A DNA stretch of 64,000 bases from Arabidopsis thaliana (taxonomy: Eukaryota; Streptophyta; Magnoliopsida; Brassicales; Brassicaceae): NCBI RefSeq assembly GCF_000001735.4, contig NC_003071.7:8921151-8985150 (forward strand), in the 5' to 3' direction. The position numbers and the translations under genes are program-made. Below are positions 1 through 64,000 of the stretch, one piece after another (position 1 is the stretch's first letter; each line of letters begins with the position of its first letter). Below the pieces are notes generated by a model. The model was not told where the DNA came from. It saw only the letters and a list, made by a program, of their open reading frames with translations, and made no database searches.

Positions 1-1916
1 TGAAACGGAATGGGACACAGTTTGTGGTCGATGGTAAGGCTCTGTATGTGAATGGTTGGAACTCTTATTGGTTCATGGACCATGCTGTGAATGATCATAG
101 TAGACATCGCGTTAGTGCTATGCTTGAAGCTGGAGCTAAAATGGGTCTCACTGTTTGTAGAACATGGGCTTTTAATGATGGAGGCTACAATGCTCTTCAG
201 ATCTCTCCTGGTAGATTCGATGAACGAGTTTTCAAGGTATCTTTTTGCCGACATATTTAGTCTTCGTTCAACTTATTTTAATCAGAATGTCAACGAAGAT
301 GATAAGATATAGACTAGTAGGGGAATGCATCATCCATTAATATCTCTCTTCCTGAGCAGTTCAACTACTTACTTCTTCCTGCATTTGTTATCGTTTGCAA
401 TGCATATTTCAAGGCTTATTGTTCATTCAGTTTGATTTTTACTTATCCTGTTCTCAGTCTGAAGCTTGGACAATGTTCATCGTTAGCCACTTTATGTGTT
501 CGGTCTCCTTATAATCTGATCTCCTCTCTCTCTCTTAACAAAGTTTATATTAATGTGGTCAGGCCTTAGATCATGTAATCGCAGAGGCCAAAACACATGG
601 TGTTAGGTTGCTTCTGAGCTTAGTGAATAACTTACAAGCTTATGGAGGGAAAACTCAGTACGTCAATTGGGCATGGCAGGAAGGTGTAGGCCTCAGCTCA
701 TCCAATGATTCCTTCTTCTTTGACCCATCTATCCGCAGATACTTCAAGAATTATCTCACGGTATGTTTTTTTTAATCTTATTTCTTTTCTATGTGAAGAT
801 GGATGTGTTAGTCTTGATCATCATAGTTGAATTAGATACTGAATTCAGAAACTTTGTTCTCGCTTGACCGGTAGACTTGGATAAGTTTCCGCACAAAAGC
901 TTTTCTTCACTTATAGGCTTTGATTTTTCATGGTTGTGTAATTGATGTTGAGCTTGTAATTACTCTCATTTTCATATGCCAGGTGCTGCTGACCCGTAAA
1001 AACTCTTTAACCGGGATTGAGTACAGAAACGACCCAACAATTTTTGCATGGGAGTTGATAAACGAGCCTCGCTGCATGTCTGATGTCTCTGGGGATACTC
1101 TACAAGTGAGTTCTCCTTCATTTTGGTGGTTTTCTTGTCCAGCATTGGATCATTAGTAATTGTTGAGAAAATTAGTAATGTTACTCTTGTGGTTTCTTTT
1201 TCTGGTATGTGGATTTAAAGGACTGGATTAACGAAATGACAGCATTCATTAAATCAATTGACAACAAGCATCTTCTAACTGTTGGCTTGGAAGGGTTCTA
1301 CGGTCCCAGTAGCCCAAAAAAGCTGACAGTTAACCCCGAACGGTGGGCCTCTGAGCTTGGGTCAGATTTTGTTCGAAACTCTGATTCGCCAAACATCGAT
1401 TTTGCCTCGGTTCATATCTACCCTGATCACTGGTAAGCCTCTGTTAAGAACTGTGTGAACAAATGTGTGGAAATCTTGTTTGTAAACCACAAAGTTTGAA
1501 ACTTTGGCAGGTTTCACGATCAAGGGTTTGAAGAAAAACTCAAGTTCGTTGTAAAATGGATGCTATCTCACATTGAAGATGGGGACAAGGAACTGAAGAA
1601 GCCTGTTCTGTTCACCGAGTTTGGACTCTCGAATCTGAACAAGGACTACGATCCATCGCAGCGGGATCGGTTCTACAGAACCATCTTTGATGTTATTTAC
1701 AAATCAGCCAAGAGGAAGCGGTCTGGTGCAGGAACACTAGTGTGGCAGTTTCTGATAGAAGGCATGGAAGGTTTCAACGATGACTTTGGAATAGTCCCAT
1801 GGGAGCAAGACTCCATTCAGAGATTAATGATTGAACAGTCTTGCAGATTGAGTCGAATCACTGGACGCCATCTTCTTGACAAGAAGTCCATAGAAATGTG
1901 TTCCCATAGACCATGA
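1..1916 (+). CDS. MAN2: Endo-beta-1,4-mannanase (GH5), 5' end missing
   Basis: Secreted glycoside hydrolase family 5 (subfamily 7) enzyme that cuts beta-1,4-mannan backbones of the cell wall. The window opens inside the gene, so the signal peptide is missing. Coding exons are 3-236, 563-760, 983-1105, 1221-1432 and 1511-1916, all with GT/AG borders and one continuous frame ending in TGA at 1914-1916. The visible protein opens [19 protein letters not shown]. The acid/base glutamate sits in LINEPR (exon 3) and the nucleophile in FTEFG (exon 5), so both catalytic residues are present. Substrate-cleft aromatics such as SVHIYPDHW are also kept. The symbol comes from recall of the gene order; the family assignment comes from the motifs. 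Confidence 0.95.
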
Positions 1917-2191
1917 GAATACAGATTCTTTTTTGTTCTTGCCTCTCATATGGGCATATAACCAAACTCAAAACCTTTATATAAGAGATAGTAAATTTAA
2001 CCTTCCCATTTTGCTTTTTTCTCAAAAAGCTTGAAGCTTTGAGTCAAAGTAACCGATTTTCAAATTTTTGTATTTTGATCCTCTAACTTCGTATTTATTC
2101 CAATTTTGCCCCGTTCATTTGTTCACAACCTAAAATCTCTAAAGTTTGGTTCTTGAGAAACTGTGAGGCCAAAAAGTTTGGTTCTTGAGAA

Positions 2192-2998
2192 ATGATGGCG
2201 GCTCGTACTCATTGTATCAACCTTATCCCCAAAGTATGTCTTCCACAATCCTTCAGAACTGGAGAATCAGTGACTAATCTCAGATTTGATTGCGTCTCTA
2301 AGTCATCGAAGCTTTCTCTCAAGACATCATGTGGAAGATCAAGAACGCATCACCGGAGGCAAAATCTCAGCATCCGGTCCGTGTTTACTGGAATCGTGGA
2401 GGAAATGGGTGAAGTCAAGGACTTGGGAATGGCCGATCACGGAGGATTCGACCTCAAAATCGGAGCGAGAGTGGTGTTAGAGGACGTGAAGCTCGGTGAC
2501 AGTATCGCCGTGAACGGTACTTGTTTAACGGTGACGGAGTTTAACGCAGAGGAGTTCACAGTAGGGTTAGCACCGGAGACGCTGAGAAAAACATCGTTGG
2601 AGGAGTTAAAGAAAGGATCTCCGGTGAATCTGGAGCGTGCGTTGCAGCCAGTGAGCAGGATGGGTGGACACGTGGTTCAGGGACACGTGGATGGGACGGG
2701 AGTGATTGAATCAATGGAGGTAGAGGGTGATTCTTTGTGGGTGAAGGTGAAAGCTGACAAGGGTTTGTTGAAATACATTGTGCCTAAAGGATTTGTGGCT
2801 GTTGATGGGACTAGCTTGACGGTTGTTGATGTGTTTGATGAAGAGAGCTGTTTCAATTTCATGATGATTGCTTATACGCAACAGAATGTAGTGATTCCGA
2901 CTAAGAAGATTGGGCAGAAAGTGAATCTTGAGGTTGATATCATGGGGAAGTATGTTGAGAGGCTTCTCACCAGTGGTGGCTTCTCCAAAGGTAACTAG
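2192..2998 (+). CDS. Riboflavin synthase, plastid-targeted
   Basis: Last enzyme of riboflavin synthesis: two 6,7-dimethyl-8-ribityllumazine molecules dismutate to riboflavin plus a pyrimidinedione. The gene is one uninterrupted exon of 268 codons starting ATGATGGCG. Residues 1 to about 63 are Ser/Arg-rich without acids, as in a chloroplast transit peptide. The mature part begins at FTGIVEEMGEV (residue 65), the universal start of bacterial RibE/RibC. The two homologous lumazine-binding barrels are visible: barrel 1 with GDSIAVNGTCLTVTEF, barrel 2 starting GHVVQGHVDGTGVI and repeating VAVDGTSLTVVDVF. Length and motifs fit the family and nothing is broken. The 275 bp to MAN2 upstream and a ~250 bp 3' UTR downstream hold nothing else obvious. 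Confidence 0.97.
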   Translation: MMAARTHCINLIPKVCLPQSFRTGESVTNLRFDCVSKSSKLSLKTSCGRSRTHHRRQNLSIRSVFTGIVEEMGEVKDLGMADHGGFDLKIGARVVLEDVKLGDSIAVNGTCLTVTEFNAEEFTVGLAPETLRKTSLEELKKGSPVNLERALQPVSRMGGHVVQGHVDGTGVIESMEVEGDSLWVKVKADKGLLKYIVPKGFVAVDGTSLTVVDVFDEESCFNFMMIAYTQQNVVIPTKKIGQKVNLEVDIMGKYVERLLTSGGFSKGN

Positions 2999-3852
2999 GA
3001 AACTTAAAGTTTAAGTCTTTTTGGTAGGATTGATTTGGAGGAGAATGAATGGTGTTGATTGCTATCGATCTTCTAAGTCCTGAGCTTAAACTTGTTTAGA
3101 ACTATGATTTACAGCAGTGTTCTCAGAATGCTTCGATCTGAGCTCTCCTTTTGCAAGGAATCATCATCAGTAGATTTAGTACATTGTTTTATGCAATAGT
3201 CCGAGTGTCTAGTCACTTGGCTCAACTGTCTTTGTCTGAGAAACTTTTAGTTTTGTTCTTGTTGTGGGGGATATGTGTATTTCATTTTTCCCTAATCACT
3301 CTGCTCAGCTAAATTGTTGAGGAAGCTTATTCAATTGGGGGGCATTGTATTTGGTATTGTTTGGAGATCTCTGGTCGCCATGTATAAGCAAAACTTGTCT
3401 GAAGAACATCTTGTAGTTGTTGAACTAAGAAGCATTCTGTTGTATGGGTTGCAGGAAAAGAAAATATTTGATTTGATGGGACTTGGGAGTGGGAGCTTTG
3501 TTGAGCGGAGCTTGACCTTTTGGCCTGGGGTTATATGTATCTTAACCTCTGTTTCTTCGTAATGGTGCTAGTGAACAGTCCACGCATTTAGGCGCGGTGA
3601 GAAAAGTAAATCAACCTTATTGAGTAATGATGATCAAATCATTCGTGTAATAAACCCAAGAATCAAATTTTGTAATATGGCAGTGCCCCTTTTAAAACTT
3701 AGATTCTGTTATGCTTTTGTTAGACCTTCATATGTATATCTTTAAGTGTTTCGAGAAGTTTATAAGAAAGGGAGTTGTATACATAAGACCAAGAGGCATA
3801 TATAAATGTGTTTTTACCCATAAAACAAGTTCTGAGATGTGTTATTAAGACT
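2999..3852. other. Intergenic: 3' UTRs of riboflavin synthase and LLG2
   Basis: This region lies between two convergent genes. It should hold both 3' untranslated regions. An 82-codon open frame at 3314-3562 has no family signature and no conserved start context, and I do not call it. No repeat or RNA structure was seen. Confidence 0.6.
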
Positions 3853-4564
3853 TCAAGACGATAAGAACAAAAGACACAGAACGAGGAAGGTAGAAAGAAC
3901 CGCGAGAGATGCAGTTGTGGAGGCACGTGGGATAGAATCAGAAGTTGCGGATGCGGACTGGGTGACATCAGTGCAGTCAAGACCTTCTTTGCCCTCTTTA
4001 CACATGTTGGCAAAGATTCCAGGAGGATAACGACCGTAAAGGTTGATGTAGCTGAACATTGTGGAGGCACAATCGTTCTTTTCGTCGTTAAGAACTTCTG
4101 CAAAAGGGCAAGCAAAGTCCTTGAAGGCGGAGCAACACACATTTGCCGGATAATTTGGTCCTTTGCATCTGCTTGTTATGATTGTGTAGTTCTTGTTAGC
4201 AAAATCTTCTTTGCAGGCTGTTTCAATACCAACAAAGAAAACAGAAGATCCATACTTAAAGATTAATGTGTCTACATATATATTCTAAACGATATTAGAA
4301 TCATCAATTAGGAAGGATGATCTTTACTTGTCCTTGTCTGAAGAAGAGCTCTGCTTGTTGCTGCGTGACCATCAAATTCATCATCTGCACATTCAAATTC
4401 ATTAACTTTTTAACAATGGTCTCTCTTTTTATAATGAACATGAACATAGTAAGAAAAAGAAAACAAATCATCAAGAAATTGAGGAGAGAATTACATGAAA
4501 GGGAGAAACCAGAGAGGAGGAAAATGGGAAGAAGAGAAAGCAGACAGTAAGGAGAAATCTCCAT
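3853..4564 (-). CDS. LLG2: LORELEI-like GPI-anchored protein 2
   Basis: Small GPI-anchored chaperone/co-receptor for CrRLK1L kinases; the LLG2/LLG3 pair is known for RALF signalling with ANX/BUPS in pollen tubes. Exons (minus strand) are 4564-4495, 4384-4328 and 4217-3853, giving 163 residues. The signal peptide is MEISPYCLLSLLPIFLLSG. The ectodomain carries eight cysteines (TCKEDF, SKCKGP, NVCCSAF, FACPF, NDCAS, NMCKEG, LDCTD), as expected for the fold. The C-terminal hydrophobic tail LAVLSTFLVLCLLFLSS is the GPI-anchor signal, preceded by a Ser/Thr/Ala-rich attachment region. The 5' leader contains a run of GAGAA repeats. All splice sites are GT/AG. Confidence 0.95.
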
Positions 4565-4959
4565 TGTTTCTCTGATTCTTCCTCTCTTCTCTTCTCTTCT
4601 CTTCTCTTCTCTTTTCTTTTTCCATTACTTCCATTTTTTGTGGGGGTATTTCTGTTTCTTTTTTAGTAAGATGAAAGTTATAGGACGAGAGACAATTTCG
4701 GAATCATTACAAAAGTATCATTAATATGGGGTTTTGAGAAATTGACATTGAACCTAACCCATATTATAGCCTAAACGACGCCGTGTCAGTACTCTGCTCT
4801 AAACCCTATACTTGAGTAAGCTTGACGAGTAAACAGAAGTTGAATTCGTTACAAAATCTATCCCAAAGGTTTGATTTTTTTCCTCCAACTTGCAAAATGT
4901 TAAACCTTAAACCTTAAACCTTAGCTTCTCTGTTTTGAAATCTGTATCACGGCCCAAGT
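4565..4959. promoter_or_regulatory. Divergent promoter region, LLG2 / PPR gene
   Basis: This 395-bp interval drives LLG2 leftwards and the PPR gene rightwards. At 4580-4620 there is a (CTTCT)n tract (GAGAA on the LLG2 transcript). At 4771-4785 is CTAAACGACGCCGTG, a motif class frequent in Arabidopsis promoters of housekeeping genes. Near 4795-4806 is AAACCCTA (telo-box), and at about 4899-4921 three copies of TTAAACC. The last features fit expression of an organelle-directed PPR protein. Confidence 0.6.
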
Positions 4960-6572
4960 ATGAAGCATCTTCTTCTTCTTCGTCTTGTTCTTCCAAAGCC
5001 AAATTACATTCTCAGAAGGAGCTTCCTTTTCCACTCCGGCAAGACCACACCATCGCCGTTGGACCCTTACGACACTCTGCAGCGTCGGGTCGCGAGATCC
5101 GGAGATCCCTCTGCTTCGATTATCAAAGTGTTGGATGGATGGCTTGATCAAGGGAATCTGGTTAAGACTTCGGAGCTCCATAGCATCATCAAGATGCTTC
5201 GAAAGTTCAGCCGTTTCTCTCACGCTCTCCAGGTCTCTCATTTCTGGATTCCTCTGTTGCTTACTTTCAAAAAAAAGTTCATCTTTTTTGTTGTTGTTAC
5301 TCTGTGATAATACGAATCCAAATCTTAAAAATGGTATCTTTTCTCTTCTTGTTGTTATTGTGATGATGTTAGATATCAGATTGGATGAGTGAGCATAGAG
5401 TTCATGAGATCTCTGAAGGAGATGTTGCGATTCGGCTTGATTTGATTGCTAAAGTTGGTGGTTTGGGAGAAGCAGAGAAGTTTTTCGAAACTATTCCTAT
5501 GGAGAGGAGGAACTACCATCTCTACGGTGCTCTCTTGAACTGCTATGCGAGCAAGAAGGTGTTGCACAAAGCTGAGCAAGTGTTTCAGGAGATGAAAGAG
5601 CTTGGCTTCCTTAAAGGTTGTCTTCCCTACAATGTGATGCTGAATCTCTATGTCCGGACTGGGAAATACACAATGGTTGAGAAGCTGCTGCGCGAAATGG
5701 AGGATGAGACTGTGAAGCCAGACATCTTCACAGTGAACACGCGGTTGCATGCTTATTCGGTTGTATCTGATGTAGAGGGGATGGAGAAGTTTCTTATGCG
5801 TTGTGAGGCTGACCAGGGGCTTCATTTGGACTGGCGCACTTACGCCGATACAGCGAATGGCTACATAAAGGCTGGATTAACTGAAAAGGCTCTAGAGATG
5901 CTGCGTAAATCAGAGCAGATGGTGAATGCTCAGAAAAGAAAGCATGCCTATGAGGTTCTCATGTCATTCTATGGAGCTGCAGGTAAGAAAGAAGAGGTGT
6001 ACCGTCTCTGGAGCTTGTACAAGGAGCTGGACGGGTTCTACAACACTGGATACATAAGCGTGATCAGTGCACTCTTGAAGATGGATGACATAGAGGAGGT
6101 GGAGAAAATTATGGAAGAGTGGGAAGCTGGACACTCCCTTTTCGATATTCGGATCCCACACTTGTTAATAACGGGTTACTGCAAGAAAGGAATGATGGAG
6201 AAGGCAGAGGAAGTAGTAAATATATTGGTCCAGAAGTGGAGAGTGGAGGATACAAGCACATGGGAGCGTTTAGCTCTTGGGTACAAGATGGCGGGTAAAA
6301 TGGAGAAGGCGGTGGAGAAATGGAAGAGAGCAATAGAGGTGAGCAAGCCAGGGTGGAGACCACACCAGGTTGTGCTGATGAGCTGTGTGGATTATCTGGA
6401 GGGTCAAAGAGACATGGAGGGTTTGAGAAAGATTTTGAGACTGTTAAGCGAGCGAGGACACATTTCATACGATCAGCTACTGTACGACATGAACGGTGCT
6501 GGACTGAGTTGGAAGATAGTCGATGCAATGGGAAAAGGTCGATACGTTGAGGAAAGAGAAGTACGAATCTAG
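4960..6572 (+). CDS. P-class pentatricopeptide repeat protein
   Basis: Helical-repeat RNA-binding protein, probably mitochondrial; PPR proteins of this class stabilise or process organellar transcripts. Exons are 4960-5232 and 5373-6572, giving 490 residues. The N terminus MKHLLLLRLVLPKPNYILRR is basic and hydrophobic without acids, like a mitochondrial presequence. About eight degenerate 35-residue repeats follow, for example YNVMLNLYVRTGKYTMVEKL and HLYGALLNCYASKKVLHKAE. There is no C-terminal E/DYW editing domain. The start was chosen because its paralogue at 8373 begins with the same MKHLL. The only intron interrupts HALQ/ISDWM at the same place as in that paralogue. Confidence 0.93.
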
Positions 6573-6858
6573 AAAGTGACACATTCCAAACAATGAAGTC
6601 TTATAACCATTTGGATAAATGCAAGTTCGTTTCATCCACAAGCATTTTTTGGGCTTAAGCTTGTCTTAAATGAGTTAACTAATAATAGATTAATGTTAAC
6701 TATATAGCAATGAGAGTTACAAATTGATTTTATACTTTAGTCTCTCCACCAACCAATGTGAAGCTATCATTGATGTGTAATGTGTTTCCTCAGAAACGCC
6801 TAATAGATTAATGCTAAACTAGATAACAAACAGAGTAACTAAAATTGTAATTGATATG
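6573..6858. other. Interval between convergent PPR paralogues
   Basis: Both genes end here. The motif TAATAGATTAATG followed by a diverged tail occurs twice as a direct repeat (about 6684 and 6801), so the two 3' flanks themselves share sequence. No gene is present. Confidence 0.5.
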
Positions 6859-8373
6859 TTAATCATCTCCACCAACGTATCCTCCTCCTCTCATTGCCTC
6901 CACCATCTTCAGGCTCAATCGGTTTTTGTCCATTGCATGCGACACTTGCTCTCGCTTATTCAGAAGTCTCAGAATGTCGGCTGTACTCTCCATGTCTCTC
7001 CGACCCTCCACATATTGCACGCAGGCAAAAGCGGAGAGAGCCATGCTGTTCTTTGGGTTCCAGCGGTCATGCAGCCTCCCTTCCATGGCCTCTGCCACTC
7101 TCTTCCTCCTCTCCTCTTCTTTAGCATCTTCATCCTCCACCAAAGTATTAACCTTGTGAGCCAAACTCTCCCATTTGCTCTCCTTCTTCCCAAGCATATC
7201 AACAACCTTCTCAGCCTCCTCCTTCACGCATCTATGTTGGAGACCAAAGTCCATCAGATCAAGATTGGGACACTCATTCCACTCTTCCATAACCCCATCG
7301 AGATCACCCTTCTTCGTAAACGCCTTGACGATATCAGAACATCTGGAACTGTCAAAGGATATCCCATAGTCCTTAGCCAAGTTCCAGAGACGGTAAACAT
7401 CCTCTGTTAGATTCTCGTTACAATAAACAGTCATGAGACATCCATATATGATTTCTCTACAGCCGTCATCAACAAATGTCTCTGACCTACGAAGCAAAGC
7501 TAAACCCTTTTCCATAAATCCTGCTCGTATGTAGACCAATCCTGGAAAGTAGAATGTGGTCCATTTGTCCTGAATCATCACCTCCCACTTGCTCAAAAAC
7601 TTCTCCACACCTTGTACATCTACAACAGATGCCATAGAGTAAGAAGTCAAGAGCTTGACAAAGCATAGTCCTTGGGGTTGCATCTTTTTCTCGTCCATCT
7701 CGCCAAGAAGCTTCACCACCATGTCGTGATCTTCAGCCTGATGGTAGAGACAGAGCATGGTGCTATAGAATTGAGGATTGTTATCAGCAAAACCAAGTTA
7801 TCTCATCTTCTGAAAAGTAGTCTCAGCTATGCCCAAAGAGCTGTGTGTTTTGCAGCAGCTCAAGAGAGCGTTGTACAAATAAATATCTCTCTTTTCTACA
7901 GGAACAGTCTCGAAGAACTTAGCCGCTTCTTCCACACCACCAACTTTAGCAGCCAAGAAAAGTCGTCGCTCAAAATCCATTGAACTCAGCTTATAGGCTT
8001 TTTGTTCAATCATCCAATCCGATACCTAATAGCACAAAAAAAAAAACCTAAGATTAACAAATTTGTACAAGTCCCAATTTTGCTTGTTTTTGAAATCTCT
8101 AACCTGGAGAGCGTGAGAGAAGCGATTGGATCTGTGAAGAGAGGTAATGATGCTCCTGAGTTTTGAAAGTCCCGTTTGATTTCCGCGTTGGCACCATTCT
8201 CGGAGCAACGGAGTGATGGAGACTGACGAATCTTGGACTCTCTGGATCCGACGCTTGAGAGTGTCATTAATGAGCTCCGGCGAAGGAATGGTTTTGGGGA
8301 AATGAACGAAGGAACGTCTGCAAGGAAGGATCCAGAAGAAATTACTGAATTGTTGTCGGAGAAGATGCTTCAT
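6859..8373 (-). pseudogene. PPR paralogue with one premature stop
   Basis: This is an inverted duplicate of the PPR gene at 4960. Exons are 8373-8104 and 8025-6859, with the same intron position and the same MKHLL start. The reading frame is open over all 478 residues except for a single TAA at 7800-7798, between FQKMR and LGFADNNPQ. The intact paralogue reads MKELGFL there, so a GAA codon probably became TAA by one base change. Downstream the repeats continue cleanly (STMLCLYHQAEDHDMVVKLL and ILRLLNKREQVSHAMDKNRL) to a stop at 6861. The lack of further damage suggests recent inactivation, an allele difference, or use of a downstream start. It is called a pseudogene with that reservation. Confidence 0.85.
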
Positions 8374-8685
8374 GCTCAAGCCAAAGAGAGACCACAATTC
8401 CCAGACACACGACAAAACAAACCCTAGGTCTTCTCTGTCTCTGTCCAAGTCCACTATACGACGACACTTAACCGGATTCGAATTAGAGAAATCCGGTTTG
8501 AGTCTCCCACTACAAAAAAAAATTAAACGTACTTACCAGTCTTTGATTAATCCATAATTCATATAAGTAAATGCAATTAAACATGTACAATGGAAATATT
8601 GTAAGCAAAAAAGATTATGAACACAAAGCCTTCTCAAATACGAATATGATTTTATAAGGAAAAACAAAAAAAACTATAGGCCTCA

Positions 8686-8763
8686 GAATATATTATTGTA
8701 AGAAGTTCGTCATCATTGGGTTTCTCAAACGATGTCAGCTAATTTGAATCCATCATAGGCCCT
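8686..8763 (-). ncRNA. C/D-box snoRNA candidate 4 (diverged guide)
   Basis: Read on the minus strand: terminal GGCC stem, C box ATGATGG (8756-8750), an internal ATGATGA C'-like box, D box CTGA (8696-8693) and the closing GGCC stem. It aligns along its whole length with the candidate at 10552 (both have ATTCAAATT after box C, then GTTTGA.AAACC, then AATGAT). The guide segment differs: GCTGACATCG replaces GCCTACATTG. It lies about 310 bp upstream of the PPR pseudogene start, separated by some 1.6 kb from the three-member cluster. No expression evidence is available. Confidence 0.6.
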
Positions 8764-9474
8764 TTCTTTATGCAGCAAGATCAAAATGAAAAAACTACAC
8801 ACAATAATCAACAAAACACACAACTGACACAATCGAAAAACTTCGTAGATGAATATGAATATATGAATGATCGTGTTACTACGCAAGAACAAGAATGCAA
8901 CAAGAAGCAGAGAAAGATAGAGGACTAAGAAGAGAGGTAAAACGCCATGTTTATAATCTCATGAATACAGAATCACCGAACACGGCTTTTTATAACAAAC
9001 ACTTGAAACTGTTTAACCGACTCCGGTACAATTAGTTCCTTGGTTTAATGTCTTTAATGAGTGCTTAAACCGGTGATTCGATTTCACAATTCAGCATTTT
9101 TTTCCAATGTTTTAAAGATAAAATCACACGAGGAGTAACAAAAAGTCTTTGTCGTTTATGGGCAAGAGACTTCAAACGACAAGGGGATGATGATGGCGGC
9201 TCAGTTTTTACTATCAAATCTTCAACTTAGTAAATTAGTAATTCTCTTACGTCTAGTATCTTGTATAAATTATATTGTTATGGCTATCATGCATAAATAA
9301 AATTTCTAAACACACATATTAAACACTCTTTGTTTATACATCAGTAAACTCTAACTTCCAATATTAGTATATTACCATGAAAATTTTATCGATTTTATGG
9401 ATTATGTTGCATGTATTCAAAGTAAACGAAAGATAACAAAGTTGATCATAAACCACCAAGTTTGACTCTTCCTT
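8764..9474. other. Intergenic, A/T-rich
   Basis: No coding frame with family support and no clear repeat were seen between snoRNA candidate 4 and the hairpin at 9475. Confidence 0.5.
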
Positions 9475-9590
9475 TCCATTTGTCATTTGTAGAACTGCCT
9501 TGGAGGTCAAGCTAAAATCTATCTTCCTACTTGTTAAGCAAATAAAGGTTAGCTTGGCGTACAAGGACAATTTTACAAATGACAAATGGA
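9475..9590. repeat. 116-nt inverted repeat / stem-loop (MITE or MIRNA-like)
   Basis: The left arm starts TCCATTTGTCATTTGTA, and the right arm ends with its exact reverse complement TACAAATGACAAATGGA. Pairing continues inwards (AGAACTG-CCTTG against AAAATTGTCCTTG, then CAAGCTAA against its complement), so about 45 nt of each arm can pair around a loop of roughly 20-25 nt. The element is too short to code. It could be a tiny MITE or a young microRNA-type precursor. No obvious target-site duplication is visible. Confidence 0.7.
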
Positions 9591-10407
9591 CACGCAGCAA
9601 GTAGCAACTATAGTAACTAGCAAGGATGTTCTGACTTCTGAGTCACGTTGGATTACACTTATTAGATTGGGCCTTGATTTGTATGTTATTGGGCTTAGAG
9701 AACGTGAGCTAATCTTATAGATTGATTCACTGCTAGAGCCCCGTCTGTCATGTTTATGTCATTGTGTTTTGGATGTGAGAAATGGCGTATGGTCAACAAC
9801 ACTCAAGACATTTGTTAAATAGTGGGAAAAGCAGATAATGTTCCAAGTAAAATGATAGGGAAATCATGGAACTGAGCCCCAAATTACAATGTGGTTGGAA
9901 CAAGTTCAAAATAGCATACAATCATTAGTCAGAACCAAATTTTCTTGTGGCTCTTCTAAATACAAGAAATTTACCCAACATACAATACAAGTTAAATGGA
10001 AACATGACACATCCAAATAAAATTCCAGTAGGAGAGGAGAGGCCAAGGCTTGAATTCTCAGTTGTGATCCTTCTTCCTCTACATATTGTTAAGACAAAGA
10101 GATGGAAGTATTACCAAATCATGAACAAGGAATTAGAGTTTCTTTGTGTGGTCGAAACCAAATCCAGTATTTCCACAAGCAAAAGATTCATTCTAAACCA
10201 TTTTCCATGATTTGACATACGAGTTCGTTTATTATAGATATTGCTACAGATTTCAGGTATGACAACCAAACGACTACGAAATAACTAAGATGGTAAGATT
10301 TAAACAAGTTCACGGATTTCGTTGGAGACAACAACATAGAGCATATAAAATCTCTACACTACAACAAAACTAGCACTCCTCCTAGGCAAAATTAACAATA
10401 GTAAACT
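9591..10407. other. Intergenic
   Basis: TGGGCC and TGGGCT (site II-like) occur at about 9666-9694, which could belong to a promoter reading towards snoRNA candidate 4. Otherwise there are only short open frames without family support. Confidence 0.4.
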
Positions 10408-10511
10408 CATGAGGCTTCAGAAGTTTATCATTCACTCACTTGTTCAAAGCCAAAAATAGCTTTGATCAGGCAATGTAGGCAAAGATATGAAACATCATCA
10501 CCAGCCTCACA
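10408..10511 (-). ncRNA. C/D-box snoRNA candidate 3
   Basis: Minus strand: stem GAGGCT, box C GTGATGA (10501-10495), guide TTTGCCTACATTGC directly followed by D' CTGA, a C'-like AATGATA, box D CTGA (10420-10417), then stem AGCCTC. Box spacing and the closing stem fit a C/D snoRNA that directs 2'-O-methylation. By the fifth-nucleotide rule the guide would point to a U within an rRNA stretch ACAATGTAGGCAA, which I recall from 25S rRNA. Confidence 0.75.
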
Positions 10512-10551
10512 CCGTCAAAAATCATAATCAAATTCTCTAAGTAAACAACAC

Positions 10552-10637
10552 TAAAGGCCTCAGAAAACATTTTGTACAAGTTATATCATTGGTTTATCAA
10601 ACAATGTAGGCAAAATTTGAATCATCATAGGCCTTAA
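10552..10637 (-). ncRNA. C/D-box snoRNA candidate 2
   Basis: Minus strand: stem AAGGCC, box C ATGATGA (10628-10622), guide TTTTGCCTACATTGT followed by a D'-like TTGA, then C'-like AATGATA, box D CTGA (10563-10560), and stem GGCCTT. It shares the guide core GCCTACATTG with candidates 1 and 3 and aligns end to end with candidate 4. The stem is a six-base perfect pairing. Confidence 0.8.
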
Positions 10638-10693
10638 AGCTGCAACAATGGCAAAGAGAGATACAAATCTCAGACAGGAAAATTGAAGGAGCA

Positions 10694-10776
10694 ATGAGCC
10701 TCAGACTAATTAAAGAATTCATTTCAGTGGTACATCAAACAATGTAGACAATCTTTTTCAATCATCACTGGCTCTT
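10694..10776 (-). ncRNA. C/D-box snoRNA candidate 1
   Basis: Minus strand: stem GAGCC, box C GTGATGA (10768-10762), guide TTGTCTACATTGT followed by TTGA, an internal CTGA, box D CTGA (10704-10701), and stem GGCTC. The guide differs from candidates 2 and 3 by one C-to-T change that would still pair as G-U. It is nearest to the promoter at 11.07-11.2 kb. Confidence 0.75.
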
Positions 10777-11061
10777 TATCTAAACCCAAGTTCACAAATA
10801 CTAACAAAACATAAGAAAGGTTAAGACTTTGCAAAGCACAAAGAGAAAAAGCTAAAAAAGCACAACTTTACTTAATTCAATGAATAGAATTCTATCAATT
10901 AACAAGAAAACTACAAGACATCATGCGACGAAAACAAAAAGTACGAAGCTTTGATAGTAATAATGGAAACTGAATCGCTCACTGGCTTCTCTAGTTCAGA
11001 GAATATCGATCATGAGCCCTGATGGTTTTTTCTCACCGCCACCAAGAGTTTGTTTATATCT

Positions 11062-11196
11062 TCTTCTTCCTTTGAAACCCTAGCAAACATTATATATTGC
11101 AACTGTGGCGTTAAGCGTTGGGAAAGGGCCCATATATCGGCCCATCAAAGCTCGACCGAATTTCTAATTGGGAAAAAGGCCCATACCGGCCCATTA
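11062..11196 (-). promoter_or_regulatory. Site II / telo-box promoter of the snoRNA cluster
   Basis: Four GGCCCAT elements (11127-11133, 11139-11145, 11178-11184, 11188-11194) read ATGGGCC, the site II motif, on the minus strand. A telo-box AAACCCTA lies at 11075-11082 and a TATATA stretch at 11091-11098. Site II plus telo-box with a TATA is the known architecture of Arabidopsis snoRNA-cluster and ribosomal-protein promoters. Transcription would start near 11062 and run leftwards through candidates 1 to 3. Confidence 0.65.
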
Positions 11197-11710
11197 AAGC
11201 TCAACTTTTTGATAAAACAGCCATTTAAAATAAATAACCATAAGCTTTTCATTATTCTTTTTCCTCTTTTTGTTTTTCCCTTTTGTTCAAATTTAAAAAA
11301 TATGGGGTTCATGTTAATGCAAAGGAAAAATCTAGGGTTCATGTAGGCTTATCTTTAAAGTAAAGCTGAAATTTGAAAGAGAATCATTTAGGTAATTCTC
11401 CAATATGTTATTTTTTTCTTTAAAATGAATGGTAAAAAAGAATCTGTAAATTCTAGCATCATAATTAGTAGATCTCATATCCATCAAAGAAGATGTATTG
11501 ACATCCTCCACAAATCCAAGGAGGAGAAAACAAAGATAATGAAGAAAACAACAATTAAGAAAGACTTAGAGATAAATAAATATGAAACCCATAAAAAAAG
11601 TAAGAAGACAAAACTCTTTAGTATGAGAGTTCAAAAAAATAAACAAAAACAAAGACAAAAGAGAGATTATTAGGGAGAGGATGTAATGGAAGAGGCCAAG
11701 AATGAAGAAT
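11197..11710. other. Intergenic, A/T-rich
   Basis: No supported gene. A lysine-rich 82-codon frame at 11425-11673 reflects A-rich sequence and probably covers the 3' UTR of the neighbouring micro-protein gene in antisense. Confidence 0.5.
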
Positions 11711-11839
11711 CTAACGACGAAGGTTCTTGACTTTGGACCAACCCTTCTTACAAGATTTGCCGACAACTTTGATGCCTTTCTTGAACAGATGTTTCAGCTC
11801 CAACGCCCTCATCTTCACCTGATCCTCAAATGCTCCCAT
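11711..11839 (-). CDS. 42-residue basic micro-protein, unrecognised family
   Basis: The ATG at 11839 opens a 42-residue frame, MGAFEDQVKMRALELKHLFK then KGIKVVGKSCKKGWSKVKNL and RR, ending TAG. It is strongly basic, can form an amphipathic helix (DQVKMRALELKHLFKKGIKVV), and has one cysteine and one tryptophan. The upstream region looks like a true gene: about 100 bp before the ATG there is a TATA-like TATAAAT, a (GA)n leader, and a purine-rich context AGAAGATGG around the start. There is no signal peptide or membrane segment. I recall no name for it; it resembles small conserved plant peptides but not the DVL/ROT4 type. The function is unknown. Confidence 0.6.
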   Translation of the reverse strand: MGAFEDQVKMRALELKHLFKKGIKVVGKSCKKGWSKVKNLRR

Positions 11840-12511
11840 CTTCTTCTTTCTTCGATTCTCTCTTCTCTCGGGAGGTGAGAGATGTCTTCAAAAGTTTTGT
11901 TTGTGTCCTTGTCTCTCTCTCTCTCTGTAATATAGAAGGGATTTATATGTAAATATAAATTAGCTGTGAAATGTTATTAATAGACTAATTGGAACCTTAC
12001 ACCTAAGTTAAGCTATCTCTGCTGTTTTATGATTCCCAAAATTCTTTTTTCCTAATTTTGCCATTGCTTTTATTAAAAGATATATCTTCTTTCCTTCCTA
12101 TGTTGAAAATTTGAACAAACATAAGTGAATTTTGCCAGTTAAATGAATCATCTTGTGCGTCGGATCCAAAATGGTTTTGTACACGTGGCGGAAGAAGGGC
12201 CGTTTGATGTTTGCGGTGACAATTGCCAGCTGTGCAATCCTCATCACGTAATGGACCACCAATTCCTATTGGTTGGTGCTTCCCTTTTTCCCCATTAACA
12301 AGTTTTGATTTTGTATTATTACAATTCTTGCATAAACTAAGCCGTGACATATACTTGGAAATTGGAATAAAGCCTAACCTTTTTTACTTGTTAAATAAGC
12401 TCTTATTTACCTTTTGTTTTGTTGGTTTAGTCAACACACTTTCTTTCATAAAGACGACTCTTTCTCTAAAGCTTTAAGGAACAGATCATCTATGTTTTAC
12501 ACTCTATTTAT
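11840..12511. other. Promoter side of the micro-protein gene and intergenic DNA
   Basis: A (CT)n run sits at about 11912-11930 and a TATA-like sequence near 11943-11960, both placed as expected for the minus-strand micro-protein. The remainder shows no supported gene. Confidence 0.5.
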
Positions 12512-12640
12512 TCGCTGTCTTGTCTTGACAACGAAAGATTCGTTGGAACCATTTTCCTTCTCTGTTACGGCGTGGCTAAAAGAGTAGCGTAAGGACAAGT
12601 GTCAAGCCATTGTACAAGGAGTGGACGAGCACTGACGAAG
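12512..12640 (-). pseudogene. Duplicated 3' tail of the CAAX protease gene
   Basis: About 390 bp downstream of the end of the CAAX protease gene, the last ~130 bp (end of coding sequence plus 3' flank) recur in the same orientation. A 28-bp identical core encodes VLVHSLYN, and the frame continues GLTLVLTLLF to a TAG. This is an isolated fragment carrying only the third active-site motif, so it cannot be a gene. It marks a local tandem duplication followed by decay. Confidence 0.8.
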
Positions 12641-12962
12641 TCGTTTGGTTTAGATTCTTCGATTATTGTTGTAAGAAAAGCTCGATGTGCAGGCAAAAAT
12701 ATCTTGGTATGGACCTAGTGAGTTATAGGAGAAAAGCTCTTATATATCAACCATAGAGAGGATGTGAAGGTGAAGGACGGCTTCCAAAATTTAAGAATTT
12801 GATCTTTAATCATCATCTTCATCATGCTTGCCCTTTGTTGCCCATCTTCTTTGATCGTTTGAACAATGCTTGGAACAAGTGTAGTGGTTTATAGTTTATA
12901 CGTTGTCTTGTCTTTAACAAAGAGAGTTCGGTGGGGAAATTTTCCTTGTCATCTGAACGTGG

Positions 12963-14276
12963 CTAAGAGAAGAGAAGTGTCAATGCATTGTACAAGGAGT
13001 GGACGAGCACTGATGAGGCTAAGTTCCCTGACCAGCTGTAACATAACCCGAGACCGCAACCTATCCCAAACAGCTGCACAAAATCCTCACCTGAGAAGTG
13101 ACCTGCAGCAAATACTCCTGAGCTGATCACTAGTGCCTTCCACCATTCCATTCTCGACGCTAAGGAGGTCAGGAGAAAGCGTCTGTACACTATCTCCTCA
13201 AGGATGGGAGCTACTACGCAGTAGAGAGCAAAACATCCGCTTCTCGCCACTTCCCCGCTCACCATTATCTTCTCCAATTCTGATTCATGTACAGCCTGAG
13301 ATCAAACAACATGTTAAAATGATAATCATCTTAGCAGAGAATGGTGTAGTAGATCGATTGGGGAGACCTTAGGGCCAAAGAGTTGATCAGCTACAAGCGA
13401 CGTGACGAAGATAAAGCCCACAAGACATCCCAAACCCAATGCTGAGCCAACCACCCAGTTTCTTCCTTCCCTTGTTTCGTTATTACCCTTTAGAAAGTTG
13501 ATTGATTTGCACTGAGGCTTCGCTGTGGTCCTCAGCAGCAAGACTGTCCCTGCAAGTTCTACCATTTGGAGAACCACAAGTGATAGCACCTGTATATTGT
13601 AACCACACCATGAAATTCAACACTAAAAATCAACTTTGCAGAATCAAAAGCATACAGATCATCACTCATGAACCGTAACGAAATTGCATCTCACATAGGA
13701 AGAAAACTAAATTGCAAACTGCAAGTATAATCTTCTGCCCTTTGCTTATCTCTGAAGTGTACAATTCAACTAGATATCCAACAGTCTCCTCTTAATAGTA
13801 AATGTAAACCTTCCAGACAAAATGAAAGGAGACTCACTTGGGTCTGAGGATCAAGAACCTGCCGGTGGAGTATGTTGGCAACAATGGATAAACCCCCAAA
13901 ACTGAGAGGAATATGCAGAGAGAACATGTAAAGAGCAAATGTGCTCCATATGTTATCATCCTCCCATGGAATCTCTGATGCCAAAACTGAGAACCCTTCT
14001 CCATTCCCCAACTGTTCAATCTATAAAGCACCGGACTTGGAATTAGAATCTCCGTCAAAACTAGCGAAAAAATAAAACTTCATCCCTAATCAATGGAAGG
14101 AGACGCACCTGAGTAGTTTCTTGGGAGGATTTGCTTTTGAGACAAGAGCATATGAGAGAAGGTCGACAAGTACTAGCAGAGGAGAGACGACGAAACTCCG
14201 TATGTCGTCGTCGTTCGGAACAATTAGTCACCGGCGTGTTTCCGCAACTGAAGGAAACCCATCGGCCTAGAATCAT
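12963..14276 (-). CDS. CAAX amino-terminal protease family (ABI) membrane protein
   Basis: Multi-pass membrane protein of the Rce1/ABI family (CPBP intramembrane metalloprotease). Exons are 14276-14109, 14020-13838, 13589-13368 and 13295-12963, all phase 0, giving 301 residues. The three family motifs are present: EExxxR in APILEEIVYRRFLL, FxxxH in VFAAGHF, and HxxxN in VHSLYNAL, so the metal-binding set is complete. The N terminus MILGRWVSFSCGNTP with many Ser/Arg (RRRHTEFRRLSSAS) suggests plastid targeting, as in other plant members. I chose the ATG at 14276. A longer in-frame start at 14375 exists but would put an acidic stretch before the transit-like part. The substrate is unknown. Confidence 0.9.
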
Positions 14277-14637
14277 CGCCGTCTCTGACCAGAGAGTCTC
14301 CTCTTCTTCATATAGCCAAGCCACTTGACCTTTCAAGTTACTACCATGGACCAATTCAATTATGTGGTAATCCAAAATAATTGTTTTTCTTTTTTTGGCA
14401 TCAAGTGTGATTTTTTTTTTGTCAATAGATATCTTCTTAGCTCAAAAAAGGAAAACAAGTATCAAAAAAATTACAACTTTACGATTTGCTTAGAAAGGAG
14501 AAGACATCTGGAGCAACAGGATTTACAAAAGTTATTATCTTTATCGATTTCTCTTCTTCCTAGACCCAACAGACGAAGAGAATTTGTTGTTGGTTGTCTC
14601 TGGTCTCTTCGTCTAGGTTTTTTTTGGGTTATTAAAG
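14277..14637. promoter_or_regulatory. Divergent promoter, CAAX protease / tetraspanin
   Basis: This 361-bp region lies between two divergent start codons and must contain both promoters and leaders. T-rich and A-rich runs are present; no named element stands out. Confidence 0.5.
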
Positions 14638-16142
14638 ATGGTGAGGATCGTGAGAAGTTGTTTACAGTCCATGTTAAAGCTCGTGAATTCTCTAATTGGG
14701 ATGGTTGGGATTGCTATGATTCTCTACGCTGTTTGGCTGATTAGGCAATGGCAAGAACAAATGGGAAATCTTCCTTTTGCTGATTCTGATCACCCTGTTC
14801 CGTGGTATGTTGAAAGTTTCATCTTTTTGTGTGTTTGATCACTTTCTGGCTTTTTGGGCGTTTGTATCTTTGTTTAAATTCCGAGTGGTTGGAGAACGGT
14901 ACTGAGCAATTTAGGCAGAGACAAGATCATAGATTTCTGTAAGATTTGAGGTGTGTGGAAGCTAGAAGCTGTTGTTAGGCTTTGGAAGAGACAGTTTTAA
15001 GATTCTTGTAAGATTTGTCTTTCAAATTTGATGGCACTGGAAATGAGTGACACATCTTGTTGGGGTGAAACTATGTTTTTCCCGTGGAAAGATCATAAAT
15101 TCTGTAAGCTTGAGGTGTCTAGAAGTAGTTAGGCTATGGAAGAGATAGCTTCAGGATTCTTGTAAGATGGCACTGGAAAGTGGCATATCTTGTTTTTGTG
15201 TGAGGGGGAAGTTATCATTGTTATGAAATATGAAGTATGCCATTGCTGATGAAAATTTCTGAACCAATCTTCTTATGAGCTTCAGGTTCATTTATTCATT
15301 TCTTGGTCTCGGGGCCATTCTCTGTGTTGTCACTTGTGCCGGGCACATAGCTGCTGAAACCGTGAATGGATGTTGCCTTTACTTGGTAAACTTCTGTTTT
15401 TTTTATAAGTTGTTCCTGCAACTCTATTGATGAATTGTAGCATCACTACGTTAGCCTGTTTTTCTTTGGTAGTTTCATCATTCCTTCCTGAATTCTTTCT
15501 TGTGTTTCTTTTTTTATGTGTATAATGCATCTGTTTATTGGCTCATCGACTGGGTTCAGTATATGGGATTCATAGTCTTGCTAACTATGGTTGAAGGCGG
15601 TGTAGTTGCCGATATCTTTCTAAACCGTGACTGGAAAAAGGTATAGTTTCTCTATCTCTTTTCTTTTGAAAAATCTTGAGTGGCTCTCTATTGTCACGCC
15701 CAAGATTCTAATCTTTTAGAAGCTTTCATCAGGACTTTCCAGAGGATCCAAGTGGTGCTTTCCACCAGTTCTCTAAGTTCATCGAGTCAAACTTCAAGAT
15801 TTGCAAGTGGATAGGTCTCTCTATTGTCTGTGTCCAGGTATCTTAACTAATAGCAAAAAGATTCTACTTTACGGTGCTTCTAAATTGTTTGGTTTCAACG
15901 CTTCACATTGTTCCTTTGTTTATTGGCAGGGTCTATCAGTTTTAATAGCCATGTTGCTCAAAGCTCTTGGACCTCACCCTCACCGACATTATGATAGTGA
16001 CGATGAATACAATGTAAGCACAGTTGCACTCCTGCAGGATGCTCGTCAGCCGCCTCCATACGTTGTTGGAGAACCCATGTATGGAGCCAAACCGGGAGCT
16101 TGGACAGTTAGATTAATGAAAGGGCAAACCGGTGAGAGGTGA
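14638..16142 (+). CDS. Tetraspanin-family protein
   Basis: Four-pass membrane organiser of the divergent plant tetraspanin/TOM2A-like group. Exons are 14638-14804, 15286-15385, 15560-15640, 15733-15837 and 15930-16142, giving 221 residues. TM1 is [20 protein letters not shown]2 [21 protein letters not shown]3 [20 protein letters not shown] and TM4 [20 protein letters not shown]. The GCCLY motif after TM2 is a likely palmitoylation site. The extracellular loop between TM3 and TM4 is short ([19 protein letters not shown]) and lacks the CCG cluster of animal tetraspanins, which is typical of this plant subgroup. The cytosolic tail is Pro-rich ([15 protein letters not shown]). Confidence 0.9.
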
Positions 16143-18118
16143 AAACAAAGAAACTCGTAGAAGAAAATGGCAAAGCAGAGTCTGCTCTTTCCATGTGTGC
16201 ATTTACTTTGGCTTCTTATTGCATCTCTTTCTTTCACTATTTATCTCTTGTAAATGTTGAATACATATATTTGGGATGTTCTTACATATTAAAGACTATG
16301 TGATGTATGTAAATCTCTCTCCACTCTATTGTTGACCAAAATTATCAAGATTTATATTCTGCAGGCTAGTTGGTATGAAATGGTTCTAGTTCTGTCAGGA
16401 CAGGGTTAGTCATATCTTGGTCGGAATTGCCTTTAATTACATATAAAAAATCTCAAAACTCGTCTACTATTTAATTGTTAACCAACCATAGCATCACTGC
16501 TCATCATCACAAATTCGTTATAAGCAAATAAAATAATGGAACACCAATGGTATTCGATGAGTAATCGTATTGGCTTTACGGGGCACATGGGAAAAGATTG
16601 GATAAAGTCTTATTGTGTAAATATACGAAGGAAGGAATTAATTGAGAATGTAATGAGATTTGTGAACTGTAAGATTCGTATATGAACTGTTTTTATTGAT
16701 ACTCTCATGTGATTTTGTAATTTCATGAATTACGTAACATCTTGTGCTTGTTGTCATTCTCAATAATACAATTTGACTTTCACACTTTTAGCTAAAGCAT
16801 TCTCATTTGAATAACTATTCTCTGTTTTTTAATTGAAGTTGTCAATAATATATTTCTCTAGTCTTTAATAATGCACACATGTATCCAGTATTCATGATGA
16901 TTATTAAGTAGTTAACTAAATACATTTCACTTGATTTTGTGTAATTCAGGCCTCACATTATATCTACATTCATCTCCGATGCTTATCTATAGATTTTTAC
17001 CTTATTAAAATTAGTTAGATTCTACAGCTCCATGAGGGTCCTATGAATTTGTTAGGTTTATAGGAAATAAAATGTGGTTTATCGGTTCTTGACCCTTGAA
17101 CTGCAAGGTTTGATCATCCAATGGTGGGAAAACACGATCGATATTGCTCTCATTATATCACTGATTCCATGGATTTTTGTGAACATGATCTTGAAACCAA
17201 ATGATTGGCTAGGTTTTGACCAAGAGCTTCATGAACTTGAAATGAATATGTCCCCATTTAGACCAAACTCTCTGGCAATCTGCGGATGTAGAAGTAGCAA
17301 TATCAAAACTTTGTAAGAAACATTTTTATTTTTAAAAAAAAATCAGAAGTGGGATAAAAACAGGTTAATTAGGTACAACACTTAACAAGCAGCAATCAAC
17401 GTATTTAAATAGGAAACGATAGAAATTATCAGTTCTTAAGATAAACTTTAATAAATACATAAATAGTTCACATGTATACCGTACAACATTACAAATGAGT
17501 CATATCACATAATTTTGGGACTACGCTTTAACCAGCATTATGCCATCAAACTTTGTAAGCTGAAGTTTAAACTCTAGAAGTAATTCCTTCCAAAGTTGTA
17601 TCTATAAAGAATAATTTTCTTGTAAGCTTTTTCTTAGAAAGATAAATAAAGTATAAGAATGGTCGAATAATCTAAAGTAAGGATTGTGGCGAGAGTCATG
17701 TGCGGTCTATCAAAATTATTATTTTCTTAAAAAACTTATATGTTGCAAAATTAGGTTTTAAAACATTTTTTATGTTCTCCGAATCTACAAAAACAAAACA
17801 AAATGCACTAAGCATGGTTGGTGGTTGTTGAGTGTTGATTTAAAAAAAAAGTACGAAAATTCGGAAACAGTTAAAAGAATAATACTAGTATCTTCGAATG
17901 CTGAAATGATTTATGCGCTGTGAGCAAAGCATTGGCCATCAAGATTCTGTATTTCCAAATCTTATCATATAAAGATCAGATACACTTTTATTAAATCTTT
18001 TATTTTACAAAGGTTGTGTTGTTTTTGTCCAAAAAAAAGAAAAAAAGAAAAAGAGGTTGTGTTGTTTTCCATGAGCAAAACAAATGTGGTCTTAATCTTC
18101 CAAAGAAAAACTGTAGAC
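16143..18118. other. Gene-poor A/T-rich interval
   Basis: No gene is supported. An 80-codon frame at 17074-17316 (WWENTIDIALIISLIPWIF...) has no family I can name; it could be a worn fragment of a mobile element. The tetraspanin 3' UTR probably ends near 16320. Confidence 0.5.
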
Positions 18119-18130
18119 ATATTTTATTAG

Positions 18131-19152
18131 GAAAAATATCGTGAAAAAACATAAGCTTTAAAATTTTGAACGAAAGAGCATTTTTCAAACTGTTATTTAA
18201 ATTTTAAAATTTTGGTTCATTTTTAGTAAAATATTTAAATTTTGTTGATTTGGTCGAATTAGGTGAATTAGGTATGAGGTTAAGTTACCGGTTAAAAAAA
18301 GTATTATGGAGTTAACTTCCAGTTAACAGACGCAATTATCCAACTGTCGTCCGTCACTATCTTCAAGTGCATCGATGGAGATATCAAGAACATCATCACC
18401 TCTAGAAGAATCAGACGCAATTATTGAAAGTTAATGGCGTTTTGGCTGCAATGATATCTACCAAGATCTCTCCCAAAACTTTTTTAATCTCCTTGTTTTA
18501 ATTTTTTTTTTCCGAGGAATCATATGTAAGGGTTTAACATTGTTATAAAACCTAACTTTTCACATAAATGATATTTACATGAGTAGCAAAAAAAAAACTT
18601 CGAGTTAACAGTCTACATCTAGCCAAAACAACAACATCTTTCTTTATGTGGTCATTTAATTTAGTGAAGGAATCAAAATCCCTCAGATCGAAATACAATT
18701 TTCAAAAAAAACACACACAATTCTTAATCCTAGCAAAAAGCCTCGAATACTTTTAAACTTTTCTTGATTTTTCCAGACAGCAAAGACGTATGGAAAACGA
18801 AAGAGGTAGTTATAATGAGAAAAGATAATTACTTAGGAGGCCGAATATGGTCTTTGGCTAAACATTTTGGCGATTATTTATTTTTCTTCCCACCGACTTT
18901 CAATTCGATGCAAAAAATAAAGTTATTATAATATCAGCAATAAACTCATCTGAAATATTAGAATAAGCAAATTTCAACAAAAATTAACTAATCTAGCCTA
19001 ACCAGATTAACTTTACGACATGCCTAATCCATACAAATCAATAAAATTTAACTATTTTACTAAAAGATCAAACAAAACTTTGGGATATAAATGATATTTT
19101 GAAAGTTTATGTTTTTTCTCACAAATTTGAAAATCGTTTTTTCACATTTTCT
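18131..19152. mobile_element. Non-autonomous Mutator-like DNA element with long inverted ends
   Basis: A 1,022-bp element flanked on both sides by the same 12 bp, ATATTTTATTAG (18119-18130 and 19153-19164), consistent with a 9-12 bp target duplication. The two ends are imperfect inverted repeats for about 170 bp: left GAAAAATATCGTGAAAAAAC, right (reverse complement) AGAAAATGTGAAAAAACG, then GTGARAAAAACATAARCTTT, TTTTAGTAAAATA and GTTGATTTG/ATTGATTTG shared. There is no transposase frame inside. Long terminal inverted repeats with a 9-12 bp duplication fit a MULE. The repeat arms are moderately diverged, so the insertion is not very recent. Confidence 0.65.
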
Positions 19153-19164
19153 ATATTTTATTAG

Positions 19165-20034
19165 TTAAGTTAAATAGTTTTGAATCTGATGATGTCAAAA
19201 TAAATTGGTAACTCGTGAATTGACTGAAAAAAAAATCCATTTACAATTATAAAAAATTAATCCATTTTCAAATACCAAACAAATCCAAGATTATTTACAA
19301 TTGTCACTTTTGCTAATCTTAGATTATGAGGTCATATATCCTCACATCTTCAAATAATTCACTACATTCTACTACTAATAAAATGAATAAAAAACTCTTT
19401 GTTTTATCTATATTGAAACAAACAAAACATATGTTTTGATCGGTAACTTCTATCAATCCGCACTAGGCTTACAACTCTAATCATTCTCATTTTTTATTTT
19501 TTTACCTGCTTTTTCTTTACATTTGATCTTTTACTGGTTTGTGTCACCAATCGAATCCATAAAGACAACCGATATAACAATGTTAAACAAGACGCCATGG
19601 TCATATAGTAGTATTTAAGAAAGAAAAAAAAAAAGAGAAAGAAAGAACAAGTGTAAGAGTAACGGAAGAATCTTGTCCCAACCAACAACATTGGCTTTAA
19701 AAATAAAAACGATGGAATCTTATAATTGCATAAACACACACACACACACACCCTTTACCCTACGGGATCGTGCTAAATCAAGGCCCCTAACTGTCAGTAG
19801 GTCCCATCCCCCCCTCATAAAATGGCACACTACGTAAATAAGAAGAATGGCTCTAGGACATTATCGTCATTTTCTTATCTGATGCAAAAGACTTGACTTT
19901 TCCTTTTTGCAGACTTAACCATTCCTCCTCCTTCCCTCTCTATTTAACCAACTTAACCAACAATTCTTTCTCACTTCTCCACTTTTTTTCTCGGTTAGTG
20001 TCAGTTTTTTTGTTGGCTAGTCTCTTCGGTCAAA
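19165..20034. promoter_or_regulatory. Upstream region of EXPB1
   Basis: A (CA)n microsatellite lies at about 19734-19752. The proximal 150 bp is pyrimidine-rich with TATTTAA near 19942, suitable as a TATA element for EXPB1. No gene is seen. Confidence 0.45.
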
Positions 20035-21280
20035 ATGCAGCTCTTTCCGGTCATCCTACCGACACTATGCGTCTTCCTCCACCTTCTAATAAGTGGCTCT
20101 GGCTCTACTCCACCGTTGACTCACTCCAATCAACAAGTGGCAGCCACTCGTTGGCTTCCCGCCACCGCAACCTGGTACGGAAGTGCCGAGGGAGACGGCA
20201 GCAGCGGTAAACATCTCTTACTTTTTTACTCACAATTTGTTTGGTTTTTACTGTAACAGACCAAAAGTTTACTGCGAAATCAATAATAATGCAAGGGCTT
20301 AATTATGAATGAAACCGCAGGAGGAGCTTGTGGTTACGGATCGTTGGTGGACGTGAAGCCGTTTAAGGCTAGAGTCGGAGCGGTGAGTCCGATTCTGTTC
20401 AAAGGTGGTGAAGGCTGCGGTGCATGCTACAAGGTCAGGTGTCTCGACAAGACCATTTGCTCTAAGAGAGCAGTCACCATTATTGCCACCGACCAGTCAC
20501 CGTCAGGACCATCTGCTAAAGCAAAACACACTCATTTCGACCTCAGTGGCGCCGCCTTTGGACATATGGCTATTCCCGGCCATAACGGTGTCATCCGCAA
20601 CCGTGGCCTATTAAACATCCTCTACCGCCGGTACCTCTTCGCGCTATCTTATTATTTTATTTGACTACTATATGCTAACGAACAAATAATGAGTACATTT
20701 AAATGGTTTTTTCTTACATTGGGAGGAGTAAACAAATAAAGAAACTTTAACGGCGTTCTTGTTTTTTATCGATGGTCCCATATTTTGAGCTTTGACTACA
20801 CATAAACACAAACACACATATGGATCTCTGACACACTTGCACTTGTTTGTTTTTTGCAAAACAGAACGGCATGCAAATACAGAGGGAAGAACATAGCGTT
20901 TCATGTGAACGCAGGATCAACTGATTATTGGTTATCGCTTCTCATTGAGTATGAAGACGGTGAAGGAGACATTGGCTCTATGCACATTCGTCAAGTAATA
21001 TTTCTCATTAGTCTCTCCCACATTTTCTTTAAAATGTATACTTAATATTACTTCATTTGTATGTTGATTTATGAAGGCGGGATCTAAGGAGTGGATATCG
21101 ATGAAGCACATATGGGGAGCGAACTGGTGCATCGTCGAAGGACCACTCAAGGGACCATTCTCCGTGAAGCTCACAACTTTGTCCAACAATAAGACACTCT
21201 CCGCCACCGACGTCATCCCCAGTAACTGGGTTCCCAAAGCTACTTACACCTCTCGCCTCAACTTCTCCCCTGTTCTCTAA
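20035..21280 (+). CDS. EXPB1: Beta-expansin 1
   Basis: Secreted wall-loosening protein that weakens polysaccharide contacts without hydrolysis. Exons are 20035-20206, 20321-20630, 20865-20994 and 21077-21280, giving 271 residues. Signal peptide: MQLFPVILPTLCVFLHLLIS. Domain 1 (GH45-like) has TATWYGSAEGDGSSGGACGYG, split by intron 1, then EGCGACYKVRC and HFDLSGAAFGHMA, which includes the HFD motif. Domain 2 (CBM63-like) has the surface aromatic run EWISMKHIWGANWCIVEGPL. Conserved cysteines are in place and the length matches the family. The tail TYTSRLNFSPVL is typical of beta-expansins. Confidence 0.96.
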
Positions 21281-22128
21281 TTAGCCTCTCTTCAAAAAAA
21301 TTTTGTTGTGGGAGAGAGGAACACAGAGAAGACAATGAGTGAGCCATCTCCAAAGTTAGGGGATTAAGAGCTTTTCATTGTGTGTGTGACTACTAACATT
21401 CTATGTTGTCCCTTTTCATTTTTTTCCTTCTCCATAGGGATGTGTGTATCATCTATAATGTTGTTTGTGGGACATTACTATATAAGAATTTACAAAAGAT
21501 GTAATAATGTAATATGCAATCTCATTCCTTTTTTAGCTCAACTCTTTTGCATGCCCCACTCTCTCTAATGACAACACAACTAAGCTACTCTTGCAAAATA
21601 ATAATATACCTTAAAATTAATGTGTTTATCATTCACTTTCTTACATGTTCCTACATACATTATACATACATTGCTTGCCTGGAAAGAGACGAAACAACTG
21701 GACCTGACCACCACGTGCCCCATTATCAAGTCACTACGAAAATAATGTAAAGAAAGATAGTTCACATGCCATGACACTCCTCAACTACCTCATGCCCACA
21801 TCACACAATACAATCAAATGATTCATCCAACAAACCTTTACTTCTCTCAAGTCTTATAAATGTAAAATACGTGGAACCAAAATGATTTAAGGTGAACATC
21901 ATCCAAGACAATAACCAAATTTTGCAGAACAAATATAATGGTAATAAAAAATAATAACCAAAAACAAAAGGACTAAAATTCTCTCCCCAGAAGAGGAAAT
22001 GTTGTGCTCACAGACAGCGCCCATAAGAGCTTCTATGTGCACATAACTTACCTCTTCTTATTTTCGCCCGCAGCTATTGTGACTTCATCAATATCAAATA
22101 ATCCCCCAACAGTAATACTAAAGACCCT
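21281..22128. other. Interval between convergent EXPB1 and CLC1
   Basis: Expected to hold the EXPB1 3' UTR to about 21540 and that of CLC1 from about 21950. No supported gene, repeat or RNA. Confidence 0.5.
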
Positions 22129-23958
22129 TCACTCCGCCTTGGTTCCCTCGGCCTCAGTCACAGCTACAGGTTTCTCTCCCTCTCCCGAGGCAGCAGCATC
22201 AGGTTTCGCTGTTTCAACACTTGCGTCTTTGGCAGGTGAAGGACGTTTTTCCTCTGTCACCTTTGGATCTGCAGGTTTCCCATCTTTTAAGTCCTTAGCG
22301 TCTTTCCCTCCTTTTGCATCCTTCCCATCTTTCCCAGTTTTTGCATCTTTGCCATCTTTCGCATCCTTCCCATCTTTGGCATCTTTGGCTGGAGGAGGAG
22401 GCGGCATCATGTGAGGTGGGGGATTTGTCTTGAGCTTCAAGAATATCTGCCTCATTCTCCCTAGATCAGTTGGCTTCCCAGGTTTAGGACCCTGAATAAC
22501 ATTCACTGATGGTTTCTTGTCCGGATCCTTTTTCCCTCTCTTTTTCTCAATGTTGGGAACCTCACGAGGGATTAGCTCTGCAATTGCTTTCCAGTAATGC
22601 TTGTCAACTTCTTTGTGGAACTTCTCTTGGTTAGCCCAGTATAGCTGCAAGAGAGGCAAAACTCACACAAGTTTCCAATACATCCAAAAAATCCCAAATG
22701 GCTGTGAATAGGAATTCTATCACTACTTACCTTCTCCTTTTCACGGTTATCAGTCTTGTTGGTCTCAATGGTCTTGTCTCTTTTCTCATAGAAGGCTTTC
22801 TTGAAATCTTCTGCTTCAGTTATGATCTGATTCCGCATCTCCTTCTCTTTCTTTTCCTTCTCCTCAAGGTGAATGGTGTTCAAACTGCACCAATGCGTGC
22901 CAAAATATCAGTTTAATTATGTCGAACAAGAAAAGCATGGTGGTTCCAGTCTAATCTGATACAGAATTCAAACACCAGAGAAGAAGATGATAGCTACAAC
23001 ACATACACTATTCAGGTTCTTTCTTATTCCAAATCAGATCACAGAGATTCTTTCATATACATAAAACAAAAAGCACGGTGGTTCCATTCTATCTGATACA
23101 GAATTGACACATCACAGAAGAAGATGATAGCTACAACACATACACTATTCAGATTCTCTCCTATTCCAGTACAGATCGCAGAGATTCTTTCGTATATGAT
23201 GAACTAAAAACCGTGGCGGTTCAAGTCTCTAATCTAATACAGAATGGAGACATCACAGAAGAAGATAATAGCTACAAGCCTACAACACATATACTACTCA
23301 GGTTATTTCTTATTCCAAAGCAGATCACAGATGAATTGCAATTGAAATCTGACCTACTTCAATTTCCTTAGTAACTCAGTCATAAAACACATTACTTTCA
23401 GTTTCAGTAACAAATGCGGAAACAATGACAAAAAGGTCACATCTTTCTAATAGTTGATCAAATGTGGAGGATCGCACAATCAAATCAAAGCTAAAATGAT
23501 TCAAATTCCACCTAAGATCTAGTAATCTACCATAGTCACAAGCTTGAGATCTAGCCCTATTCCATAACAAGCGATGAATTGAAATGAAAAAGCGAGAATT
23601 AGAACACTGACCGGCGCCACTCACGGCGTTGGAAACCCTCCTCTCTCATCTCATTTGGATCTGGAAGAATCGGACCATCGGAAGCGAAGATCGCATCACC
23701 ACCGCTGCCGCCGCCGTTTCCGTTAGCATCGTTAACGGAAGATTCAAAAGGCGAGGAAAAGTCATGGTTAGGTGAAGAAGCACCAAATCCATATCCATTT
23801 GGGGAAGCAGGATCTCCATTGAAAGAAGAGAATCCACCGGATTGATGTTGAGTCGGAGGTTGCTGTGCTTCGGAGAAATTATCGTAGCCACCAAAGTCTT
23901 CGTGTTCAGACGGAGAATGGGTTTGAGCTGGGAAATCTCCATCATCAAAAGTCGCCAT
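22129..23958 (-). CDS. CLC1: Clathrin light chain 1
   Basis: Regulatory subunit of the clathrin triskelion, binding heavy-chain legs during endocytosis and trans-Golgi budding. Exons are 23958-23612, 22884-22731 and 22644-22129, giving 338 residues. The acidic N terminus [20 protein letters not shown] is followed by a Gly/Ser/Asn-rich region. The heavy-chain-binding helix is [20 protein letters not shown] and onward to [20 protein letters not shown], with a bipartite Trp signature. The C-terminal third is unusual: a run of KDA/KDG/KGG triplets (about residues 270-300), then [13 protein letters not shown]. Intron 1 contains three ~138-bp tandem repeats, listed separately. Confidence 0.96.
22933..23332. 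repeat. Three ~138-bp tandem repeats in CLC1 intron 1
   Basis: Units begin near 22933, 23071 and 23209 (landmarks AAGCATGGTGGTTCC, AAGCACGGTGGTTCC, ACCGTGGCGGTTCAAG). Each carries CTGATACAGAAT or a variant, AGAAGAAGATGATAGCTACA and CAGATCACAGAGATTCTTTC. The units differ at perhaps 10-15 percent of positions, so the array is old enough to have diverged. It is spliced out of the CLC1 message. Confidence 0.85.
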
Positions 23959-24229
23959 GGTTAAAGGAGCTTTTGAGATCACAGATTCACAAGAAGAAGA
24001 CTTTTGATCGCTGGTTTTTGATTCACAAGGAAGCAAGACAAGAGAAGGAGATTATTAAACGCTGTCGTCTTTCAAAGTTTTGCGTAGATCTGATGATTTC
24101 ATTATAAAAATGCCACGTTGACCAAAAACGTGTAACCAACTCACCGAACCGGTCGTCTAAAAATGATGTCGTTTAGTCTTTCTTCTAGAACACAAAATCG
24201 ATTTTGAGCTTTAACGGAAAGAGACGACA
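23959..24229. promoter_or_regulatory. Divergent promoter, CLC1 / GCL2
   Basis: Only 271 bp separate the two start codons. ATGTCGTTTAG at 24166-24176 is related to the CGTCGTTTAG motifs found upstream of the PPR gene and of the 93-residue protein gene. An ACGTG core lies at 24128. Confidence 0.5.
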
Positions 24230-25891
24230 ATGGCGGGTCGGTTCTTCGATAACGTGATGCCTGATTTCGTGAAGGAGAAGGAAAGTGTATCTGGAGGAGA
24301 TACGCTTAGGAATCTGCTTGCTATGCCGTATTCGTCTCTCTCGCAGCAGCTCAAGCGGTCCGCTTTGGATCTCAAAGAAACCGTAAGCGCAAATCTACTC
24401 TTCTTCCTTGTGATTGGTTAGGTTACTCTGAAATGGTCACTAAGTTGTTATTGTTGGTATCTCTCAGGTAGTGATTGAAACTTGGGGTTTTAGTGGACAG
24501 ACTGTTGAAGACTTCACTCTTTACTCTGGAACTCTTGGAGCTGCGTTTTTACTCTTTAGAGCTTATCAGGTTACTGGCAACGCCAACGATCTTTCCCTCT
24601 GCTTGGAAATCGTCAAAGCTTGTGATACTGCTTCTGCTTCCTCAGGGTATCTTCTTTTTCTTCTCCCTTGTCTAATAGCTTAGTTCTATAGAAGAAACAA
24701 GTTGCTTTGAATTGTTGGTTAACTATGAGACTTTTTTGGTAGGGATGTTACTTTTCTCTGTGGCCGAGCTGGTGTTTGTGGTCTTGGCGCTGTTGCAGCT
24801 AAGCTTTCTGGTGAGGAAGATTTGCTCAATTACTATTTGGGACAATTTCGTCTGGTGTGCTTCTTCTCAGCTTTGTTTTTGGTCCAGTTTTTGTTTCTCT
24901 TGGTTGTGTAATTGAATTGAGGATTTTTTACAGATAAGACTATCTAGTGATCTTCCTAACGAGCTTTTGTATGGAAGAGTTGGTTATCTATGGGCTTGTC
25001 TGTTTATCAACAAGTACATCGGCAAAGAAACTTTGTCTTCAGATACCATCGTAAGTGCAATTCTTTAGGATGATAGAGCTATTGATGAGTCTCGTTCAGT
25101 TTCTTAATGACTCAGACTCAGTGTGCAGCGCGAAGTTGCTCAGGAGATTATCAAGGAAGGAAGATCAATGGCTAAGAAAGGAAGCTCACCGCTTATGTTT
25201 GAATGGTATGGCAAAAGGTACTGGGGTGCAGCACATGGACTTGCTGGTATTATGCACGTATTGATGGATGTTCAGCTGAAGCCTGACGAGGCAGAAGATG
25301 TGAAGGGAACCCTTAAGTATATGATCAAGAATCGGTTTCCAAGTGGAAATTACCCTGCTAGTGAAGAGGATAAGAAGAAAGATATTCTTGTGCATTGGTG
25401 TCATGGAGCCCCTGGGATTGCCCTCACACTTGGGAAGGCGGCTGAGGTGATGGTGCCTTTTTAGTCGAAATCTTTGTGTGTGTGTTGTTTTATTTGCTTT
25501 CAATACATTATTGAGAGAGAGTTGATCTCTGGGAAATGAAAACAAAACTCAGGTTTTTGGGGAGAGAGAGTTTCTGGAAGCGAGTGCAGCTGCAGCAGAG
25601 GTGGTTTGGAACCGTGGATTGCTCAAGCGCGTGGGGATCTGTCATGGAATAAGTGGGAACGCATATGTTTTTCTTGCGCTTTACAGAGCTACGGGAAGGA
25701 GTGAGTATCTATACCGTGCAAAAGCCTTTGCCAGTTTCCTGCTTGATAGAGGCCCCAAGTTACTCTCAAAAGGAGAAATGCATGGAGGTGATAGTCCTTA
25801 TTCCTTGTTTGAAGGCGTTGCAGGCATGGCCTATCTCTTCCTTGACATGGTCGACCCATCTGAAGCCAGGTTCCCAGGTTACGAGCTTTAA
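24230..25891 (+). CDS. GCL2: LanC-like protein (GCR2-like 2)
   Basis: Eukaryotic member of the lanthionine synthetase C-like family, a double alpha barrel with a zinc site. Exons are 24230-24382, 24468-24646, 24743-24854, 24934-25050, 25129-25446 and 25553-25891, giving 405 residues. Family Gly-rich repeats are visible: LYSGTLGAAFLLF, LCGRAGVCGLGAVAA, LYGRVGYLWACLF, WGAAHGLAGIMHVL, HWCHGAPGIALTL, ICHGISGNAYVFLAL and EGVAGMAYLFLDM. The zinc ligands are the Cys of HWCHGAPG and the CH pair of ICHGISG, all retained. Plant members were once proposed as ABA receptors, a claim since disputed; mammalian relatives act on phosphorylated dehydro-residues. A soluble cytosolic protein is most likely. Confidence 0.94.
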
Positions 25892-26345
25892 ACTTCTTGA
25901 TCGATAACAATCTCCGTCCATCAAATCCTTCTCTCTTGTTATGGAGGATGCACAAGGTAAGAGAGGGTGTGAGTGTATGTGTGTTTAGTACTAGCAAAAT
26001 CTTCTTGTTGTTTGATGGTGAATAAGTTTGAGTTGATATATAGCCGAACTGTCCGGAGAGCCTGTAACTTTATGAGTGTTAGAAGGAGAGTGTGAAACAT
26101 GAAGTGAACACAAAGGTTCTGTCATTTCTGTATATATTGTCTTTTGAGTTGAGTATCACATGGTTTCTTCTTGAAACAAGGAACAAAAAAACAGAGCAGT
26201 TGGTTTCTTTGGAATATGCACTGGGTCTATACCATCATCAAACGCACTTACAAAATCTATCTTACGTTCTTTGGATCTAATGCAAGAACAGAACACCATA
26301 AGAGTATCTTTTCACTTCTGCCTCTTCTACTTTAACATGATCAAT
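25892..26345. other. Interval between convergent GCL2 and PLT4
   Basis: 3' untranslated DNA of both genes; nothing else seen. Confidence 0.5.
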
Positions 26346-28020
26346 TCAAAACTCCTGTTCCTTGCGCACAAGACGCTCAGCATCTCCAAGCTCAACTTCA
26401 CCGTCTTTTCTTTCCAGCCCACCCTGAAACATCAACTCTATCTGCTCCAGTGACTTCCCGCTTGTCTCGGGGACTAGCACATACACGAAGATAACTGAGA
26501 GTGCAGACACGAGGGAGAAAACGAAGAAGGTTCCTCCAACAGTGATGGCACGTGACACAGAGAGGAAGGACATGGCCACCAGACCGCTGCACACCCTGTT
26601 CCCAACCGCCCCAAGCGCAGATGCCTGGGCTCTTAATCGTAATGGAAAGATCTCTGATGTCAAGACCCAGCAAACAGGTCCCATTCCTATGGAGAAGAAG
26701 GCAACGTTTCCACAAACAAAGAGAAGCGCCAAGGTTATCCCAAGCGTTCCTTGGCCGAGGAATGTGAGCGTAAAGCTTAGACAAAAGAGACACAGAGTCA
26801 TTCCTATTGTGCTCACATAAAGCAGCGGTTTCCGGCCAACACTATCAATCAGGAAGGTGGCAAATAGTATGAACACTGTTTTCGTGACACCAACAGCGAC
26901 AGTTGCAGCGAGCAGTTTGGTCTCGTCTTGTATCCCAGCCTCTTTCAGGATCTCTGGACTATAGTAGACTGTGGCGTCAATTCCTGTGATCTGCTGGAAA
27001 CACTGGATTCCAAATCCAACAATCAGCATTTTCCGTACAACAGGAGATGGGCTAAGAAGCTCACGCCACACGGGCCTGTCCTCGCTGCCTTCTGTATGTG
27101 CAGCCGCCAGTTGTATCTCTGCAAGCCGCTCTTCCGCTTCGTCATCTCGCTCATTCGTTTTCATGAGCACCTCTCGTGCACTGTCCACTCGGCCTTTCAT
27201 CACCAGCCACCTCGGCGACTCAGGGATCACACACAGCGCAAATCCTATGAACACCGAAGGAAGAATCCCAACTGCAAGCATGATCCTCCAGCTGATATGC
27301 ACGGAAAGCCCCGAGAAAGCGTAGTTCGAAACATAGCCCAGCAAGATCCCTAGATTTATGAAGATCTCAGGGAACGAAGTGAAAAATCCTCTAGCTACGG
27401 TGGGGGATATCTCGGCGATGTAGACAGGAGCGATCATGACACCAAGCCCAATCCCAATGCCGGCTAAAGTTCTCCCTATCATCAAAACCTCGAAAGACGG
27501 AGCGACAGCCATCACGGCAGCACCAGTCTGGAAGACGAGAGCAGCCAAGGCCATGGTCCATTTTCTACCGATAGAGTCAGAGGTTCTGCCGCCGGCTAAG
27601 CTGCCAAAGAGTGAGATGATGCTAAGGCTACCAATGAGCACTTCCGTCTGCACCTCCGTTATTTTGAGATCCTGCTGTATGAACAACACCGCACCGCTCA
27701 TTACCCCAACATCTGACAAATACCAAAAACAGAGCACACATACCTTTTTGTAAGTCAACAAAGTAAAGAAGAAGAAGAAGAATCCGATTATATAAGTAAA
27801 ACCGACCGTAGCCGAGAAGAACATTGTTCAAGGATGCAAAAAAGGCACAAGCCATAACGTATTTTCTGGTTCTACTGTTTCTAGCCTCTGCTTCACGATG
27901 ATTCTGCGATTCCTCCGCGTCGGAGTCCATTCTCTGATACTTATTCTTCTTATTTCCGACAGAGACCGCCGGAAAACCCGAGCCACCGCCATTACCAACC
28001 TCCGGAAGATTCTTCATCAT
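26346..28020 (-). CDS. PLT4: Polyol/monosaccharide H+ symporter
   Basis: Major facilitator superfamily sugar/polyol transporter of the plasma membrane. Exons are 28020-27807 and 27712-26346, giving 526 residues. Twelve membrane spans are apparent. Signature motifs: GGRTSDSIGRKW (loop 2-3), PESPRWLVMKG after TM6, QQITGIDATVYYSPEI in TM7, DSVGRKPLL (loop 8-9), and PETSGKSLEQIELMF after TM12. The N-terminal cytosolic tail is Gly/Lys-rich. The only intron falls just after the first span (LNNVLLGYG/DVGVMSGA), the position expected for the polyol-transporter subfamily. The symbol (also PMT4) is from recall of the locus. Confidence 0.92.
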
Positions 28021-29011
28021 CTCCCTCCGCCGAGGCTTCAGACAGCAGACTCAGGTGGTGTCTGTTTTCGGAAAAAAAGAGAATTCAGACAACGACTTGA
28101 GGAAGAAAGTCGTAGATCTCGGAAGAAGGGCTTTAGATGACCAGATCTGAACCGGAGAGACTTCTTAGAAATCTCATCGTCTCTATTTGACCAAATTGGT
28201 GGAATTTTCTAATGAGGTAATCCAATTTTCAAAAGACAACTTGACTCCTTCCATTAACATTACGTTTCAAGAAATAGGATTTTTTTTCTTTTCTTAAAGC
28301 GTAAAAAAAGTTGGAAAGATATTTAAGAACTTATTAAATTAAGATAGATTAGAGTTTTCAAGGTAATAACAGCTCATCTGTTAGCTTAGCACACACTCTT
28401 AAAAGGCATGAAAACATTTATTGAAAACTAAATAAATCAGGGTTTCGAGTTTGGACAGTTAACCTTTATTATGAAAAAAATGGAATTAACCTCCAATGGC
28501 AGCTTGCTCCCTATGAATGAGATCTGTCGGTGGTTATTCCAAGCTCATTGGAACTACAGAGACAGTGTCATTGACGTGGCAACAACAATCTTTAAATTGA
28601 TTGATATTTTTCTTCTAATTTTGTAATTTCATAAAATACAGACCTCATATTGCTGCAAACCTTGGATTATAATCTCCTTTATGAGCTGGATATATACTAT
28701 ATCTAGATAGCATTCTCTATATAGAGCAATTTCTTTCTTAGGCTTGTAGACTAATTATGAAACAGTGGCAACTTCATGAACACAACCACCTTACGAGTTT
28801 TATTATCACATGTTCCATTCCAGACAGATTTGCAACTAAAACAACATTCATCTTTCTTTATCTCTCAAGAAACAACAATAATGTACAGATACACTTCCGC
28901 TGTAAAAATCAAACTGCTCATTCATACGTTTAATGCTTTCAAACTCAAACAAATAAATCACTTCCTTGGGATGGGAAAATACAATACCAGTGAGGCTGCG
29001 ACTTGGGGAAA
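28021..29011. other. Intergenic: PLT4 promoter and AP5M 3' UTR
   Basis: About 1 kb. The PLT4 5' leader is purine-rich (28060-28150). The region 28200-28700 is A/T-rich with no supported gene. The AP5M 3' UTR probably covers 28800-29011. Confidence 0.5.
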
Positions 29012-31463
29012 TCACACGACGGCTGCTGATGGAGCTTTCCCCAATGTGTTCCACAATATATAATCCCCTGAAGTCACCTGTTTACGCACATATCATGTAG
29101 AGCGCCTTTAGAGTTTTATCCAATCCGGTTCAAACGTTTCCTGTGCACTTCAATATTTATACACTATATATTGTTGGCAGTGTCTTACCTGAGCAGAAAA
29201 CTCAACCGGTGACTTTGTGGTTGGGTAGATATTGACCTAGTAAAACAAAAGGAGGCCATAATAAGTCGATAATATGGGCTAACACTGTTAACTAATCATT
29301 GCAAGTTGCGAAAGCTTACTGATTTTGTGTCGATTGACATTCGAGATACAGATGCCCCGACAATCTTGAACGAGACCTGTAAACCAGAAGATAGATTTGA
29401 ACAACAACCAAGTCCAAAAGATTTCAAAAGGAAGCCAAAGACATACATACCTTGGCATAGTCATAGGCTTGCCAGCAGAACGGTTCCTCCAACTCAGCTG
29501 CTGGGAGATCCTTGTTCATTTTCTGCACCAAGAAGTCCTCCACGTTCACCACATTCTCAGCGCTCTCATCCTCACTCTCTTCATCATCCCCATCCCCTTT
29601 TCTTCTGCTCTGCAATGGACTAAACTTGATTGTCCCAGGGAAAGTTGCCTCAAGGCTTTTCCCAGAAAGACTACGTCCGCTGCCCAGAATCCTCCACTCA
29701 ACAGAGTGTTCTGTGGTTAAAACAGTCCCAGCTGACGGAGTCCCATCAAATGCCACTATCCGTCTCCGTGGAAAGGGCATAGTAATAGTGCAAAATTCCA
29801 TTGACAGAGGAGCCTTGTAACCTTCCATGAGGTGCACCTTGAAGAGGAATGCACCCTCGTCTTCTGAAACCATTGATAGCTGATAGAACCCTTTCACTGG
29901 TGGTCCGAGTCCACAACCTGCCTGGTATCGCATGAGAACAAAGTTACCCAAGGGAGGCTGGAAAACAATGTTCTGCTTGTCAATCCCATGTGCTGGAACT
30001 TGGGCACATGGATGGAAAGATATAGCTTCGATATGGGCTGTACTCAGCCCTGCTAGAGGAAACGACACATCAGGCAGCCCTTCTAGTTCTGCCCGACAGT
30101 TTATCTGTCCCGCAACAGATACATTATCAGGAATCTCATCGCGGTCGTACATTGCAGCGCTAACGGTCTCATGAATTGTGAACAATAGCCTTTGCTTTCC
30201 TTTGTACAGGTATGGCTTCCATGCTGGTTGCTTAAGTTCTTGGGGAGGAGGATCAGCAGAGGAAAAACCATTCGCTTTCATAGCAGATATATTAGACAAG
30301 CTGAGGTCTAATGGGGTACCTGCAGAAGTGATCAAAAGATTTCAGGGTTTGATAGCACATCAATCAGGAAACAAAGTCTACCAGGTAACAGAATATACCA
30401 TATATGAAAGAGGGAAAATACTAACCAAACGGCATAGCAGTAGCAATAAAGTTTCTAAGTAAATCTCTATCCAGTAATCTTGACCCTGCTTTGGGAGCAT
30501 CCGATGCTGTAGCTCCAGTTATTGCAGCTCCAGACGGGTTAGATGATGCAACAGGTGCAGCTACAGGTTTAGCCCTCGATGAGATACCAATGCTTCCAGT
30601 TAGTGAATCAAACAACCCCCCAACTGATGGTGACACACTTACAACAACCTCAGGTTCCACTGTATCACCAGAAATGATGTCACCAAATGCATGAGCCACC
30701 ATAAAAGCCCTACAACATGAGTGACAAGACAAGTGCATCCATCAAGGAGTTGAACATCACTCTTAAATCAAAAGCATTGCCCTTAAGGAGCTATAAGTAC
30801 CCTGTAATGGATGAAATGTTAAGCAAGAGAGATGATAAACTCAAATCTTCACCAACAGCTGGTCCACAATCAGATCTCCTACAAAGCTTGACGTAATCCT
30901 TCATCTCCTTTGGCTCAACCAAAGGCAAGACGAGGATAGAGTAAAGCGCTTTGGTATGCAGAGCAATAGGCCAGAGAATGTTCCTTTCATCATCATCATC
31001 ATCATCTTCTTCGGTTAAGCAAAGGCTGATAATATGACGAGTGATGGGATCATCAACCCAAGAATCCGATCCTTTGGTGGATTGAGCAACACGTATACCA
31101 TATCCACGAGTAGAGCCTTCCCTAATTCGGATTCGAAATTCAATTTTACATTTCCAGAAAATCTAATTAAGCTAAACAAGAGAAAGTGTTGTACCGTCTC
31201 TTTCTTCGAGTAAAAGAATCGGAGATTTGTTGATCAGTGGGAAGTCTAGGAAGATCTAATCCAGTGTTTTCGTTCTCCGTCTTGTAAGCGGAGCACCATT
31301 GCTTCTCGACGACCGGAAACCTCCTGATTTTGCATACAAATTAAGAGTAGAAATTGGAATGAGTGAGATTTGGGTTTATAGAAGAAATTTGAAACCTGGA
31401 GAAAACAACAGTGTCTTGATTGTTGATGATCCAGAGAGCTCTGATACTGCAACCAGAGGGCAT
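29012..31463 (-). CDS. AP5M: AP-5 complex mu subunit (clathrin adaptor medium-chain family)
   Basis: Medium subunit of the fifth adaptor complex, acting at late endosomes. Exons (minus): 31463-31396, 31323-31195, 31121-30801, 30709-30426, 30319-29451, 29376-29320, 29236-29189 and 29077-29012, giving 613 residues. All borders are GT/AG and phases agree throughout. The N-terminal longin-like part starts MPSGCSIRALWIINNQDTVV; the mu-homology domain covers roughly residues 290-613 (ISFHPCAQVPAHGIDKQNIV, NFVLMRYQAGCGLGPPVKGF, TEHSVEWRILGSGRSLSGKS). An acidic insert GDGDDEESEDES lies inside the mu domain. A polyaspartate EEDDDDDD occurs in exon 3. A TGGGCC element at about 31668 sits in the promoter. 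Confidence 0.92.
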
Positions 31464-32101
31464 AATTGTACGGCTGCTGATGAAATCCCCAGTGATGAAT
31501 CTGGCTAAGCTAAGGGACGAAGGCACATACGTAGTTGAATTGATGTATACGGCGGTTCCGATCACAGAGCCGTTCTGGTTGGTTTTGGGACGATGACGAA
31601 GAAGAAGACTCCGACGGAGTATCTAAACGATGATGGGCCGAATGTTTGGGTCTTCTTAAAAGTTTAATGGGCCATATGTTTTACGACTGAGAAAAGGTCC
31701 AAGAGTCCCCAAATCTAATGGCCTGGATTCCACCAACGGTCAAATCCTTCAACCCTACTTTTCAAATTGCTTCTTCTAGGGGTTTTGGTGAATCGCTCTG
31801 ACTTGAGCTTAAATTTACCATAGAAATCCTTTTAAGGCTTATCGATCGAAGAAGTTGAGATCGAAGATGTAGCGATCGAGGGGAGAGGAAGAGTCATGTA
31901 TGAGAAGGGAACTCTTTGTTATGAATTAAATTAGAAATATGCTTGTCCTTGTTCAAGAATCAAAAGTTCATGTGATTGAGAAAATATAGGAATGACATGT
32001 ATAGTCATCATCATCTGATTTTAAAAGACAACAAACTAGCGGGAAGATTTAAAGGAAACCGTAGAAAAAAGGAGAACAAAAAAATGATGGAGAAGAATGG
32101 C
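31464..32101. other. Interval: AP5M promoter and NDB4 3' UTR
   Basis: Site II-like ATGGGCC copies lie at 31633-31676, in position to drive AP5M leftwards. No supported gene is present in 31700-32100. Confidence 0.5.
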
Positions 32102-34549
32102 TTAGATGCTGCTAGAGTCACGGCCAAAGACAAAGCGTCGAGTCCAATCAGAGATGACGAGCATCCTTGTGCGCCAGCTCACCAGTTTGCTGGCGTAGAC
32201 AGAGTACCAAAGCCACTGGCTGCTGTGTCCAATGGAGACCCAATCTCCTGGCAGTTCAGCTGCTGTCTGTTCCCCTCCCAGTGGAGCAAACGATCCAAAA
32301 TGTCTGTACCTGAATGGCTGGAACCGATGTCGACCCTCTCCTCTGAACCTCAATGGTCCCTCTGGCTTCTTCTCACATTTCTCCATTTTGTTGAAGCACT
32401 TTGCAAGGTACTTCCCTTGTTGTGATGCAACCTGTATAAGAATCAAAACATCAAAATCTGTGTGGTGGATTGATTTCATCTTGTTTTGATCTATAACAAG
32501 CTTACCTGTGCAGTTGCTGGAAGGTTCTTCATCTGTGAATCAACCTCAGAGAGAGCTTGCTTAAACTTTTCGATATTCACTTGTGTGTCCTCACCATTTG
32601 CACTCTTGAGCAAGTTTGCAATGTTCTTCAGCTTATTCTTCTTCAAGTAGAGCTCCACCTGAGGGTACCTCTGGCAAATGTCTTTAACCACACTATTGAA
32701 ATCTTTCTTCTTCAAAGTTCCTGTGTTTCCCTTGTCTGCTTTGTTGAAAATCGCAGCTATATCTTCCTGTTTGTTCAACAACATCAAGACAAAACAGAAG
32801 GTTAAAGATTCATTCATCAACTGAGATGTGACACAAAGGAACAATGTCAAGAGAGATGATACCATGACTCTGCGTTGGTTGATCGTTGCAGTGTCACCTA
32901 AAGCATAGACACCGTCACATCCCTCTACTCTAAGCCATTCGTCGGTAGCCAAGACACGTCTCTGTCCCTGTAACCATACTCAATCTAGTTAGGTGGGACA
33001 CTAGCAAATGATTTGGTTAGTCAAATGATTTCTTCATGTGATCAAGTGTAATCTAACCTGACCAATCTGCTGCATAAAGTCTTTGATGACAGGACGTGAA
33101 CCAATTCCTGTTGACCACACAACCATACCATAAGGTTCGGAGACAATCTTGCCAGTTTCTCTTTCCTTTGTGGATATCTCATCAGCAGTCACTCCCACAA
33201 CCATTGAACCTGTCTTCAGATCAATACCATCTCGCTGGAACTTTTCCTCAGCAAAAGCAGTGATTCTCTTGTCAAACCTGAAGTAGAATTGAACCAACAT
33301 TGGAAAAGCAGTAGATTTAGCCAAAGTTAATGAAGCTTGATGGGTGGAACTTACATGTTGAGAATGTGGTCGCCTGCTTCAAGAAGAGTGATTTTTGTGA
33401 ACTCTTGGACCTTTGGGTAAATCTTAGCCACATCCTGGACTAGGAAATCATGAAGCTCTGCAGAGAACTCGACTCCAGTTGGTCCTCCACCAACCACAAC
33501 GAAATGCAGAATCTTTTTCCTCTCTTCTTCAGTTAGATTCGGAAGAGAGGCTCTCTCGAAACAGTCGATGACTGAATGACGAATGTTTAGAGCATCCTCT
33601 GCTTCTTTGAGGAAATAGGCATGTTCCTCAACTCCAGGGGTGTTGAATGTGTTAGGCTTAGCACCAACAGCTAAGATGAGAATGTCATAATCCATGTCAA
33701 ACTCTGTTGTGCCCTTAAGACTTGACCCTTCCTTGGACCGGCAGTGGATTTTCTTGTTCGATGCATCAATCTTGACACACTCTGCTTCTTTGTACTCAAA
33801 TCCTTTCTTGCGCATAAGACCACGAATGGGTTCAACAATGCTACGGGCTTCGACAGTACCATTGGTGACACTTGGCAAGAGAGGAGTGAAGAGGAAAAAG
33901 TTACGAGGAGAGACAACTTGAACATCATAGTTAGGGTTGTTCAAGTAACTCAAGAAGCTGTAGCCGCTCCATCCACTGCCAAGAACGACCACCTTCTTCT
34001 TCCTTATTGGGTTGCCATCTGAGTCAAGAGTAGCGTCTGCGTGTAATATACGTTTCAATGGATTCGAGTCTGAATACACCAGTACACCACCACCACCACT
34101 GGACAACAATACATAAAAAGACACAAACCAAAATAATTGTTAGACCCACGTTACTTAAAAAAAACATAGATCTGAGTCGAAAAAGGTATGAAGCTTATAG
34201 AGATGGTATGCATTATATCATGCATCACAGCTAGGGAAGAGGCCAAAAGAGGACAAGCGAAAAATTCGGACACGTGCATAGGAGTGGTCAAAAACATCAC
34301 AAGACTAAAAATACTAAGAAAACAGTCAAAGCATCTATAAAGAGAATTGGAAACAAAAGAGTTATATAGATTCTACAGCTAAAAGAAGAATAAGAAGAAG
34401 AAGAAGAAGAAGAAGAAGTGTAGAATGGTGAAGGAGATCTAAAGGAGAATAAGGAGAGACCTGAAAGTGCTGAGAAGAAGAATCTTGGAAGTAGAAGGGT
34501 AAGCCTTGAATAAGCTAGAAGCTCTCTGGTAAAAGCTATGGAAACTCAT
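32102..34549 (-). CDS. NDB4: External alternative NAD(P)H dehydrogenase, mitochondrial
   Basis: Type II NAD(P)H:ubiquinone oxidoreductase on the outer face of the inner mitochondrial membrane; it passes electrons to ubiquinone without pumping protons. Exons: 34549-34461, 34098-33355, 33277-33058, 32967-32863, 32766-32506 and 32431-32102, giving 582 residues. First dinucleotide-binding fold (FAD): KKVVVLGSGWSGYSFLSYL; second (NAD(P)H): HFVVVGGGPTGVEFSAEL, whose second strand ends in an acidic residue (ITLLEAGD), favouring NADH. GVYALGDTATI closes the FAD site. An EF-hand insert follows, but its loop DKGNTGTLKKKD lacks acids at positions 3 and 5, so Ca binding is doubtful. Intron 1 holds a GAA repeat (34384-34418). 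Confidence 0.96.
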
Positions 34550-35073
34550 GTTGATGATTTCTCAAACCTCAGATCCAAAAGAAAACAAAGCTGAGAGCTT
34601 TGGAAGAGAGGCTGCGAATGTGAAAGAATATGCAATATGGAAACTATCAAAGCTACTTTAGGGTACGTGAGAGAGAGGTCGGCGACACACAAAACAAAAT
34701 TTAAAGAAAAAAGAAAAAAAGAAAAGACAGTGAGGTATTTAGGAAATTGGAGTAACGCCCAAGTAAATTTAGGTATATTCTTTTTTTTTTTTTTTTAAAG
34801 TAAATAAACAGCAGATTTGTTTAGGGTTTGACTTTCTCTCAAAACTCGAGACTTTAAGCGACATTATGTTCCGCGTTCCCTGGAGATTTTTTATTATTAT
34901 ATATATTTGGAATTCGAACAACTGTTGGATTCGATTTTGATTTTCATTTCTGATTTTATTTGGAATACTGTATATGATAAAGCTAATAAGAAGAATGGAA
35001 TAAATACCTCATTCACTTCTATACATGCATGTTACAATTCATAAAATTCATAACTAAACTTTTTATGTTATAT
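34550..35073. other. NDB4 upstream region
   Basis: Purine- and A/T-rich sequence with a long T run at 34782-34795. No supported gene. Confidence 0.45.
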
Positions 35074-35587
35074 ATGCATGAAGACTATGAGATTGTGCCT
35101 TTACAAACTCTTATCGATTACAAAAACGATATTGAGGTAAGTGCTTTTGAAGATATTAATAGTTTTTAACAAGAAAACTATTAGTTTGATGTCTTTAATT
35201 AAGGTTCAATTTATGAAAATGCTTGCGAGTTTAAAGAGAAAGTATGAGAACAATCTTGTGAAAGCCAAGAATGGTGATGAACATATCAGACTTCATGATC
35301 TCAGGGCTTTTCAATTGTCTAAGTTTGTTTGGGGAGATATTGAAGAATCACCTGTGAAATCGAAGAAAGTTATGTCTATGAACCTTGAGCTTGGTAAAAA
35401 CAAAGATACTTTTCCCAATTCTTCTCTTGTTAGATCACTAGAGCGTTTTGGTGTTGATGAACTTACTCCTCAACAAGGATTGAGTAGCCTTGACTTAGAG
35501 GATAAGAAGATATTCGAGGAGCAGTTGGAAAGCTTTGCAGGTTATAGAATTCGAGTTCTATTCGCGAAAAAGTGGTTTTCTTCATGA
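35074..35587 (+). CDS. Unrecognised two-exon reading frame, possibly a gene relic
   Basis: ATG at 35074 opens MHEDYEIVPLQTLIDYKNDI and E, up to a GT donor at 35137. A 67-bp intron ends in AATTAAG at 35203. The frame then continues in phase from 35204: VQFMKMLASLKRKYENNLVK, RLHDLRAFQLSKFVWGDIEE, LTPQQGLSSLDLEDKKIFEE, stopping at 35587 (about 149 residues). Composition is protein-like (balanced charge, predicted helices), unlike random A/T-rich frames. A second frame overlapping the end reads GFLHEVLAKMIEALRSKT to about 35629, so a +1 shift near 35560 may have cut the original C terminus. I recognise no domain. It could be a decayed gene copy. Confidence 0.35.
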
Positions 35588-35803
35588 AGTGTTAGCAAAG
35601 ATGATTGAAGCACTTCGATCAAAAACTTAAGAGTTTTAAGTCTCGAAAAAGCTTCTTACTTATGAAAATAAAATTTGATGATTGTGATTACGAAGCAAAT
35701 GTCAAAAATAGTACAAAATAGCTCCAAGATTAAGCATGAATAAAAGAGCTATTATGTTAAACACTAAAAAAGGAAAAAATATTACATTTAATATGTTCCA
35801 GGG

Positions 35804-36425
35804 TAGGTCTGGGCGTAATATCCGAATCCGTAGAACCGAACTGAACCCGACCTGAAATATCCAAACTTGTTATACTTCGGTTTCGGCTAATTACCCGATC
35901 ATATTCTGTTTTCAAATAAATGTGGGTATCGGGTATTATCCGAACCGAACCCGATACATGTGAGTACTTTTTATTATTTGAACATATATATACATATGAG
36001 GACATATATGCACTAATAACTTGAATTTGTGACTTGTTTAATGATTTGAGTTATGGAACGAGCTCAAAACAAGGTTTACTTCTTGTTTTATATTATTTTC
36101 TTAAGGAAAAATTTGTTATAATTTTAGATCTTTGGGGTTTTATGGATATTTTAATATATGTTTGGGTATAATTGGACAATGTTTGGGTAAGTAATACTCA
36201 AACCCAAAATAATTTTGGTTATGTATGGGTTTTTAACCAATACCCGAATTACTTGTATTAGAAGTGAACCCAAACCGAACCCAATTCAAAATTGTACGTA
36301 TAACCCAACATATCCAAAATTTCTAAATATGGAAAGAAAAAAAATCCAAAATTTCTAAACCCGAAAAACTCCAATCCGAAAAATTTGATCCGAACCTGAC
36401 CTGAATACCGACATGCCCAGAGCTA
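35804..36425. mobile_element. hAT-type MITE
   Basis: A 622-bp element bounded by TAGGTCTGGGCG on the left and, as reverse complement, TAGCTCTGGGCATG on the right. Interior sequence is rich in CCGAACC/CCCGAA motifs in opposite orientations near both ends, as in abundant Arabidopsis hAT-derived MITEs. Flanking octamers TTCCAGGG and CTCCAAAG match at five of eight positions, a worn 8-bp target duplication. No transposase is encoded. Confidence 0.65.
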
Positions 36426-36776
36426 CTCCAAAGTGGGGAAAATTGGCTCGGATTAGTGTGGATGAAGTTTTTGGCTTTGTTATGTAGTTTTTTGGCTTGA
36501 AGACCAAAATTTATATAGTTCCAAAGTCCAAACTAGCTTAGAGAAATTGAAAGCCAAAAGAGGGTAGATATGTCTTTTAACACTCTCTTACAAAAAAAAA
36601 TAGTTACTTGATTCTCAAAGAAGGGTGAATTCGAGGTTTTTTGCAGCGAAGAGAAAGAAGATGGTCGGTTGAGCTATTTTTGCTTCTCCCGACAAAATTC
36701 TCAGATCCGAATACTTCCACCATCATCATTCATTTATAAGATCTGGGTTTTACACAGCTCTGCGAGTACAGTAACT
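36426..36776. promoter_or_regulatory. GAUT10 promoter and leader
   Basis: 351 bp between the MITE and the GAUT10 start codon. The insertion therefore lies close to the promoter. No classical TATA element stands out. Confidence 0.45.
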
Positions 36777-38460
36777 ATGAGAAGGAGAGGAGGGGATAGT
36801 TTCCGGAGAGCTGGACGGAGGAAGATCTCGAATGTGGTATGGTGGGTTCTCTCTGGTATTGCCCTCCTGCTCTTCTTTCTCATTCTCTCCAAAGCTGGTC
36901 ATATTGAACCTAGACCCTCTATTCCTAAGGTATATTCAATCTCAAAGATCTCTTCTTTTGTTCGATTTCAATTGCTAAATTCGAACCCTTTCTTTTGTGC
37001 AGCGACGTTACCGTAATGACAAATTTGTAGAGGGTATGAATATGACTGAGGAAATGTTGAGTCCTACTTCCGTTGCTCGTCAAGTTAATGATCAGATTGC
37101 TCTTGCTAAAGCTTTTGTTGTCATTGCTAAAGAAAGTAAGAATCTTCAGTTTGCTTGGGACTTAAGTGCTCAGATCCGTAACTCTCAGTTGCTTTTATCG
37201 AGTGCTGCTACTAGGAGAAGTCCCTTGACTGTCTTGGAATCTGAGTCTACTATTCGTGACATGGCTGTTTTGTTATATCAAGCTCAGCAGCTTCACTATG
37301 ATAGTGCTACTATGATTATGAGGCTTAAGGCCTCGATTCAGGCTCTTGAAGAACAAATGAGTTCCGTTAGCGAGAAGAGTTCCAAGTATGGACAGATTGC
37401 TGCTGAGGAAGTGCCTAAGAGTCTTTACTGTCTTGGTGTTCGTCTCACTACCGAATGGTTTCAGAATTTAGACTTACAGAGAACTCTTAAGGAAAGGAGT
37501 CGTGTTGATTCGAAACTCACGGATAACAGTCTCTACCATTTCTGTGTGTTTTCCGATAACATTATTGCTACTTCTGTTGTGGTTAATTCTACTGCTCTCA
37601 ATTCCAAGGCCCCTGAGAAAGTTGTGTTTCATCTTGTGACTAATGAGATCAACTATGCTGCAATGAAGGCTTGGTTCGCCATTAATATGGACAACCTCAG
37701 AGGAGTCACTGTGGAGGTTCAGAAGTTCGAGGATTTCTCATGGCTGAATGCTTCCTATGTTCCGGTCCTCAAGCAGCTGCAAGACTCTGATACGCAAAGC
37801 TATTATTTCTCTGGACACAACGATGATGGGCGCACTCCAATCAAATTCAGGAACCCCAAGTATCTTTCCATGCTCAACCATCTTAGGTTCTACATCCCTG
37901 AAGTGTTTCCTGCGCTGAAGAAGGTGGTCTTTCTTGATGATGATGTTGTAGTTCAGAAGGATCTTTCATCTCTCTTTTCGATCGATTTAAACAAAAATGT
38001 GAACGGGGCTGTTGAGACCTGCATGGAGACCTTCCACCGCTACCACAAGTACTTGAACTATTCTCATCCTCTCATACGCTCCCACTTTGATCCAGATGCG
38101 TGTGGGTGGGCGTTTGGAATGAACGTCTTTGATTTAGTTGAGTGGAGGAAGAGAAATGTGACCGGCATATACCACTACTGGCAAGAAAAAAACGTGGACC
38201 GGACCTTATGGAAACTGGGAACACTACCTCCAGGACTTCTGACATTTTACGGGTTAACAGAGGCACTAGAGGCGTCCTGGCATATCCTGGGATTGGGATA
38301 CACGAATGTGGATGCTCGTGTGATAGAGAAAGGAGCTGTTCTTCACTTCAATGGGAACTTAAAGCCATGGTTGAAGATCGGGATAGAGAAGTACAAACCT
38401 TTGTGGGAGAGATACGTTGATTACACTTCTCCTTTTATGCAACAATGCAATTTTCATTGA
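36777..38460 (+). CDS. GAUT10: Galacturonosyltransferase 10 (GT8)
   Basis: Golgi type II membrane glycosyltransferase of family GT8, acting in pectin (homogalacturonan) and possibly xylan synthesis from UDP-sugars. Exons are 36777-36929 and 37003-38460, giving 536 residues. A short cytosolic tail of basic residues (MRRRGGDSFRRAGRRK) precedes the anchor VVWWVLSGIALLLFFLIL. The luminal stem is followed by the catalytic domain: VFHLVTNEINYAAMKAWFAI, the DxD-type metal/UDP site in VVFLDDDVVVQKDL, GWAFGMNVFDLVEWRKRNVT, and HFNGNLKPWLKIG near the end. All GT8 hallmark residues are present and the length is usual. Confidence 0.96.
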
Positions 38461-38837
38461 TATCTTAGGGTCCATAGTTTTACTTCCACTTCTAGACAGC
38501 TATATCTTCCACATTTGGTTACAGAGACACTTGCAAGAGTTTTGTATGCTCTAGCACCATCACTTACTGTATTTTGTGAATGTGATATTCAAAATTCAAT
38601 GAAGCATCAGATATTCTCTGATATTCACACATTTTCTCTGCGGCATTATGATTTTTGCTTCAAACTTGATCTGAATAACAATAAACCCTATAATGTTGGC
38701 GACCATATAGGGGGCAACGAACTCATCTATTTCAAAAGATTGTTTCTTTTTTTGAAAGTTAAATAAAGATTCTATGTATCATCTTATAAGATTGACAAGC
38801 TTCCTTCTCTCTCTTTCTCTCAGGAAGCAGAGTAACA
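38461..38837. other. Interval between GAUT10 and QWRF3
   Basis: 377 bp containing the GAUT10 3' UTR and the QWRF3 promoter. A pyrimidine-rich leader CTTCCTTCTCTCTCTTTCTC lies at 38801-38820. Confidence 0.45.
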
Positions 38838-40767
38838 ATGAAGAGCTGTGAGCATGAACTACTCAAAACAAGAAGAGGAAAGTCCCGCGAGGTTAGTTCA
38901 CGTTTTCTCTCTTCGCCGTCTGCATCTTCTTCTCCTAACCGCAGAAACTCCACTTCTAATTCATCGAGAGATGATCAGAACAACAACGGGGTAAAAGGTC
39001 ATCTAGGCTTGAAAAAGCATGATAGGATGTCAGATGGCACACGGGTTTGTTTCGGGTTACCAAACCAAAGTAGCATAGAAGTTGACACAAAAGAAAATCG
39101 TATGCCTTCACCGTGGATCAATGATGAGGATAACGTCATACTTCCTGGCAGATTTTCTGTTGATGAATGTGCATTGTACAGAGCATCATCAAGGAGAAAC
39201 TCATGCTCTCTGCTATATGAGTCCTTCAACGATGAAACAGACTCAGAGTTGAGTGATGTGTCCTGTGCTTCAAGTCTTAGTACAAATCGTTCATCCTGGA
39301 ACCATAAACCCGGTATCAAGGTCTCTTCTAAGTATCTGCATGATTTAACAGCTAAACCGAGCAAAGGCAACAACAAGACCAAACTAAGGTCACAAGATGA
39401 TTCACAGAGAACTAATAGCTCTAAGGGCATTGAGAATAGATTGCAGAGGAATAATTCAGTGTCCAGGTATGGAAGTTCGATGTCTCAGTGGGCTCTTTCA
39501 CCAGGAAGGTCATTGGACACTCAGGCGGTGACAGTTCCAAGTTCAAAACTGAAGCCTCCAAGAGGAAAAGGCGTGGGTAAACTAATCAACCTTGGTTTCG
39601 ATTTCTTCAGGAGCAAGAACAAGTCATCGCCCTTTACTTCACCACTAAAACCAAAGACATGTGACACAGAATCTGCTCATCAGCTGAAGCTTATGAATAA
39701 CCGGTTGCTTCAATGGAGGTTTGTCAATGCTAGAGCCTGTGATGTAAACAAGAACGTAGCCTCCCAAGAAAAGGTAATGATTGTATCATCACTTCTTCTC
39801 ATGCTTGTCACTTTATTGACTTTCACATAATCATGAGATCTTTGCTTTCTTCATCCTTTGAGGCATGAAATAAAATAAAAGTGAACAACTTTTGCAGAAT
39901 CAACTACTCTGTGCATGGGATACTCTTATCAAGTTAAATAATTTGGTTCTGCAAGAGAGAATCAAACTGCAGAAGAAAAACCTGGAGATGAAGCTGAATT
40001 ATGTGTTTCTTTCTCAAGTAAGTGTCAGGTCCAAACCCATTTACTTATTCCAAGCAATGGAGGATATAAGCAAATATAAACAGGGTTGATACGAAATATA
40101 TCTTAAACAGGTTAAGCATCTTGAAGCTTGGGAGGACATGGAAATACAACACCTTTCATCTCTGTCCATAATCAGAGATTCCCTGCATTCTGTTCTTTCC
40201 AGGCTTCCCCTCAAAGAAGGCGCGAAGGTAAATTAAATCATGCTCCTCTGATCTGTTAACTATTTGAACTCAAAACAAATATTCTTTGTCTCTATTTTCC
40301 AACAACTCCTAAGGTTTTTTCAGGTGAACTTGGAATCAGCTGTCAGTATAATTAAGAATGCAGAAGCAGTCACTGATGCTATCATTTCAACTGTGGATGA
40401 TTATGCTCCCACGGTAGGTTTTTCTGGCTCTGCGACAAATGTGACATGATAGTCGTGTATCTAAGCGGTGTAATAACCTATAATGTTCCAGTAGCAGATG
40501 GAGGGTATTGTTCCACTTGCTTCCCAACTAGCGGAAGTGGTTGTACAAGAGAAGTTGATGCTCGAGAAATGCCATGACCTTTTGAGAATGATTTCCGAGT
40601 TAGAGGTATAAAGATTGTGTGTGTATTAACATTTAAAGACCTGATCTGATATGTTTCTGTTCTCTGATCATATTTTGGGATGTACACAGATGCAGGAGAG
40701 GAGCTTGAAATGCTGCTTCCTGATTCAACACAAACAGACTTTCGATACAAATCTTCTTAAACACTAG
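38838..40767 (+). CDS. QWRF3: QWRF-motif (AUGMIN subunit 8-like) protein
   Basis: Microtubule-associated protein of the DUF566/QWRF family, related to augmin subunit 8, which recruits gamma-tubulin to microtubules. Exons are 38838-39773, 39898-40017, 40111-40227, 40324-40413, 40498-40605 and 40690-40767, giving 482 residues with all exons in phase 0. The N-terminal two thirds are Ser/Asn/Arg-rich and basic, a likely microtubule-binding region. The family signature QWRF is in MNNRLLQWRFVNARA. The C-terminal third is helical (LIKLNNLVLQERIKLQKKNL, HLEAWEDMEIQHLSSL), the expected coiled coil. Exon 5 uses the second of two nearby AGs because the first would bring in a TAG. Confidence 0.94.
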
Positions 40768-41549
40768 GACTGTGTCTTCCCCTGTCAAAGCTTTGCGACT
40801 CAGTTTTTTAAAAGCAAAAATTACAGTATTTTGAGGCTTAATAAATGTTGCGACTCTCGTAAGAGTCTTAGGTTCTCTGTATCAGATGGAACAAGATGGT
40901 AATAACCAGTACACATAAGCACTTTTGATGGTAATTTCCACTTGTTTCTTTCTTGGATATTGGGTTTAGTTATCTCTTTTTCAATATGCTTTGATTGCAA
41001 GAAACAGAGTCAAGAAGTGTGTAGTGTCCTCCTCTCCCGAGTGGATTTGACCATATCTTCTATATGACCGAAACCACACTTCCTTGCAGCTCTCATGGAC
41101 TTGTTAAAACTCAATCATGTCACATTGCAAGATAAGTACTCTTCGTCCGCTCTAGAAACATTTATTGATGACATGGACTAGGAATACAAGAAAAGAGAGT
41201 AATGCACAAGTTCAAAACAGCGAGAGACTACATGAACATTAAAGACATGAAACAGTAATTTCAAACCTGATATTATTACTCAGCCAAAGCGTGGCCCAGT
41301 TATTTGAACGACTTTGGAAACAGTAATATCATTTATATACTACTATTAAGATTTAAGAATAAGCGTTTACCAAGAAAGAGAATATTCAGTCCTCTCAAAT
41401 GGGAAATCGAAACGTCATGAAAAAAAGAGGAAAATAAATGAAAAGAGAGAGACGCTTTGTTCTATATATAAAGGAACCCTAAACAAGTGGTAAAGAGCAA
41501 AGCAAAACCTTTTAGTTTCAATGTCTAAATTCTATTCATAAACCCTAAA
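40768..41549. other. Intergenic
   Basis: QWRF3 3' UTR, then A/T-rich DNA. A TATATATAA at about 41463 and a telo-box-like AAACCCTAAA lie just before the GeBP-like fragment and may have been copied with it. Confidence 0.4.
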
Positions 41550-41729
41550 TCGATCCATGTCTTAGAAACGATAGAAATTCCGCTGAAGATATCTTCAAGC
41601 GACGAAGATGAAATGGAGACTCCAATTAGAGAAGAAGGTGAAGAAGACTCTTCGTCGGAAGAAGAAGATGATGATATGTCTTCTAATAACCCATCAGCTG
41701 CAACAGAGAAGCAAAAGAGAGTTTATTGA
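41550..41729 (+). pseudogene. Acidic fragment resembling a GeBP/storekeeper-like N terminus
   Basis: One frame reads ...TIEIPLKISSSDEDEMETPI, then REEGEEDSSSEEEDDDMSSN up to a TGA at 41727. There is no in-frame ATG, and it ends before any DNA-binding domain. Ser/Glu/Asp-rich leaders of this kind are characteristic of Arabidopsis GeBP/STKL transcription regulators. The assignment rests on composition and recall only. It lies ~100 bp before the MBD-like copies, so the two probably arrived together. Confidence 0.35.
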
Positions 41730-41829
41730 GTAAAAACGAAATTTATAGGAGATAATTTTTCCTTCGTCATTTCAACCATAAAGCCAAACCACAAAAAAAA
41801 ATCTCTTCATCTCCCTCAAAACTTGAAAT

Positions 41830-42377
41830 ATGGTGAAAACAACTACTCAAGGTACATCACGTAAGATATTGACAATTTTTTATTTTTATCATTGCATGAA
41901 AATTCGTTTTGTCATAATCTTAATCTCTATTTGATCTATGTGTGTAGCGAAAACCAATGACAACGTTAATTGACTCATACACTGCACAATGTTGAAAGTG
42001 TTTCAAAGTGAGATATAGAGAGTCACAAGAAGAGTACGAAAAGAATCAAAGTAAAACTCCGAAAAAAGTCTTTTGAATGCAAGAGATGTGAAAAATCTAG
42101 AGATGTGGTTGTGAACTTTGATTCCCCTATTGTGCGTTGGTTTCAGGATGGACATGGTATACCCAACACCCCTCAAGGTTTGAAGAGGGTTTTGATCGTC
42201 AGAACAAGCTGCGAGAAAGCCGATGTTTAATATGAAACATTAGCTCCTAAACGAAAGAGACTAAATACTGTGAAGAAAGTCACTAAGTTTATTGAAGACA
42301 ATGAACAATTCAAAGACATGAAGATTGAAGAGGTTTCTTTTACCGCACCCAAACAGCTGAAAAGGAAAAAGTTCTAA
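41830..42377 (+). pseudogene. CW/methyl-CpG-binding domain gene copy, degraded (left arm)
   Basis: A first exon (MVKTTTQGTS, donor at 41861) joins in phase at 41948 to a CW zinc-finger remnant (DSYTAQC, KCFKVRYRESQEEYEKN, FECKRCEKSRDVV). The MBD region follows: TPQGLKRVLIVRTSCEKADV, then YETLAPKRKRLNTVKKVTKF and EVSFTAPKQLKRKKF. This order (CW, W.QDG.GIP.TP.G, ADVYY, FIEDN, SF..PK) is that of Arabidopsis MBD1-4 proteins, closest in feel to MBD3. The frame is broken: a TGA replaces the conserved Trp codon of the CW finger, there is one extra A near 42070, and a TAA replaces Tyr in the ADVYY motif. It is non-coding now. Confidence 0.75.
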
Positions 42378-42845
42378 ATAATGATGTTATAGTTGTTGAT
42401 ATTAAAACTTGAAAAATCAACAAGTTAAGGAAACTAAAGAGACAGAATAAACCTTAACTTGTTGATCTTTTCAAGTTTTGTTATCGGTAACTACAACATC
42501 CTTACTTATATTTTTTTCTTTTCAGCCGTTTGGGTGCGACAAAAGAAACCTCTTCAATCTTCATGTCTTTAAATTGTTTATTGTCTTCAATAAACTTAGC
42601 AACTTCCTTCACAGTCTTTAGTCTCTTTCGTTTAGGAGATACTGTTTCATAATAAACATCGGCTTTCTCGTAGCTTGTTCTGACGATTAAAACCTTTTAT
42701 AAACTTTGAAGGGTTTTGGGTATTACCATGCCCATCCCGAAACCAACGCACAGTATGGAATCAAAGTTCAAACACATCTCCAGGTTCTTCACATCTCTTG
42801 CATTCAAAAGACTTTTTCGGTGTTTTACTTCGAATCTCTTTGCAT
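42036..42845. repeat. Large near-perfect inverted repeat (~395-bp arms, 21-bp loop)
   Basis: The left arm 42036-42430 and right arm 42452-42845 are inverted copies of the same CW/MBD sequence, separated only by AAACTAAAGAGACAGAATAA and one further A. The arms match over almost their whole length with scattered differences (for example ACCGCACCCAAACAGCTGAA against GTCGCACCCAAACGGCTGAA); I estimate 85-90 percent identity by eye. A transcript across it would fold into a ~400-bp hairpin, the structure that Dicer-like enzymes process in plants. Confidence 0.85.
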
Positions 42846-42861
42846 TGGATCTTAATAATGT
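42502..42861 (-). pseudogene. CW/MBD gene copy, degraded (right arm)
   Basis: Second copy on the minus strand. Its C-terminal MBD part is still in one frame: VRTSYEKADVYYETVSPKRK, KTVKEVAKFIEDNKQFKDMK, EEVSFVAPKRLKRKKYK, stop at 42504-42502. Further upstream it keeps KTPKKSFECKRCEEPGDVFE, but a TGA follows in that frame, and the first exon and most of the CW finger are missing. It retains the Tyr-Tyr that the left copy lost, so the two arms have decayed independently. Confidence 0.75.
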
Positions 42862-43299
42862 TTGAGCCGACCATGTTCTACATATGATGAACAAAACTCA
42901 AGCACTAGCGATTATTAAGGCTTTTTTTTTTATTTCTATCGATCTTTTTTTTTTTACCTATTGATAATGTTGATGTTGAAATACTCAAACATGGAAGTGG
43001 AATTCAAAAATACAACTAAAGATCTGTTTTCTTAGTACATACAGAATTGAGAAACAGAGAGATGAAAAATGCCAAGAGTGTGAACAAAAGTCCACAAAAC
43101 AAAAGCCTCTGACGGAGAAGGAGGCTTTTAGGTGTTACCCAAACAAAACGCACACAATACGGCGTCGTTTAGAATCAGAAAAGACATTTCTTTATGGTCA
43201 CTTGATTCTCTCTTCCTTCATCAATCAATCTCGTCTCCTGGAAAACATTAGGGAGCCTCTCAGATCCTCAAGAAAACCCTAAATCAAAAGTCGAGATCG
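42862..43299. promoter_or_regulatory. Promoter of the 93-residue protein gene
   Basis: Contains ACGGCGTCGTTTAG (43159-43172) and a telo-box AAACCCTAAA (43275-43284), a pairing typical of nuclear genes for mitochondrial or ribosomal proteins. Confidence 0.6.
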
Positions 43300-44016
43300 A
43301 TGGCGTCCTTCGCTCGCCGTGCCATGAGCTTAGCTCAGATCCCATCTGCTCGTATTTCCTCTGGAGCCGCTTCTATTGGTCAGCGTCGTTGCCTCGCCGG
43401 CGCCGCTGGTAAATTCTCTCTCCCTCTTCCTTCTCTTTTCGATATTTACGATTTTTTTCGGTATCAATTTTGGTGGCGTATAGCTTATTTCGCACATTTT
43501 ATGTCTAATTTGTGTTTTCACGAATTTTAGATGAACCAAATGTTACAACTTTGTGAAGATTTTGTATATCATTGGCGTTGTCAGGTTCCAAATTGAATCA
43601 CTGTATACAAAAAATTGAGTTTTTGAGCATTTTGTGGATTTGTCTGTGTACTGTGCAGATCACCATGGATCTACCAAGGTTGACTTCTGGAAACAGCCCA
43701 CGAACCCAGGAAACTGGAAAGAGGAGCATGTATGTATCAATCATGTGTTTGTGACACTGTGTTTTTGTTAATGAAAGCTGTGATTTTTTGTTGAATTGAT
43801 TCCTTCTGTTACCTGACCAATCTGCAGTTTGTGCTTATTTCTCTGTCTGGCTGGGGCTTACTTTTCTACAGTGGATACAAGCTCGCCACTGGGGGAAAAA
43901 AAGAGGTACTTACTCTTGCTCTTCAGCTCTTGCTCTTCTTCCATTGCCTAGAGGCTTCGGGTTCCTTCCCTTATACATAGTTTTTTTTGCAGACGCCTGT
44001 GGAGAGTACACAATGA
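43300..44016 (+). CDS. Small mitochondrial-type single-pass membrane protein
   Basis: Exons are 43300-43408, 43659-43729, 43828-43905 and 43993-44016, giving 93 residues. The N terminus MASFARRAMSLAQIPSARIS is rich in Arg/Ser/Ala with no acid, a textbook mitochondrial presequence. The mature part is DHHGSTKVDFWKQPTNPGNW, then a single membrane span FVLISLSGWGLLFYSGYKLA and a short tail GGKKETPVESTQ. The topology resembles accessory subunits of respiratory complexes, but I recognise no named family, so a role in an inner-membrane complex is only inference. The last exon codes for seven residues plus the stop. Confidence 0.85.
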
Positions 44017-44694
44017 GTTTCATTGTCACCAGGAAGACCTTTTATGGAGAGACCTCTCATTCTCATGCACTTTGTTTTCCCTTTTAGCAGATTGTGACTG
44101 GTCTTGTGTTTCATTTTGAAAATAATTTGCATCACTTTTGAGATCTGATGATGTCTGCAATGGATAAATTCTTGACAGTTTTGTGTTTCATAATATCCTA
44201 TGTTTGAAACAGACAGGATTTAAGCAAATCATTGTCTCACTACGTATGTTGATATATGCTTTCGAGCTATTTCCTTCCATTCTATTTGTCTGGTTTGGAT
44301 ACCAATTTTTGTTGGAGGTATTTCTCCATGTATGTCGTCCACCTTCCAAGTACATATTGGCTAATCCAAATGTTTGTAGCTGCTCTTGTCTCATGCTTTT
44401 ATTCTTGACATAGTTTATTCAGCATACTATTACAGTCACTGCTTGCTTCTTGTTATCGATCTCCTGCCTTGTGTGTATTTGCCGAGGTTATATGGTTGAA
44501 TTTAGATTAGATTCATGTCCTCGTAGTGGTGCTAAGTTAGTTTTCCAAGCCCCAAGTCGGTTTTTTTTCCAGTATGTGATCCCTACTTGGTCTCTCCACT
44601 CGCATAACAGGTGTAACAAGCTACTGATTAAAGAAAATGCAGAGCATACATTACAAGTTTTTGCAGAAGAATTAAATAAGTTAGAGAAATGAAG
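44017..44694. other. Interval between convergent 93-residue protein gene and ULT2
   Basis: 3' UTR to about 44170, then DNA with short open frames (44183-44413) lacking family support. Confidence 0.45.
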
Positions 44695-45645
44695 TCAAAT
44701 GGGTTTGGCATTGGTGGTGAAATCGAGGCAAGTCTGGCAGTTACAATCAGAGAAACGGCAGAGCTTGCAGCCGAAGCAGACGCAAGAAGTGCAGCCTTTG
44801 CAGGACGGTGAGCGAGTGCAACCTCTGAACACTTTCCTGCTCCCTCTTTCTTCCTCCTCCTCGCATGTTATCTTGTCGTATGGGTAATCGCAACACTTCC
44901 AATTAGGCTCAGCAATTGCATCATGGTGCATCCGGCATTCCCCTCTGCTCCTCAATCTGAACCTCCTCTCCTTCCCGCATGTGCTGCACCCAACAAACTC
45001 ATCCCGATGAATGACTTTCGATACGTTAGAGTTCTTCAATGCTTTGTTGTAGTATCTGAGCAACACTGTCTTTGAAAGCGGAACCTTGTCTCCTTCAATG
45101 AACACCCAAACATTGTTCCTCCAGTTTCTAGAGGTTTCTCTCTCAGAATGCTTCTCGAAGGCAGCAGGCGTCAACTTGTCTACCATCATAGAATGAAAGC
45201 TGTCAATCAGATCACTTTGAAAGAAACTCGAACTTGTGATATAAAATGGAGATACATTACAATGTAAGGTTATCCCACACTCTAAAAGACTGCATGAAAC
45301 ATATCACATCTAGCAAATACAAGCAGCCTCATAGTTCACCGAGGCCAAAGAACAGTTACATTGCATTCTTGACACTATCATGAATCCATACACATTCACA
45401 TGGAACATGCATATAGAAAGATGTGAGAGAGAAGAAGAGGAACCTTCGAGACAAGCAGGAGTGCATTGGCAGGTGATTTGAAGTTCTCCATCTGAAAATA
45501 TCTTAAGCCTCGCAACGGCGTCTCCGTAACGGTGGCTGGTGCAGCCACACATGACCTCGACGTAATCGTCTCCCACATGGACTCCACTTATTTCTTGTAG
45601 CTCCTCTTTGCTGAACAACTCCTTCGACCCACATTCTCTCTCCAT
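44695..45645 (-). CDS. ULT2: ULTRAPETALA2, SAND-domain trithorax-group factor
   Basis: Developmental chromatin regulator that, with ULT1, limits shoot and floral meristem size and counteracts Polycomb repression. Exons are 45645-45444 and 45179-44695, giving 228 residues. A SAND-like domain spans roughly residues 20-120 (VHVGDDYVEVMCGCTSHRYG, DKLTPAAFEKHSERETSRNW, RNNVWVFIEGDKVPLSKTVL). The C-terminal half is a Cys-rich B-box-like zinc region: VGCSTCGKERRFRL, GECRMHHDAIAEPNWKCCDY, GCTRSPSCKGCTSCVCFGCK, CRFSDCNCQTCLDF. The intron splits a Glu-Asp junction. All Cys/His ligands appear intact. Confidence 0.95.
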
Positions 45646-47219
45646 CTCCGATCGGGACCAAGTAAACCACGACGAAGGGCTCCTTCTCCTTCCTATGAAG
45701 TATTATTATATAGGATCAGAGCCCTAAACACCAAGGGACAAGAAGGTAATTTGACATGAGTAAACGAGAAAAAGCCCTAAAGGAGCTAGCATCAGTAGTA
45801 ACGAAGGATCTGACAATTATATAGAAAAATCTCAAAGGTAAAAGGCTTTTGGAGTAAAACAAAAAGAGAGAGAGACTTTGGTGTTTTTCTAGGTTTTAGG
45901 GGATTTGAAAGAAACTCTCTATAGAGACAGAGAGATGATGGATGCAAATTAGGTGGCCAAAGAAAAATACAAGTCGTGAGGCATGGGAATTGTGAATCTT
46001 TTAATTTTTAGAATAATATTTTATAATATTATCTACGTTAACGTTCATACATAGATGTGTTCTTGTAATTGTCCATATATGGTTGGTTGATGATAAAAGA
46101 GAAGAGATTAAGTAAAGTTGTTCTCTAAACCCACATGTAATTACCTCTTCTCTTCTTTCTTTTCTCTCTTTTACTTGTGACTTTTGAGCTCTACAGGTTT
46201 CATGGGTCTACCATTTATGTACACAAATAATGCTTTTTTTCTTAAGAGTTAGGTGTATGATAGTCGCATCTGGTCCTTATTCTCCATTGCGGCCCAACTC
46301 CAATGTGCCCATACATATGTATGTACATGTATACACATATACAAGGACACACCTAACCTTTAATTGTCTACGTCAATGTGTGTAGGCATGTCATAAATTA
46401 CATTTTTTTTGTCTAAATGTAACGTATACTCCTTCCGTTTCAAATTAGTTGTCGTTTAGAAGTTAAATTGTGTTTCAAATTAGTTCTCGTTTTGATGTTT
46501 TTGACGAATTTTTTAATTTATTCTTGTTCTTTTAACCTATTGATTGATTATATCAAATAAAACAACACAATAATTAGTGATAAAACAGAAAAAGATAAAT
46601 GTTCTTTTAACCTCCTTCCCCTTGTTGCAAACCCAAAAAAATGACCAAGAAGAACTCAAGTCAATAACGAGCCGCACCAAACTCCACCTCATCCACGTTG
46701 TTTTTAGAGACTTTTGACCCTCGAATTTCACCTACGACCAAATTAATAGAAAACCAGTTGTCTTTTCACTTTAACAAATCATATAGACCACAACCTCCAT
46801 ATATATAAATTTGAAGGACAAAGATTGTTAATTACCACATGGTCACGATGCTACCAATAGTTCACTATACATTAGTTAATGACTTGCATGCATTGCCATA
46901 TAGATATATGCAAAACAAGGCAAAATGCTAAGAAAACAACAGCTTTAAGAACCACGGCAAAAGACGAGGCTACACAAAACAAATCTCTCACAGTTGTTGA
47001 GGAAAAACACCAATGATGAGATCTGATGTTTTGGCCTCTCAATGAACGTACCATCATTTTATCATTTCACTTTTTATTTAATCTTTGCTAATTTCAATTG
47101 TCACTCATGGCAATGTATATCACATCTAAACACAAAATGAAGATAAATGATCGATGTCGGTAATAATACGTTCTAAGAATGACAACATCATACTGTTTTT
47201 ACTTTTTTTACTTTGAAAT
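45646..47219. other. Gene-free interval with a partial MITE
   Basis: 1.57 kb. TACTCCTTCCGTTTCAAATT at 46427-46446 is the characteristic end of a Tc1/mariner (Stowaway-like) MITE; the phrase GTTTCAAATTAGTT recurs 35 bp on. No matching right end is found, so the element is truncated. The ULT2 promoter occupies the left part. Confidence 0.5.
46427..46500. mobile_element. Truncated Tc1/mariner-type MITE end
   Basis: Terminal motif CTCCTTCCGTTTC after a TA, followed by two copies of GTTTCAAATTAGTT(G/C)TCGTTT. The opposite inverted end is missing within the next kilobase. Confidence 0.45.
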
Positions 47220-49329
47220 TTATGAATTGTTGAGCAAGTCCATATATCTTTCAACGATCTGGTCAGGTGTATAGTCCGTATAATACCCTTTTCCCACAAG
47301 CAGACCTTCCTCTCTGCCAAGCCTCTCGATCAGTCCCTGTACTTCATCTCCCCCCACTTGGCTTGGATTCAACAAGTTACAGGCAACCTCTATGACTCCT
47401 TCCCCGTGCACCAGCGCCATTGTCTGCACTGAAGCCAAGCCCCCTCCTCTCTCGCTCGTCTTCCTCGCTATTCTCCTCACTGCCTTGAGATCGTTTGACA
47501 TGACAGGCACGTTATAGTTACTTACCCACCCACACGCCCCAACCGCTACAACCCCTTTGGCTTTGCTCACCTCTTGTGGCCCTGCGTCTGGCTTCAGTGG
47601 CACCATCTCCAGGTCAAACCCACCTGCCCATTCATGTCCCTCCCTGTTTGCCTTGAAGTACCCCAGCTTTCTTCTGATCGAATCCAGGGTGCACTGCTCC
47701 TTTTCTGCTGCTCCATAGAGATATGTAGGAACTGCACCAAGGTGGGTCATATATCTCAGTCCAGTCCACATATCAATATAGAGATTGCTACAAAGACTTC
47801 CAAGTTCTATGGCCTAGACGAAGATGAGATTTTAAACACAGGGCATCACTTTGCCTATTACAACGTACACAACAACTACACCATACAAGCAATACTCTGT
47901 TCTTATCTTGATAAGAGCAGAGAGCAGATCATTGCTACAAAGACTTCCATATTCTATGGCCTAGAGATAATGAGATAGTAAAAACAGAACATCACTCTGC
48001 CTATCACAAAGTACAGCAGACAAACAATGCTCTGTTCTTATCTTGATAACAGCAGAGAGCAGAGCATTGCTACAAACTTCATGTTCTATGGCTAGTCATT
48101 TTTATAAGAGCAGAGCATTGCTCATAGACTTCCATGTTCAATGGCTTATCACAAAGTACACATCAACAGCAGCATAGCAACAATGTTCTGCTCTTAGCTT
48201 GATAAGTATCTTTTAAAATTCAGGAATTCACATGTTTATGACTGAGGTCTTCTATTAGGTACTGACCTCGAAGAATGGAGCCGATATCCATTGCAAGGGA
48301 ATTGGCGACGGAAGAAACTTGTTCTATAGAGGTTTGAGATAAGGGGTGAAAGCATATGTGGTCAACCACTCCAAGGCGGGGATGAGATCCACAGTGCAAC
48401 TCAAGATTGATAGTGTCGAGAGCAGTCTTAACCATAGCAAACACCGCATTCTTCAAGGAAGAAGACGACCCGTTAGCAAGCGAGGATACAACAGTGTAAC
48501 CAACCCTGCCATAAGCCGCATCTTCAAACTTGTTGACAATTGCAGCTGGTGGAAAAGGCTTTAAAGCTCTCTCAATGGCTTCGAGGGCCGTCTTATTCCG
48601 CGCTTCAGATATGTAAACCTTGCAACAACCAAGCATTTCTCTCAACATCTCCTCCGACCACCTATACAAATATATATCTACAGATGTGAGTTTGTTTGTT
48701 CATTATAAGGCTAAAAAAGAAGTTATCCACCAGATTTAGACTTGTGGTCAGCATTCACATGTCCAGAAAAAAGGACAAGCCAATAAAACATAGATTGTCT
48801 ACACACACACTTCTCTTAAAAATACAAACTTTGAGGAAACGAGAGAAACTTTGAAAGCCATACATACAATACAAGAGTGTTTTGATGGAGGGAGGTCTTA
48901 AAAGTCGAGATTGGAGGAAGGATTCGGGTATCCTTTATACTCAAATTGTTTCTTGGAAAAGCCGAGAGATGCACAAATGATGCTGAATTTGACTCTGAGA
49001 TCATCCTTGATCCCGTCTTTAGCTTCGTCCTCGGGATCCAAAAGCGGGATTTTATCGAGCAAGACATGGAAATCATTGAGATGCTTATGGAGCTGAGGAG
49101 AGAAGCGTGTAGGATCAATACGGAGAGCTGAATTCCAAAGAGCAGAGCAACCTCTGTAGAATCCAATCAGCTCGCCTGTCTCGAACCCGAGTTTCAAACC
49201 CAGATGACGAGCGTCTTCACGACCGGACACAAGACCTTCTTCGTAACCCTCATCGAAGCCTTGTTGAACATGTGTCTCCTCTAAACGCACGATACAATCG
49301 AGGAAATCTTCGTTCAGACCAGAACTCAT
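47220..49329 (-). CDS. Lto1/Yae1-type N terminus fused to formiminotransferase-like domain
   Basis: Exons 49329-48941, 48661-48267 and 47731-47220 join in phase to 431 residues. Exon 1 gives an Lto1-type domain with GX3 repeats (EGYEEGLVSGREDARHLGLK, LGFETGELIGFYRGC). Exons 2-3 give the N and central subdomains of glutamate formiminotransferase (MLGCCKVYISEARNKTALEA, HPRLGVVDHICFHPL, GVPTYLYGAAEKEQC, GVVAVGACGWVSNYNVPV), a folate-binding fold without the cyclodeaminase half. A shorter product starting at ATG 48645 (296 residues) is also possible. The fusion is read from splice sites: donor GA/GTATAA at 48940, acceptor TATAG at 48662. Plants lack a full histidine-degradation route of the animal type, so the enzyme role is open. 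Confidence 0.8.
47784..48200. repeat. ~140-bp tandem repeats in the formiminotransferase intron
   Basis: Units start with ATTGCTACAAA at 47784, 47931 and 48066. Shared landmarks are GACTTCCA...TTCTATGGCC, CATCACT(T/C)TGCCTAT, ACAAGTACAC-type and CTCTGTTCTTATCTTGATAA. Unit lengths are 147 and 135 bp, with the third partly deleted. The array lies wholly inside the intron 47732-48266. Confidence 0.8.
48898..49329 (-). CDS. Lto1-like protein, unspliced isoform
   Basis: If the donor at 48940 is not used, the first exon reads on to a TAA at 48900-48898, giving a 143-residue free Lto1-type protein starting MSSGLNEDFLDCIVRLEETH. Lto1, with Yae1, is the adaptor that brings the cytosolic Fe-S assembly machinery to the ribosome-recycling ATPase Rli1/ABCE1. 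The deca-GX3 region is present. The C terminus ends SSNLDF; LDF fits the [LIM]-[DES]-[WF] tripeptide known to be bound by the CIA targeting complex. Length agrees with Lto1 proteins. Which isoform prevails cannot be told from sequence. Confidence 0.75.
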   Translation of the reverse strand: MSSGLNEDFLDCIVRLEETHVQQGFDEGYEEGLVSGREDARHLGLKLGFETGELIGFYRGCSALWNSALRIDPTRFSPQLHKHLNDFHVLLDKIPLLDPEDEAKDGIKDDLRVKFSIICASLGFSKKQFEYKGYPNPSSNLDF

Positions 49330-49908
49330 AGAAGAAACTTTGTTTGATTGTTTTTATGTTGACAAAGATCAAGAACAAGCTAAAACGGTAATAGAGATCG
49401 ATCTGATATACAGACAAGGACGAACGAGGAAAGAGATTAACAAAACTCACCAGTTCGATAGAATTTGCAGCAGCAGAATTAATGGAGGTGATGAAAGTTG
49501 TAAAATAATTTTAGGGTATACTATTTGATAATGGACAATGAATACAAAACTTGGGCCTTCTTGGATCATAAACTTGGGCCCAATATAACTGTCCTGAGGG
49601 ATCTAAAGAACGGGAGAGAGAGAAGAGCATTGAATGGTGAAAGCTGTATAGCAAGTTGGGGGATCACGTTCATGTGCCTTTCTGCTTTTTCCTATTAAGT
49701 GGTGTTCTTACCAAACATGTTTTGAAGAGACTTGTAAGTAAAAGGATCACTTGCATTAGTCAGAAACAGAGAGATAAATGAAAAACAAAAACATTAGCTA
49801 AGACTTAAGAGTCTAAAGTAGGCAATCAAGCGACATACAATGGCAAGTAGCTTGTTGGAAAAAAAAAACGAATGAATTAAAACAAAAAACGTTGTTGGTT
49901 CATCAGAC
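49330..49908. other. Upstream of the Lto1 locus / downstream of the zinc-ribbon gene
   Basis: A donor-like CTG/GTGAGT on the minus strand near 49450 and an acceptor-like AACAAAG before the ATG suggest a 5' UTR intron for the Lto1 transcript. GGGCC elements lie at about 49552-49577. No other gene. Confidence 0.4.
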
Positions 49909-50115
49909 TCAGTGGTATGATTTGAGGACAGCACCGCAGATATGACAGACGATAGCTTTCCAAGCTTTGCGGTAAAAAGGGACCCCACAGAATCTTGTGG
50001 AGGTTCTCATGTCGGCAACAACTGCTCCTCCTCCGCATCTTGAGCACAACCCGGCCGCTGGCTTCCTCCCCCGGACTTTCTTTCTCTGGTCTACAAGGAA
50101 ACAGAAGATGGCCAT
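49909..50115 (-). CDS. Small zinc-ribbon-like protein, 68 residues
   Basis: Single exon, MAIFCFLVDQRKKVRGRKPA then AGLCSRCGGGAVVADMRTST, RFCGVPFYRKAWKAIVCHIC and GAVLKSYH. Two CxxC knuckles (LCSRCGGG and VCHICGAV) about 36 residues apart form a probable zinc ribbon; a third Cys (RFCGV) lies between. The basic stretch RKKVRGRKP could bind nucleic acid. I know similar small plant proteins only as uncharacterised. Three TGACTT/TTGACT W-box-like cores upstream (around 50250-50390) hint at stress regulation, an inference only. Confidence 0.8.
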   Translation of the reverse strand: MAIFCFLVDQRKKVRGRKPAAGLCSRCGGGAVVADMRTSTRFCGVPFYRKAWKAIVCHICGAVLKSYH

Positions 50116-50774
50116 TTCTTGAATGTTGTTGTTGTGTTTTTATTTGAGGTCTTGTTGGAACAAAGAGGCCTAGTGGTGTGTCTTAAATAGCAGTTTGGGC
50201 GTTATCTAACCGTTCGGATCGGGGCCGCGTGTCACACACAGATACAGCTGACTTGCATTGACTTTTGAGTATTCAAATTCGACATTGAATTATAATCACC
50301 ACTTGTGCAACATCTTCTTATCACTCTCAACTGTTTGACTATTTATTGCTACAGAAGCCCATTTCTTCATTAACTACACCCATTGACTTTCTCGTTCGTA
50401 GCCATTATTTTAACAACGAAATGATGCCTATTGTTAAGGTCACCCATACGTTAGTTGTCACGTATGCGTTGGAAGCGGCGTCTCTGAGTGGACTGTTTAC
50501 TTGCATATTTAGGATTTCACAATTTGGAGCTTCTTTGAAAGATGATTAATAAGAAAAAGTAAGTAAGAAGTTGACTTCACCTTTTACCAAAAAAAAGTAA
50601 GAAGTTGAGTTCACTGGAATCTTAGTTAAATGAAATCGGGAGGAAAACAAAAATGAAGTGAGTAGCGGAGTATAATCAATCCCCTTCAAGAGGATCTAAC
50701 GTTCACTGTTTGTTTGTATGTTAAATGGGAAAAAATTGGAGATGGGTTAAAAGGTGTGTGTATGTGGTCATTGG
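50116..50774. other. Upstream of the zinc-ribbon gene
   Basis: Promoter for the leftward small gene, with TTGACT/TTGAC cores, plus the SCAMP 3' UTR on the right. No other gene is supported. Confidence 0.45.
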
Positions 50775-53250
50775 TCAGAGAGCTGCCATCATTGCTCGTC
50801 TTGTGGCCTCCTGCTTCATCTCTGCTGCTTTCCCGCTCCCCCTGAAGTACATGTACACTTGCTGTTCCCACACACACACACAACAACAACAACAACTTGT
50901 TAACCACTTCTTCCTTTTTAACTTATCTACATGAATAAATGATTCAGCAAAGGAGGGAACCTGAATAACCCAGATGCTGACGAGTGACTCCAGACAGAAG
51001 AACCCAAACCCAATGAAGTAAAATATCTGCCACCACCTCACCAAAAGTTAGCCTTACTCAAAGTCCACAACTGTTTAAGTTATTCGCTACCTAAGCTTTC
51101 AACTTACCCCGACCAAGATATTCCCACTCAATACGTCGATCGCCGGCAATATTCCTCTGCATAACACAACAACATATGATGATTCCACCTCTTTCCTTTT
51201 GTGTGATTTAGAAACTAATTTGTTACTTACGTCAGCGATTTTCCCTTGAAGATAATTGGAGGAGCCACCGCCGCAAACACACAAAACGCTATGTGAAACT
51301 GCAATCATATTTTAAGCTTTTACTCACTTCCACCTTTTGATGTGTCAAAGCCATTAAAAAAAGTTCACTGAAACCAAATGGAAAACTCACCAGATACGTG
51401 AAGAAAAACCACCCAAACTTCAGAGCACTATCAGTCCTGCACACAACCAAATCAACACACATCTCAATGAAAGTTTTGACTCTTAACTACGATGCTATCT
51501 GGAATACTCTTTTTGTTTTCCCTCTAAATAAAGGAACACACGACGCAGTAGCAGATAAGATATTTTAAAGGAAAAATCTTAAGTGGCATGAATACCTCAT
51601 GGCACGATAAAGAGGGCGATACCACATAACATACGCTCCAGGAACCCCTGATATGAAATAGATAATAGCTAGAAACCATATTGTTGGACCTACAGCCAAA
51701 ATACATAAGTCAGCAGATTAGCATCATACAGGTTCAGTCTACTTGGTAAATTTTAACTGTTCCAAGACTTACCTTCTCCCTTAATCCACGCAGTAGTAAC
51801 TGCGACAATGTTCCATAACAGGCACACCACAAGACCTACCAAACAGAGATTAAGATTGTTTACTAATATATCAAGAAATCCACCTCTGTTGCAACTGCAG
51901 ATGCGTTGATCATTTGAAAGAGAAAACACATACCCAGCATTGATGTGAAAGCAACATATTGGATTCTCTGCAGATGGATGGGTATCTCATTTGAAATGTC
52001 ATGATGGATGAGAGGAAAAAACGGTGGCCAGTTTTTCTCTTCTATCACAATTCCGGCTACCAAAATAAAGATGACAGCATGAGCATTTCACATGGAACGA
52101 AATGTCAGGTTTCTACAAAAGATAATATTGACAAAGATACCCTGTGCTATAGCATCTTCTTTCCGCTTGATTTCCTGGAAAATAACACAACAGATTTCAG
52201 AAAACCGAAAGACATATGTTTGAAAGGCTGTAGCTACAAACCACTGTGGCTAAACTTTCCAGAATAGATAATAAGAGAGTGAGGCGACAGACTAAATACC
52301 CATATAATACTTACAAATGATATGCAATCAGATGAAAATTAACTATTGTTGGTTCGGATAAAATGAAAAACCTACTGCTAACCATTTGAGAAATGACATC
52401 AGGGTATGTGACATTAGTTGGTTTCAAATCCAATCACAGCTTACCTGCTCCCGCCTCTTCAATTCAGCCTCCTTTTCCCGGAGTTCCTTCTCCTTAGCTT
52501 TCAGATCCTAGAAGTTGGCAATCATAAAGTTGTCTCAGGGATTATTCTGAGAAGATACTTGGTACGTAGGCTTCTGTGGATGTGGAAAGTACCTTTCCAG
52601 AGTCAAGAGGAATATCCATTGTGGCACCACGGTCGTACGGCTCAGGGGGAAGAGGAGAAAGCTTTGACGTTGCAGCTGGGACACTTGTAGGATTCTGAAG
52701 GTTCAAACACAAGTAAGTAAACCATTACACCATATCCAAGATCAGTAAAAAGTATCAATGGCCACATGTAAGCACTAAACTGGAAATGGAAAAAGATGTA
52801 AGTGAGATTAATAAACAATTGAGGCTATGACCAATTGAAATTAGGGTATAGATCCCTGGGTAATTGGAAAGCATTACATAGAATGAGCGAAAACATAAAG
52901 CAATTACATACTGAAACTTGTTATCACCCTTCCCAGAGACACTCACTTCACAAAGCCCAACAATCATACGAACACAAGAAAGCGTAAAAGTATGCGTAAA
53001 TCAATCAATCGATCAACTACGTTTCTTCCTTGTGCATTGAAACCGAAAAGTCATTCCCAAGAATTGCGAGTAACACTACGTACACGTTACAACAGGAATG
53101 TGAGAAATCAGATCAGAAACAATGCGATTCAACAAAATCGAATAAAAAGTAGATCCCCAGATGATGATGATGATGATGAGATTGAATCAAGCTTACCGCA
53201 AAAGGATTAATTTCTCCGTCATCAAAGGAATGAGACTGGTAGCGAGACAT
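50775..53250 (-). CDS. Secretory carrier-associated membrane protein (SCAMP)
   Basis: Four-pass membrane protein of post-Golgi, trans-Golgi and plasma-membrane recycling routes. Twelve exons: 53250-53197, 52694-52593, 52507-52445, 52174-52141, 52056-51934, 51835-51773, 51689-51596, 51436-51391, 51298-51231, 51156-51108, 51026-50961 and 50861-50775, giving 282 residues. The N terminus [20 protein letters not shown] holds the NPF endocytic motif. A coiled coil follows ([20 protein letters not shown]). Spans include [53 protein letters not shown] and [20 protein letters not shown]. The SCAMP signature between spans 2 and 3 ([20 protein letters not shown]) is kept. A (GA)n leader precedes the start. 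Confidence 0.95.
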
Positions 53251-54519
53251 TGCACCGTTACTCAGCAAATCCAATCTCTCTACACGGATCACACCGAGCG
53301 AGAGAGAGAGAGAGAGAGAGAGAGCGATTGGAGATGAAGCAATTGGGTGCGCGTTTTAGAGTAATAAGGAAGTGTTTGGCGCGTCTGGGTTATACCCGGT
53401 TTTCTAATCCGGAGATAACCAACAAACCAACATTTTAACATTAGTAAAATGAAAATCTACAAAAATTAATAATAATGATGGGACCATAATATTTTATTAA
53501 TTTATAGTGATGATAAATTTTCTATAAAAAAAGCACCATTACTTTATAAAGATGTTTGTTTTAATTTTTTAAAATTTTAGAAAAATATGAGTTGAAATAA
53601 TTCAATTTGGATGTTATAATTTTTGTAATATCAGAATTGTAAATTTAATATTTCAAAAAAATCATTTGGCAGTAAATCACAATAATTGTATCATTTATAC
53701 AAATGATATACATAAATTTAAGTTTATGATTAATAACTTCAACTATAGTAGACTATTGGAATGAACATGATGCATACCAAAAAGTTGAAAATTTGCAAAA
53801 AAATAATGGCTAATTGTATTACGAAGTTATAAACGATATACTATCATAGGATAGTTTAAAAACACAACATAATTCAATTAAATTTAGAGACAAAACAATT
53901 GGTTGATTCAATAAAAGTTTGAGAAATACTCTAACGAAAATTCAATACTTAAAAAAAATTAAAACCATAGATTATATATTAACTTAAATATAGATCTAAT
54001 TATGTGATTATTAATTTATGATGTTATTGATACCATACTTTTATCTAGAATTTTGTTAATTTTACACTAATCCGACTCGAGACCGGTATAATTTATTATT
54101 TTCTGCATAGTTTTAATTTATAGTGGTTTTACCGTAGTTGCTTTATCTAATTCACAATCATCATCACACTGAAACGAGAAACAAAACATTATTGGTTGAC
54201 AAAACTAAAGAGATGAATCATATTATGAAGAATATGATAAAATACTATTTAGAAAGAAAAAAGATTCAAAATTTGAAGTAGCAGTACTATGGATTTTTGG
54301 AAAAACTCAGAGATTGCTAATCCTAATCCGGTGGAAATACATTGGGGGTGTTGTGGATAGACTAAAAGGCCAAAGCAGAGTAAGCTGTGTGCCTGTGTCA
54401 CACTCACACACTCTACATATATAATAATACAAGCAAGGCTCGTTAAAGAACAATGGTTTCGACTTTCTAAAGAATACTAATAATACCACTTGTTTTGTAT
54501 AAGAGACAATCTCCTTAAA
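53251..54519. other. SCAMP promoter and A/T-rich intergenic DNA
   Basis: The (GA)n tract at 53299-53324 belongs to the SCAMP 5' UTR. From 53440 to 54300 the sequence is very A/T-rich with no gene. The SRF1 3' UTR lies around 54300-54519. Confidence 0.5.
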
Positions 54520-57500
54520 CTATCTTCTTCCCGTATACTGATTATCCCCATTTGAGTCATTTCTCCGATGTTCTCTCTGGATCATGTCTGAGAGGTCTTG
54601 AACCACTTCTGACATTAGTGGCCTGTACTCTGGTTCCGACTGTCCCAACACATAGATGTTAATACACACTGTAGTTCACATTGGTGTAAGAAAATTTGTA
54701 TTCTTTTCTAGTGATGCTTACCTGAACACAACGTGATATCACATCAGCAAAGTGTGACAGCGACTTGGCTGGATAGTCACCCTTGAGGGATGGGTCGACC
54801 ATCTTCGCTAATGCATCAATGTCGTGAAGCTGTGGGATTGCCCATCTCACCAGAAATTGCTCTCCTCTATCCCGTTTCCTGCATAACGTTTCCATTTCTT
54901 TTTAAGAACAAAAGTTCAAACCACAAATACATATGAATAAGACCTCATTTCCACTCACTTGTCATATGACTTGCGACCTGTCAAGAGTTCTAACATAACT
55001 ACTCCAAAACTGTAGACATCACATTTCATTGTATAGATCCCATATTCAAACTCTGGAGCTCCATATCCGTAGGCCGCTAAGAGTTGACCCGATAACTAAA
55101 ACAAGCACAAACTAGCTTGGAGTGGAACATATACAAATGCTATGAGACAAGCAAATCAGATTTCTCAGGAGTCTTGCTTACCTGACTTACGGCACCTGAG
55201 GAGATTAGAGGAGCCAAGCCGCAGTCTGAGACATGCACCCTTATATCGTCATCAAGGAGAATATTTGCAGACTTGAAATTTCGGTGGATACTAGGTGGAT
55301 CACAGATCTCATGCAGATACTCCAGAGCTTTTGCAGCTTCTAGTGCAATCCTAACACGGACATTCCATGATAGTTCAATCTTCAACCTGTCATCAATATG
55401 CAGCAAATCGTGCAGTGTACCGTTCCTACAATACTCATGGATCAGAAGCCTTTGACTGTGCTCAGAACAGAAACCCACGAGTTGGACAATATTGGCATGC
55501 CGTATTCTATCTATATTATTCACTAGCTCCAAAAATTTGCCTTCTTCTTCATGATTGGGAGACTTCTTATCCAACTTCCTCACAGCGAAGAGCTATCCAA
55601 GAAAGTAAACTAACTTATCAGTTGCGGAAATTGAATACACATAAAGAAAGAATGAATGTAATGCATATATACCTTTCCACCTGGAAGCTCTGCCCTGTAG
55701 ACACTCCCAAGCATGCCTGTTCCAATAAGGTTTTCGTGGGAAAAGCTATTTGTGTGTTGTTGTAGAGATGCGACCGTGAAATGCTTCACAGCTGTCAAGG
55801 GACCATGGGATTTACTGGTTGTCCTTTTTAGAGATGCTTCAGCAGGTTCAGTCGCCTTTGCGATGACCCTTTTGATAGGTGGAATTGATGAGGGATGCAT
55901 CAAATCCATAGCATTGCCATTCATGTCTATCTCATGACTCTCCTGCTTTGATTCACTTCCTACGCTTCTTTCTGCCCCACCATGCAGCTTCGAAGCACCT
56001 CCTACTCTCTCTTTTGGTCTAGCCTCCTTGTCTTTTGTTTGAATTTCATTGAAGAAGAGAAAACAAACATGTGACTTTCTTGAAATCTAAAAGTGAAGAA
56101 ATCAAGATATGAGATTTCACCTTTATTGAATGTATTGGATGGAGGAAGCATAGAAGCATTTGAGCGAGAACCCTCCCTTGCCCTCCCGTATTCACTAGTT
56201 AGGTGCGGTTTGGATAGTTGTTCACTGTCTTCTCTTTTTCTGAGACATTTTCTCCCACAAAGTAGACATACCAAGGCCAAAACCACAAATGAAAAAGCCC
56301 CAAGAATGGATATCCAAATAATTCTTTTACTGGTAAATGAGTCTTCTTTCCCTTGAGGAGTTGGTCGGGATGGGTGATGATCAGAAGGGGGTGATCTCAC
56401 GTGTGCCTGACCATGACCAGCTGATGCATTGGGAGATGGTGGTCCAAAAAATGGCCGCTTAGGTGATGTTGGACTTGGAGGTGTTTCAGGTGAAGGCGAT
56501 GGAGCAATAGTGACGTTAAACAGATTACCGCCTTTTCTGCATCATAGTTTGTCACATCAGCGGACTGATACTTTGACAAGAAAAAGTAGCAGAATTTGTA
56601 GATGTAAAGTTGGAACGAGCAATGAAAACTGTTGCAGCTTACATGAAATTTGGTATACTCAACAACTTTTCTGGTATAGGTCCATTGAAGAGGTTGTTCT
56701 CAACGTTCCTGTAGAGTTAATAAGAATGAGAGTAAGCAAGTGGCAAGATATATAACAGTTGACAGGAAAAGAAGATGGGATGGCAAAGAATTTGTACAAG
56801 TCCTTGAGGGGAAGATCTTGAAGAACATCAAGCTCTCCTGAAAGATGATTGTTCTGCAAAAGCCTGAAAGGATGAGAAATCAGAACAACGAACTGAATGA
56901 GACCTACTCAACACAGACTGATATGTATATGGAATGCAAAGGAGAAACTCACAAGGATGTAAGAGTCGAAAGATTCTGCATGGAAGGAGGTAATGGTCCA
57001 CTCAGATTGTTGCTAGACAAATCTCTACGCATATGTCGAATGTTCGGTTACACATATATACAGAAAACAATCTTAACACAGCTGATTTAGAAAGCAGACC
57101 TACATATTGATCATAAGGCCAAGGTCTTGAAAGACATCGGGTATCTTGCCAGACAAAAGGTTATTGTTCAAGGACCTGTAAGACCAAAGAAGTCTTAAAC
57201 GCTTATCACCGGTAGAGAATGAATGTGATGACAGAGAGAGCAGAGACTTACATGACAGACAAAGATTTTAAGGAGGAAAGAGATTCTGGGATGGTTCCTG
57301 TAAAGTTGTTACCTGAAAGAAACCTGTGAAAATGTAAAGATTGTAATACAAGATGTTGAATAAGAAAAAAGAGGGGATTTGCGAGTTGGAAAATGGGAAA
57401 CATACAAGTTCTGCAATGAAACAGGCAACGTGGATGGGATACTTCCTCCAATGTGATTGTTGCTAAAATCCCTGAGACAAAACATCAAAAGGTAAAAATA

Positions 57501-58032
57501 AGGAGAGAAGCAGATTAAAGAAGCAAAAGTCATAAACGCAAGAGAGGATAAAGTACATTGCTTTAAGAGAGGTAAACATGTTTAAGCCAACACCAAGCTC
57601 TCCTCCAAGATTGGCACTGATGAGAATTCTGAAAAAGGGTGAGAGTGTTGTTAGAAGAATGATAAAGAAAAGTAAGAAGAAGAAGATGGGAGGTGTCGTT
57701 TTTTACATTGTTTCTACTTGGGAAGCATTACATAGAACACCTTGCCAGCTCTCACCACATGGGTCACCTCCAGATGCAACCCAACCGGGGAGAAGAGGAG
57801 ACTCCAGTGCAAGGAAGAGACTGTTAATAGCCGCAACTAAAGCAAACAATCAGGGTACGATTAGCTATACTAACATTACCATTACACAAAAGGGAAAAAC
57901 AGAGAGAATTAGGGGCTTACCATCGTCAGGATTGGTAAGAGCAAGTGACAAGGAGGGAAGGGAGATAAGGGCAAAGGAGAGAAAACCCAGGAAGCAGATG
58001 TTGTTGTCTCTCCCAGATCTCATCGATCTCAT
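54520..58032 (-). CDS. SRF1: STRUBBELIG-RECEPTOR FAMILY 1, LRR-V receptor kinase (kinase-dead)
   Basis: LRR receptor-like kinase of subfamily V. Fifteen exons: 58032-57921, 57836-57707, 57628-57557, 57471-57406, 57323-57252, 57175-57104, 57024-56953, 56863-56798, 56708-56643, 56536-56121, 56031-55673, 55592-55182, 55095-54959, 54878-54722 and 54639-54520, giving 775 residues. Signal peptide, SUB domain ([14 protein letters not shown]), about six LRRs each on its own 66- or 72-nt exon, a Pro-rich stretch, membrane span [20 protein letters not shown], then a kinase-like domain. The catalytic loop reads [12 protein letters not shown] (Asp to Asn) and DFG is DCG, so phosphotransfer is unlikely, as described for STRUBBELIG. 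The first ATG at 58050 is in frame but gives a poorer signal peptide. Confidence 0.95.
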
Positions 58033-58485
58033 TCCGAATCCAGTAGACACTAAGAGAGATATGTGAGTGAACAGAGTCGTTGAAAATTCAAAAGCAAAAC
58101 TTAGCAGCCAAGAATATGATTCGACAGACGAAGGAAAAAGGTGAGTAAGAGAACTTTATGTTATCTTAAGAGAAAAGGGAATGTTTTTTTGCAAGTGAGT
58201 GAGAGAGAGCGTCACTGTGTGAATGCGATTCTTCTTAGTTCTTACAAGCAAATCTAAACTTGTGTTTTCAAAATTTGACGGGCAGACGAAACAGAGAAGA
58301 CGACAAAGAAGCTTTTAATGGGCCTACATTTATTTATGATAAGGAATATAATGGGCTTTAGTTTATAAACAATAGGCCCAAATGAGACCTTCTTGTAGAA
58401 GAAGAGGGTTCATCGTCACCTTAAACTCATTACCGTCACCGGTGAGATTCCTCCAAAATCGGGACTTTTTCTCAGGACGTTTGAG
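58033..58485. promoter_or_regulatory. Divergent promoter, SRF1 / LIP1
   Basis: 453 bp between start codons. Site II-type elements TGGGCC (58318-58325), TGGGCT (58350-58357) and GGCCCA (58375-58380) cluster near LIP1, in keeping with a mitochondrial housekeeping gene. No TATA is obvious on that side. Confidence 0.6.
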
Positions 58486-59833
58486 ATGCATTCGCGCTCC
58501 GCCTTGCTCTATAGATTCCTCCGTCCGGCGTCGAGATGCTTCTCCTCTTCCTCGGCTGTAACTCCGGTCACCGTAACGCAATCTCCCAAGAGTCTCGAGG
58601 CTCTTCGAGCTCGGCTGGCGAATGAGTCGCCTTCCCTAACCGATTTCATCCACGGCGATACCTATTCGGTGGAAGTTGGAACCAAAAAGAAACCTCTCCC
58701 GAAACCTAAATGGATGAAGGAATCAATTCCCGGCGGCGAGAGATATGTCCAGATCAAGAAGAAATTGAGAGACCTTAAGCTTCACACCGTCTGCGAGGAA
58801 GCGAAATGTCCCAATCTCGGTGAGTGCTGGTCTGGTGGTGAAACTGGAACCGCCACCGCTACGATTATGATCCTTGGGGATACATGTACACGCGGCTGCA
58901 GGTATCATCATCTACCGAATTTGCCCAGCTTGATTCTCTCTTTTCTCTGAAAGGGCTTCTATTTTAGGTTTTGTAATGTGAAGACATCGCGTACACCTCC
59001 ACCGCCTGATCCAAATGAACCTAACAATGTGGCTGAAGCAATTGCTTCCTGGGGGGTTGATTATGTTGTGATCACCAGTGTAGATCGAGATGATTTACCT
59101 GATCAAGGGAGTGGTCATTTTGCTGAAACTGTTCAGAGATTGAAATTCTTGAAGCCGGAGATGTTGATTGAAGCACTAGGTAATATAATGATCTGGTGGG
59201 ATTGATCATCATGAGTTTTGGTTTTTAATTTGTTTTGTTGTTTGATGATGTAGTTCCTGATTTCCGCGGAGATGGTGGATGTGTTGAGAAGGTTTCCAAG
59301 TCAGGGCTTGATGTCTTAGCTCACAACATTGAGACAGTTGAAGAGCTTCAGAGTTTTGTGCGGGACCATCGTGCTAACTTTAAGCAGTCATTGGATGTGC
59401 TTAGGATGGCTAAGGAGTATGCACCTGCAGGCACCTTAACAAAGACTTCTGTAATGCTGGGATGTGGAGAGACCCCTGATCAAGTGGTTAAGACAATGGA
59501 GAAGGTGAGAGCAGCAGGGGTTGACGTTATGACATTTGGCCAATATATGCGACCATCTAAACGCCACATGCCAGTAGCTGAGTACGTGACACCAGATGCC
59601 TTCGAGAGGTATCGCCTTCTTGGCATGGAAATGGTAATGGTCTCTTCCTTGTTTTCAAGTTTTATTAGCTGAGAATTGCAATGGGAAAGTAGGCTAATAT
59701 GGAATCTTGTAAACAGGGATTCAGATACGTAGCATCAGGACCAATGGTGAGGTCGTCGTACAAAGCGGGAGAGTACTACATAAAGTCGATGATAGAAGCC
59801 GATCGAGTGGCTTCTCCTTCTACATCCCCGTAG
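58486..59833 (+). CDS. LIP1: Lipoyl synthase, mitochondrial
   Basis: Radical-SAM enzyme inser­ting two sulfurs into octanoyl groups on lipoyl domains (pyruvate and 2-oxoglutarate dehydrogenases, glycine decarboxylase H protein). Exons are 58486-58901, 58968-59179, 59254-59633 and 59717-59833, giving 374 residues. A Ser/Arg-rich mitochondrial presequence opens [20 protein letters not shown]. Auxiliary cluster cysteines: [12 protein letters not shown] (CX4CX5C). Radical-SAM cluster: CTRGCRFC (CX3CX2C), split by intron 1. The C-terminal RSSYKAGE supplies the conserved serine that ligates the auxiliary cluster. All motifs are intact and the length is standard. Confidence 0.97.
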
Positions 59834-61088
59834 ATTACACACTATAATATGTGAATTCTTTCACTTTATTGCTTTGTTTCTTCTGCGGGTAAGCCATTCA
59901 CAACACTTATCCGCCACATTCTGAATAATGTAATACTATTATTGTCCAATCTTCCATGTGTGTCTAGTCTCTCTCTCTTTCTCATACTATCATTGTACTT
60001 GTGGAATGTTTCATCTTTCTCTGATATATACCAGTCACTCTGTTCTTTTAGGAGCATTGTCGATTTTTGTCTGGCTACACTGTTGAACTTGAAACAGTAG
60101 TGGTGAGGACTAATCACCAACTCATGAACCCTTGTGTTAATAGTAGATTGTAGAATGAATAGCGGTAGAATTGTTTTTGCATATCTTTTAATATTGAGCT
60201 ATTCTTGTGCCTTTAATTTCTAAAAATTGCTGCTCTTAAACTCTGGGATTATCAATCCACAGTTAACGTTGGGACATTCCCTCCGGGGCATCAACACTGA
60301 CACTATCAACCTCCATTGCCTCTTTGTCCATTAACAAAACAACTCAAAGACATCACAGACTTTATGAAGACCCAGAACCATGGCTTTTCGGTTTTGTTGA
60401 TTTTCTTTTCTTTTCGTTTCCTTTATGTGGTTTCATTATCCTCAAGATATTGAGTGCGTTGATTTGGTCTACTGATCCATCGTCGGTGTGAAACTTTTGC
60501 ACCATTCGTATCAGTGGGCTACGCAATGCTAAACCAGGCGGTATATTTTGTTCTTTCAATGTCTCCTTGCATCATCAGTGATACCTTTCCATGGCTATAT
60601 TTTTACTGCTACTACTAAGATGACTTATAAGAAATTGGTTAGCGTGGGATATGGTCATGATTGGTACACAGTTTTGTCTGAGGAACATGAGCGATTTGGT
60701 TACATTCAATCTGATTTGGTATATTCATCAAAACTTCAACTTTTGATAGTGTTTTACTTCTTTTTTTTCTGCATTTATTTAATTGTCATTACTAGTATAG
60801 TATCTAGTATCTACTGCTAATTGGAGGAGTCTTTACATGTTACTGCGGAACATTTCCTTTATTTTAATATAATGGTATGTGAAAATGAATTCATCTAAAG
60901 ACAAACTGAAAAACATGAAACAAGATTCTCTCTTTTTGTAGCAAATAGAGAGAGACACAGAGAGAAAAAGAGATGGCAAACGAAACGGCTAGTAAAGTAG
61001 CGGGTTACTTATCTAACCAAGACTCAAGACACCAAAACAGACATGTTTGCATCTAAGATATGCTTATTTGTTGACAGATTAATAATAC
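59834..61088. other. Intergenic with unassigned coding-like scraps
   Basis: 1.25 kb after LIP1. A minus-strand frame at 60362-60559 (KEQNIPPGLALRSPLIRMVQ...) and a plus-strand frame at 60548-60820 (KLVSVGYGHDWYTVLSEEHE...) look somewhat protein-like, but I recognise neither, and neither has a convincing promoter or exon structure. They may be gene scraps. Confidence 0.4.
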
Positions 61089-61511
61089 TCAGGGTAGTGG
61101 CACTGGTGGAACTTGGCCGTTGCTTCCGGTGCCAGCTCCAATGGTCGGGGTTGGCGCTTCAAATCCGGGGTTTGGGACAAGCGTATCATCGCCACCAGGG
61201 AGTTGGGTGTGAGGTCCGGCCCCTTGTCCACCATTATATGATGGGATTCCCCCACCAGTAAGTGGAGCTCCGGTGACAGGATTGTAAGGGTAGAACGGCT
61301 TCTTGCATTTGGGAGGAAGCAAGAACCTTCCAACACCGGGAATGAGAATAGTTGGTTTGGGCTCAATGGTTACAAGAAAGTCAGGGTGTTTGACATCAGT
61401 GGTCTTAGGGGACTTGGGAACGTGACGTAGTCCACTCACTTGCTCTACAGATCCAAGCACTAGGCTTAAAACCACGACAATGACTGCGGAGGTGATAAGT
61501 GAAGAAGCCAT
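61089..61511 (-). CDS. Secreted Gly/Pro-rich putative cell-wall protein
   Basis: Single-exon gene of 140 residues. Signal peptide MASSLITSAVIVVVLSLVLG, cleaved probably after GSVEQVSG. The mature chain is rich in Pro and Gly with no long repeat: PTILIPGVGRFLLPPKCKKP, FYPYNPVTGAPLTGGGIPSY, GFEAPTPTIGAGTGSNGQVP. A single Cys (PPKCKKP) is unusual for a structural wall protein. This matches plant proteins called putative cell-wall protein precursor; the function is unknown. The ATG at 61511 was chosen because the longer frame upstream puts a hydrophilic leader before the signal peptide. Confidence 0.88.
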   Translation of the reverse strand: MASSLITSAVIVVVLSLVLGSVEQVSGLRHVPKSPKTTDVKHPDFLVTIEPKPTILIPGVGRFLLPPKCKKPFYPYNPVTGAPLTGGGIPSYNGGQGAGPHTQLPGGDDTLVPNPGFEAPTPTIGAGTGSNGQVPPVPLP

Positions 61512-62028
61512 TAATTTTATTTTATTTTGTTGTAGAGGAGAAAGCTCGTGTGTTTGTTTGATCCTGTGGAGGGAATGTGTGTGTATGTATATAGTAAAAT
61601 ACTGAGCTAATTGTGGGAACATTTAACGAAGGTGAGATGATATGGTTGAAAATAAAGGGTGTGTAACAAATGGGTAGTGTGGTTATTATTAGCGAGCCTC
61701 CAAAGTTTGGTGGTAACAACGTATACGTACTTTTGTTGTTGCCTTTTAAATATAATTCTGTCTACAACTTTTGTTGTTGCTGTCTTAAATACGGCCTCAT
61801 GGACCATAATACAGCGAGAGAGCCCAAATAGGTGAGTGGCTTTCATTTTTTGATATCCATATATTTTCTGATTAATTAATCTCGGATCAAACTGTGTTTA
61901 AGATTCCTATTAATAATAAGAAAGAAACTAATTAAAGATGCATTGTATACGTACACATGGTCATGTCCCGGAGAAGCAAAAGGAAAACAAAACGGTTGAA
62001 TGCATAGAATAAGTGTAGAAGAGGCTGA
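61512..62028. promoter_or_regulatory. Upstream of the wall-protein gene / downstream of EPF1
   Basis: TATATAC elements around 61583-61595 are placed for the wall-protein gene. No other gene is seen; the right part is the EPF1 3' UTR. Confidence 0.45.
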
Positions 62029-62429
62029 TCAAGGGACAGGGTAGGACTTATTGTTGCACATGCATTTATAAGCCATTGGACAAGTCTCAGCCTCTTCGAC
62101 GGATGCACACACAAAGCTAACCATCACAAGACGGCATGGAGAACACGAGCCACACGCGTGTGAGCAATCTGGCAACCTAGACCCAGCCACCTGCACCGTG
62201 TCCGGCCTCCTCCTCTGACGCTTCAATGCCCCGGTCATTCCTACATGATGATGACCTGCACATGCACGCAGACATGAACAAGTTAGAGATCTTGAAGATA
62301 GTGAAAGAGCTGGAGTAAGAAAGATGTGCATAGATACATACTTGGATGGGAGGATGTTGGTAAATGCCTAGCCAAGAGAGAGCCAAAGAAGAAAGAGAGG
62401 AAAAAGGCAAGGAGAAGAAGAGACTTCAT
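62029..62429 (-). CDS. EPF1: EPIDERMAL PATTERNING FACTOR 1
   Basis: Secreted Cys-rich peptide hormone made by meristemoids and guard-mother cells; through ERL1 and TMM it enforces one-cell spacing of stomata. Exons are 62429-62342 and 62255-62029, giving 104 residues. Signal peptide MKSLLLLAFFLSFFFGSLLA. The propeptide has the basic processing stretch KRQRRRP. The mature C terminus starts near AGSRLPDCSHACGSCSPCRL and contains eight cysteines (two more pairs in VCASVEEAETC and KCMCNNKSYP), the pattern of EPF1/EPF2. The loop RLVMVSFVCASVEEAETCPM carries the receptor-specificity region. Intact. Confidence 0.97.
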
Positions 62430-64000
62430 GATATATTATCGCAAGTGGTAAAAGTAAAATTTGGGATGAAATAGTACGGCGAGAAACAAGGTATATATGA
62501 TCGTTAACAAAGGGTTAGGAAATTGAAGAGACTCACGGTAGAGAAGAGGAGAGAGTCACATGAAAACAAGATCGAACATATGAAATGATATAAATTTTGA
62601 GGAGATGATGTAGAGTATGTGAAGCCTAATTAAGAACTTGAACTTCATTCGTGCTGCTTTGGTGAGTGTCATGAGCTTCCTCTGTGAAAAACTGAAAGAC
62701 ATACTTTTGTGTGCAATCACCTTTAATTTACCCTCTATAACCCTTCTTTTCTGTGACCTTCATTAATGCACCCAATTAATGTTCTTACTAAAAAAAAAAA
62801 GTTGAGCATTTGATGAGATAGAATGAGGGACATTGTCTTGGGGCTTGTGTTTTAAAATCGATAATATAATAGAGTTAATTACACATGAGGTTATTAATGA
62901 TTTAAATACTGATTATACTGAAATTGCACAATTGTTTTGAAAATGATAGTATGTTCTATACTTGACATCTCAATATTTTGACACTACTACACTTTAAGCG
63001 ATTAATGAAAAAATATTAAAGTTTCAATCAACTTTGCACACAAAAAAAAGTTTCAATCAACATTTGAAGAGTGTCGAACATGCACCTCACCAATCACATT
63101 ACACTATAACTTTTCTACACCTTTCTTTGGGATGCTAAATTTCAATGAAAATTTTCTTATTAAGTTTCTATTTGCTAAAGGGGGCAGAAACATCAAAGGT
63201 CAAATGATTTAGTTACCAAAGTCAACGGCTTAACATCATAAAATCATCTTCTAGGAATCAATGTCCCTTTGAGTAGCCTTCATAGTATAATCTTCAAAAC
63301 TTTGGCAAGTTAATATATAAATATGAAGCACTCATAATATAACTGGTATAAGATAATGGTTTGGGATTTGACATTCGTTGCATTCTTAATCAATCTAATC
63401 GTTTTCTCAAACTGCTGCCAATAAATTTAAAAGAAGAGAAAAACTTATTAAGTAGAATGATGGACCACGTTAAAATATCTTAATAAGAATACTACATAAA
63501 ATACTAATGGATAGTGTATAAGTTTAATTGGAATAGCAAGTTTTATGATTGGAGAGATAGAGCATAGAGAGATAATGAAAGTGGAGAGAGCTGACCCATT
63601 CATTCACCGACTTTTTAAGCTTTAAGCTGTTGACTTTTTCTTCTAACACGAACCTTTTCCCTTGTCTTTGTTTTCTTTTTGTTTTGTTTTGTTTTGGAGT
63701 TTGTTTATCTTTATCTGCCGAAAGTTTAAGACTTCAGCCTCCCACCTTGGCACCTCCTTGCGTCCACGTCATCTTAATATGTACCAAGGTTTCTAAGTTC
63801 TTCATGTCAATAGACATTATAACATATTTGGAATCCATATTATGCAAGGAGACATCGGTTTTACTAATGCGAATTGAGGGGCTTGTATAAAATCGGTCTG
63901 CTTCAGAAAACATTCCATTTTTCAACCCTTGAAAGTCCATTCAGTTTACCATCCAAGAGTTTTTCCTTGTTGTGAATGATAAGAAAATCCATAACATTTA
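62430..64000. promoter_or_regulatory. EPF1 promoter and distal intergenic DNA
   Basis: 1.57 kb without a supported gene. The first few hundred bases serve EPF1. Further right, TTGACTTTTT at about 63630 and CCACGTCATC at 63765 (W-box and ACGT cores) may belong to the next gene outside the window. An 86-codon frame at 63630-63890 has no family support. Confidence 0.5.

Follow-up and report, generated by a model that had tools for sequence, protein, structure and literature searches.

Inverted gene duplications in Arabidopsis and the locus under study

The PAI4 and PAI1 copies of Arabidopsis are near-identical. They are described as a tail-to-tail inverted repeat that gives rise to siRNAs and is hypermethylated, next to the VIM4-VIM2 inverted repeat of Arabidopsis Cvi-0, a head-to-head arrangement of ~6.4 kb with a coding identity of 99.86% in Cvi-0, whose siRNAs act both in cis and in trans and are accompanied by local methylation and a reduced VIM1 level (PMC13213937). 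The DCLs that make siRNAs have been presented as acting generically on fold-back transcripts from endogenous inverted repeats, among them IR71, which forms a dsRNA of ~3 kb and for which siRNAs were shown (PMC12825306). Both siRNA loci and young MIRNA genes are established as arising from inverted duplications of genes, paired pseudogenes included (PMC3237417, PMC1790633), and the two reports support the statement in the first-pass annotation of the present locus that such an arrangement is an accepted starting state for new MIRNA genes. Many local inverted duplications have been described in Arabidopsis, with varied small-RNA output (PMC1790633).

The locus described here is a pair of degraded copies of a methyl-CpG-binding-domain (MBD) gene, located in a 64,000-nt stretch of Arabidopsis thaliana DNA that was analysed as a whole (hereafter the window). 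Like VIM4-VIM2, it contains inverted copies of a gene linked to DNA methylation, from which a fold-back RNA is possible; like PAI4-PAI1, these copies lie tail to tail; and, like IR71, it would offer a non-coding fold-back that DCL2/3/4 could process. With young MIRNA genes it shares the inverted duplication of a protein-coding gene, leaving adjacent inverted pseudogenes of one parent. Unlike the first three systems, for which siRNAs have been reported, the MBD pair is known from sequence alone. It also differs from VIM4-VIM2 in being pseudogenic, with short arms (391 bp) of only 89.4% identity, and from IR71 in that its hairpin would be about eight times shorter, while it is set apart from young MIRNA genes by the lack of an Rfam match at gathering score and of any discrete miRNA or target found. 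Inverted duplications of this kind are already known in Arabidopsis. Since the VIM4-VIM2 case has been published, the idea that such a repeat might silence a gene of the methylation pathway is plausible, though it lacks novelty.

Structure and predicted folding of the inverted repeat

The inverted repeat at 42040-42842 is real (Table 1). Alignment of the two arms gave 345 matches, 41 mismatches and 10 gap columns, corresponding to 89.4% identity without gaps and 87.1% with gaps; the remaining part of the left copy (41830-42039) lies outside the aligned arms. The layout proposed in the first-pass annotation, tail-to-tail copies with 21 bp between arms of ~395 bp, was borne out. Two copies of a single gene lie next to each other in opposite orientations, both with disrupted frames, and the locus can be classified as an inverted-duplication pseudogene pair. 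As expected of a hairpin-siRNA locus, a transcript through both arms would be self-complementary and is predicted to form long dsRNA.

Table 1. Features of the inverted repeat and of its surroundings (positions in the window)
Feature	Position	Strand	Description
Sugar transporter	26346-27824		Pfam
GAUT-type glycosyltransferase	36997-38460		Pfam
QWRF protein	38838-39830		Pfam
TATA-like box	41463-41472	+	Upstream of left copy; motif scan; candidate read-through promoter element
Possible intron, left copy	41861-41947	+	GTAAGA ... GTAG motifs; after short first-exon-like stretch
CW-finger N-terminal-like remnant, left copy	41978-42067	+	Translation by eye, TGA at 41993; mostly outside arm
Left arm	42040-42430	+	3' part of MBD-domain pseudogene, plus 53 bp past stop codon
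Spacer / hairpin loop	42431-42451	.	21 nt; loop of predicted + fold; AATAAA inside
Right arm	42452-42842	-	Second MBD pseudogene copy, opposite orientation
ULTRAPETALA-type protein	44695-45189		Pfam
Lipoyl synthase, N-terminal part	58486-58950		Pfam

In the fold predictions, an RNA reading through both arms would form an imperfect duplex of ~390 bp, whichever strand is transcribed, as had been anticipated in the proposal of a long double-stranded hairpin. The minimum free energy was -518.6 kcal/mol for the + RNA (shuffle mean -177.3) and -531.3 kcal/mol for the - RNA (shuffle mean -181.8), and in neither case did any of 20 shuffles fold as low. The hairpin was retained in the predicted fold of a longer RNA (41490-42960). 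When 76 non-overlapping pieces of 841 nt from the window were folded as a control, the piece with the locus reached -517.2 and the next one -252.1. Comparison of the window with itself (blastn, minus strand, E up to 1e-5) returned two other self-pairs of 75.2% identity (117 and 129 bp) and one of 68.0% (194 bp), and neither this search nor the folding of the 76 pieces found a comparable structure elsewhere in the window. Three perfect runs of at least 21 bp (30, 30 and 22 bp) are distributed along the whole arms.

Coding content of the two copies

The typed translations submitted to Pfam, in which frameshifts were bridged and stops replaced by X, matched the MBD family (PF01429) with 29.2 bits for the left arm and 31.1 bits for the right arm, above the cut-off of 21. 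The locus had been described as carrying a CW finger plus an MBD; the MBD was recovered in both arms, whereas the CW finger was reduced to a remnant in the left copy that scored below the cut-off (zf-CW, 7.9 bits, E 4.1, against 27.5), with none listed for the right copy. A match of the right copy to Sep15_SelM (E 0.072) was taken as chance, its score being under the cut-off. The 3' ends of both copies face the spacer, and ~50 bp past the left stop codon are common to the two; given this common 3' flank, the arms most likely derive from a single duplicated sequence rather than from two independent domain insertions.

Decay of the copies and age of the duplication

In the left copy, stops were found at 41993 and 42228 together with one extra A in a run near 42062, while the right copy has several small indels relative to the left arm, including those near 42774, 42771, 42759 and 42724, and its MBD frame is interrupted by a stop at 42699. 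No lesion common to both copies was seen in the aligned coding part, which suggests that the duplicated stretch probably had an open frame when it was copied and that each copy decayed afterwards. The earlier view that the arms had decayed separately in coding terms agrees with the lesions, which differ between the copies. Between 42075 and 42377 the arms differ at 12 first, 8 second and 11 third codon positions, with 8 more differences past the left stop codon, a spread in which no protein constraint between the copies can be traced.

The K2P distance between the arms was 0.116. At substitution rates of 7e-9 and 1.5e-8 per site per year this corresponds to 8.3 My and 3.9 My, respectively, which suggests that the duplication is millions of years old; if gene conversion took place between the arms, the true age would be greater.

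In addition, pairing had been described as largely kept. Moderate neutral divergence would give the same result, and no sign that the hairpin is maintained was seen. In this respect a wobble test was applied, as a transition in one arm turns a pair into either G:U, which still pairs, or A:C, which does not, depending on the transcribed strand, and selection for pairing in the RNA of one strand should therefore skew the counts. For the + RNA, 14 transitions were of the G:U type and 15 of the A:C type (reversed for the - RNA), an unskewed distribution that reveals no strand-specific selection for pairing, although with 29 transitions the test has little power and is blind both to a constraint acting on both strands and to gene conversion between the arms. 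As judged from these two arms, the decay is probably neutral.

Transcription signals and flanking sequence

The left copy includes a short first-exon-like stretch with an ATG at 41830. Judging from the motifs, the TATA-like box upstream and the possible intron may allow transcription, whereas an AATAAA on the + strand within the spacer (42446-42451) could terminate a + transcript ahead of the second arm, so that the TATA-like box and the AATAAA point in opposite directions as to transcription through both arms.

Capture by a mobile element is conceivable but finds no support in the sequence. Between 40500 and 44500, a search for a transposon origin identified five inverted pairs, all of them parts of the arms, and four families of direct repeats of only 20-23 nt, and the flanks had in common only three matches of 10-15 nt, with E values between 0.018 and 0.28.

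A short acidic open stretch is located just upstream of the left MBD copy (41565-41729). Its sole Pfam listing was PF15449, at E 0.67 and below the cut-off. The stretch resembles the N-terminus of storekeeper-like (GeBP family) proteins, so that fragments of two genes may be combined in the left unit.

Searches for relatives and RNA families

No Rfam family was found at gathering score across the locus. With E values up to 1, eight sub-threshold matches were listed, five of them to miRNA families (the best being MIR5048, with 45.8 bits against a gathering score of 160) and the others to plastid psbJ-2, Streptococcus and Wolbachia families; as all lie under the gathering score, they were taken as generic hairpin resemblance. 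Pattern searches gave 8 stretches in viral contigs and 259 in prokaryote genomes, of which, as expected, none was confirmed as a relative, and plasmids gave no match; these three collections are uninformative about plants. Of two PDB sequence searches, one had no match and the other a single match at E 3.8, taken as chance.

No publication naming this locus or an MBD inverted repeat was found in the literature covered, although published tables of small-RNA loci may include it. In the main texts of PMC12825306, PMC1820830, PMC3237417 and PMC1790633 neither "At2g20" nor "MBD" occurs, and "At2g20" is likewise absent from the main text of PMC2877095.

Origin and possible activity of the locus

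We consider it probable that the locus is an old, neutrally decaying MBD inverted duplication that is at most a weak, mainly cis-acting source of siRNAs, with no indication of a kept silencing of MBD genes. An MBD-domain gene would have been duplicated in inverted orientation, leaving tail-to-tail copies with a common 3' coding part and ~50 bp of 3' flank, after which both copies would have become pseudogenes and decayed neutrally for millions of years. Any transcript reading through them would fold into an imperfect ~390-bp hairpin, from which DCL2/3/4 could release small amounts of mixed 21-24-nt siRNAs, chiefly cis-acting if at all. If the locus is inert, which is likelier, it is an example of an inverted gene duplication that decays, apparently without becoming a MIRNA gene; if it is active, it would tie RNA silencing to proteins that read DNA methylation, as for the VIM genes in Cvi-0.

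Overlapping with this explanation, and entertained only tentatively, is a low-level siRNA source restricted to cis, which would methylate the repeat, and possibly also the region upstream of the gene with its ATG at 43300, leaving the MBD genes unregulated. The hairpin potential predicted for both strands would allow it, as would, by analogy, the role of endogenous fold-backs as generic DCL substrates described in PMC12825306. CG sites are depleted in the left arm (7 against 11.8 expected) and close to expectation in the right arm (11 against 11.8), and the CG-poor left arm would fit local methylation. However, only 4 of the 29 transitions between the arms are at CG sites, which gives no sign of strong decay through CG methylation.

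That the locus is an active source of hairpin siRNAs, reducing the expression of MBD genes in trans through mRNA slicing or directed methylation, as VIM4-VIM2 does with VIM1, appears improbable. A strong hairpin is predicted on both strands, and siRNAs from one published inverted repeat of methylation-pathway genes offer a precedent for action in cis and trans (PMC13213937). Nevertheless, the arms are less alike than the VIM4-VIM2 coding sequences in Cvi-0, the wobble test revealed no constraint, transcripts may be cut short by the AATAAA in the spacer, and the modest Pfam MBD scores (29-31 bits) suggest that the arms may resemble living MBD genes only weakly. AtMBD3 has been reported as highly expressed in pollen and seeds (PMC10384339); that the locus tunes a reproductive MBD gene through small RNAs in the normal state of the species, rather than in one odd accession, is nonetheless highly unlikely in our judgement, and a feedback between small RNAs and the readout of methylation is a conjecture. 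Finally, a proto-MIRNA locus on its way to a discrete miRNA is highly improbable. The origins in inverted duplications and pseudogene pairs published in PMC3237417 offer an analogy, but all matches to Rfam miRNA families stay under the gathering score and the perfect runs extend along the whole arms with no single short foldback set apart.

Neighbouring genes and other features of the window

Seven proteins from the window were run against Pfam and five gave families (Table 1), while no family was obtained for the ORF at 32491-32952 or for the typed gene from 43300. These genes suggest that the window is plant nuclear DNA. The gene order presumably corresponds to A. thaliana chromosome 2 at about At2g20780-At2g20860 (GAUT10, QWRF3, ULT2, LIP1).

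Several other features were observed at a distance from the MBD pair. An imperfect palindrome of 117 columns at 9475-9590 may represent a MITE or the precursor of a miRNA; it has no Rfam match at gathering score, and folding of 9455-9610 gave -53.6 kcal/mol, compared with a mean of -30.1 for shuffles (z -6.4, with 0 of 200 as low). A tandem pair of SNORD34-family C/D snoRNA genes lies on the minus strand at 10553-10776, and direct repeats of ~130-260 bp with 79-81% identity are present at 22918-23331. Finally, 5351-5544 and 7854-8047 form a 194-bp inverted match of 68% identity, which, by eye, we take to lie in or beside two oppositely oriented PPR-like genes.
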